A stretch of 36,696 nucleotides of DNA from Chitinispirillaceae bacterium (lineage in GTDB: Bacteria; Fibrobacterota; Chitinivibrionia; Chitinivibrionales; Chitinispirillaceae). The notes under the pieces are model-generated. The model did no database searches. It saw nothing but the letters and a program-made list of their open reading frames with translations, and was not told where the DNA came from. Location: NCBI GenBank assembly GCA_016932075.1, contig JAFGDP010000098.1, positions 1-36,696 of the forward strand, written 5' to 3'. Positions 1 to 36,696 of this stretch are shown one piece after another; position 1 is the stretch's first letter, and the number at the start of each line of letters is the position of its first letter. Position numbers and translations under genes: made by a program.

Positions 1-1765
1 CAATGGCAATCCGGTTCGCGTTCGCCTTCATACGGCCGGGCCACCGGTGCGCGAAAAGGGAATTGAGCCCGAACGCAATGAGCGCGACCGCGGGCCAGGC
101 GTGGAAGCCGATGACAAAGATCAGTCCGGCCGCGATCAAAGCGCTGTTCCAGATCCGCGAAACGCGCCTGCGGTCGAACCGTATCGAAAACACGAGGTGC
201 GCCATGGCCGGTATGACCACGATGCCGATAAACAGCGCCGCAAGCATGGCAAAGGTCTTGGTAAAGGCGAGCGGCCGGAACAGCTTGCCTTCGGCCGCCT
301 GCAGCGCGAACACCGGTAAAAAGCCGACGATCGTGGTCGCCAGCGCGGTCATCATCGCGCCAGCGACTTCAATGGTGGCGCCGTAAATCACGGCCAGCAG
401 CCGTTTACCCCGCACCCCCTTGTTTTCAGGAAGGTCCAGATTACGCACAATGTTCTCGGTAAAGATGATCCCCACGTCGACCATGACGCCGATGGCAATG
501 GCAATGCCCGACAATGCCACGATGTTCGCGTCAACATGGGTCAGGCGCATCACGATAAACGTCATGAGGACGCCTATCGGCAGCAGGCTCGAAATCAGCA
601 ATGACGCGCGCAGGTTCAGCACGAGCATGATCACCACGATGATGCTGATCAATATCTCTTGGGTCAGCGCCGATTCAAGGGTGCCGAGCGTCTCCTTTAT
701 CAGGCCGGTGCGGTCGTAAAACGGCACAATGGTCACCCTGGACACGGTGCCGTCGTCCAGCGTCTTGACCGGCAGCCCGGACGAAATCTCGGCTATTTTC
801 TTCTTTACATTGTTGATCGCCTCCATGGGATTGGCGCCGTACCGCGCCACCACGACCCCGCCCACCGCTTCGGCGCCGCCCTTGTCAAGACCGCCGCGCC
901 GCGTGGCAGGACCGAAATTGACCCGGGCCACGTCCCTGATCCGTATGGGAACGTTCTCGCGCACCGTCACCACGCTCTGCTCGAGATCGCGCAGGCTCTT
1001 TACATACCCGAGCGCCCTGACCATGTATTCGGCCCGGTTGAATTCAATGGTCCGCGCGCCCACGTCCTGGTTGCTCTTTTTCACGGCGTTCATCACCTGG
1101 TTCACCGTGACCCCGTACGCCTTCATGGCATTGGGATCGATGTCCACCTGGTATTCCTTCACAAACCCGCCAATGGACGCGACCTCGGACACGCCACTCG
1201 CGGACGCGAGCGCGTACCGCACGTAGAAATCCTGGATCGTACGCAGCTCCTGCGGGTCCCAGCCGCCCGCCGGATTGCCTTCCCCATCGCGTCCTTCGAG
1301 CGTGTACCAGTAGATCTGACCAAGCGCCGTGGCGTCCGGACCCAGGGTCGGCCGCACTCCCTCGGGAACCGTGCCGGGCGGCAGCGAATTCAATTTTTCC
1401 AGTATCCGCGTACGGCTCCAGTAAAACTCCACCCCCTCTTCAAAGATGAGGTACACGCTGGAAAGCCCGAACATGGAGCTGCTTCTGATAATCTTGACGC
1501 CCGGAATACCCAGAAGCGCGGTGGTAAGCGGGTAGGAGATCTGGTCCTCGATGTCCTGCGGCGAACGTCCGGGCCACTCCGTATAGACGATCTGCTGGTT
1601 TTCACCGATATCAGGGATCGCGTCCACCGGCACCGGGTCGCGCGGAAAAAAACCGAGGTCCCAGTTGAACGGCGCCGCGGCAATGCCCCACCCTATAAGC
1701 GCGGCCAGAACCAGAAAGGTTACCAGCTTGTTTTCCAGAAAGAACCTGATAAGGTTATTCAGCAT
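1..1765 (-). CDS. CusA/CzcA-type heavy-metal RND efflux pump, C-terminus beyond window
   Basis: Inner-membrane proton-driven pump of the HME-RND family, which exports monovalent (Cu, Ag) or divalent (Zn, Co, Cd) metal ions through an adaptor and an outer-membrane channel. About 588 codons are present; the family is about 1,040 residues, so roughly the C-terminal 45% lies outside. The first membrane helix (residues 8-28) is followed by PVDAIPDIGENQQIV, then LTTALLGIPGVK, LGPDATALGQIYWY, VSEVASIGGFVKEYQ and the charged membrane helix GIAIAIGVMVDVGIIFTEN, all close to CusA. PLAFTKTFAM near the end is also CusA-like. The ATG at 1765 is chosen because AGGAG lies six bases upstream. The frame is open to the window edge with no disruption. 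The metal cannot be assigned, because the methionine relay is only partly present. Confidence 0.93.
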   Translation of the reverse strand, partial: MLNNLIRFFLENKLVTFLVLAALIGWGIAAAPFNWDLGFFPRDPVPVDAIPDIGENQQIVYTEWPGRSPQDIEDQISYPLTTALLGIPGVKIIRSSSMFGLSSVYLIFEEGVEFYWSRTRILEKLNSLPPGTVPEGVRPTLGPDATALGQIYWYTLEGRDGEGNPAGGWDPQELRTIQDFYVRYALASASGVSEVASIGGFVKEYQVDIDPNAMKAYGVTVNQVMNAVKKSNQDVGARTIEFNRAEYMVRALGYVKSLRDLEQSVVTVRENVPIRIRDVARVNFGPATRRGGLDKGGAEAVGGVVVARYGANPMEAINNVKKKIAEISSGLPVKTLDDGTVSRVTIVPFYDRTGLIKETLGTLESALTQEILISIIVVIMLVLNLRASLLISSLLPIGVLMTFIVMRLTHVDANIVALSGIAIAIGVMVDVGIIFTENIVRNLDLPENKGVRGKRLLAVIYGATIEVAGAMMTALATTIVGFLPVFALQAAEGKLFRPLAFTKTFAMLAALFIGIVVIPAMAHLVFSIRFDRRRVSRIWNSALIAAGLIFVIGFHAWPAVALIAFGLNSLFAHRWPGRMKANANRIAI

Positions 1766-1842
1766 AGGCTCCTGGTCCTTGATGATTTTGTCATACAGGC
1801 GAAAGCCGGTATCCGGTAGCCAAAATTAACCTGAAAACCTGG

Positions 1843-1862
1843 ATTCCAGCCTTCGCTGGAAT
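1843..1862. repeat. Short perfect hairpin, dispersed-repeat type
   Basis: ATTCCAGC and GCTGGAAT form a perfect 8-bp stem around a CTTC loop, inside the context GGATTCCAGCCTTCGCTGGAATGAC. The pattern resembles the GGATTCC...GGAATGAC intergenic repeats found in many bacterial genomes. It lies between the YHS-like gene and the efflux pump gene, where it could affect mRNA stability. It has no following T-run, so it is not a convincing terminator. Confidence 0.6.
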
Positions 1863-1902
1863 GACAAACAGGATGTAACTGTATATTTTGAACATAACCT
1901 CC

Positions 1903-2181
1903 TCATTTCTTCCCAACCACCTCCGGTTTCTCCCCCATTTTTTCCAGCTTCCTTATATGCTTTTCCGGGTCCTTCGCAACCGCGCTCGTACACCCTGCGC
2001 AGCACACATAGATCCGTTTGTCCTTGTAATTAACATACAGATTCGTATCGATTTTCCCGCCCATTACCGGACACGTGGTCTGCGGTGAAAGGGCCTTTGA
2101 TCCTGAACCGGCATCCGCCCCAACCCCGTCAATAACCACCGCGCTCATCAGAACGGCTGCCACCATAATCAGCTTTTTCAT
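1903..2181 (-). CDS. Small exported YHS/TRASH-like metal-binding protein
   Basis: This 92-residue protein has a signal peptide (MKKLIMVAAVLMSAVVIDGVGA) followed by one compact domain. The domain has CPVMGGKI near residue 38 and YVCCAGC near residue 58, and a basic C-terminus. CPVMG followed by a YVCC.GC motif is typical of YHS/TRASH-type heavy-metal-binding domains, where the cysteines are the likely ligands. The ATG is supported by AGGAGG close upstream. It is co-directional with the CusA-like gene, with a 137-base gap that holds a hairpin. The context suggests a periplasmic metal chaperone or sensor for the pump. The metal is unknown. Confidence 0.82.
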   Translation of the reverse strand: MKKLIMVAAVLMSAVVIDGVGADAGSGSKALSPQTTCPVMGGKIDTNLYVNYKDKRIYVCCAGCTSAVAKDPEKHIRKLEKMGEKPEVVGKK

Positions 2182-2279
2182 ATGGTACCTCCTGGCTGGT
2201 GGTGATCTATTACACTCCTATTAAATAAATACGCAAATATAAAGCCAATGAAGCGCCTGCTGGCGCAATGAGGAAAGAA

Positions 2280-2690
2280 TCAGAGACGAAGCGGAACAAC
2301 AAGAGGAGAAACTACCGACACGAGAGGTGGAGAAGGACCCGAACCTCCGTGAATTACGGTCTGATCATGACTGCGCGGAAATAACGATACAGGAAGTGCC
2401 GCGAGCAATAAACGAAGGGAAACATCATATCCCGACCCACCCGAAATCACCGCCTGCCCGGTTTCATGCGATTGTTTAAGCGAACAGTTGCAATGCCTTG
2501 TTTTTTCAAAAGATCCCGATGCCTGACAAGCATTCCCTTCCTGCGCCTTCACCTGGCAGCATACACCACTCTTCTCACTCACCATACAGCACGGCTTCGC
2601 ACACTGCGCAAACCCCATACTCATGCCCTGGAAGGTTATAAGCAGGGACAGCATGATCCCGTTTACTATTCTGATCGTGTTCATAATCAT
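2280..2690 (-). CDS. Exported cysteine-rich hypothetical protein
   Basis: I do not recognise this 136-residue protein. It starts with a hydrophobic signal-like segment (residues 8-28), then a region with many cysteines: CAKPCC, GVCCQ, NACQ and HCNC within about 45 residues. The C-terminal half is low-complexity, rich in Ser, Pro, Leu and Val, with a weak hydrophobic stretch. Clustered CC and CxC pairs next to a metal efflux pump and a YHS-like protein suggest metal binding. The start is uncertain: ATGs at 2690 and 2684 both fit and neither has a strong ribosome binding site. A weak 5-bp GC hairpin (2253-2266) follows the stop codon. Confidence 0.6.
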   Translation of the reverse strand: MIMNTIRIVNGIMLSLLITFQGMSMGFAQCAKPCCMVSEKSGVCCQVKAQEGNACQASGSFEKTRHCNCSLKQSHETGQAVISGGSGYDVSLRLLLAALPVSLFPRSHDQTVIHGGSGPSPPLVSVVSPLVVPLRL

Positions 2691-3006
2691 GAAAACTACG
2701 GTCCGGGATTTCTATTATTGCAGGGATAATAAAAATACGAAACCGAGATTATATCCGATCCAGAAGCATACGAATGATTGATCCGGTTTATCAATACGTC
2801 TTTATATGCCGGGGTGCGGGATGTAGATTGATGAATGGATATACTTGTATGCGGTTAAAAGTATAGATATTATGATTGTTTGAGATGAAGGATATACTTT
2901 AAGGTATTGGATTGATGGTTGGGGAGAGTTTAGGCTACAGATAATAGCCATGTCAATATCCTGTCACCACACCAACGCCAACAAAAAGAAATAAGAATCT
3001 ATTGAA
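2691..3006. other. Intergenic stretch, no gene seen
   Basis: This AT-rich spacer lies between the Cys-rich gene and a doubtful small plus-strand gene. I see no convincing open frame, RNA gene or strong hairpin. It probably contains the promoter of the metal-resistance genes on the minus strand, but I could not pick one promoter with confidence. Confidence 0.5.
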
Positions 3007-3228
3007 ATGGCAATCATAACAGTCATTGCGGGAGGGCTGGGGTTTGGCTTTGCGATTATGGCCGTTGTCCTGGTTATCGTCTCTTTTTTAAAGGGCAAGC
3101 GTGCGCTTTCGGGCCAGGTTGTCCCGTTGCAGCAGATTCATGAACTATTCAATCCGGGCCAGCAGAATATGATTGAAATCGTTGAAGAGAACAAGTCGCA
3201 GCAGGATGAATCCGGTGATGATAACTGA
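3007..3228 (+). CDS. Possible small single-span membrane protein
   Basis: This 73-residue frame starts directly with a hydrophobic segment (residues 3-28, with a GGLGFGF glycine-rich patch). A basic turn (KGKR) and a hydrophilic acidic tail rich in Gln, Glu and Asp follow. That layout fits a membrane-anchored small protein with a cytoplasmic tail. The support is weak: the upstream sequence has only a poor AAGAAATAAG-like ribosome site, the gene stands alone, and I recognise no family. The minus-strand frame overlapping its 3' end looks like a shadow. Confidence 0.35.
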   Translation: MAIITVIAGGLGFGFAIMAVVLVIVSFLKGKRALSGQVVPLQQIHELFNPGQQNMIEIVEENKSQQDESGDDN

Positions 3229-3403
3229 CAGCACATTAAAACATCGTCCTGCGCGGTTTTCATGGTCCTGCAATGGGCTACGGTCCGGACACCGGCCCAT
3301 GTCCGGCAACCGCACGTCCGCGTGCAGAAAGATCAACCGCCGCTTCGGGCTTCAGGTGAAAAACAAGGACGCATTAAAGGAGTACAACCCGTAACCGGAG
3401 TAT

Positions 3404-5410
3404 TCATCCGTCCAGGGCGGGAAACGAGGCGAGACGAAAGAAGTGCGCTCCCTGCGGACCCCGGACGCGAATGACATAGGTTCCTGTTCGAATGCGCGAC
3501 AGGCCGGCAACCACGATACGTACCTGTTGGTGTGGCGAACGGACCGCTACTGTCTGCTCAGCCAGTATTCTGCCGGCGATGTCGGCAACCGCCACCTGAT
3601 ACACCTTGTTAGTTCGAACCGTGACAAGCGAAAAAGAGATGGCATTGCCCTTGATTCGAATGTCCCGGATGCTTTCCGGTGCGCTCAAACCCAGTGCATG
3701 GTTGTTGATGACCGGAACACTTGATATTCTAAAACTGTCAGGGACCGGGAACAGAAGGGGCGCGCGGCTTGAACTTACCTTCCAATACCAGACGCCTTGA
3801 GCGAGATCACTCAGTGGCGTGAAACTGGTATCGCTGACCGGAATGATGCCGGGACTGTCGAACGCCGGATTATCGGCATAATACACCGTATAATTCGAGG
3901 CTCCGACAACGGCGCTCCATCGCAACGTCGGACGGGCGGTGGTAACGGAGTCGCCATTAAACCGCACCATGAACGGTATGGTATCCGCGGCTATGGTGAA
4001 TGAAGAGGGCAGCGACCAGATATTGGCGCTGTTACCTTTCACCCGCCAATAGATCGTATTGCATGGCAGTCCGGTGAGCGGCGTGAATGACGTGTCGGCA
4101 AGGGCAAGCGCCACGATCGGGCCGCTGAAAGCGCTTGACGTGTCGATCTGAATCGTGTATTCGCTTTGACCGGTTGCGGGGTGCCACCGGAGTTCAGGGC
4201 GTGTATCGCGTATGAGCGGCGGTTCAACCGGGATCAGCCGGGGCACGCGGTCATCGATGATGGTGAACCGTGAAGGGCGCGTATACTTGCCTTCCCCTCC
4301 TTTCACCCGCCAGTAAATCGTGGCCACGGGAAAATCAATCAGCGGCAGCAAAAAGGTGTCCGCGGTGGGAATCGTAAAAAGCGGCGCGCCAAACGTCGGC
4401 AGGGTATCCGCCTGTACGGTAAAGGTCGTCATACCCTCATGAGGGTGCCAGGTGAGAAGGGGCCGCCGTTCGAAAAGGCCGGACGGAACAGGAATAAGCA
4501 CCGGATATTCCGCGCAGGAATCGAGCAGCCATAACGCGCCTATATCGCTGCGGCTGCTGTCGGGGTCAAGCAGGCCGGGATCTCCCTTGTTAACGGCAGG
4601 CGAGGCGGCCTGGAGGTGAAAATCATTCCGCGCGGCATTCACGAACAGAGGATCGGCTTCGCTGTTCGTGGAATCAGGGGTGCAATGGACGCAATGCGGC
4701 GACTCGCCGCTCTGCCAGAAGAGATTGTAGGATATGCGGCCGTTCTGGACCGCCTCACGATATTCGATCGTGTTGGCGCCGTTGGAAAACAGGATGTTGT
4801 TTATTATGTCAATGCTGTCCGAAAGCGCTTCATCAACGGCGATCGCCTCATATCCGGTGGTCAGGCCGACCGTATTGTTTAGCACGGTTATTTTCGACCC
4901 TGAGAGATTCAGGCCAAGATACTCGTTCCGGACAACGATATTTCTTTTCAGCATGATATCGCGCGACCGGTACACATAGATGCCAACGCCGTGGAAACTG
5001 CTTATCTCGTTATGATGATGGCAGTAGTTTCCTGCGACGGTCATGGTCGTACACTGCTCCAGCGCGATGCCGCGCATGGTGCTGTCTGTTTCGAAACCCT
5101 CAATGGTCCACCCTTTACACTTTTTTACGAGCAGGGCCGGCAGGTCCTGATTTATGGCTCCACGCGTAATGCGGGGCATTTCCTGTCCGATAAGCGTTAT
5201 GGAATCTTTCTGTTCAATGGCTGCCGGCGCATACCGGCCTGCTGCCACTAGAACGGTGTCGTTCGCCTTGGCGGAATCCAGCGCCGGTTGAATCTGGGCA
5301 AGGTCCTGAGGCACACGGATGGTTTTGGCCTTTGCATCCATGACAGACATCATTCCCAAAGACACGACAAACATGACCATTAACAGGTTTCGATGGAACA
5401 GCCTAACCAT
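3404..5410 (-). CDS. Secreted beta-helix protein with three Fn3-like repeats
   Basis: This 668-residue exported protein has a signal peptide (residues 1-28) and then a right-handed parallel beta-helix region (about 30-290) of the NosD/pectate-lyase-like type. The helix begins with TIRVPQDLAQIQPALDSAKANDTVLV and continues with repeated NxI/NxxV turns. Three repeats of about 88 residues follow (about 300-560), each with PxLxW, YTxxxD, DTSFxPL and YWRVKG elements, as in fibronectin-III-like domains. The C-terminus (about 590-668) is a beta-sandwich resembling type IX/FlgD-like sorting domains (VADIAGRILAEQ, then GTYVIRVRG). The ATG at 5410 is preceded by AGGAGG. Such proteins usually bind or cleave polysaccharide at the cell surface; no catalytic residues could be identified. 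Confidence 0.85.
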   Translation of the reverse strand: MVRLFHRNLLMVMFVVSLGMMSVMDAKAKTIRVPQDLAQIQPALDSAKANDTVLVAAGRYAPAAIEQKDSITLIGQEMPRITRGAINQDLPALLVKKCKGWTIEGFETDSTMRGIALEQCTTMTVAGNYCHHHNEISSFHGVGIYVYRSRDIMLKRNIVVRNEYLGLNLSGSKITVLNNTVGLTTGYEAIAVDEALSDSIDIINNILFSNGANTIEYREAVQNGRISYNLFWQSGESPHCVHCTPDSTNSEADPLFVNAARNDFHLQAASPAVNKGDPGLLDPDSSRSDIGALWLLDSCAEYPVLIPVPSGLFERRPLLTWHPHEGMTTFTVQADTLPTFGAPLFTIPTADTFLLPLIDFPVATIYWRVKGGEGKYTRPSRFTIIDDRVPRLIPVEPPLIRDTRPELRWHPATGQSEYTIQIDTSSAFSGPIVALALADTSFTPLTGLPCNTIYWRVKGNSANIWSLPSSFTIAADTIPFMVRFNGDSVTTARPTLRWSAVVGASNYTVYYADNPAFDSPGIIPVSDTSFTPLSDLAQGVWYWKVSSSRAPLLFPVPDSFRISSVPVINNHALGLSAPESIRDIRIKGNAISFSLVTVRTNKVYQVAVADIAGRILAEQTVAVRSPHQQVRIVVAGLSRIRTGTYVIRVRGPQGAHFFRLASFPALDG

Positions 5411-5732
5411 GGCGCCTCCTGGTGCGAGATTTGTTGGAATATCCCGTTAAAACGGCACTGCCGCGTCATGTACCATGCGTCGGTAATGGTAGGCAACGGC
5501 CACATGACGCGAACTGATGGATAATCTGATTTTCCGGGAGCAGGGGGCCTGCGCTAACAGGCAATTTTTATTTTTCAGAGCCGCCCTTATGTTAACCATG
5601 TTCCCGCTCCCGCCGGTTGTATGCCAACTGCCCTTCAAGGGAAAAAATAGGTGTTTCTGGGCATGATTGTCAAATTGTACAATCCGCAAGACGCATACAC
5701 CATGACGCAGTACTTTTGATACGGCCTGCGTT
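5411..5732. other. Intergenic stretch, no gene seen
   Basis: This is the upstream region of the beta-helix gene on the minus strand. One minus-strand frame of 80 codons crosses it, but it has no ribosome site, no recognisable domain and an arginine/histidine-rich composition typical of a chance frame. I see no RNA gene here. Confidence 0.5.
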
Positions 5733-5751
5733 TTGGCTATTGCAGGTCAGG

Positions 5752-5965
5752 ATGATGGTTTTGATTTTCCTGGACCGGCCATCCTAAACCAGGAGCCTCC
5801 TTTGAATTTCCTGTTAAGTACCATCTTAAACCAGGAGCCTCCTTCGGATTTTCTGTTAAGTACCATCTTAAACCAGGAGCCTCCTTCGGATTTTCTGTTA
5901 AGTATCATCTTAAACCCGGAGCCTGGTTTTGATTTTCTGTTAAACAGCCTCCTTAAACAGGGAGT
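5752..5965 (+). repeat. 42-bp tandem repeat, about four copies plus a degenerate one
   Basis: Units start at 5787, 5829, 5871 and 5913. Copies two and three are nearly identical and the outer ones have diverged; a degenerate copy precedes 5787. Each unit contains AGGAGCCTCCT, a short dyad, and TTTTCTGTTAAG. The period is 14 codons and a plus-strand frame (5733-6014) stays open through it, giving repeats of the type ILNQEPPSDFLLST. That frame has only a TTG start without a ribosome site, so whether the array is coding is unresolved. Confidence 0.85.
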
Positions 5966-6014
5966 GCAGGTAATTATTATTTGTTTACCATCCCAAAACC
6001 CTATTTCTGTTTAA

Positions 6015-6262
6015 ATTTTCAAATATTGGTATTACTATTTAACGATTTAATGTTTTTTATTAATTATTTATTACAATAAAAAACAATTAATCGATTTATC
6101 CAACATTTTTTTATACCAATATAAAATATCTAACAATATTTATTAATTACCCTCGAATATATTAGTGAAGCGATTAAGGGATGTTTGATCAAGGCCGGCC
6201 TTTTTCAGGCATCCAATACAACAAAAAAAGCAGTTTCACTTCACCAATGAAAGGAGCTTGAA
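6015..6262 (+). promoter_or_regulatory. AT-rich upstream region of the helical-protein gene
   Basis: About 150 bases of very AT-rich sequence with runs of A and T lie ahead of the gene at 6263. The leader ends with AAAGGAG seven bases before that ATG. It probably contains the promoter, but many AT-rich hexamers fit and I cannot single one out. Confidence 0.4.
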
Positions 6263-7018
6263 ATGCTAAGTTACAATTTCAAGCAATCGGTCCTTTCGCC
6301 GATTGACCTGGTTGATTTCGGCTCCCGGCTTTCTCATATAGCCGGGCCGCGGATCAGCCAGGAACCTGACGGCGAAACCGTGACCAACGCAGTGTCGGCC
6401 GCGACCAGGACGCTGTCCATAGCGACTGATCGCGAAAAATCCAACCCGGTCACCGCGCAGATACATGCCATGGACGCGATCCGTGACAATGACCTGCTCA
6501 TGATCCGGGACACCATCAAAACAAACACCCACAATGTCAAAAATCCTGAGGCTCAGGAAGCCGCCACGGCCCTGCTTGAGGTGTACCTCCAGCATGTCCC
6601 GAACCTCAGCGACATGGGGCTCGCCGCCGAAAGCAAGGCGGTGAACAACCTCATTGACAGCTTGACGGGCAATGGGAACAGGGAAAAGTGCGAGCTCATC
6701 GGGCTCGTACCGCTCGTCGAGGGGCTTGCCCAGACCCAGGAAAAGCTTGAGGCGCTCTATGTCGAGCGCACCAGGCTCGAACCTGAGCTGGAAAAGCTCA
6801 CCATCACCAATGCCTCCCAGGCGGCCGCAGACGCGATCCGCGCGTTCCTCGGGTTCGTGGATGTCATGGTCGCCGCGGGCAAAGACGGCGCCGCGGAGCT
6901 CGGCGATGAGATCAGCCGCATCCTCACGGACGTGGAAGCCATCGCCCGGGCCCGCAGGACCAAGCTGCATAACGGTGATAATGAAGGGGCGGACCAGACA
7001 ACGACGCAGGCAGCTTGA
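6263..7018 (+). CDS. All-helical protein, DUF6261-like
   Basis: This 251-residue soluble protein has no signal peptide or membrane segment. It is almost entirely predicted helix, rich in Ala, Glu and Leu, with heptad-like patches (for example EGLAQTQEKLEALYVERTRLEPELEKL near residues 153-180). The length and helical layout resemble DUF6261 proteins of Bacteroidetes and relatives. This is a resemblance from memory, not a motif match, and the function is unknown. The start is well supported by AAAGGAG. The gene is monocistronic: an AT-rich upstream region precedes it and a rho-independent terminator follows within 30 bases. It is more GC-rich than its flanks, as expected for a real coding region. 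Confidence 0.75.
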   Translation: MLSYNFKQSVLSPIDLVDFGSRLSHIAGPRISQEPDGETVTNAVSAATRTLSIATDREKSNPVTAQIHAMDAIRDNDLLMIRDTIKTNTHNVKNPEAQEAATALLEVYLQHVPNLSDMGLAAESKAVNNLIDSLTGNGNREKCELIGLVPLVEGLAQTQEKLEALYVERTRLEPELEKLTITNASQAAADAIRAFLGFVDVMVAAGKDGAAELGDEISRILTDVEAIARARRTKLHNGDNEGADQTTTQAA

Positions 7019-7043
7019 CTGACGTCATTGTGTGGGGTGTAAA

Positions 7044-7079
7044 GGGGCCGGAAGAGTGAACGTTTCCGGCTCCTTTTCT
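7044..7079 (+). terminator. Rho-independent terminator
   Basis: GGGGCCGGAA pairs with TTCCGGCTCC (10 bp, one G-U pair) around a 10-base loop and is followed by TTTTCT. It lies 26 bases after the stop of the helical-protein gene. Confidence 0.85.
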
Positions 7080-7081
7080 AT

Positions 7082-7173
7082 CTCTCACAGAGCCCACAAA
7101 GGGCACGGAGGATTAAAAATTAAAAAACATAGTATTAATGCTTTCTCCGTGACCTCCGCGCTCTCCGTGAGAG
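7082..7173. repeat. Long imperfect inverted repeat, dispersed-repeat type
   Basis: Two 29-base arms (7082-7110 and 7145-7173) are imperfect inverted copies, matching at about 21 positions and best at both ends (CTCTCAC/GTGAGAG and CACGGAG/CTCCGTG). An AT-rich 34-base centre separates them. The CTCCGTGACCTCCGCG wording is of a kind seen as repeated intergenic elements in many environmental bacteria. It follows the terminator and is not part of a gene. Confidence 0.65.
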
Positions 7174-7446
7174 CCCTTTTCTTTTCAACTTGCTTTTAAT
7201 AATAATGCCGAAAAAACGGAAAACGCTCAAAATAGAGCGCACCGTCATTCAAAATGGTATATATTTGATTATATGACACACCGCCTTGAACATTACGCGC
7301 TGGGACAGAGCGTCAAACGCAACAATCAACCTCCGCATTATTCGCCTTTTCCTGTTTTTCACGTAAAATAACCGTACTGTTCATCCGGACTCTTTTTTAA
7401 AAAGAACGGTTGGTGCATAAAGTTTCTAAAAATCGAGGAGGTCGCC
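7174..7446. other. Spacer upstream of the Rnk-like gene
   Basis: This AT-rich non-coding sequence contains TATATTTGATTATAT-like stretches that could serve as a promoter. No gene or RNA is visible. The Rnk-like gene follows with GAGGAGG just before its ATG. Confidence 0.45.
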
Positions 7447-7851
7447 ATGACCGGCAAGAACATTTACATGACCGATGATGACATGAAAAGCCTGCGGAGA
7501 CTGGTGAACGCGATTAATCACGACGGGAAAAACCTGCAGGCGCTGGAAAACGAATTGAACCGGGCAAAGGTGGTAAAACCCGGGGAAATCCCTTCTGATG
7601 TCGTTACCATGAATTCAGAAGTGCGCCTCAAGGACTTGCAGGCGGATGAAGAGACCACCTACCGGATCGTGTGGCCTGACCAAGCCGATGCGGACAAAGG
7701 GTATATCTCGATACTGGCCCCGATCGGCACCGCGCTTCTCGGGTATCGCGTGGGCGATATTGTCGAATGGCAGGTCCCGGCGGGAACCGCGAAATGGAAA
7801 ATCGAAAAAATCACCTATCAGCCCGAGGCCGCCGGTGACGTTCAGACGTAA
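7447..7851 (+). CDS. rnk: Rnk-like GreA/GreB-family protein
   Basis: This 134-residue protein has the Rnk layout. A short N-terminal helical region (residues 1-45) is followed by the FKBP-like C-terminal domain of the Gre-factor family (about 48-130). Matches to Rnk include IPSDVVTMNSEVRLKDL, ISILAPIGTALLGYRVGD and the end motif YQPEAAGD. Rnk binds RNA polymerase but, unlike GreA/GreB, lacks the long coiled-coil needed for transcript cleavage. In E. coli it is linked to nucleoside-diphosphate kinase levels. The N-terminal coiled-coil here is short, as in Rnk. The ribosome site GAGGAGG precedes the ATG. A PAS-domain gene follows after 114 bases on the same strand. Confidence 0.9.
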   Translation: MTGKNIYMTDDDMKSLRRLVNAINHDGKNLQALENELNRAKVVKPGEIPSDVVTMNSEVRLKDLQADEETTYRIVWPDQADADKGYISILAPIGTALLGYRVGDIVEWQVPAGTAKWKIEKITYQPEAAGDVQT

Positions 7852-7965
7852 AAACGACGCGCAATCGGGAAGGCCATGAAGCGCTGTCCGGGAAGTAGTT
7901 TTACATATTCAGGACCGGACATGTCTCTTGCATTATAAAAAACCTTATCAGAAGGAGAGGTTGCA

Positions 7966-8370
7966 ATGATCGGTGAATTATCGGCTGCCATGCAAAAAGC
8001 CATTCTGGAGACCCTTCCAATAGAATTTTCCGTTGTCGATGAAAACGATACGGTGCTGGCGTGGAACAAGCATGAAAATCGCATATTCAAACGGCCGGCC
8101 GGGGTGGTCGGTAAAAAGGTCCAGAACTGCCATCCGCAGAAAAGCCTGGAAAACGTTGAGACCATCCTGCGCGAAATGAAAAGCGGGAAAAGAGAAAAAG
8201 CCCGTTTCTGGATCGATCTGCCGCTTGGCGAGCATGGCGAAAAACAGAAGGTATTGATAGAATACTACGCGTTGCGGGATCCGGCGGGCACGTATCTCGG
8301 CTGCCTTGAAGCCAGCCAGAATATTTCTGGAATTCAGTCGCTCTCCGGCGAGAAAAGGCTTATTGATTAA
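7966..8370 (+). CDS. Stand-alone PAS sensor protein
   Basis: This 134-residue cytoplasmic protein is essentially one PAS domain. It begins with ILETLPIEFSVVDENDTVLAWNK, contains NCHPQKSLENVETILREMKSGKREKARFWI, and ends in YYALRDPAGTYLGCLEASQNIS. The NCHP...SG..E...FWI pattern matches the PAS domain at the C-terminus of DUF438/hemerythrin-like proteins. No output domain is attached, so it must signal through a partner. The ligand is unknown; the His and Cys in NCHP are candidates for cofactor contact. AGAAGGAGAGG precedes the ATG. The stop codon overlaps the next start (TAATG). Confidence 0.85.
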   Translation: MIGELSAAMQKAILETLPIEFSVVDENDTVLAWNKHENRIFKRPAGVVGKKVQNCHPQKSLENVETILREMKSGKREKARFWIDLPLGEHGEKQKVLIEYYALRDPAGTYLGCLEASQNISGIQSLSGEKRLID

Positions 8371-9767
8371 TGCATGCCGTATTTCCATGTCCTTTACGCG
8401 CTGCGAAGCATATTGTACCTGTTCTGATCCGGACCTATACCATCACGCTGTATCTTCTTTTGTATGTTGTTCCTGCCGTGACCCGTGCAGAGGTCTTAGT
8501 CCCTGCGAGCGACCCCAATATCAACTACTTTGGCAGGTTTGACGCGAGCACGGCCTCGCAGGTCAGGTTCAACTGGTCAGGCACAATCATTGAAGCGTCG
8601 TTTCCCGGCCCTTCCATAGGCATCAGTCTGACCGACGGCCAGGCTGATTATGATGTGGAAATCGACGGGGTACTTGACACGGTCCTTCGCACCGTGTCGT
8701 CGGTCACCCGCTACACCATCAGCACCAGCCTTTCCGGGGGATCACACACCATACGCATCATGCAGCGCAGTGAAAACCACTGGAACGTGGCCGTGTTCGG
8801 CGGGTTCTACCTCGCGGACGGCAAGACACTTCTTCCTGCGCCGGCAAAACCGCAGAGAAAAATCGAATTCATCGGCGATTCCCATACTGCCGGATACGGC
8901 AACGAGAGCCCAAGCCGCACCTGCTCGTCGCAGGAACTCAGGGCATACACCAATGCGAATACCGGCTTTGGCGGGCTTGTCACCAAAGCGTTTCGCGGCC
9001 AGGGCATGCTGCTCGGCTACTCGGGTGCAGGCATGGTCAGAAACTACGCGGACCCCAACCCGGCGTCTGAAAAACCCTATCCCTTTTTCTATGACTCGAC
9101 GCTCGGAAACGTTGCCGGCGCCTGGGATTTTTCCAGGTGGATCCCTGACCTGGTGGTCATCTGCCTCGGCACCAACGACTATTCCACCAGTCCCTATCCC
9201 GTCACCACGGTTTTTACGGACGCCTACCACGCCTTTATCAGCAGGGTGCTCGGCCACTACCCCTCCGCCGCGGTCCTGTGCGTCGCCACGCACACCGGGC
9301 CGGTTGACAATTACATACGGCAGATCGTTGCCGCTGAAACAACCAGTCTGGGCCACAAAAAGGTGTTTTACGCCGAATACCCGCAGACGCTTGGCCTTAC
9401 CGGGTGCGACTGGCACCCTTCGGTTGCGGACGACCGGCTCATTGCCAAAGCGCTCATCGACACCATACGCAGCCGTTTGGGCTGGGACACGGCAGCGGTT
9501 GCGGTACATACCCAGTCCCCGCATCATGCCCAGGACCGTATTCTGCGCGTCACCGCCCTGGATACCGGCGGGTTCCTTTTTGCAGCCTCAGCCGCGGTCA
9601 TACCCGGATCAAGAATCTTCATACACGACCTGCACGGCCGCATGCTTTTTCAGGGACGTCTTGACCAGGACCGATCGTTCACATGGAACGCCGGTCCTGC
9701 GACCTCAGGGTGCTGCATCGTCAGGGTGCAGGGAACAGGACCGGCGATCAGGGTGATTAATAAATAG
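8370..9767 (+). CDS. Secreted SGNH esterase, CE2-like, with C-terminal sorting domain
   Basis: This 465-residue exported esterase probably removes acetyl groups from plant polysaccharide. A signal segment (about 20-40) leads into an N-terminal beta-sandwich (45-150) and then an SGNH hydrolase domain (160-370). Its blocks are visible: FIGDSHTAGYG (nucleophile Ser), the glycine block GYSGAGMVRNY, GTNDYS (oxyanion Asn) and GCDWHPS (Asp and His). The sandwich-plus-SGNH order matches carbohydrate esterase family 2. The last 80 residues form a type IX-like sorting domain (IFIHDLHGRMLFQG). The ATG overlaps the PAS stop (TAATG), suggesting translational coupling; the ribosome site is weak and the n-region is long, so a downstream start is possible. 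The substrate is inferred. Confidence 0.88.
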   Translation: MHAVFPCPLRAAKHIVPVLIRTYTITLYLLLYVVPAVTRAEVLVPASDPNINYFGRFDASTASQVRFNWSGTIIEASFPGPSIGISLTDGQADYDVEIDGVLDTVLRTVSSVTRYTISTSLSGGSHTIRIMQRSENHWNVAVFGGFYLADGKTLLPAPAKPQRKIEFIGDSHTAGYGNESPSRTCSSQELRAYTNANTGFGGLVTKAFRGQGMLLGYSGAGMVRNYADPNPASEKPYPFFYDSTLGNVAGAWDFSRWIPDLVVICLGTNDYSTSPYPVTTVFTDAYHAFISRVLGHYPSAAVLCVATHTGPVDNYIRQIVAAETTSLGHKKVFYAEYPQTLGLTGCDWHPSVADDRLIAKALIDTIRSRLGWDTAAVAVHTQSPHHAQDRILRVTALDTGGFLFAASAAVIPGSRIFIHDLHGRMLFQGRLDQDRSFTWNAGPATSGCCIVRVQGTGPAIRVINK

Positions 9768-9999
9768 CGGGTGCGGCAAAAACCTCCCTCTTACCACCTG
9801 CTGCGGGCGGTATCGAGGCGATGAATATCGAGCCCTGACATGAATCGATTACGCTGCTGGTGTCCGAAGCCCTGGCTGGTGCGACATTGTTGTCGGATGA
9901 CGGAGAATACATTCCCTTGTGGGAGATGCTGAAACAGGCAAGAAACAGCACCGCACTGCATAGTGTTTGTATTCTGGCAATATGCATACCGGTCTTCAC
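9757..9999 (-). CDS. Possible small exported protein
   Basis: This 80-residue frame starts at a GTG nine bases after a strong GGGAGGA ribosome site. It begins with a basic and then hydrophobic segment (residues 5-25) that fits a signal peptide with a C-terminal cysteine pattern. The rest is Ser/Ala-rich with no known domain. It converges on the esterase gene and overlaps its last 11 bases. The good ribosome site and signal-like start argue for a gene; the short length and lack of a recognisable family argue against. Confidence 0.35.
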   Translation of the reverse strand: MKTGMHIARIQTLCSAVLFLACFSISHKGMYSPSSDNNVAPARASDTSSVIDSCQGSIFIASIPPAAGGKREVFAAPAIY

Positions 10000-10063
10000 T
10001 GCAATAATTCCTCCCTGTGTCATTTTTCTTGTTTCTTGCATATGCAGCACATTTCTTACAAGC

Positions 10064-10498
10064 TTATGCACCAAGTATATTGTCAATAAACCAGGCGGGC
10101 GTGACTATTCTAGTTCTACCAATGCTCCCGAGGCGCAGGAGGTCCTTATCCCCGCTTACGAGAAAATCAGCCCCGGATTCCACGGCGCATTCCAGCATCA
10201 TATTATCATTGGGGTCCTTGCACAATGAAACGGTTTTTTGCGGGAACACCTGGATTGCTGACAAGAGGTATTCCCGGCGAAACAGTTTGGCATCCAGTTC
10301 GCCGATGATTCTTTTTATCTTTGGACGGGATACAACATCATCAAATTCCTGGATCATGGCAGGACTGATCACCGCGGAAAACCGGTCTTCTAAAAGCAGT
10401 GCACGGACAATCCTCATGCATGTCGCGCTACTCCAAAAATAACTGATTAAGACGTTCGTATCAAGAACGACGGTCGTGTCTCTGCCGCTTCGACGCAC
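10064..10498 (-). CDS. PIN-domain toxin (putative RNase)
   Basis: This 144-residue protein belongs to the PIN-family toxins of the COG1569 type, which are Mg-dependent RNases. VVLDTNVLISYF (residues 10-21) carries the first acidic residue, DPNDNMMLECAVESGADFLVSGDKDLL (about 94-120) carries the others, and VVSRPKIKRII is the typical middle helix. All expected acidic residues are present, so it looks intact. The GTG start at 10498 follows GAGGAG by five bases. It overlaps the upstream antitoxin-like gene by 38 bases, a layout typical of toxin-antitoxin pairs. Confidence 0.87.
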   Translation of the reverse strand: MRRSGRDTTVVLDTNVLISYFWSSATCMRIVRALLLEDRFSAVISPAMIQEFDDVVSRPKIKRIIGELDAKLFRREYLLSAIQVFPQKTVSLCKDPNDNMMLECAVESGADFLVSGDKDLLRLGSIGRTRIVTPAWFIDNILGA

Positions 10499-10718
10499 GG
10501 ACGCTCCTCAGGGCGATTTCGAAATCTTTTTTTCTCAGTCCACCCCTCCGGGCTGCCAGACGCATCCGTTCCAACGCTTCAAAGCTTTTTCTTCTGGCAA
10601 GCTGTTGCACCTCTTCCGCCACCTCACAGAACTCATTAGGGGGAAGATTGTTAATAATGGTGAGTGCGGCATTTTTATATGCCGCTGTTGGTTTGCCAAG
10701 TATGTCTTGGGATTTCAT
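10461..10718 (-). CDS. Antitoxin partner of the PIN toxin
   Basis: This 85-residue, strongly basic helical protein lies directly upstream of the PIN toxin and overlaps it by 38 bases. The N-terminal half (residues 10-45) is Ala/Leu/Glu-rich and the C-terminal half is Arg/Lys-rich. I see no clear AbrB, RHH or Phd motif. The antitoxin role is inferred from position, size and overlap. The ribosome site before the ATG is weak. The gene begins about 50 bases after the arginyl-tRNA synthetase stop and may be partly read from that transcript. Confidence 0.7.
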   Translation of the reverse strand: MKSQDILGKPTAAYKNAALTIINNLPPNEFCEVAEEVQQLARRKSFEALERMRLAARRGGLRKKDFEIALRSVRASKRQRHDRRS

Positions 10719-10768
10719 GCTATTTAATATACCTTTATCAACAGGATTTATCCAGTTTTTTACATTCC

Positions 10769-12454
10769 TTACATCTCCTCTATCTCCTCAATCCCGAGCA
10801 GCCACAAGCACTTTTTTATCACACTCCTGAACCGGTCCACCAGGGCAAGCCTGAACCCCGCGGTGTCGCTGCCGATGACCGGGCAGGCGTGGTAGAACTC
10901 GTTGAACTGCTGGGCAAGTTCAAAGCCGTAGGCCGCGATGAGCGAGGGCGAGAGTTTGTCGTACGCGCCCCGGACCGCGTCAGGAAACCGGGCGATCTTC
11001 TTGACAAGCCTGGCCTCGGAAGGCTCGAGCGCATCCGGGGTCGCAGCCTCGGGAACATCTCCTGCCTTGCGAATGATGGATGAGGCGCGGGCATAGCTGT
11101 AAAGAAGGTAGGGACCGGTATCGCCTTCAAACGCAATGGCTTTTTGGGGATCGAACACCATGTTTTTGGCAATATCGACCCGCAGGAGCTGGTATTTGAT
11201 CGCGGCAAGCGCGATCCTGAGGCTGCGCTCTTCCAGGTCCTGGTCGGAAAGCGCATACCGTTCCCGGACTTCCGCCTTTGCCAGGTCCCTGGTCGCCGCG
11301 ATCAGGTCGTCGGCGTCCACCACAATGCCTTCGCGCGATTTCATTTTTCCTTCAGGCAGTTCCACCATGCCGTACGAGAGGTGCACGATCTTTTCGGCAA
11401 GCGGATTGTCGAGCCTGTGCAGCAGCGCCTTGAGCACGGCAAAGTGATACTCCTGCTCGTTGCCCACCACGTAGAGCGACAGGTCATAGTTGAACTCGTT
11501 GTGTTTCAGAACGGCAAGGTAGAGATCCTGCACGATGTACACGGACGTGCCGTCCGGTCTCAAGAGCACCTTCTGATCCATTCCCTGGCCCGTAAGATCG
11601 GCATACACGGCGCCGTCGTCGCGCTTGAGAAAGACGCTTCGTTCAAGGCCGTCAAGAATGATCTCCCTGCCGCCGGTGTAGATCTCGCTCTCGTAGTACT
11701 CCTTGTCGAATGCAATGTCGAACAAGCGGTAGGTCTGGGCAAACCCGTCCAGGGCCCATTTGTTCATGGTTTTCCAGAGCGCGACCGTTTCCCCGTCGTG
11801 CGCCTCCCATTTGCGCAGAAGCTCCAGGGCCTTGTCGTTCCAGGCCGGGTCTTCCGACGCCTTTTTGCTGAACAGCACGTAAAAATCGCCCACGAAGTGG
11901 TCGGACTTGACGCCCTTCTCCTGCGGGGTGACATTATTGCCGAGCTCGCTGTAGGCCGCCATTGATTTGCAGATATGCACGCCGCGGTCGTTGTTGATCG
12001 AGGTGCGCACCACACTGTTGCCGCCGAACGTAAGGATGCGCGACACGCTTTCGCCGATTGCCATATTGCGCAGGTGGCCGAGGTGCAGCGGCTTGTTGGT
12101 GTTGGGAGACGAGAACTCGACCACCACGCGGCGGGAAACGGATTGCGCGCCGAACGTATCGGCGGCGGCATTCTCGAGCACCCGGCCGGCAATGGCTTTG
12201 TTATCGATGAAAAAATTGCAGTACCCCGCCACGGCCTCGATTTTCTCGATATACGGGGCATGGGCAAGCTGTTCTTTCAGGTCATTGGCAATCGCGGCCG
12301 GGCTTTTTCTGAGCGCACGCGCGAGCGGGAAACAGGGAAACGCGAAATCGCCGAGCGTCTCCTGGGGCGGCGTCTCGATGAGACGCTCGATGTCGCTCTG
12401 GGGCAGGTGTACGCCGAGCCGCCCGGCCAGCAGGCCGGCGATATGCTTTCTCAT
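10769..12454 (-). CDS. argS: Arginyl-tRNA synthetase
   Basis: This class I synthetase charges tRNA-Arg with arginine using ATP. Its 561 residues match the family size. Order of parts: N-terminal tRNA D-loop-binding domain (1-110); catalytic domain with SSPNTNKPLHLGHLRN (HLGH is the HIGH signature, about residue 125); YVVGNEQEYHF; KMKSREG as the KMSKS-like element; and the anticodon-binding helical domain with FEGDTGPYLLYSYARASSI and a C-terminal AQQFNEFYHACPV. All key motifs are intact. It follows a coiled-coil protein gene by 39 bases on the same strand, and the toxin-antitoxin pair lies directly downstream. Confidence 0.97.
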   Translation of the reverse strand: MRKHIAGLLAGRLGVHLPQSDIERLIETPPQETLGDFAFPCFPLARALRKSPAAIANDLKEQLAHAPYIEKIEAVAGYCNFFIDNKAIAGRVLENAAADTFGAQSVSRRVVVEFSSPNTNKPLHLGHLRNMAIGESVSRILTFGGNSVVRTSINNDRGVHICKSMAAYSELGNNVTPQEKGVKSDHFVGDFYVLFSKKASEDPAWNDKALELLRKWEAHDGETVALWKTMNKWALDGFAQTYRLFDIAFDKEYYESEIYTGGREIILDGLERSVFLKRDDGAVYADLTGQGMDQKVLLRPDGTSVYIVQDLYLAVLKHNEFNYDLSLYVVGNEQEYHFAVLKALLHRLDNPLAEKIVHLSYGMVELPEGKMKSREGIVVDADDLIAATRDLAKAEVRERYALSDQDLEERSLRIALAAIKYQLLRVDIAKNMVFDPQKAIAFEGDTGPYLLYSYARASSIIRKAGDVPEAATPDALEPSEARLVKKIARFPDAVRGAYDKLSPSLIAAYGFELAQQFNEFYHACPVIGSDTAGFRLALVDRFRSVIKKCLWLLGIEEIEEM

Positions 12455-12493
12455 TACCGGGTCCTTTGATGAAGCGGCAACCGGGCGCGCCGG

Positions 12494-14272
12494 TTACCTG
12501 GCATGGGAGATGGTCACGCTCAGCATGTTGTACGCTTCCTTATCGAGATATCGTGCTAGGAATGGTTTTTCCTTTTCGAAACGCTGCGAGGCGCCGCGGT
12601 TGTCGCTTCGCTCAAGCATTTCATAGATCTCGGTGATTATCGCGACGGCCCTTTCACGGTTTCCCGGAGGGCTTTGTGCTTTGGGTGCAGCGGTTGATTT
12701 GCCGTTGTCCACCGGTTTGAGGTAGAAAATATCGTCCGATTGTGCCGACCACTTTTCATCGCCGACCTCGCGGACGGTAGATTCGAGCATGGCATACGCA
12801 TCTGACGAGAGATACTTCTCGAGCTGCGACTGCTTTGATGAAAACAGATCGTACGCGACCCGCCCCTTGTTCTTTTCGATAAGGTCGTACACCTTCGAGG
12901 CGATCCTGATGGATTGCTCATTTTTCTTCTGAAACTCCTCGGAAGCCGCTTTCCGGGCAACAGCATCAATACTGTCGCGCCTCCTCTTTTCCCTGCGTAT
13001 CCGCTTCTCCTCCTCCTTCCTGAGGCTGTCGAGTTTCAGACGGGCCTTTTTCCTGGCCTTTGCGGCGATTTCTTCCATGACATCATTGCGCTCGGCAGAC
13101 CGCTCGGCAGCCATGGCGACATCATCAATCTCTTTTTCCGCCTTGCTCTTTCTGCGGGAGGAAGGCGATGCAACGGTGAGGATGGCCTCATCGACCCGCG
13201 CCACCTTGTCACGGCACACGCCTTTTTCGCGCAGGACCTGCTGAAGATACTGGTTTGCCTTTTTAACGCCTTTCTGACTCAGGATCTGAAGGTTGACATT
13301 TACAAGAGAATCCTCGACCCGGCTGAGGGCCCGGTCGACCTCGGTTATGCCCAGGTACAGCCGGGAGGCCTCTTTTTCGGCAATAAAACTCCTGATGTCC
13401 GAGAGGCGGTGCCTGGCGAAGTCGAGCATGGCGCGTCCTTCCGACAGACGCTCCTGCCGCACGAGTTTCCATGCCTTGTCCGTCTCCCTCTTCACGACCG
13501 GAAGCTCATCACGGGCGCGCACGCAGGCTGAAGCGCGTGACTCGAGCTCATCGAACTGTCTGCTCGATATTTTCAAATACGGCCGGTTGCGCAGCAGGTA
13601 TTTGAACTCCCTGTCGGCACTTTTGCTGTTTCGCGCAAGGAGCGCCCTCTCAAGCCTGAGCACCGCTTCCTGCGAAATCGCCCTGACGCGGTTATTGATG
13701 GAGCCGACCATGGCGTTTGCCTGCCGGGTATCGTACTCGAGCATGCGGCCGTGCATCCTGGTAAGGGTTTTAAAATCGGGCCGTGACTTTCCCACCTCTT
13801 TATTGTAGTCGGCAATGATCTGATTGACCGTAGCTTCGCCTTCCTTCATCTTCTGAAGCAGGAGGTCCCGCTCTTCAAGCTGTATGAGCCATTCGAGTTC
13901 GCCGACTTTCCAGAGCGCGTAGCGTTCATTGGGATCGCCCTTTGCCTCGGACCGTATTTTTCTCGCGATACGCCGCGCCTGGTTCAGGCTCTCCTTGGTC
14001 CTGAATCCGATACCGGCCACGCTGGCAGCGTCATTGATGATAAAAATGGCGCGCAGTACCGTGGAATCGATGTAGTCCTTGCCAAGGTACTTCCGGTCCT
14101 GCTTTGATGAGCAGGGCCTCTCCTTTGGCGGTGAAGGTTGAGCAGCACCGGCATACCCGGCCATGGCCAGCAGTGCCACAAACGCGGCAACGATACCGAC
14201 AGCGTGCCGACGCCCGCCGCTTCTGATTGACGGGTATGTATCGCAAATAGGCGCGTGGCACGTATCATTCAT
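12494..14272 (-). CDS. Exported coiled-coil protein with duplicated C-terminal module
   Basis: I do not recognise this 592-residue protein. A signal or anchor segment (about residues 24-45, VGIVAAFVALLAMAGYAGAA) is followed by a long helical, charged region (60-450) with strong coiled-coil character, including the KARKKARLKLDSLRKEEEKRIRREKRR stretch. The C-terminus holds two copies of a helical module of about 50 residues: one near 452-500 (VYDLIEKNKG...FSSKQSQLEKYLSSDAYAMLEST) and one near 540-592 (IYEMLERSDN...FEKEKPFLARYLDKEAYNMLSVT). I chose the ATG at 14272 because the earlier one at 14311 lies in the T-run of the upstream gene's terminator. Neither has a clear ribosome site. Argininyl-tRNA synthetase follows directly. 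Periplasmic location is inferred. Confidence 0.8.
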   Translation of the reverse strand: MNDTCHAPICDTYPSIRSGGRRHAVGIVAAFVALLAMAGYAGAAQPSPPKERPCSSKQDRKYLGKDYIDSTVLRAIFIINDAASVAGIGFRTKESLNQARRIARKIRSEAKGDPNERYALWKVGELEWLIQLEERDLLLQKMKEGEATVNQIIADYNKEVGKSRPDFKTLTRMHGRMLEYDTRQANAMVGSINNRVRAISQEAVLRLERALLARNSKSADREFKYLLRNRPYLKISSRQFDELESRASACVRARDELPVVKRETDKAWKLVRQERLSEGRAMLDFARHRLSDIRSFIAEKEASRLYLGITEVDRALSRVEDSLVNVNLQILSQKGVKKANQYLQQVLREKGVCRDKVARVDEAILTVASPSSRRKSKAEKEIDDVAMAAERSAERNDVMEEIAAKARKKARLKLDSLRKEEEKRIRREKRRRDSIDAVARKAASEEFQKKNEQSIRIASKVYDLIEKNKGRVAYDLFSSKQSQLEKYLSSDAYAMLESTVREVGDEKWSAQSDDIFYLKPVDNGKSTAAPKAQSPPGNRERAVAIITEIYEMLERSDNRGASQRFEKEKPFLARYLDKEAYNMLSVTISHAR

Positions 14273-14309
14273 AGGTAATTCGGTCACACGGAGCATTAAA
14301 CGCATAAGC

Positions 14310-14356
14310 ATTAAAAATATAAAAAAGGGTGAAGAAAAACCAGCACTTCACCCTTT
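14310..14356 (-). terminator. Strong rho-independent terminator after the OmpA gene
   Basis: Read on the minus strand, AAAGGGTGAAG pairs perfectly with CTTCACCCTTT (11 bp) around an 11-base loop and is followed by TTTATATTTTTA. It ends the minus-strand transcript of the OmpA gene. Confidence 0.9.
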
Positions 14357-14391
14357 GATTGTACGGTATGGGCCAGTTTATTGGTAGAGGC

Positions 14392-14433
14392 CGCGGGAAT
14401 AATCCGTGGATCTTTTAATGGATTATTCCCGCG
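14392..14433. repeat. Perfect 14-bp inverted repeat
   Basis: CGCGGGAATAATCC and GGATTATTCCCGCG form a perfect 14-bp stem with a 14-base loop, about 50 bases after the OmpA stop. No T-run follows on either strand. It may protect the 3' end of the transcript, act with the real terminator downstream, or be a protein-binding site. Confidence 0.75.
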
Positions 14434-14483
14434 CACCCCAAAGACGATCAATCCCGCTCCCGGCCGTGTCCGGGAACGTATGA

Positions 14484-16946
14484 TTAATACTCCGCGCCCT
14501 TGATCTTGGCGTCGCGGATCTGCTGCCTGAACACCTCTTCCCGCGCCTTGAGCGACTTGTATTCATCGTTCGACTGGATGAACTTGAACTCTACGCGGCG
14601 GTTCTTGGCCCTGCCTGCGGCGGTCCTGTTGGTCGCGATCGGGTTCTCCTCACCATACCCGATGGCGATCAGGTTGCCGTCAGGAATGCCCCTGGACAGC
14701 AGAAACGCACGGACCGTTGCCGCGCGCGCGGCCGAGAGCAGGAGGTTGTAATCGTTCTCTCCCCTGCTGTCGGTATGACCCTGGATCTCGTAGCGCAGAT
14801 CAGGATACTGCTTCAGGAACCCGACAATGAAGTCGAGCGCCGCGGTGGACGCGGGCAGCAGCTCCGCGCTGGCGGTCTTGAAGTTGATGTCGCGCAGCTT
14901 GGTGTTGAGCACCTTGATCTCCTTTTCGCTCGGCATGATCAGGGTGTCCGGGCAGCCGTCCTCGTCCCTGAACCCGTTGTAGGTCTCGGGATCGCTGATG
15001 CATTTGTCGAGCGAATCGGGTATGCCGTCCTTGTCGTTGTCGTAATCCGGACAGCCGTCGGTATCCTCGAACATGTCGATGTCCTCGGGTATGTTCGGGC
15101 ACTTGTCAAGGCTGTCGGGTATGTTGTCCGCGTCATTGTCATAGTCCGGGCACCCGTCCTCGTCCTGGAAGTTGTCGCGGTCCTCGGGCTCGTTCGGGCA
15201 TTTGTCCGTGGAATCCGGGATGTTGTCGAAGTCGTTGTCGTAATCCGGGCACCCGTCCTGGTCCTCCCAGCCGTCCTTGTCCTCGGGATCGTTCGGGCAC
15301 TTGTCGTTCACGTCAAGAATGCCGTCCTGGTCATTATCATAGTCCGGGCATCCGTCCTCGTCCTCGAATCCGTCCGGGTCCTCGGGTTCGTACGGGCACT
15401 TGTCCTTGCTGTCCACAATGCCGTCCTTGTCGCTGTCAACGCCCATGCCCCAGTTGATGGTAAGACCGCCGGCCACTTCCATGCCGCGGCTCGGCCAGAA
15501 CGGGATGGCGCCGAGCGCCTTGTACGACCCGCTGATGGTAATATAGCGGAAATTGAAGCTCGCGCCCGCGGCCGATGCGATGCGCTCAGGCCCGCCGAAC
15601 ACGAAACCCATGCGCAGCGGTAACGTTCCGTAAAGGGTCCCGACCTCGCCGCCGATCGAAAGGCGCGGCCAGAACGACACGCCCGCGCCGGGCGCCAGGG
15701 CCTGCTGGTAATTGGCATTGGCGTTCACGTAATCGTACAGGTAGCGCATGCGTTTGTGCTTCAGGTCCCAGGAGCGCGCGTACCCGAAATTGAAGGTGAT
15801 GGGAAGCACGGTCGCGAACCCGTTGGCGTCGTCGAGCGTGTCGCGCGAGTCGGAGATGAACTCCCCCTTGTCGCGGTCAAAAAGCTCAAGCAACACCTCG
15901 TCGCCTTCCCATCCAACAAGATCGATGACCTTGATCGCGTCGTATGCATCGAGGTCGTTCTTTTTTAATTTATAGGTGACTTCTTTCACGTCATGCAGCC
16001 AGAAGATCACGCCCAGATTTTGAAAATTAAGACTCAGCGTTCCCTTATCATCATAGAGAATTCCACCGATGTCAAAGCCGACGCCATGGCCGCTGAGCGG
16101 GGGCATAATCCCGCTCATAGGGTTTTCAAACTCCCATGGTCCACGCAGACCGGTACCCGCCGTCTGAATGGTAAGTTCCCCATCGACACTCACCTCATTG
16201 GTTTGATCGCTATAGGTCAAGGTGCCTTGTTTCATGGTCGAATGCAGTATCGAGTGACCGGCAATATATTTGAGACCGATACCGCCGGCGCCGTAGCGGA
16301 GCTTGAAGAAATTATGCAACGCAGGAATCGAAACCGGAAGACCGAAATTAAAGGTGAAATCCGTGGCCCAGAGTCCCTCCTGCTCGAGGTTTGAAAAATC
16401 AAGCGTATTGCCGCGAAGCAGGCCTTGGTTCCTTGAAAAAATGAAATTTATCGGCCCGTCCGGGACATGTATTTCCTCATCAATATGGGTTGTTATGTCG
16501 AACGCGATCCTGCGGTGTGCAATGTCAAAAAGGGTGTATTTTGCGCCGGCGTAAAGAGTGAAACCATCGTCGAGGTCTTCGGTGATTTTATCCGAGACTT
16601 CTTCGGGAGTCAGCCCCTTGAGGTCGGAACTGTTCTGAAGGATCTTTGTCAAGAGCGCTGAAAGCTCCCTGGTGCTGTCGATCCAGTACTTGTTGAAGGG
16701 TGATACATGCAGCTTGTCGCTCCACACACCAACACCTATTATTGAAAGCGGCCCGATCATGAGTCCGCCGCGCGGCGCGCGTTCCACGCCGAGAAGCGCT
16801 GGATTGTGGTGCGGCGCCTCGCAGGCCGTTCCAAGTTCGTTGCGGCCCTGGGTATTGCCGGCGCTTATCGGGTTGTGGTCCAAGGCATAGGCCGTCCCAA
16901 GACAGGCAATGACGACTGTTATAATACCTCGTGATAGAGTGTTCAT
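14484..16946 (-). CDS. OmpA-family outer-membrane protein with TSP3 calcium repeats
   Basis: This 820-residue protein has a signal peptide (1-21) and a large N-terminal region (about 22-500) with many alternating hydrophobic strands, consistent with an outer-membrane barrel. Residues about 502-667 hold five thrombospondin type-3 repeats of about 35 residues. Each has a DxDxDxIxDxxDKCP core and xFxDxDGCPDYDND, a calcium-binding rod stabilised by Cys. The C-terminal OmpA domain (about 690-800) has INFKTASAELLP, YEIQGHTDSRG and GRAKNRRVEF and would bind peptidoglycan. AGAGAGG precedes the ATG. It is co-directional with the unknown exported protein upstream (37-base gap) and is followed by a terminator. 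Likely role: linking outer membrane to cell wall; the barrel's cargo, if any, is unknown. Confidence 0.92.
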   Translation of the reverse strand: MNTLSRGIITVVIACLGTAYALDHNPISAGNTQGRNELGTACEAPHHNPALLGVERAPRGGLMIGPLSIIGVGVWSDKLHVSPFNKYWIDSTRELSALLTKILQNSSDLKGLTPEEVSDKITEDLDDGFTLYAGAKYTLFDIAHRRIAFDITTHIDEEIHVPDGPINFIFSRNQGLLRGNTLDFSNLEQEGLWATDFTFNFGLPVSIPALHNFFKLRYGAGGIGLKYIAGHSILHSTMKQGTLTYSDQTNEVSVDGELTIQTAGTGLRGPWEFENPMSGIMPPLSGHGVGFDIGGILYDDKGTLSLNFQNLGVIFWLHDVKEVTYKLKKNDLDAYDAIKVIDLVGWEGDEVLLELFDRDKGEFISDSRDTLDDANGFATVLPITFNFGYARSWDLKHKRMRYLYDYVNANANYQQALAPGAGVSFWPRLSIGGEVGTLYGTLPLRMGFVFGGPERIASAAGASFNFRYITISGSYKALGAIPFWPSRGMEVAGGLTINWGMGVDSDKDGIVDSKDKCPYEPEDPDGFEDEDGCPDYDNDQDGILDVNDKCPNDPEDKDGWEDQDGCPDYDNDFDNIPDSTDKCPNEPEDRDNFQDEDGCPDYDNDADNIPDSLDKCPNIPEDIDMFEDTDGCPDYDNDKDGIPDSLDKCISDPETYNGFRDEDGCPDTLIMPSEKEIKVLNTKLRDINFKTASAELLPASTAALDFIVGFLKQYPDLRYEIQGHTDSRGENDYNLLLSAARAATVRAFLLSRGIPDGNLIAIGYGEENPIATNRTAAGRAKNRRVEFKFIQSNDEYKSLKAREEVFRQQIRDAKIKGAEY

Positions 16947-16983
16947 GCGCTCAAACCTCTCTATAATAGGTAGATGGTTTTTG

Positions 16984-19290
16984 TTAATCGTCGTTGTTCC
17001 ATATCAGAAGCGAATCCATGTTGTTATCGCCCTCCATATGCATCCATGAGTTGATCTTGATATAGTCGGTGTCATGCAATGCATCCGGATTCATGGGCAG
17101 GAACCGGGCATGCCAGCGCCAGCCGCAGGTGTCGGACCCGAGGATCTGCCTGATCTGCCAGTCATTCAGAACGACTGAATCCGCCTGCGCGCTGGATCGA
17201 GGAGGTATCCCGATACCATCGGGACCAAGAAAACTCACGTATCCCATGGAGCGGGCAAGAACGGTGTCCTGGACAAGGTTCCAGGATTGGTTGACGGACA
17301 TGGAATCAAGAGTATCGATGAGCGCGTACGGCGCAACAAGCGCATACAGCGTCATGTAGACATTGGAATTGTTATAAGCGTTCATATTGAAACTGAAGAA
17401 CTTGCGGTCCATCTTATTGAAATACCGGAGCGCTTGAGGAACCGCGAATTTCCCGGAACCCATGTCGAGGTTTGCCGTGTCAAGGACTTCCCAGTGCAAT
17501 ACCGCGTTCATGCGCACCGTGGTCAGCGCCTTGATCATCATTCTGCCTATGTATTTATTATAGTCCGGGTCGGTCGGAACTAGGTCGGTGACCGCGCGCA
17601 ATCTTGTCCCAACCGGAACCGAAATATCCACTTTCATTTGCATGGAATCAGGCCAGTCGTTGACAATATCCGTCAGATCAGCCTGCTGCCTGAACAGCGA
17701 ATCGTTGATGACATGAATGAATTTGGAAGTGGCTTCCGAACGTACGGTCGTATCCCTAGTATTTTGCAGAGTGTATTGTACCTGAAGCGTATCGATGAAC
17801 GGTTGGAAGGTGTCCAGGGGAACCGGCAGTCGGGGTTTCAGGAAAATGTCACCGAAAACATTCTGCAGGATGAATTTACCCCTCAGTGAGTCCTTGCTCG
17901 ATTCATTCCACGGGAAAGGAACAGCGACCGTCTGCGTATCGCCTGACCGTTTGTACGGCTCCATGACCGTGCCGAGAAAACGGGTAAACTTGAAATAGGG
18001 GGAGCTGATTTCAAACACGATTGAATCGCCTGCCGAAACCGTTACCGTGTCGCTTCCAAAGGCAAGCGGTGACGGCGACACTTCATAAATAACCCGTGTA
18101 ACGCTCGCCCCCTTGGCGCTGGTTGAATCGGTGGCCGGATAATAATTCGGGTCCCACTGCGGATAAAGACGGTGCGCGGCAAGCGTCTTTTTATTGAAAA
18201 TATAGGATGCGTGCCTGAATACCGATGTGACGCCGGAAATGGAGTCGGTACCTTCACCGGCAAGCTGGCCGTCGAACTTGGATGAATCTATTCCCGCGGT
18301 GCCAAGCTCTGCGATCGATTGAATATCATTCTGAATACAATAGGTGCTGAACCAGAGATGCTGATGTGTCGCCCGTATGGCAATATTCAAATCGGTATAG
18401 TTCCTGAGGCTGTAATGGAAATATCCGTCACCAATGTCAATATGGTCGATATTCACCGTATCGGTGATTTTATAATCGTTGATGAAATATTTTTTAAACG
18501 AAATAAGCGAGCGGTCGATCCTTGCGTAATCCGCGACAAGGCCGTTCACATTGAAGCTGACGACGAGTTCCTTCCCCGCAACCGTTGCCGCAGTGCCCTG
18601 TACCCGCACCGGAAGGGTCCCGTTAACAGAATACCCGGTAACCGGCACATTGGCTGTCTGCGTTTCGCCGGGAGCGATGTCGCCCAGCGGACGGACGACC
18701 GAGTTAAACACGGTGAGCGTGCAGGTGACGGGCACGGTGGAATTGTTTCTCACCGTTACTACCAGGTCCGGCGAACCGGCGTTGAATGACACCTGATAAA
18801 TTTTGGGGAGAGGAATATCGGCCGAGATAGTAAAATCCGCGGGATTTACAGGCAATGGCAGGGTGTCGGCTAGGGGACCGACGTTGGCAATGGTAATCGG
18901 TCCGAGCATCGGATGAAACAGTTTGGACTCCATTGAATCCTCGTGCACCTCGTACGATATGCTGTCAATCCTCAGAACCGAAAAAACAGCAGTATCACCC
19001 TGCACCGTGTCTTTAAAAAGAGAATCAGGGAATTGAGAATAAGCCCATCCGAAATTAACGGCATCTCTCCCTGACCAAAGAATATCGATTTTCTCCTTTT
19101 CAACTTCCTTGAACAGCTTCCTGAACTCCTGGGCCACGTAAAACGTGTCGTTGGTCACGGGCAGCTCTATTGCCGACCGCCACTTGAGCGGCGGTTCGTC
19201 CACGGGATTGGCGCAGTAAAAAACAGATATCCCGGCGATTGCAGCGGCAACGACAAAGAATCTGAGCCATACTTTTCGGAGCGCTTTCAC
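16984..19290 (-). CDS. Large exported protein of unknown function
   Basis: I do not recognise this 768-residue protein. A hydrophobic N-terminal segment (about 8-25) ends in VFYCANPVDEPP. That cysteine could be a lipidation site, but the preceding Phe-Tyr does not fit the lipobox consensus well. The rest is beta-rich with many DT, DS and Asn-containing strands. A section near 160-260 (VTVRNNSTVPVTCTLTVFN) looks like an immunoglobulin-like or LEA-like sandwich. The GTG start is supported by AAGGGG. It forms a two-gene unit with the OmpA/TSP3 gene downstream, 37 bases away, which suggests a shared outer-membrane complex. Confidence 0.8.
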   Translation of the reverse strand: MKALRKVWLRFFVVAAAIAGISVFYCANPVDEPPLKWRSAIELPVTNDTFYVAQEFRKLFKEVEKEKIDILWSGRDAVNFGWAYSQFPDSLFKDTVQGDTAVFSVLRIDSISYEVHEDSMESKLFHPMLGPITIANVGPLADTLPLPVNPADFTISADIPLPKIYQVSFNAGSPDLVVTVRNNSTVPVTCTLTVFNSVVRPLGDIAPGETQTANVPVTGYSVNGTLPVRVQGTAATVAGKELVVSFNVNGLVADYARIDRSLISFKKYFINDYKITDTVNIDHIDIGDGYFHYSLRNYTDLNIAIRATHQHLWFSTYCIQNDIQSIAELGTAGIDSSKFDGQLAGEGTDSISGVTSVFRHASYIFNKKTLAAHRLYPQWDPNYYPATDSTSAKGASVTRVIYEVSPSPLAFGSDTVTVSAGDSIVFEISSPYFKFTRFLGTVMEPYKRSGDTQTVAVPFPWNESSKDSLRGKFILQNVFGDIFLKPRLPVPLDTFQPFIDTLQVQYTLQNTRDTTVRSEATSKFIHVINDSLFRQQADLTDIVNDWPDSMQMKVDISVPVGTRLRAVTDLVPTDPDYNKYIGRMMIKALTTVRMNAVLHWEVLDTANLDMGSGKFAVPQALRYFNKMDRKFFSFNMNAYNNSNVYMTLYALVAPYALIDTLDSMSVNQSWNLVQDTVLARSMGYVSFLGPDGIGIPPRSSAQADSVVLNDWQIRQILGSDTCGWRWHARFLPMNPDALHDTDYIKINSWMHMEGDNNMDSLLIWNNDD

Positions 19291-19653
19291 GTAACGTCCC
19301 CTTTCAAAGAGTTTTTCTGTATCGTTTATTCATTATTTTTTCACAAATGAGGAACTGCAGAACCCCTCGATTCTGTAGTGCTGATATAAATAAATCCGGT
19401 GCATTGGGAAAAGCAATTAAAACGTTAAAGCTGGCTTTTAAAAGCCTTGCTTTTATTCACCGTCGATCTGGTGAAAGAAGAATCATAAAACAGTTAACCT
19501 TGATTTCAATCCGGACAATAGTAAAACGGCAGGCAATCTCAACAAGGTTCGTCTAATAAAAACGAGCGAAAAGGTACAACCTCAAAGCTCGCTATGTCGG
19601 ACGGGACCTTAAAAAATTCCTTGTTCAGGTTTGGACATTACGATGCTATATGA
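19291..19653. other. Intergenic stretch, no convincing gene
   Basis: This is the upstream region of the unknown exported protein and the tail of the next minus-strand gene. A plus-strand frame of 69 codons is Arg/Lys/Ile-rich and lacks a ribosome site, so I do not call it. A short CGAGC/GCTCG dyad occurs near 19562-19595. It is too weak to call a terminator. Confidence 0.45.
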
Positions 19654-20811
19654 TCATTTCCGCATGGTGATGGTACTCGATGCGGCTGCAATCCCTTCGA
19701 TCATTAGCTTGCAGATATAGACGCCCCCTGAAACCCCCTGATTATTCTCCCACGTTATTGAATACGTACCGGGCCCTCTCATTGCGGGGACATCTATTGA
19801 TGCGAGAGCTTTTCCATTAACGGAATACATTTTAATAACAGCATCGTTTGTTTGCCGAGGTGAAACAATGGCGAAAACAACAGCACCCATAGACGATAAT
19901 GGCAGTACGGATAGTTTGAATCCTGAACGGTCCATATCGGGCACAACACGGTGACCAGGCAGTGACAAAGCCCAGGCAAACGCAATCGTATCAACAATTG
20001 TGTCTATTGAATCGTTGTATCCACCACTCCATCGGGCTCCAAAGGGTCCGGAAACCGGAAAACCCGTATTTATGTATTCAGTGGAAAATGCAAAAGAAAC
20101 GCTTCTTTCAGCCAAGCTTATTATGCCTGCAATCTCTCCCGGGAGGCTCGTCTGACTGACGTATTTATACCCGTACCTTTCAAGCGTGCCGAAATAAGAG
20201 TTTTTATAGACAAACAAATCCGAAACCGGTTTTGTCGTGTCATTGAGAATATGCAATCGAAAAGCAGTCTGATAATCGTTCAGCCCTCCTATGCTGGGGT
20301 TGGCGGTTTCATAGGGATCCCCACCACCGCCATACCAGACATTTACCAGGGAATTGCCTTTTTTTACCGGTCGGACGACAAACGACCAGCATCTATAGGG
20401 GCATACGGAATCATGGCATGTCGTATCAAGAAGCCCTATAGTATCATATTGCTGAATGGCTACTTGCTCAGTCGCCGGGATTCCGACAATTGACGATCTT
20501 GTCACCACTGCAATGCCTTGTGAATCGATGGAAAGACGGGTTGGATATGTTTTTTTCAAGGACGCTATTCGAATCCTGAAGATTTCAGTTGAACAAGCTG
20601 AAAATATCCTGTACATGGAGAAGAAACGTGAAGCGCTAGGATAACCTTTAAGATACACGGTTTCCGTCCCTCCAAGTTCGATAGCCCACTCCAGGCTATC
20701 ACTGATCTGCGCTTCGGAAATGGCAGGTAAATCGTAGGTATTGATCGGATTTGAAAATACGGTCAACGCAAGACTGAATAGTATTATTGTCAATAAAACC
20801 ACGCGATCCAT
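19654..20811 (-). CDS. Secreted hypothetical protein with C-terminal sorting domain
   Basis: This 385-residue protein has a clear signal peptide (1-20, VVLLTIILFSLALTVFS). The central region is unrecognised and beta-rich, with a Cys pair (CHDSVCPYRC) near residue 135 and a glycine patch (YGGGGDPYETANPSIGG). The C-terminal 80 residues (VIKMYSVNGKALASIDV, then GTYSITWENNQGVSGGVYICKLMIEG) form a FlgD-like/type IX-like sorting domain. AAGGATGG precedes the ATG. Codon use is slightly more AT-rich than in its neighbours. A surface or secreted location is likely; the substrate is unknown. Confidence 0.8.
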   Translation of the reverse strand: MDRVVLLTIILFSLALTVFSNPINTYDLPAISEAQISDSLEWAIELGGTETVYLKGYPSASRFFSMYRIFSACSTEIFRIRIASLKKTYPTRLSIDSQGIAVVTRSSIVGIPATEQVAIQQYDTIGLLDTTCHDSVCPYRCWSFVVRPVKKGNSLVNVWYGGGGDPYETANPSIGGLNDYQTAFRLHILNDTTKPVSDLFVYKNSYFGTLERYGYKYVSQTSLPGEIAGIISLAERSVSFAFSTEYINTGFPVSGPFGARWSGGYNDSIDTIVDTIAFAWALSLPGHRVVPDMDRSGFKLSVLPLSSMGAVVFAIVSPRQTNDAVIKMYSVNGKALASIDVPAMRGPGTYSITWENNQGVSGGVYICKLMIEGIAAASSTITMRK

Positions 20812-21059
20812 ATTGCCATCCTTTTTTTAACGTAATTATGAAATAATGTCGATTCCTGTCTGCTAGTATACCTGCTTTTTGATGCGATAAACAAGGCGAG
20901 GAAAAAAAACCGTTTTCTACCTGAAAACAGCATTTATCTTTTAATATAGTCCCTCCGTATATATTTCTTAATTTTAATCCTATCCAATGGTTCAATATGA
21001 AAGGTTCAGTATAGATGACTCTAATCCATTATCACGGTATACGGTATAAGGGTTATTAT

Positions 21060-21608
21060 ATGGTGCGTTTTAACTGGAAAATCCCTATTACATGTTTCCT
21101 GCTGACATCGCTCCTCATGTATTCGCTTGCGAATGCAGCAGAAAAATCAATGTTTGCCTTGACTCTTTCCACCGGTATCCGGTATGAAATGCCCCGCGAC
21201 GGTGAGGGAATCAACGATGCGGGGCATGGGAACGGTGCGTTCTTCACTCAGGGTTCCTTCTATATTTTCCTTAAAAGCCATAACTACACACGATTCAGCG
21301 GTTCCATCGACTATTGGGCAACCAATGAGTTTTCAGCCTCTGCCGGCATGGACATGGGCAGGATGTACCGCGGATTTTCATCGTTCCACCCCTATGTCGG
21401 CATCGGTTCAAACATAACCTGGCGAAAAGATATCGGATCCGGCACCAGGGACTATTATGTGTGCGTGCCGGTATTCATCGGGATCAAACTTCCGCGCTAT
21501 CCGTACTTCAGCGGAATTGAGCTCTCCATCCTCACAGAGCTGTACGGCAGGCCTTCCCAGATCTCGTGTTCGGTCGATATCAGCAACTGGCTCACCATGA
21601 GACGATAG
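21060..21608 (+). CDS. Exported beta-rich protein, outer-membrane-barrel-like
   Basis: This 182-residue protein has a signal peptide (about 1-27, ending LANA) and alternating aromatic and small residues typical of small outer-membrane barrels: FALTLSTGIRYEMP, SFYIFLKSHNYTRFSGSIDYW, FHPYVGIGSNITWRKD, YVCVPVFIGIKLP. I chose the ATG at 21060 because an AAGGG-like site lies upstream and a signal peptide begins directly after it. A start at 21015 would place 15 extra residues before it. The gene is divergent from the secreted protein gene at 20811. No family was recognised. Confidence 0.7.
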   Translation: MVRFNWKIPITCFLLTSLLMYSLANAAEKSMFALTLSTGIRYEMPRDGEGINDAGHGNGAFFTQGSFYIFLKSHNYTRFSGSIDYWATNEFSASAGMDMGRMYRGFSSFHPYVGIGSNITWRKDIGSGTRDYYVCVPVFIGIKLPRYPYFSGIELSILTELYGRPSQISCSVDISNWLTMRR

Positions 21609-21769
21609 AGCGTTTGTGCGCTCATGAAGATGCCGTGCACTCCTGCCGGGAACATACGTATCATTTCGTCATTAATCATCCCCTACGCCGGCAATGCCGC
21701 AAACGAATCCGTCTATGGGTTCACGGCATAGGTCTCTGTGCGCGGTGAATAGAAAAAAAACAATAACCT

Positions 21770-21799
21770 TTGCTTCCCTCATAAAGTACGTCTTATATT
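21770..21799 (+). promoter_or_regulatory. Candidate sigma-70 promoter
   Basis: TTGCTT and TATATT are separated by 18 bases, upstream of the small gene at 21871. It matches the -35 and -10 consensus at four of six and five of six positions. It is placed sensibly but unproven. Confidence 0.4.
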
Positions 21800-21870
21800 C
21801 CTAACGGTAACCATCCCCGGCTGTAGAAGCCAGGAAATTCTTCGTACCGTTCATCGCGGAGTACCGGTCG

Positions 21871-22215
21871 ATGAAAAGTCAGAAACCGCACAATACGGCG
21901 CACAAACAAAAGAAGAAACCTTCGATTGAGAAGCTGAGCACGTACATTGACAAGGAAGTAACGCTCATCCATGAGAACCTGGAAGAGTTGAAAAACTTCC
22001 TCAAAGAGCATAGCCCGGCGTCCGACGAAAACAACCTGAACGATCTGGAAAGCAATATCGCTGACTACTATGATTCAGCAGGCGACCTTTTTCATCAGAT
22101 AAAGCTTGAGACCGGGGAGGAGCCCCCGCTCAAGGCAAAGTTTTACGAGACGCTGCTTCTGAAGAAAAAAAACGAGAGGGACTTTCCGAAAAAAGAGGGC
22201 GATTCGAAGCAATAA
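21871..22215 (+). CDS. Small charged helical protein, unknown
   Basis: This 114-residue soluble protein has a basic N-terminal tail (KSQKPHNTAHKQKKKPS) and then a helical, acidic/basic mixed body (residues 20-100) with heptad-like spacing (STYIDKEVTLIHENLEELKNFLKE). The C-terminus is Lys/Glu-rich. No signal peptide or known motif is visible. GGAG lies about ten bases before the ATG. It converges on the minus-strand selenoprotein operon. The function is unknown. Confidence 0.65.
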   Translation: MKSQKPHNTAHKQKKKPSIEKLSTYIDKEVTLIHENLEELKNFLKEHSPASDENNLNDLESNIADYYDSAGDLFHQIKLETGEEPPLKAKFYETLLLKKKNERDFPKKEGDSKQ

Positions 22216-22325
22216 TCCGCGATGCTACTCCGGGACGCGCTGTTCGTTTTTGAATTGACGATATAAATAAATTACCCTCTGTGCAATAAGGGTCTTTGCC
22301 GCGGTAAAGCCTGTCGCGTATCAAT

Positions 22326-22496
22326 TTATTCCGGCGCCACGAGAAACCCGATAATCGCTCCCACGATAATCCCTGACCAGGGATTTGAGGTAAGGGGTCA
22401 GGTTATGCCAGCAGCGGGAGTGCAGTGCGACAGAAAGGTCAAGCCCCATCCAATCGCACCGCCGATCACCACGCCAAGCCATTTTTTCCAGAGCAT
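22326..22496 (-). CDS. Candidate selenoprotein: two-helix membrane protein with in-frame TGA
   Basis: This 56-residue protein is read through one TGA (22398-22400, residue 33) taken as selenocysteine. Layout: helix 1 (about 6-22, WLGVVIGGAIGWGLTFL), a loop with Cys25 and Sec33, then PLTSNPWSG and helix 2 (about 42-54, GIIVGAIIGFLVA), ending in TAA. Small two-helix membrane proteins of the DUF6132-like type carry a Cys directly before P-[IL]-T-S-N-P; here the TGA occupies that position. The sequence after the TGA continues the family pattern to a normal stop, which a true stop codon would not predict. GGGAG lies four bases before the ATG. A SECIS-like hairpin follows the TGA. It is third in an operon after thioredoxin and an FmdB-like protein (56-base gap). 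The alternative is a pseudogene or a TGC/TGT-to-TGA sequence error. The family name is from memory. Confidence 0.82.
22368..22385 (-). promoter_or_regulatory. Bacterial SECIS-like hairpin downstream of the TGA
   Basis: On the transcript, AAUCCCU pairs perfectly with AGGGAUU around a GGUC loop. The stem begins 12 bases and the loop 19 bases after the UGA. In E. coli fdhF the SECIS loop is also GGUC, about 18 bases after its UGA. Bacterial SelB recognises the G and U of this loop. The hairpin lies entirely within coding sequence. Confidence 0.83.
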
Positions 22497-22552
22497 ACGA
22501 CTCCCATTGTCAAACACGATTCGAAGACCGGACCGGTCTGCGTTCAGGAAGC

Positions 22553-22738
22553 TCACGAGAACCCCGACCCCGACGAACAGGAGGTCTTGGCTCCATAAAA
22601 ACCGGCAACGACAGAGATTGTGCGGTGCGTTTTCAGGGAAGAGCACTCGGCGCACGGAGGGTTCTCCGTACTTCCCACCGGCATAAGCTCCTCGAATTTT
22701 GCCCCGCACTCTTCGCACTCATATTCATATAACGGCAT
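22553..22738 (-). CDS. FmdB-like zinc-ribbon protein
   Basis: This 61-residue protein begins MPLYEYECEECGAKFEELMP, the FmdB signature, with a second Cys pair in PCAECSS and an RTISVVAGFYG segment typical of the family. The four cysteines would bind zinc. The name comes from a regulator-associated open frame near formamidase genes; the general role of the family is not established. The tail (TSCSSGSGFS) is shorter than many members, which end in a Cys/Gly/Ser-rich stretch. AAGGAA precedes the ATG and overlaps the thioredoxin stop region (14-base gap). It lies between thioredoxin and the selenoprotein, so co-transcription is likely. Confidence 0.88.
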   Translation of the reverse strand: MPLYEYECEECGAKFEELMPVGSTENPPCAECSSLKTHRTISVVAGFYGAKTSCSSGSGFS

Positions 22739-22752
22739 AGCAATAATTCCTT

Positions 22753-23064
22753 TTATGACGCTAACGCGTTCATGTAGACCTTTTCGGGTTGCACGCCGAC
22801 AAACTCTTTGTCCACCTGCCCGTTTTTGAAAACGATCACCGTAGGTATCCCGGTAATCCCGTATTTTCCCGCAATGGCGGGATTTTCATCAACGTTCAAT
22901 TTGAAGACCTTTGCCTTTCCTTGGGTCTTCTCACTGATGCTGTCCAATATCGGCCCTACCATCCTGCAGGGACCGCACCACGGCGCCCAGAAATCCACAA
23001 GTACCGGCAGATCAGAATCAAGCACATCCTGCTTGAAGTTCTGGTCAGTTGTTGCGTTTGTCAT
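22753..23064 (-). CDS. trxA: Thioredoxin
   Basis: This 103-residue cytoplasmic disulfide reductase has the canonical active site FWAPWCGPCRM (residues 25-35), the VDENPAIAGKYGITGIPT segment with the cis-proline, and a FKNGQVDKEFVG end strand. The length and all key residues match thioredoxin 1. AAGGAGG sits close before the ATG. It is the first gene of a three-gene unit (thioredoxin, FmdB-like, selenoprotein) behind a sigma-54 promoter. Many genomes carry several thioredoxins; this one is probably a dedicated partner of the operon rather than the housekeeping copy, an inference from context. Confidence 0.96.
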   Translation of the reverse strand: MTNATTDQNFKQDVLDSDLPVLVDFWAPWCGPCRMVGPILDSISEKTQGKAKVFKLNVDENPAIAGKYGITGIPTVIVFKNGQVDKEFVGVQPEKVYMNALAS

Positions 23065-23101
23065 ACGACCTCCTTATTAACTTGTTGTGGTATTATTAGA
23101 A

Positions 23102-23117
23102 TGCAATCAATATGCCA
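23102..23117 (-). promoter_or_regulatory. Sigma-54 promoter of the thioredoxin operon
   Basis: On the minus strand the sequence is TGGCATATTGATTGCA, matching the -24/-12 consensus TGGCAC-N5-TTGCA with one mismatch and exact spacing of the invariant GG and GC. Transcription would begin near 23091, giving a 5' leader of about 27 bases that carries the thioredoxin ribosome site. Confidence 0.82.
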
Positions 23118-23192
23118 GCCTGGTAATTAAAAATACAACTGTCTGACCGTTACTGGTAGCGATAATACCGGAAGTTGCTATTTTTATAATAA

Positions 23193-23205
23193 ATTCAATT
23201 AGTTA
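23193..23205. promoter_or_regulatory. Possible IHF-like site
   Basis: ATTCAATTAGTTA matches the IHF consensus WATCAANNNNTTR at all but one position. It lies between the sigma-54 promoter and the clustered activator half-sites, where bending would help. The region is AT-rich, so a chance match is possible. Confidence 0.35.
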
Positions 23206-23274
23206 TTGTTATATAATTAATGATATATTGGATTTTTCTGGACCTTGTTATTATTATTTAAAATAAAAAGCAAA

Positions 23275-23327
23275 TGTTGCATAAACATGTTGCGCAACAA
23301 TATGCAACACAGAGTTATGTTGCGCAT
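23275..23327. promoter_or_regulatory. Clustered TGTTGC/GCAACA half-sites, probable activator sites
   Basis: Four elements lie within 53 bases: TGTTGCAT (23275), the perfect palindrome TGTTGCGCAACA (23288-23299), ATGCAACA (23302) and TGTTGCGCAT (23318). They sit 160-210 bases upstream of the sigma-54 promoter and just before the activator gene. This is the usual arrangement for enhancer sites of a sigma-54 activator. They may also mediate autoregulation. Confidence 0.78.
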
Positions 23328-23364
23328 ACTATTTTTCAAAAAAATACATCTATGGAGCCATCTC

Positions 23365-24747
23365 ATGGACTGTTTTCTCCAAGACCATCTCAATCCTGAA
23401 TGCTTTGAAAAAATTCTCCAGACAGTGGCCGAGGGGGTTATTGTTATTGACTCTTATGGGATCATACGATACAGCAACAGGTCCATGGAGATTCTTACCG
23501 GTCTTTCACGGGACGAACTCAATGGCAAACCGTGCGAATCGCTTTTTACCGAACATGGCTGTCCCATTCAATCGAGCGACCTGCTGTCAAAAGAGGTTCT
23601 TGAGGGCAGGGAGTGTTTCCTCACGCATACCACAGGCCGGACGGTGCCGGTAATCCGAAACGGGAGACTGCTCAAAGGCGCTGACGGCGCGGTAATCGGC
23701 GCGGTGGAGACCTTTGCCGATATCAGCATACTGCAGTCGGCCCAGAACCGTCTCAAGCATCTTGAAGAGCAGTTTCGTACCGACCGCTCCGGCCGGCTCA
23801 TCGGGAAAAGCGCTGCCATGCAGGAAATTTTCAATCTTATCTCACTGGCCGCCGCGTCCAATGCAACGATACTGGTGAACGGCGAAACCGGTACCGGCAA
23901 AGAGCTGGTTGCCCTGTCGATCCATGAAAAGAGCGGCCGCGCTGAGGCGCCGTTTGTAAAAATCAACTGCTCGGCCATACCGGAATCGCTTCTCGAGAGC
24001 GAGCTCTTCGGCCATGTCCGGGGATCATTCACCGGAGCGATACGCGACAAGATCGGCAGGTTTGAATCGGCGGACACCGGGACCCTCTTTCTTGACGAAG
24101 TGGGTGAGCTCTCTCCCCTTATCCAGGTCAAGATTCTCCGTTTTCTGCAGGAAAAGGAGTTCGAGCGGGTGGGCGAGTCCGTGACCCGCAAGGCCGACGT
24201 TCGGATCATCGCGGCGACACACCGTGATCTGCGGCGCATGGTCCGGGAAGGCAGGTTCCGCGAGGACCTTTACTACCGGTTAAAGGTGTTTCCAATTTTC
24301 ATACCGCCGCTTCGCGAGCGCAAAGAGGATATAGGCCCGCTCATCGATCATTTTATCGCCAGGTTCAACGCCCAGACCGGCAAATCGATCAAGGGACTGA
24401 ACCACGATGCCGCGGTCACCCTGATGGATTACTGCTGGCCCGGCAACATCCGGGAGCTTGAAAACGCCATCGAACACGCTTTTGTGACGTGTCGAGACGA
24501 GCTGATCGACCTCTTCGACCTGCCGCTTGAAATCAGGCGGGTGGAACTGAGAAAGGACGTATGCCGGTCGGTACCGGAAACGCAGCATGCTCCGGCCGGG
24601 GTTTCCGGGCCTGTCAGACGCCATCGAGTGTCGGGCGAGGAGATACGGCGGGCCTTCCAGGAAAGTAATGGCAATATGAGCGAAGCAGCGCGTATACTTG
24701 GTGTTGACCGGACAACGGTGTGGAGGTGGATGAGAAAAAAAGGCTGA
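23365..24747 (+). CDS. PAS-containing sigma-54-dependent transcriptional activator
   Basis: This 460-residue bacterial enhancer-binding protein has a PAS domain (about 15-125), with GVIVIDSYGIIRYSNRSMEILTG and the cysteine-containing HGCPIQ and ECFL elements. The AAA+ domain (about 146-375) has NGETGTGKEL as Walker A, GSFTGA as the sigma-54 contact loop (GAFTGA variant), GTLFLDEVGEL as Walker B and NIRELENAIEHA. A C-terminal Fis-type HTH (about 430-458) ends with GNMSEAARILGVDRTTVWRW. I start at the ATG at 23365, preceded by GGAG; an upstream in-frame start at 23245 would run through the half-site cluster. The gene is divergent from the thioredoxin operon, its likely target. The signal sensed is unknown; redox sensing through PAS cysteines is a guess. 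No receiver domain is present. Confidence 0.94.
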   Translation: MDCFLQDHLNPECFEKILQTVAEGVIVIDSYGIIRYSNRSMEILTGLSRDELNGKPCESLFTEHGCPIQSSDLLSKEVLEGRECFLTHTTGRTVPVIRNGRLLKGADGAVIGAVETFADISILQSAQNRLKHLEEQFRTDRSGRLIGKSAAMQEIFNLISLAAASNATILVNGETGTGKELVALSIHEKSGRAEAPFVKINCSAIPESLLESELFGHVRGSFTGAIRDKIGRFESADTGTLFLDEVGELSPLIQVKILRFLQEKEFERVGESVTRKADVRIIAATHRDLRRMVREGRFREDLYYRLKVFPIFIPPLRERKEDIGPLIDHFIARFNAQTGKSIKGLNHDAAVTLMDYCWPGNIRELENAIEHAFVTCRDELIDLFDLPLEIRRVELRKDVCRSVPETQHAPAGVSGPVRRHRVSGEEIRRAFQESNGNMSEAARILGVDRTTVWRWMRKKG

Positions 24748-24811
24748 AGGCTGAAGGCTTAAGGCTTAAGGCTGAAGGCTGAAGGCTTAAGGCTGAAGGC
24801 TATAGGCTGTA
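24742..24811. repeat. Heptanucleotide tandem repeat, ten copies
   Basis: Ten units of seven bases (GGCTGAA or GGCTTAA; the last two are GGCTATA and GGCTGTA) run from 24742. The first copy contains the activator's TGA stop. This looks like a replication-slippage array of the kind found between genes in many environmental bacteria. Confidence 0.9.
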
Positions 24812-24843
24812 GGTTTTAGTCCCCAGTCTACAGCCTATTGCCT
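24797..24843. terminator. 16-bp inverted repeat between convergent genes
   Basis: AGGCTATAGGCTGTAG (24797-24812) pairs with CTACAGCCTATTGCCT (24828-24843) with one mismatch around a 15-base loop. It lies between the convergent activator and radical SAM genes, and its right arm covers the last codons of the radical SAM gene. It may act as a bidirectional terminator, but lacks a clear T-run. Confidence 0.5.
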
Positions 24844-25757
24844 GCAGCCTCTCTTCCCTTCCAATTCCTCCCCTGCTCCACCCCGTGTTTGGTCATGTAC
24901 TCTTGAAGAAACCTGATTGATCCCTGTTTATCCGCGCTCCAATCAGGCACTATAAGTCCGCGCTCACGCGACGTATCCGACATGATCCGGTGAACATGCT
25001 GGTCGGGCCGGAGCCTTTCAATACAACCGCTTATAATCGGTGCATATTCTTCGATACCAAGCGGCGCAACCCTTCCTTCGTCATACCACCGTGCCAGTAC
25101 CGTGCCGTGGATCACCATGAGCTGGTGGAATTTTACGCCGTGTACCGGCAGTGCGGCAAGGTGATCAGCGGTCTCAAACATCATTGCCGGTGTTTCACCG
25201 GGAAGACCGAGTATCACGTGGGCCACGATCTCGATCGGACAGACCGAGAGCCTGCGGACCGCGCCGACAAAAGAGTCGAACGTGTGGCCCCGGTTGATGA
25301 GCAGAAGCGTTTGGTCATGCGCGCTCTGCACTCCCAGCTCGACCGTGAGAGCGGTTCTCCCGGCCAAATCGCTCAGGTAGGCATAGATATCCTCGCTGAA
25401 ACAGTCGGGACGGGTTCCGATGCTCAGTCCGACGATACCGGGTTCACGGATAAGGGGCTCGTATACGGCCTTGAGATCCGATACGCTTCCATAGGTGTTG
25501 GAGTACGGCTGAAGATAGGCGATATACAGCCCGCCCCTGCGCTTTTGCCTTTTTATAAAGGAACGCACCTGTTCAAGCGGTGATGTCGTTACTCCGGCGA
25601 CAGGACTGAAGGCACGATTATCGCAAAAAACGCATCCTGCATGGTGTATCGTGCCATCACGATTCGGGCATGAAAACCCTCCGCTGACCGGTACCTTGAC
25701 GACCGGTACCCCGAAACGTTTTTTCAGGTAGGCACTATACGAATTATAATGAAGCAC
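24828..25757 (-). CDS. YhcC-type radical SAM protein
   Basis: This 309-residue cytoplasmic Fe-S protein is of the TIGR01212/YhcC type. GGFSCPNRDGTIHHAGCVFC holds the cysteines that bind the 4Fe-4S cluster (CxnCxxC form with a longer first spacing, as in this family). Downstream motifs YIAYLQPYSNTYG, GLSIGTRPDC, LTVELGVQSAH and GLPGET are typical. The exact reaction of the family is not established. I start at the GTG at 25757, which lies 28 bases after the TPR stop and gives the family length. A longer frame to 25880 would overlap the TPR gene and is unlikely. The ribosome site is weak. It is probably co-transcribed with the TPR gene. Confidence 0.9.
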   Translation of the reverse strand: MLHYNSYSAYLKKRFGVPVVKVPVSGGFSCPNRDGTIHHAGCVFCDNRAFSPVAGVTTSPLEQVRSFIKRQKRRGGLYIAYLQPYSNTYGSVSDLKAVYEPLIREPGIVGLSIGTRPDCFSEDIYAYLSDLAGRTALTVELGVQSAHDQTLLLINRGHTFDSFVGAVRRLSVCPIEIVAHVILGLPGETPAMMFETADHLAALPVHGVKFHQLMVIHGTVLARWYDEGRVAPLGIEEYAPIISGCIERLRPDQHVHRIMSDTSRERGLIVPDWSADKQGSIRFLQEYMTKHGVEQGRNWKGREAAGNRL

Positions 25758-25785
25758 GGGACCAGACAGAACGTATCGGACGAGC

Positions 25786-26874
25786 TTATTTTCCGGACTT
25801 TTTCTCTGCGGCTCGCTTCTTCGCCTCTTTCTGAAGATCCCAGCCAGAAGAGGTATCGGCGGCCATGTCCGCGAAATCACCGCTCACATCAACCGGCTTG
25901 GTCTCAATGCGGCGGCTCGATGTACGCTCAGTCCGGCGCAGTTCCCGCTCAAGATCCTTGGTCTGCTCCTTGAGCTTTGCGCCGCTCTCGGCCCCGCTCC
26001 CTTCCGTCTTTGAAGAGGCGGTGCTTGCGGGTCCTTTCTGCAGGCGGTCAATGCGGTCCTGTATTTTCTCCTTCTGAAGCGCATCGTCGATATAGATCAT
26101 CGCCTTTTCCCAGTTTTCAATTGCTTCCTTTTCCTGGCCTTTTTTCACCAGCGCATTGGCAAGGTTATCGTAGTGCGCGGGATTAGTCGGTTCAACCGAA
26201 ATAGCACGGCGGTATTCGGCAATTCCCTTATCGATATCGTTGTCGTGCTTCCAGTAAATGGTGCCAAGCTCGGAATGAGGCTCCCCGTTATTCGGATCGT
26301 TTACGATCGCCTGTTTCAGGTACTGTTTGGCTTCCTGCACCTTATTTACGGCAATCAGACTCTTGGACAGATTGAGATACGCCTCTCCCTTGGTGCCGTC
26401 CATGCGGATCACCTCTTTGTACTGGTCTATTGCCTGCTTGTTCCTGTTTGCGTTTGCATACATCGCGGCGAGGTTCATCCGTGCGGTGATATTGCTGGGA
26501 TCGCATTTCACCGCCTGATAGAGCGCATCGGTGGCATCATTCGGCCGGTTCAAGTTATCGTAGGCGATCGCCATATTGGACCATACTTCCGAGTTGTTCG
26601 GCTGCATCCGAGCCGCTTTCTTGAATTCCGTCACCGCCTCGCTGTAACGTCCCCATTGCAGGTAGGTAAACGCAAGGTTGAACTGGGCCTCAAAAAAATC
26701 AGGCTCCCGGGCAAGCACCTTGCGAAAAGCATTGACCGCCTGGCTGAACCCGCCCCGCCGTACCAATTCCTGACCCGTATTCATGAGCTCTTCGGTAGAC
26801 TGTGCATACAGGTCACCCATGAAAAACCCCAATACGATAAAACATAACAGAACGATCCGGAATGGCCTTTTCAT
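25786..26874 (-). CDS. Exported TPR protein
   Basis: This 362-residue protein has a signal peptide (1-22, FRIVLLCFIVLGFFMGDLYA) followed by about seven tetratricopeptide repeats (25-275), with W.N.A.A...L.R...A and similar TPR positions: FFEAQFNLAFTYLQWGRYSEA, SEVWSNMAIAYDNLNRPNDA, GEAYLNLSKSLIAVNKVQEA, AHYDNLANALVKKGQEKEA. The C-terminus (about 290-362) is charged and coiled-coil-like. TPRs scaffold protein complexes; no partner is evident. The ATG at 26874 follows GGAGGAGG, so the longer frame to 27063 is not used. Confidence 0.88.
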   Translation of the reverse strand: MKRPFRIVLLCFIVLGFFMGDLYAQSTEELMNTGQELVRRGGFSQAVNAFRKVLAREPDFFEAQFNLAFTYLQWGRYSEAVTEFKKAARMQPNNSEVWSNMAIAYDNLNRPNDATDALYQAVKCDPSNITARMNLAAMYANANRNKQAIDQYKEVIRMDGTKGEAYLNLSKSLIAVNKVQEAKQYLKQAIVNDPNNGEPHSELGTIYWKHDNDIDKGIAEYRRAISVEPTNPAHYDNLANALVKKGQEKEAIENWEKAMIYIDDALQKEKIQDRIDRLQKGPASTASSKTEGSGAESGAKLKEQTKDLERELRRTERTSSRRIETKPVDVSGDFADMAADTSSGWDLQKEAKKRAAEKKSGK

Positions 26875-27174
26875 AACTGCTCCTCCTCCACTGCGATGCT
26901 TCCGCCGTATGCCGGAAGCAGGTGAGATAATGATGGAAAAAACACCAGCATCCTTGGCAGGTCCAAAAGGGACCGCCTCCTTCGTGTTGCAATGTAAAAT
27001 ATAAACACCGTACAACCGATTCAAGCAATATATATATATCATGCTGTATACCGGTGTTTTCATCTTGACGCAGCAGGGCCGGAAAAGGTGGTTACCTTCC
27101 CGACCGCGTAAATACTATTTTTTTTGCTCGCTACAACAGCAATGAATTCCGCCAATCAGGAAAGGAGCCGTCCC
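26875..27174. other. Divergent intergenic region, TPR gene and purB
   Basis: About 300 bases lie between two divergent start codons. It contains AT-rich patches, including TATATATATAT near 27027-27038, that could hold promoters for both directions. No gene or RNA was seen. Confidence 0.5.
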
Positions 27175-28620
27175 GTGTGCGAAGAAAACATGAAGGAGTA
27201 TCAGAATCCGCTCCTGGAACGCTATGCTTCGGCTGCAATGTCCTTCATCTTCTCCCCCTGCTTCAAATTCACGACCTGGCGCAGGCTCTGGATTGCCCTT
27301 GCCGAGGCCCAGAAGGATCTTGGCCTCCCCATTACCAGCGAACAGATAACGGAAATGAAGGCGCACATCGACGACATCGACTATGATCTGGCCAGGAAGG
27401 AAGAGGCCCGGATGCGTCATGATGTCATGGCGCACATTCACGCCTTCGGCACGCTCTGTCCAAAGGCAAAACCGGTCATTCATCTGGGCGCCACCAGCGC
27501 GTATGTGGGTGACAACACCGACCTGATCCAGATGCGTGATGCATGCAGGCTGCTGCTTGCCAGGCTTGCAGCGCTTATGTCCGTTCTGCGGGAATTCGCC
27601 CTGCAGCATGCGGACCTGGCAACGCTCGGCTTCACCCATTTTCAGCCTGCGCAGCTCACCACCGTTGGCAAGCGCGCCGCGCTCTGGCTCTACGATCTGG
27701 CCATGGATTTTGAGGCGCTGGAACTGTTCGAGCAGTCGCTTCCTTTCCTGGGCGTAAAGGGAACGACCGGTACGCAGGCGAGTTTCCTCGAACTTTTTAA
27801 GGGTAATCACGACAAGGTCAAAGAGCTCGACAGGCGGATTGCCCGTGCAATGGGATTCGAAAAATCCGTTCCGGTTTCGGGCCAAACCTATTCCCGCAAG
27901 ATAGACTTCCAGGCAATGGCGATCCTGTGCGGCCTGGCGCAGTCTCTGCATAAAATCGCCAATGACGTCAGACTGCTGCAGCATCTCAAGGAGATCGAGG
28001 AGCCATTCGGCAAAGACCAGGTCGGCTCCTCGGCGATGGCCTATAAACGCAATCCCATGCGCAGCGAACGGCTGACGTCACTGTGCCGGTACATCATTTC
28101 GCTGTGCCAGTCGCCGGCGATGACCGCGGCGGAACAGTGGTTCGAGCGGACCCTGGATGATTCGGCAAACAAGCGGTTGTCGATACCGGAGGCGTTTCTC
28201 GCGGCGGACGCATCGCTGATCATTGCCACCAACGTGTGCGGTGGTCTTGTCGTCTATCCTGCTGTTATTGCGCGCCATATTGCCGAAGAACTCCCTTTCA
28301 TGGCCACCGAAAGCATTCTCATGGCCGCGGTTACGGCGGGCGGTGACCGGCAGGAGCTTCACGAACGGATCCGCGTCCATGCAATGGAGGCGGCGCAACG
28401 GGTCAAACAGGAGGGAAAACAGAACGATCTGCTCGACCGGCTTGCCAATGATCCGCTGTTGCGCATGACGCGCGCAGATATCGACACCATTCTCGACGTC
28501 GGGAGGTTTGTCGGCCGCGCACCGGAACAGACCCGCGAATTTATTTCCGGGACCATTGTTCCGATTCTTGCACGCGCACGGCACTACGGACCGGTGCAAA
28601 AAGCTGAATTGAATGTATAA
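27175..28620 (+). CDS. purB: Adenylosuccinate lyase
   Basis: This enzyme of the aspartase/fumarase superfamily cleaves SAICAR and adenylosuccinate in purine synthesis. The protein is 481 residues from a GTG at 27175, chosen because AAGGAG lies seven bases upstream; ATGs at 27142 and 27190 are alternatives. Motifs: IHLGATSAYVGDNTD (first active-site region), FTHFQPAQLTTVGKR (second), and the superfamily signature GSSAMAYKRNPMRSE (catalytic-loop region, near residue 290). It resembles the longer ADSL type found in animals and some bacteria. The PHP-phosphatase gene begins nine bases after its stop, so the two are likely co-transcribed. No purine regulatory element is evident upstream. Confidence 0.95.
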   Translation: MCEENMKEYQNPLLERYASAAMSFIFSPCFKFTTWRRLWIALAEAQKDLGLPITSEQITEMKAHIDDIDYDLARKEEARMRHDVMAHIHAFGTLCPKAKPVIHLGATSAYVGDNTDLIQMRDACRLLLARLAALMSVLREFALQHADLATLGFTHFQPAQLTTVGKRAALWLYDLAMDFEALELFEQSLPFLGVKGTTGTQASFLELFKGNHDKVKELDRRIARAMGFEKSVPVSGQTYSRKIDFQAMAILCGLAQSLHKIANDVRLLQHLKEIEEPFGKDQVGSSAMAYKRNPMRSERLTSLCRYIISLCQSPAMTAAEQWFERTLDDSANKRLSIPEAFLAADASLIIATNVCGGLVVYPAVIARHIAEELPFMATESILMAAVTAGGDRQELHERIRVHAMEAAQRVKQEGKQNDLLDRLANDPLLRMTRADIDTILDVGRFVGRAPEQTREFISGTIVPILARARHYGPVQKAELNV

Positions 28621-28629
28621 TTAACCTTT

Positions 28630-29460
28630 ATGATCGCAGACTATCATGTCCATACACCCTACTGCGGCCACGCAAAGGGAAAAATCATCGATTACATCAA
28701 TTCCGCGATCGCCATGGGATTGCAGGAGATCGGCTTTTCCGACCATTTGGGCCGCTACTATCTCACCTCCCCGCAGCGCCGTCGATACTGGGACTGGGGA
28801 ATGGAGGAACGCGATCTCGCGCGGTATGTGGCCGAACTCCTCGAACTCAGGGAAATCTATGAGGAGCGAATCACCATTAAAATAGGGCTGGAGGCCGATT
28901 ATATCGAGGGCGCTGAAGATCTTCTAGAAACGGTCATCGGCCGGTATCCATTAGATTTTGTACTGGGTTCCATCCACTGTATTCCTCAATTAGGCTGGAA
29001 GCATCTCTCGAATTACGCACAGCTCACTGACACGTCACTGGTGTACGGTGAATATTTCAGGATCGCTCGCGCAGCTCTTCGGTCCGGTCTTTTCAATGCT
29101 CTCGCGCATATGGATTTTGTCTGGCGGTATATTCCCTGGCCCACGGCAGACGCAACGATGCCCTTCAAGGAAATCGCCCTCACCGTTGAGGCCGCGGCCG
29201 CATCGCACCAGGTCATCGAGATCAACTCCAACGGATTGCTCTGGTCGCTTGACCACACCCTTCCCTGCGGCGACCCTTTTGATGCGCTTATTGACCAGTG
29301 CCGGAGCCGGCAGGTACCCGTTTCACTCGGATCCGACGCCCATGAACCCACCATGGTCGGCAAGCTGTTTTCCGAACTCATCGGCCTACTGCAGCGGAAA
29401 GGATTCAGGACGTTTGCCTGCTTTTCAGAAAGGACGGTGCACAACGAGATGCTCGGATAA
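28630..29460 (+). CDS. PHP-domain phosphatase, histidinol-phosphatase-like
   Basis: This 276-residue protein belongs to the PHP family, whose HisK-type members release phosphate from histidinol phosphate. Metal-binding motifs are visible: DYHVHTPYCGH (1st), GFSDHLG (2nd), IGLEADYIEG, LGSIHC (3rd), LAHMDFV and SLGSDAHEP (last). These give the His/Asp/Glu ligands of the trinuclear metal site. Members with this layout often act on histidinol phosphate, but some dephosphorylate other substrates; no other his gene is nearby, so the substrate is uncertain. It follows purB by nine bases with no strong ribosome site of its own. Confidence 0.88.
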   Translation: MIADYHVHTPYCGHAKGKIIDYINSAIAMGLQEIGFSDHLGRYYLTSPQRRRYWDWGMEERDLARYVAELLELREIYEERITIKIGLEADYIEGAEDLLETVIGRYPLDFVLGSIHCIPQLGWKHLSNYAQLTDTSLVYGEYFRIARAALRSGLFNALAHMDFVWRYIPWPTADATMPFKEIALTVEAAAASHQVIEINSNGLLWSLDHTLPCGDPFDALIDQCRSRQVPVSLGSDAHEPTMVGKLFSELIGLLQRKGFRTFACFSERTVHNEMLG

Positions 29461-29499
29461 CCCGCACCGGTGCGCCGGCTCTCAAACGGATCGAACGCC

Positions 29500-29826
29500 T
29501 CAGTTGAAAACGACGGATAGATCAAAAACGTAACAGCACAGAAGAACGACGCTCGACGCCTGAAGCAGAATGGAAAACAGAGGCAACCGCCATTTTCTGA
29601 TCTGCGGATCGATGGAGAGCTGCATCAGATAAAATACCGTAGCATTGAGCGCGACAAAGAGCAGAACGAACAGCATGACCACGCCGTCGGCGAGATAATC
29701 CGCGAGGGCGGTAAAAAAGTTCAACTCCAGCTCGCGAACGCTGCTGATGACGGCAATAATGAAAAATGGAATGATCGATACAATGAAATGCGCCGTTACG
29801 AACCGGTCATTACGTTGAAGCTCCAT
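29500..29826 (-). CDS. Small three-helix membrane protein, unknown
   Basis: This 108-residue protein has three hydrophobic segments: FIVSIIPFFIIAVIS (about 17-31), GVVMLFVLLFVALNATVFYLMQL (about 49-71) and LFSILLQASSVVLLCCYVF (about 83-101). No family was recognised. I start at the ATG at 29826, after the AGAGGGGGG site; a GTG at 29847 is possible. It lies 36 bases downstream of the GH8 stop on the same strand and may be co-transcribed with it. Confidence 0.7.
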   Translation of the reverse strand: MELQRNDRFVTAHFIVSIIPFFIIAVISSVRELELNFFTALADYLADGVVMLFVLLFVALNATVFYLMQLSIDPQIRKWRLPLFSILLQASSVVLLCCYVFDLSVVFN

Positions 29827-29862
29827 AGAATACACCCCCCTCTTCACCTGCTGGTATGGTTT

Positions 29863-32316
29863 TTATTTACGCATAATAAATATCGGCACCGTCAGCCGGC
29901 CCTGTTTATGCTCTACCGACGCAATATATACCCCCGGACTTATCCTGGAACCGTTTGTATCCTGAGCGCCCCATACCGTCTCCCCGGTCCGTGACGTCGC
30001 AAGCACGCAGACCAGTTTTCCGGTCATCGTGCTGATCGTGATCGGCGCCCCGGTGCAGTGCTGCGGCACCATGAACCGTATTCCACCAGGAACGGTTGTA
30101 TAAAACAAAAGCTGTTCACGGCCTTTCCTCATTGCCCGTCGCGTCACGGCGGGCCGCACATAGGGAGGAGGCGATGTGTAAAGGTGATCAAGGTTCCCGT
30201 TAAACATCATGGTCCCAAGGGCGATTTCATTCTGCGTTCCATCCACATCCTGGACCTGAAAACGGATCGCCTTCACTTTTGACAAATCCAGCGTCCGGTC
30301 GCCGCTCCATCGCTGGGTAAAATTCCGGATAGACAATTTATGCTCCTGCATCCGGGTGCTGATGGCGAGCGAATCCTCGAAATAATTCCAATCCGTAATA
30401 TCGGTGGTGACCAGCTGCACCGAGACCTCTATGCGCGAGGCGCTGCGGGCGGTGACGACAATCGTATCGAGTCCGGACAGATCGAGGTTCCCGCTCGGCG
30501 TACTACAATTCCATTCGAGCGCGGCATACGGATTATAGCCGAGAGAGGAACTGCCGTCGAGCCGGTAGGCCCAGCGCATGACCGGGGCAGCATCCTCGCG
30601 TTCCACACGGTGAAAACGGATCGTTGATTGCCCTGCTTTTCCTTCGTCACTGTCAAGGTAGCTGGTCCACCGGTTGCCGATATACGGTTTAAGATCATCG
30701 TCCCTGAAATCATCGATAATAATCCAGTTCCCCTGTTTAAGATCAAGCGCTCTCCCGAGCCAGACTTCTTTCGTCTCAGGCTTCGTTAACCCACGGCCGG
30801 TCAGATAAACCTTATAGGTTCCCTGCGGCATGGCGCTGCCTTCCGAAGAGAGGCCGTACCACGCGGCCGCAAGGGTATCGCTCTTCCCTGAATAAAAAAC
30901 CGTGGCATCACTACTGTCGACATGCGCAATTTCAACGAGCCATGGAACCGGTTTGTTGAATATGCCGTTTATGACTAGCGGTGCGTTGTTGGCGTTGATG
31001 TCGAACGGCTCCACCACCGGAACCGTTTTCCACGCCAACGCACGATCGGGATTTGGATCGTTGAGATCTTCCCACAGATTGGTGAAGGTCCCGTATAGCA
31101 GGGACGCGCCGAACCAGGCAAGAAACTGATCGAAATACATCTCGTTATGGAGCGTGTCTTCCTGTGCGCTATCCGTTGTTTTCCCCCAGTAATCGTTTCC
31201 TTCGACGTAGCTCAGCAATTCATCGTTCCATGACTCGGCCGCCTCTGGACCTCCAGCCGCCATGATGCATGAAGCCCACATTGCAACGGTAAGGTGGCTG
31301 TGTTCGCTTCGCGGACGGGTCACGTTGTTGCCGAGGGTATATGATTCAGTCACCGGGCTGCCGTCCATCTGAAAAAAATTGGCCCGGGCTGGCGTTTGTA
31401 TGAATGCGGCGGCCTTCGCGCAAAACAACCTGGCGCGCGGTTCAAGATACCAGAGATAATCCGTGGCGAGCCGCCACAGGATGCGTATGCCGTCCTTATA
31501 GCAGAACTCGCCACGCGCGTAGCTGTTATATCCCAGTTCATCACCCGCAAATTCTCCGGTCGGTTTCATCCAGTCAGGCACCAATCCGTTCGCGTAGCCC
31601 GGCGAAGCTGCAATTGACTGATAACACTGGTCGATCACATCCTTCCAGGGGTGATCCGTTTCTTCAAATTCATCGAAAATACGATAAAAAGCCGGCGCAA
31701 AATAGCCCGGATTGACAAACGCTTTTCCTCCCCACTCAGCGCCCGGCCGCAGAAACGCCCCGTCCTCCACCATAAGCGACCAGATCGAATTGATCATGCC
31801 CTGGGCCCGCTGTGCATAGGTTACCCCCTTGGGACTCGTATGCTGCCGCCACGCCCCCTTTTGTACAAGCGCGTCCGCAAAAATGAGCGCCACGGCAATA
31901 TCCTCCTCAGCATCGGTCGCCGCGCCCGTACCGATGACGGTGCCGTTTTCATCCACCCGCCAGTGGTAATACTCGCCCTGCCACATATACTGTTCTCCCG
32001 CGTCCCAGATCCTGTTGAAATAGGTCTGGTCATTGCAATAAAGAGCGCACAGCATTCCGTACCCGATCCCCTCGGATACGGCGTCTCCGGGTTGCTCTGA
32101 TTTGGGCCGGTGCACAAAAGGGGTGGAATAGGCGTCAATATTACGCCGCTTTATTCCCTGCCAGGTTTTTAACAGAGCCGAATCATTCGGGTCGTTCACC
32201 CTGGGCATGGTTGAAGGAAACGGCAAAAACTGTGCGGAGACCTGTAGCCATGCGATCAGAAGAGCGCTGATGATCACTCGCACGCGCAGGCACTGTATTT
32301 GAGGACGTACGATCAT
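29863..32316 (-). CDS. Secreted GH8 glycosidase with CBM11-like module and sorting domain
   Basis: This 817-residue secreted beta-glycan hydrolase belongs to glycoside hydrolase family 8 (endoglucanase, xylanase or chitosanase type). After a signal peptide (about 1-28), the alpha-barrel catalytic domain spans about 35-425. VSEGIGYGML (about 80-89) holds the catalytic acid Glu, and the family signature ATDAEEDIAVAL (about 133-144) follows. A linker and beta-sandwich (430-535) lead to a CBM11/CIA30-like domain (about 540-710, beginning IIDDFRDDD). The last 90 residues are a sorting-like domain (ITISTMTGKLV, then GVYIASVEH). The start is uncertain: ATGs at 32349 and 32316 both lack a good ribosome site, and the shorter gives a normal signal peptide. 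The exact glycan is not determined. Confidence 0.9.
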   Translation of the reverse strand: MIVRPQIQCLRVRVIISALLIAWLQVSAQFLPFPSTMPRVNDPNDSALLKTWQGIKRRNIDAYSTPFVHRPKSEQPGDAVSEGIGYGMLCALYCNDQTYFNRIWDAGEQYMWQGEYYHWRVDENGTVIGTGAATDAEEDIAVALIFADALVQKGAWRQHTSPKGVTYAQRAQGMINSIWSLMVEDGAFLRPGAEWGGKAFVNPGYFAPAFYRIFDEFEETDHPWKDVIDQCYQSIAASPGYANGLVPDWMKPTGEFAGDELGYNSYARGEFCYKDGIRILWRLATDYLWYLEPRARLFCAKAAAFIQTPARANFFQMDGSPVTESYTLGNNVTRPRSEHSHLTVAMWASCIMAAGGPEAAESWNDELLSYVEGNDYWGKTTDSAQEDTLHNEMYFDQFLAWFGASLLYGTFTNLWEDLNDPNPDRALAWKTVPVVEPFDINANNAPLVINGIFNKPVPWLVEIAHVDSSDATVFYSGKSDTLAAAWYGLSSEGSAMPQGTYKVYLTGRGLTKPETKEVWLGRALDLKQGNWIIIDDFRDDDLKPYIGNRWTSYLDSDEGKAGQSTIRFHRVEREDAAPVMRWAYRLDGSSSLGYNPYAALEWNCSTPSGNLDLSGLDTIVVTARSASRIEVSVQLVTTDITDWNYFEDSLAISTRMQEHKLSIRNFTQRWSGDRTLDLSKVKAIRFQVQDVDGTQNEIALGTMMFNGNLDHLYTSPPPYVRPAVTRRAMRKGREQLLFYTTVPGGIRFMVPQHCTGAPITISTMTGKLVCVLATSRTGETVWGAQDTNGSRISPGVYIASVEHKQGRLTVPIFIMRK

Positions 32317-32484
32317 GGAAATGAGAAAATACGCATGTCGCAATACCATTCCGCTACCGACAATCCATGTGCTCAGCCCGTATGCTCCGGGGAACTATTC
32401 CTAAGTAATTAGTGCGTTTTTTATGAGGCAGGTTCATGCGAAAGCACACGGACCATTCCTCGTTGCGCGCATTTTACGAAGCTG

Positions 32485-33387
32485 TTACTGGTAGCGGATT
32501 TTCCTGCCGATTCGCAGGGTGGATTTCCTGGTGATATGATTAAGCTCGCAGAGCTTGCTGATCGATGTGTTGTATTTCAGAGCAATATGACCAAGCGTGT
32601 TTCCTTTGCGCACGGTGTGCCATTTGGCTTTGCGCAACTCTATGAGATACTCAAAGTCCGCCCTGGTCAGTATCAGGGTGTCCTGCCGGACCATACAGAA
32701 GAAGAAATCGATGATATGGTTGGGATCGAATGGTTCCCCGTTATACCGGACTTCAAAGTGGAGATGACTGCCGGTGGCCCTGCCGGACCTGCCTCCAAGC
32801 CCGATCACGTCGCCGGCCTTCAGCAGTTGATTGGTCGCAACCATCTGCTTGGAAAGATGGCCGTAAATTGTTTCCAGCCCCCCATGGTGCCTCAGGACCA
32901 CCACGTTGCCATACCCGCGCCGGTCATACTTTACAACCCGGACAATACCGTCGAAGGCGGCGACGATTGTATCTCCTTTGTCGCACTTGATATCCACGCC
33001 GTAATGCCAGAGCCATTTCCGTTTGCCGAAATCAGAGGTCACAGCGCCGCAAAAGGGATGAACGTACCGCTTGTTTTTCGATGCGTCGCAGAGCACGATC
33101 CGTGCGGTATCAGTCCAGTCCTGGAACTCAAATTGCCCTCCGTTGATTCTGATGCTGTCCATTGAGAACGTATCGAGGCTGAACGGATCAGGTTGAAAAA
33201 GCGAATCAAGCGACTCCTGAAACATCTCTTCCTGCGTATCATCGCTTGCTGCCGCATCAGGGAGTGAAGAAGATTCCGCCAGTCGCTCTTTTGTATGGGC
33301 GCTTGCGCAGAAGGTCGCCGCCGGGAGTAATGAGACGAGGAAATAGAGAACGGCTCTTTTTCTAGCGGGGTTGCCGACAACAGACAT
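32485..33387 (-). CDS. Exported M23 peptidase with C-terminal LysM
   Basis: This 300-residue protein has a signal peptide (about 1-30), a short acidic linker, an M23 LytM-type metallopeptidase domain (about 100-235) and a C-terminal LysM domain (about 255-300). Zinc-binding motifs are present: SDFGKRKWLWHYGVDI (His and Asp), and GSHLHFEVRYNG (HxH). LysM is seen as WHTVRKGNTLGHIALKYNTSISKLCELN. M23 enzymes cut peptidoglycan cross-links, and LysM holds the enzyme on the glycan. The conserved residues suggest it is active. The domain order (peptidase before LysM) is the reverse of the common one. ATGs at 33408 and 33387 are both possible; I use the latter for a better signal peptide. Confidence 0.9.
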   Translation of the reverse strand: MSVVGNPARKRAVLYFLVSLLPAATFCASAHTKERLAESSSLPDAAASDDTQEEMFQESLDSLFQPDPFSLDTFSMDSIRINGGQFEFQDWTDTARIVLCDASKNKRYVHPFCGAVTSDFGKRKWLWHYGVDIKCDKGDTIVAAFDGIVRVVKYDRRGYGNVVVLRHHGGLETIYGHLSKQMVATNQLLKAGDVIGLGGRSGRATGSHLHFEVRYNGEPFDPNHIIDFFFCMVRQDTLILTRADFEYLIELRKAKWHTVRKGNTLGHIALKYNTSISKLCELNHITRKSTLRIGRKIRYQ

Positions 33388-33681
33388 GACGGTTATTCCA
33401 CACTCCATTTCTTTCTACTGAAACAAGCGAATGAATCTAAACGCGAGACGAGGCGGGGAAGTCGCGCCTCAATGGCGCACCGAAAAACCAGCGCAATTAG
33501 TATAAACGCCGTCACGATGCCCGCCTCTCTCACCAAGGAAAAAAAAGCCGCGCACTGCACGGCATACAAGGTACCATAAATACGCTACTAATTATAAATT
33601 GTGCCGCGATCAAATGAAACGGGGAAACAGTGCCTCTCTCTTCCCAGACGCCCCCTCCCCCTGCATACGGTAAGGACAACA

Positions 33682-36600
33682 TCAGGGAAGATACGTCACA
33701 CGGGTATACCGGTCCCCCACCTTTCTGTTCCGTCCGTTAAATCCGGAAAGCTGGATAATGTAGGTTCCGGCGGCCATGGGTTTCTCTTTGCGCGGATTCC
33801 ACAAGATTTCATTTTTACCAGGATGGATGCGCGGACCTATGCGCAGCTTCCATACGACCCTTCCGCGCGGGTCGAATACGGTGCAGTTCAGCCACTCAAT
33901 CCCTCCATAGGGTATTTCATACTGGATGCGCAGCGCCTGCCTGAAAGGATTGGGCATGGTACGCATGAGTTTGAACGCCCCCCTGAACGGCAGGCGATTC
34001 AGGGAGGAGATATATTCACTGGTACCGACAGCAAGCCACCGGTACGACCTGCTGTTTGGCGGCACTACAAGACCGAGGCTGTCCAGCGATGGTGAGAGTT
34101 CTCCTGTTTCCGGATCAATAACGGCGATTCCGCTATTGCCTTCGGACACAATCAACCGTTCGATCCAATACCCGACCTGTTTCCGGGCCGTGGTCGCGTT
34201 TTCAAAAACCAGTTCAAAGGTATACCCGTCGTCCTTATCGCTGCGGGCAACAAGACACCCCCATACCGTTTTGCTTGCAGGATCGTAGACCCCTGCACAG
34301 ACATCGCTCCACGACGGAGGTGTAGGCGAGAGATTTCGGCCCTTGCCTCCCTTCTGAAATCCGCAATAAACCGTATTGAGCGGACCCTCGTCTTCGCATG
34401 CATGCAAAGCGACCGACCATTCCGAAGAAACGGACCGTTTTCCCGTAATTTGCGAGAGCGGCTTAGGGGTCGGCGGTATCTGCATGATCACGGTATCGGC
34501 CGACGCATTATATACCGTGTACATAATGCCGCTCCTGCTTGTCAACTCTGTCAGCGGATTGCTCACTCCCGGCACCAGCGGCAGAAAAACGCCCTGGGCA
34601 AAGTACCGTTTCTGTGCATCAGCGGGGTTTTGTCGCCATTCATAAAAATGAAGCGGCGTCGTTTCGGTGGTCTGGCCGGATGCAATAAGAACATCGCCCA
34701 CACGCACATTGAATCGGAACGGCAGGCAGAAGTCCCTCCAATCGCGGGGTGGTATCGCGACCCGGCTGTTGAACCGCAGCGACGAGGTACGGCCCTTCCC
34801 GTAATAGATCGGCGAGGTCAACCGGCGCTTCAACCAGACAACCCTGGTGGGTTCGATCCTGAAAAAATCCCTTCCTCCTTCCGAATACTCCTCCCATTGA
34901 TTGGCTGACCATCTGAAAAGACGCAGCTCGTTTTTGTCATACCGCAAAACGCTGTTCTTGTCGGCATGCTCGCGCAGTATCATGCCTATGGCTGTATTAT
35001 CCAGCACCATGGGCGTGCCAAGCGGCTGCCATTGCAGCCATCCGGGCGATACGGTATCCGATGTGAGGCGCACCACGTCGCGTGACGCATTCAGCAAGGT
35101 ATCGAACCGTCCATCGCTAACGCCTGCGATGACCCTTACGCCGTACTCCCGGCTTACCAGAGTGGCGGGAACGCTCCACGTGACGGTATCCACCTTCCGG
35201 TCCGCATATTCGCTCCTGGCGTAGAGGAGAAGGTCATCGCCCCTTCCTGCCAGCAGTTGCATCTTCGCATTAGCGATATTATCCGAGCACCGGATCTGCA
35301 GCGGAAGGGGTTGGCCCGGCGGTACCGGATCGTGGCTGTCATTGAGCACTGCGATATCCGGCGATACCGTGTCAATCATGAGTATGAAAGGATGCACGCA
35401 GTCGGAGGCGCGTATGAGAACCGAATACACGCCGGCGCCGGTGTCAATCTCTGACTGCAGCGTGTCCACCACCCAGGTATTCGAGCCTGGGAGAAAATGG
35501 TACATTCTGATATCGTCAGACGTGTAGCCGCTCGGCATGGCCTTGTAGCGCAGGCCGACATACAGGGGCAGGGGCGGCGCGTTCTGCTGTTCAAAACGAA
35601 ATGCAATACTTACAGGAATACAGCCGCTTGTTTCGACAGGTAATCCAAGGCTCCTGACGACAGCCTCCACGAGCATATCCTCAACCTTGCGCAGGACGAT
35701 CTGATTCGCGAGGGCAACCACCGTATCAGTGTTCCTGAAATAGACGATCGACTCCCATACTGCCAACGGAATGTGCAATTTTCTAACAGAGGCCGGCGTC
35801 GGCTGCAACCATAATCCATTGATTTTTCTGAGCCAGACGGCGAAATAATAGTCATTATTAAACAGTAGATCGGTCGATGAGATCGGGATTGAATAGACCA
35901 TGGGCGTGGACGGATCCGGGATAGCCGTTACCTTACCCACCAGCGGCGGATTGGGCATCGGGTAGCCAAGACTGTCCTGCGACCAGACAACGCCGGCTTC
36001 CAGGGCGAGTCCGGCCGTATCCACCATCCATTGCAGCACAACGCTGTTGGTCGTCGTATCGAACGAAAGCGACAGAAGCCTGAGGAGGTTCGCCATGGTT
36101 ACGGTATCCTCTACTTCAAGCGTGGTTACCGATACCCGTGAAGCTTCGGTCACGTACGACCACAATCCGCCCGCTTTCACCTGAAGGCCGAAATGATAGG
36201 TTTGCGACGCAGCAAGACCGGTAAAAAGCCACGACGTATCCGAGCCGGCAAGAGCGACAGAACCGAAAAGATGCGCCGGAATGTCATAATGAAGCGGGAC
36301 TTCCGAGGAGAAACCGTACCAGAGCCTGATACTGTCGACAGGGGTCGCAGGCCGGTTCCACTTAAGACCTATCCGGGTTGAAGCAACGCTGCCGACAGCA
36401 AGCGTGACGGTATTGGGCGGCCTTGGCATGCCCACCATGCACGAATCACTCACGACGACGCTCCGGTTACCGTGAATACCAATCGGCACAACCTCCCAGA
36501 AAACCCATTTCTCCTCACCATCGAACCGCGGATCTACATATACTTTTGTGAATATGTCAATCGACCGTTCGAACTGCGAGATGGGTATATTGTCAACCAC

Positions 36601-36696
36601 AGAGTCTCCGCCGCCGAGCGTGTACGACACCCGCACCGATGCGACAAGGTCCCACTCAAGCTGCGTGACATTTGAGAGCGTGACGGCCACCGAATC
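33682..36696 (-). CDS. Large secreted Fn3-like protein, N-terminus beyond window
   Basis: At least 1,004 residues are present and the frame stays open to the window edge, so the start is missing. Two or more fibronectin-III-like domains lie in the first 300 residues (TVTLAVGSVASTRIGLKWNRP, QTYHFGLQVKAGGLWSYVTEAS). Beta-rich regions of unclear family follow. The C-terminal domain (about 915-1002) has FKLMRTMPNPFRQALRIQYEIP, TVFDPRGRVVWKLRIG and AAGTYIIQLSGFNGR, a FlgD-like/type IX-like sorting domain with the characteristic N-P-F opening. Likely a cell-surface or secreted protein; the catalytic role, if any, is unknown. Confidence 0.8.
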   Translation of the reverse strand, partial: DSVAVTLSNVTQLEWDLVASVRVSYTLGGGDSVVDNIPISQFERSIDIFTKVYVDPRFDGEEKWVFWEVVPIGIHGNRSVVVSDSCMVGMPRPPNTVTLAVGSVASTRIGLKWNRPATPVDSIRLWYGFSSEVPLHYDIPAHLFGSVALAGSDTSWLFTGLAASQTYHFGLQVKAGGLWSYVTEASRVSVTTLEVEDTVTMANLLRLLSLSFDTTTNSVVLQWMVDTAGLALEAGVVWSQDSLGYPMPNPPLVGKVTAIPDPSTPMVYSIPISSTDLLFNNDYYFAVWLRKINGLWLQPTPASVRKLHIPLAVWESIVYFRNTDTVVALANQIVLRKVEDMLVEAVVRSLGLPVETSGCIPVSIAFRFEQQNAPPLPLYVGLRYKAMPSGYTSDDIRMYHFLPGSNTWVVDTLQSEIDTGAGVYSVLIRASDCVHPFILMIDTVSPDIAVLNDSHDPVPPGQPLPLQIRCSDNIANAKMQLLAGRGDDLLLYARSEYADRKVDTVTWSVPATLVSREYGVRVIAGVSDGRFDTLLNASRDVVRLTSDTVSPGWLQWQPLGTPMVLDNTAIGMILREHADKNSVLRYDKNELRLFRWSANQWEEYSEGGRDFFRIEPTRVVWLKRRLTSPIYYGKGRTSSLRFNSRVAIPPRDWRDFCLPFRFNVRVGDVLIASGQTTETTPLHFYEWRQNPADAQKRYFAQGVFLPLVPGVSNPLTELTSRSGIMYTVYNASADTVIMQIPPTPKPLSQITGKRSVSSEWSVALHACEDEGPLNTVYCGFQKGGKGRNLSPTPPSWSDVCAGVYDPASKTVWGCLVARSDKDDGYTFELVFENATTARKQVGYWIERLIVSEGNSGIAVIDPETGELSPSLDSLGLVVPPNSRSYRWLAVGTSEYISSLNRLPFRGAFKLMRTMPNPFRQALRIQYEIPYGGIEWLNCTVFDPRGRVVWKLRIGPRIHPGKNEILWNPRKEKPMAAGTYIIQLSGFNGRNRKVGDRYTRVTYLP

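Follow-up and report, generated by a model that had tools for sequence, protein, structure and literature searches.

A likely selenocysteine form of the small membrane protein DUF6132, encoded beside a thioredoxin gene in Chitinispirillaceae

The window analysed here, a 36,696-nucleotide stretch of a Chitinispirillaceae contig, carries on its minus strand a 56-codon frame that opens with ATG, closes with TAA, and contains a single internal stop, a TGA (Table 1). Translated through this codon, the frame reads MLWKKWLGVVIGGAIGWGLTFLSHCTPAAGIT-U-PLTSNPWSGIIVGAIIGFLVAPE, where U denotes predicted selenocysteine (Sec). With cysteine in place of U, the product scores 30.1 bits against the Pfam family PF19628 (curated cut-off 23.2, E=3.9e-7) and, judged by that cut-off, is a DUF6132 protein. 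Cys25 and the predicted Sec33 are spaced C-x7-U in the window protein and C-x5 to C-x7 within the Sec-containing group; the common DUF6132 form is C-x4-C, a spacing that the window protein lacks and that is no Pfam criterion. Upstream on the same strand lie genes for an FmdB-family protein and a thioredoxin, the latter preceded by a promoter-like box and a divergent activator gene.

Table 1. Features of the DUF6132 locus, with positions in the window.
Feature	Position	Strand	Evidence
56-residue DUF6132 frame read through the TGA, with predicted Sec33	22326..22496	-	translation; PF19628 above cut-off; seven homologs with the same TGA codon
SECIS-like hairpin AAUCCCU-GGUC-AGGGAUU, also encoding N-P-W-S-G	22368..22385	-	folding, alignment, synonymous constraint
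TGA within the frame, aligned with the DUF6132 Cys; predicted Sec codon	22398..22400	-	translation; Cys in homologs
Codon of Cys25, the invariant Cys predicted to pair with Sec33 (C-x7-U)	22422..22424	-	no variation among the 23 or the 54 sequences aligned
FmdB-family zinc-ribbon protein, second cluster gene, Cys codons, ordinary TGA stop	22553..22738	-	TIGR02605 above cut-off
Thioredoxin (WCGPC), first cluster gene	22753..23064	-	TIGR01068 above cut-off
Sigma-54-type promoter TGGCATATTGATTGCA, 11/11 consensus positions, starting 53 nt before the thioredoxin ATG	23102..23117	-	match to the consensus
Divergent sigma-54 activator (PAS, AAA, Fis-type HTH)	23245..24747	+	domain search

Single-sequence searches with the read-through product returned no match, and it was the family profile that found relatives. 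In the window itself no Rfam family scored above its cut-off and ARAGORN called no tRNA, and an exact 27-mer from the DUF6132 gene was absent from viral contigs. The nearest relative by arginyl-tRNA synthetase (ArgRS) is a Fibrobacter sp. metagenome-assembled genome (MAG), whose enzyme is 66% identical to that of the window; a Fibrobacteria MAG follows at 57%, and no other match exceeds 45%. The organism is therefore likely a member of Fibrobacterota. The phylum of the nearest relative, represented by 167 genomes, was taken as our sample. That relative (G001) encodes SelA, SelB, SelD and tRNA-Sec, and has no DUF6132 match.

Searching these genomes with PF19628, stops being read through, yielded 23 matches in 22 genomes. 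Seven contain a single TGA (G022, G023, G024, G035, G036, G038 and G040), two contain a single TAA, which the translations place past the last protein residues, and 14 contain no stop; G024 carries a Cys form besides its TGA form. One of the 14 stop-free matches, a 428-residue frame in G090, is unlike the others and was the only match left out, so that the alignment of 23 sequences comprises eight Sec-type genes (the window and seven relatives) and 15 Cys-type genes. The TGA occupies the identical codon in all eight Sec-type genes, and all 15 Cys-type genes encode cysteine there. Seven positions (G12, G16, C25, C/U33, P39, G46 and G50) are invariant across the 23 sequences, and remain so across 54 when 31 of 120 listed database proteins are added. 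Those proteins come from a search with the 23-row profile, which scored 7994 proteins and returned 6906 with E up to 1e-3; all 120 listed of the 6906 have the C-x4-C pair, with cysteine at the TGA position. The first-pass annotation had placed an in-frame TGA at a conserved cysteine of a DUF6132-like protein, and the translation, the PF19628 score and these homologs confirm it.

The frame is conserved beyond the TGA. Among the eight Sec-type genes, codon pairs encode the same residue in 207 of 364 comparisons after the hairpin versus 382 of 843 before the TGA, so conservation is no lower past the TGA than upstream of it. This argues against the TGA being a genuine stop that releases a 32-residue peptide, the downstream half being a separate or regulatory element. 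The upstream half alone would be plausible as a single helix, and the hairpin could act as a regulatory RNA; the 15 Cys-type homologs of the phylum, however, are full length, and tRNA-Sec is present in all seven TGA genomes, which makes this account very improbable.

More improbable still is a pseudogene or sequencing error, in which a TGC or TGT Cys codon became TGA, either through inactivation of the gene or through a miscalled base. Both codons are one base from TGA, and the two named relatives of Fibrobacter type were assembled from metagenomes, but the TGA recurs at the same codon in eight separate assemblies, and the residues that follow it are retained while their codons change synonymously. 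PF19628, moreover, matched in 85 of 395 genomes from the phylum of a Porphyromonas MAG, and none of the 89 matches contains a TGA (one contains TAA). Base error or frameshift had been named at the outset as what could undo the candidate, and the shared codon speaks against both. Reading of the TGA as another residue (e.g. Trp), by suppression or an altered code, is scarcely credible, for nothing but the open frame was found to favour it, while cysteine stands at this position in the 120 homologs listed and TGA cannot have been reassigned wholesale, since it terminates six of the 21 frames regarded as genes in the window.

The first-pass annotation also described a perfect SECIS-like hairpin after the TGA. 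A hairpin is indeed present there, and the term conserved coding hairpin suits it better. It begins 12 nt past the TGA; its isolated 24-nt segment has a folding energy of -8.3 kcal/mol (z -2.40), and in a 50-nt fold of the window sequence alone a different pairing is preferred, with z only -0.47. On folding predictions, the single window sequence would not be convincing, but comparison with the seven other genomes is. The motif A[AG]TCCCTGG[TG]CAGGGAT follows the TGA at equal distance in all eight Sec-type genes and in none of the 15 Cys-type genes of the phylum, with 15 of the 17 DNA alignment columns (16-32) invariant and the other two each differing in one sequence. Its codons read N-P-W-S-G, except that G024 has Ser in place of Asn and G038 has Ala in place of Ser.

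No compensatory change was seen at any of the six pairs, because the hairpin is nearly invariant; as this lack of variation deprived covariation of any power to prove the hairpin, synonymous constraint was used instead. Among codon pairs encoding the same residue, none of 98 in the hairpin's five codons differs synonymously; the corresponding counts are 41 of 61 for the four codons preceding the hairpin and 121 of 198 for those after it. Of the invariant residues, Pro39 and Gly42 are each encoded by a single codon throughout, the remaining invariant glycines by three or four. The hairpin thus shows constraint at its synonymous sites. Chance explains the pattern poorly, since the TGA codon is shared by all eight genes, the 12-mer CCCTGGNCAGGG occurs nowhere else in 118,864 bases (the window, the seven loci and the locus G168 described below), and the synonymous differences number 0/98. 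We predict that this hairpin is a SECIS element bound by SelB.

The distribution of Sec-insertion genes is consistent with a Sec reading of the TGA. Some weak tRNA match occurs in every genome, and tRNA-Sec was therefore called by the Rfam gathering score, which was exceeded in 17 of the 167 genomes, including all seven with the TGA gene. SelA is strong in 15 (six of the seven TGA genomes), with weak matches in three more, and SelB is above cut-off in 14 (five of the seven); the hypergeometric probabilities for tRNA-Sec, SelA and SelB are 3e-8, 1e-6 and 4e-5, uncorrected for kinship. SelD, searched for in the 17 tRNA-Sec genomes, is above cut-off in 16, the exception being G038, where neither SelA nor SelB is above cut-off either. 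The tRNA-Sec of G038 lies 219 nt from a contig end, and in G036, where SelB is likewise below cut-off, a partial SelA stops at base 6966 of a 6973-base contig. Contig ends may account for the absent SelB in both genomes and for the absent SelA in G038.

Six of the 17 tRNA-Sec genomes have a SelD with an in-frame TGA of its own. The four such sequences that were read (L062, L063, L069 and L070) place it at U-x-x-K, the Sec motif given for SelD in PMC13188914. In L062 and L063 this TGA is followed by a GGGTC-CTGA-GACCC hairpin, whose loop is unlike that of the DUF6132 gene, a point against the Sec reading of the latter; SelB in those two genomes may accept two types of loop.

Taken together, the TGA at a Cys position, the frame conserved past it, the constrained hairpin and the sel genes in relatives that carry the TGA lead us to conclude that the TGA very probably encodes selenocysteine, in which case the gene would make a small DUF6132 membrane selenoprotein. 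The tiny membrane selenoprotein proposed by the first-pass annotation is thus supported by the equivalence of TGA and Cys, the conserved frame and the hairpin, with Sec itself still a prediction from sequence.

The first-pass annotation mentions neither the thioredoxin cluster, nor the sigma-54-type promoter, nor the G168 locus. A thioredoxin homolog (64-73% identical to that of the window) lies upstream of the Sec-type gene on the same strand in all seven relatives, with 99-393 nt between its stop and the TGA; the window value is 352 nt. Cys-type loci were examined over at most 1.5 kb on either side, where a weaker thioredoxin-fold match (30-42% identity) was found in three of 15 (L020, L023 and L029), one of which, L023, also has an FmdB match. 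An FmdB gene lies close by in four of the eight Sec-type loci, namely the window, L050, L054 and L053, in the last of which it is broken across two frames.

A sigma-54-type box, scored against an 11-position consensus, precedes the thioredoxin ATG by 50-74 nt in seven of the eight loci, five boxes matching at 11/11 positions and two at 10/11; none was found in L052 (G022). Across 224,726 positions (both strands of the window and the seven loci) just eight sites score at least 10, and seven of them are these thioredoxin boxes. The activator gene is divergent to thioredoxin in the window and in L050, L053 and L054 (homologs of 59-61% identity), and was not found in the examined stretches of L051, L052, L055 and L056, of which L051 ends 202 nt upstream of thioredoxin.

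These features suggest how the protein might be made and used. SelB, together with Sec-tRNA, would read the TGA at the downstream SECIS-type hairpin. Two predicted glycine-rich helices would hold a loop carrying Cys25 and Sec33, which could alternate between selenol-thiol and selenenylsulfide states, and the co-encoded thioredoxin would reduce the Cys25-Sec33 selenenylsulfide; the divergent activator probably switches the thioredoxin cluster on through the sigma-54-type promoter. An AlphaFold model of middling confidence (pLDDT 72.3, pTM 0.47) has helices at residues 2-22, 32-36 and 39-53; Cys25 and Sec33 fall between the first and the last of these. The charged N-terminus hints at an outward-facing loop; were the loop outside and the thioredoxin cytoplasmic, an intermediary would be needed. 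We regard a redox role for the DUF6132 Sec protein as tentative, at somewhat short of even chances.

A different function is also conceivable for a real selenoprotein of this kind, namely transport of a metal, or of a sulfur or selenium compound, as by YeeE/YedE or MerT; this would displace the redox role and leave the Sec reading intact. YeeE/YedE and the mercuric transport protein are membrane proteins. Both YeeE/YedE (PF04143, with the Sec motif GUxSG) and the mercuric transport protein (PF02411) are entered as selenoproteins in the table of PMC13188914, and PF04143 genes occur in five of the seven TGA genomes. Against transport, PF04143 is not among the 25 families listed (of 28) for 54 DUF6132 proteins, and the constant neighbour of the Sec-type gene is a thioredoxin. 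A link to YeeE/YedE drawn from a GCxSG resemblance is left unsupported by the same list of families. We consider a transport function possible, if on balance doubtful.

The Sec form resembles the Cys form of DUF6132 in its small size, two predicted helices, glycine pattern, first Cys and T-S-N-P-like stretch, and differs in that TGA replaces the second Cys and in its C-x5 to C-x7 spacing in place of C-x4-C. It also has N-P-W-[SA]-G, fixed by the hairpin; W-S-G occurs in none of the 120 Cys forms listed. The SECIS loop of E. coli fdhF is GGUC, and the arrangement here is similar, with a GGUC-loop hairpin shortly past the TGA and with SelA, SelB, tRNA-Sec and SelD in relatives. In contrast to the Sec forms of YeeE/YedE, to which no profile link appears among the families listed, and of the mercuric transport protein, the DUF6132 protein has a different Sec motif.

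As read here, Sec-type DUF6132 is a new selenoprotein family that would work by known chemistry. Sec usually sits at redox sites, and for this reason the DUF6132 family at large, of unknown function and with 6906 matches, likely has a redox-active Cys pair if the Sec reading is true; the Sec form would then indicate which DUF6132 residue is worth testing. The gene would also add a very small membrane selenoprotein of a kind that gene finders tend to lose, since both halves are too short to call, and in the hairpin an RNA structure would have fixed part of a protein's sequence. Regulation could be approached experimentally through the sigma-54-type promoter and its activator.

DUF6132 is absent from the whole 119-family selenoprotein table of PMC13188914 (2026), some entries of which are unnamed proteins with NCBIfam models, and from passages of PMC12013277 and PMC9312934. 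NCBIfam, run against the eight Sec-type proteins, gave nine families with E up to 1 (best 0.0077), none of them a selenoprotein model. In open-licence literature DUF6132 matched a single paper, whose title concerns EamA (DUF6) and nucleotide sugar transporters and which is not relevant here; PF19628 matched none, nor did Chitinivibrio with selenocysteine. The same PMC13188914 table lists a UxxU selenoprotein form of FmdB. The FmdB gene of the window differs, as it encodes Cys and uses TGA as a normal stop.

In a further phylum, that of a Spirochaetales MAG, profile A2 matched in 19 of 392 genomes, none with TGA and one with both TAG and TAA; profile A1 matched in none of 327 genomes of a third phylum, where an empty answer is uninformative. 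The Sec form may occur elsewhere, for example in Desulfobacterota or other selenium-rich phyla.

A profile built from the eight Sec-type sequences found a further TGA form, in G168 (E=3.3e-4), which is not among the PF19628 matches. Its TGA falls at the same residue, within IGCHGG-U-GLTGNP, and its genome encodes SelA, SelB, SelD and tRNA-Sec. A thioredoxin gene (56%) lies upstream, preceded by a 10/11 sigma-54 box, with three other sites of 9 within the same 6.5 kb; matches to FmdB (40%) and to the activator (42%) lie downstream within 3.5 kb, and the activator is not divergent. The G168 gene has no GGUC hairpin, only weaker ones.

In a 24-row tree the eight Sec-type sequences group together at 100/100, and G168 falls among the Cys forms. 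None of 200 bootstrap trees puts Sec on a single side of a branch, as if only one change were needed; the tree has 56 columns and leaves 15 of 21 inner branches open, the bootstrap is not settled, and the well-supported branches alone are compatible with one Sec origin. We hold the chances evenly balanced that Sec entered the same residue twice, once in the eight-member group, with a SECIS hairpin fixing N-P-W-S-G, and again in G168. Two origins, if true, would mean a selenium-dependent membrane redox module under repeated selection.

Several observations concern the wider setting of these genes. G035 (loci L038, L048 and L062) has two each of tRNA-Sec, SelA, SelB and TGA-containing SelD, amounting to two Sec-insertion sets. 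G004 has tRNA-Sec and SelD above cut-offs and neither SelA nor SelB; missing contigs or contamination are possible. YeeE/YedE-type (PF04143) genes lie within about 2 kb of selD on the same contig in G022 (C322; L102) and G023 (C87; L103), which may point to selenium uptake. The Cys-type DUF6132 genes of L019, L023 and L025 precede a short frame whose early residues include C-P-Q-N-H-x-C-P and which may encode an iron-sulfur protein.
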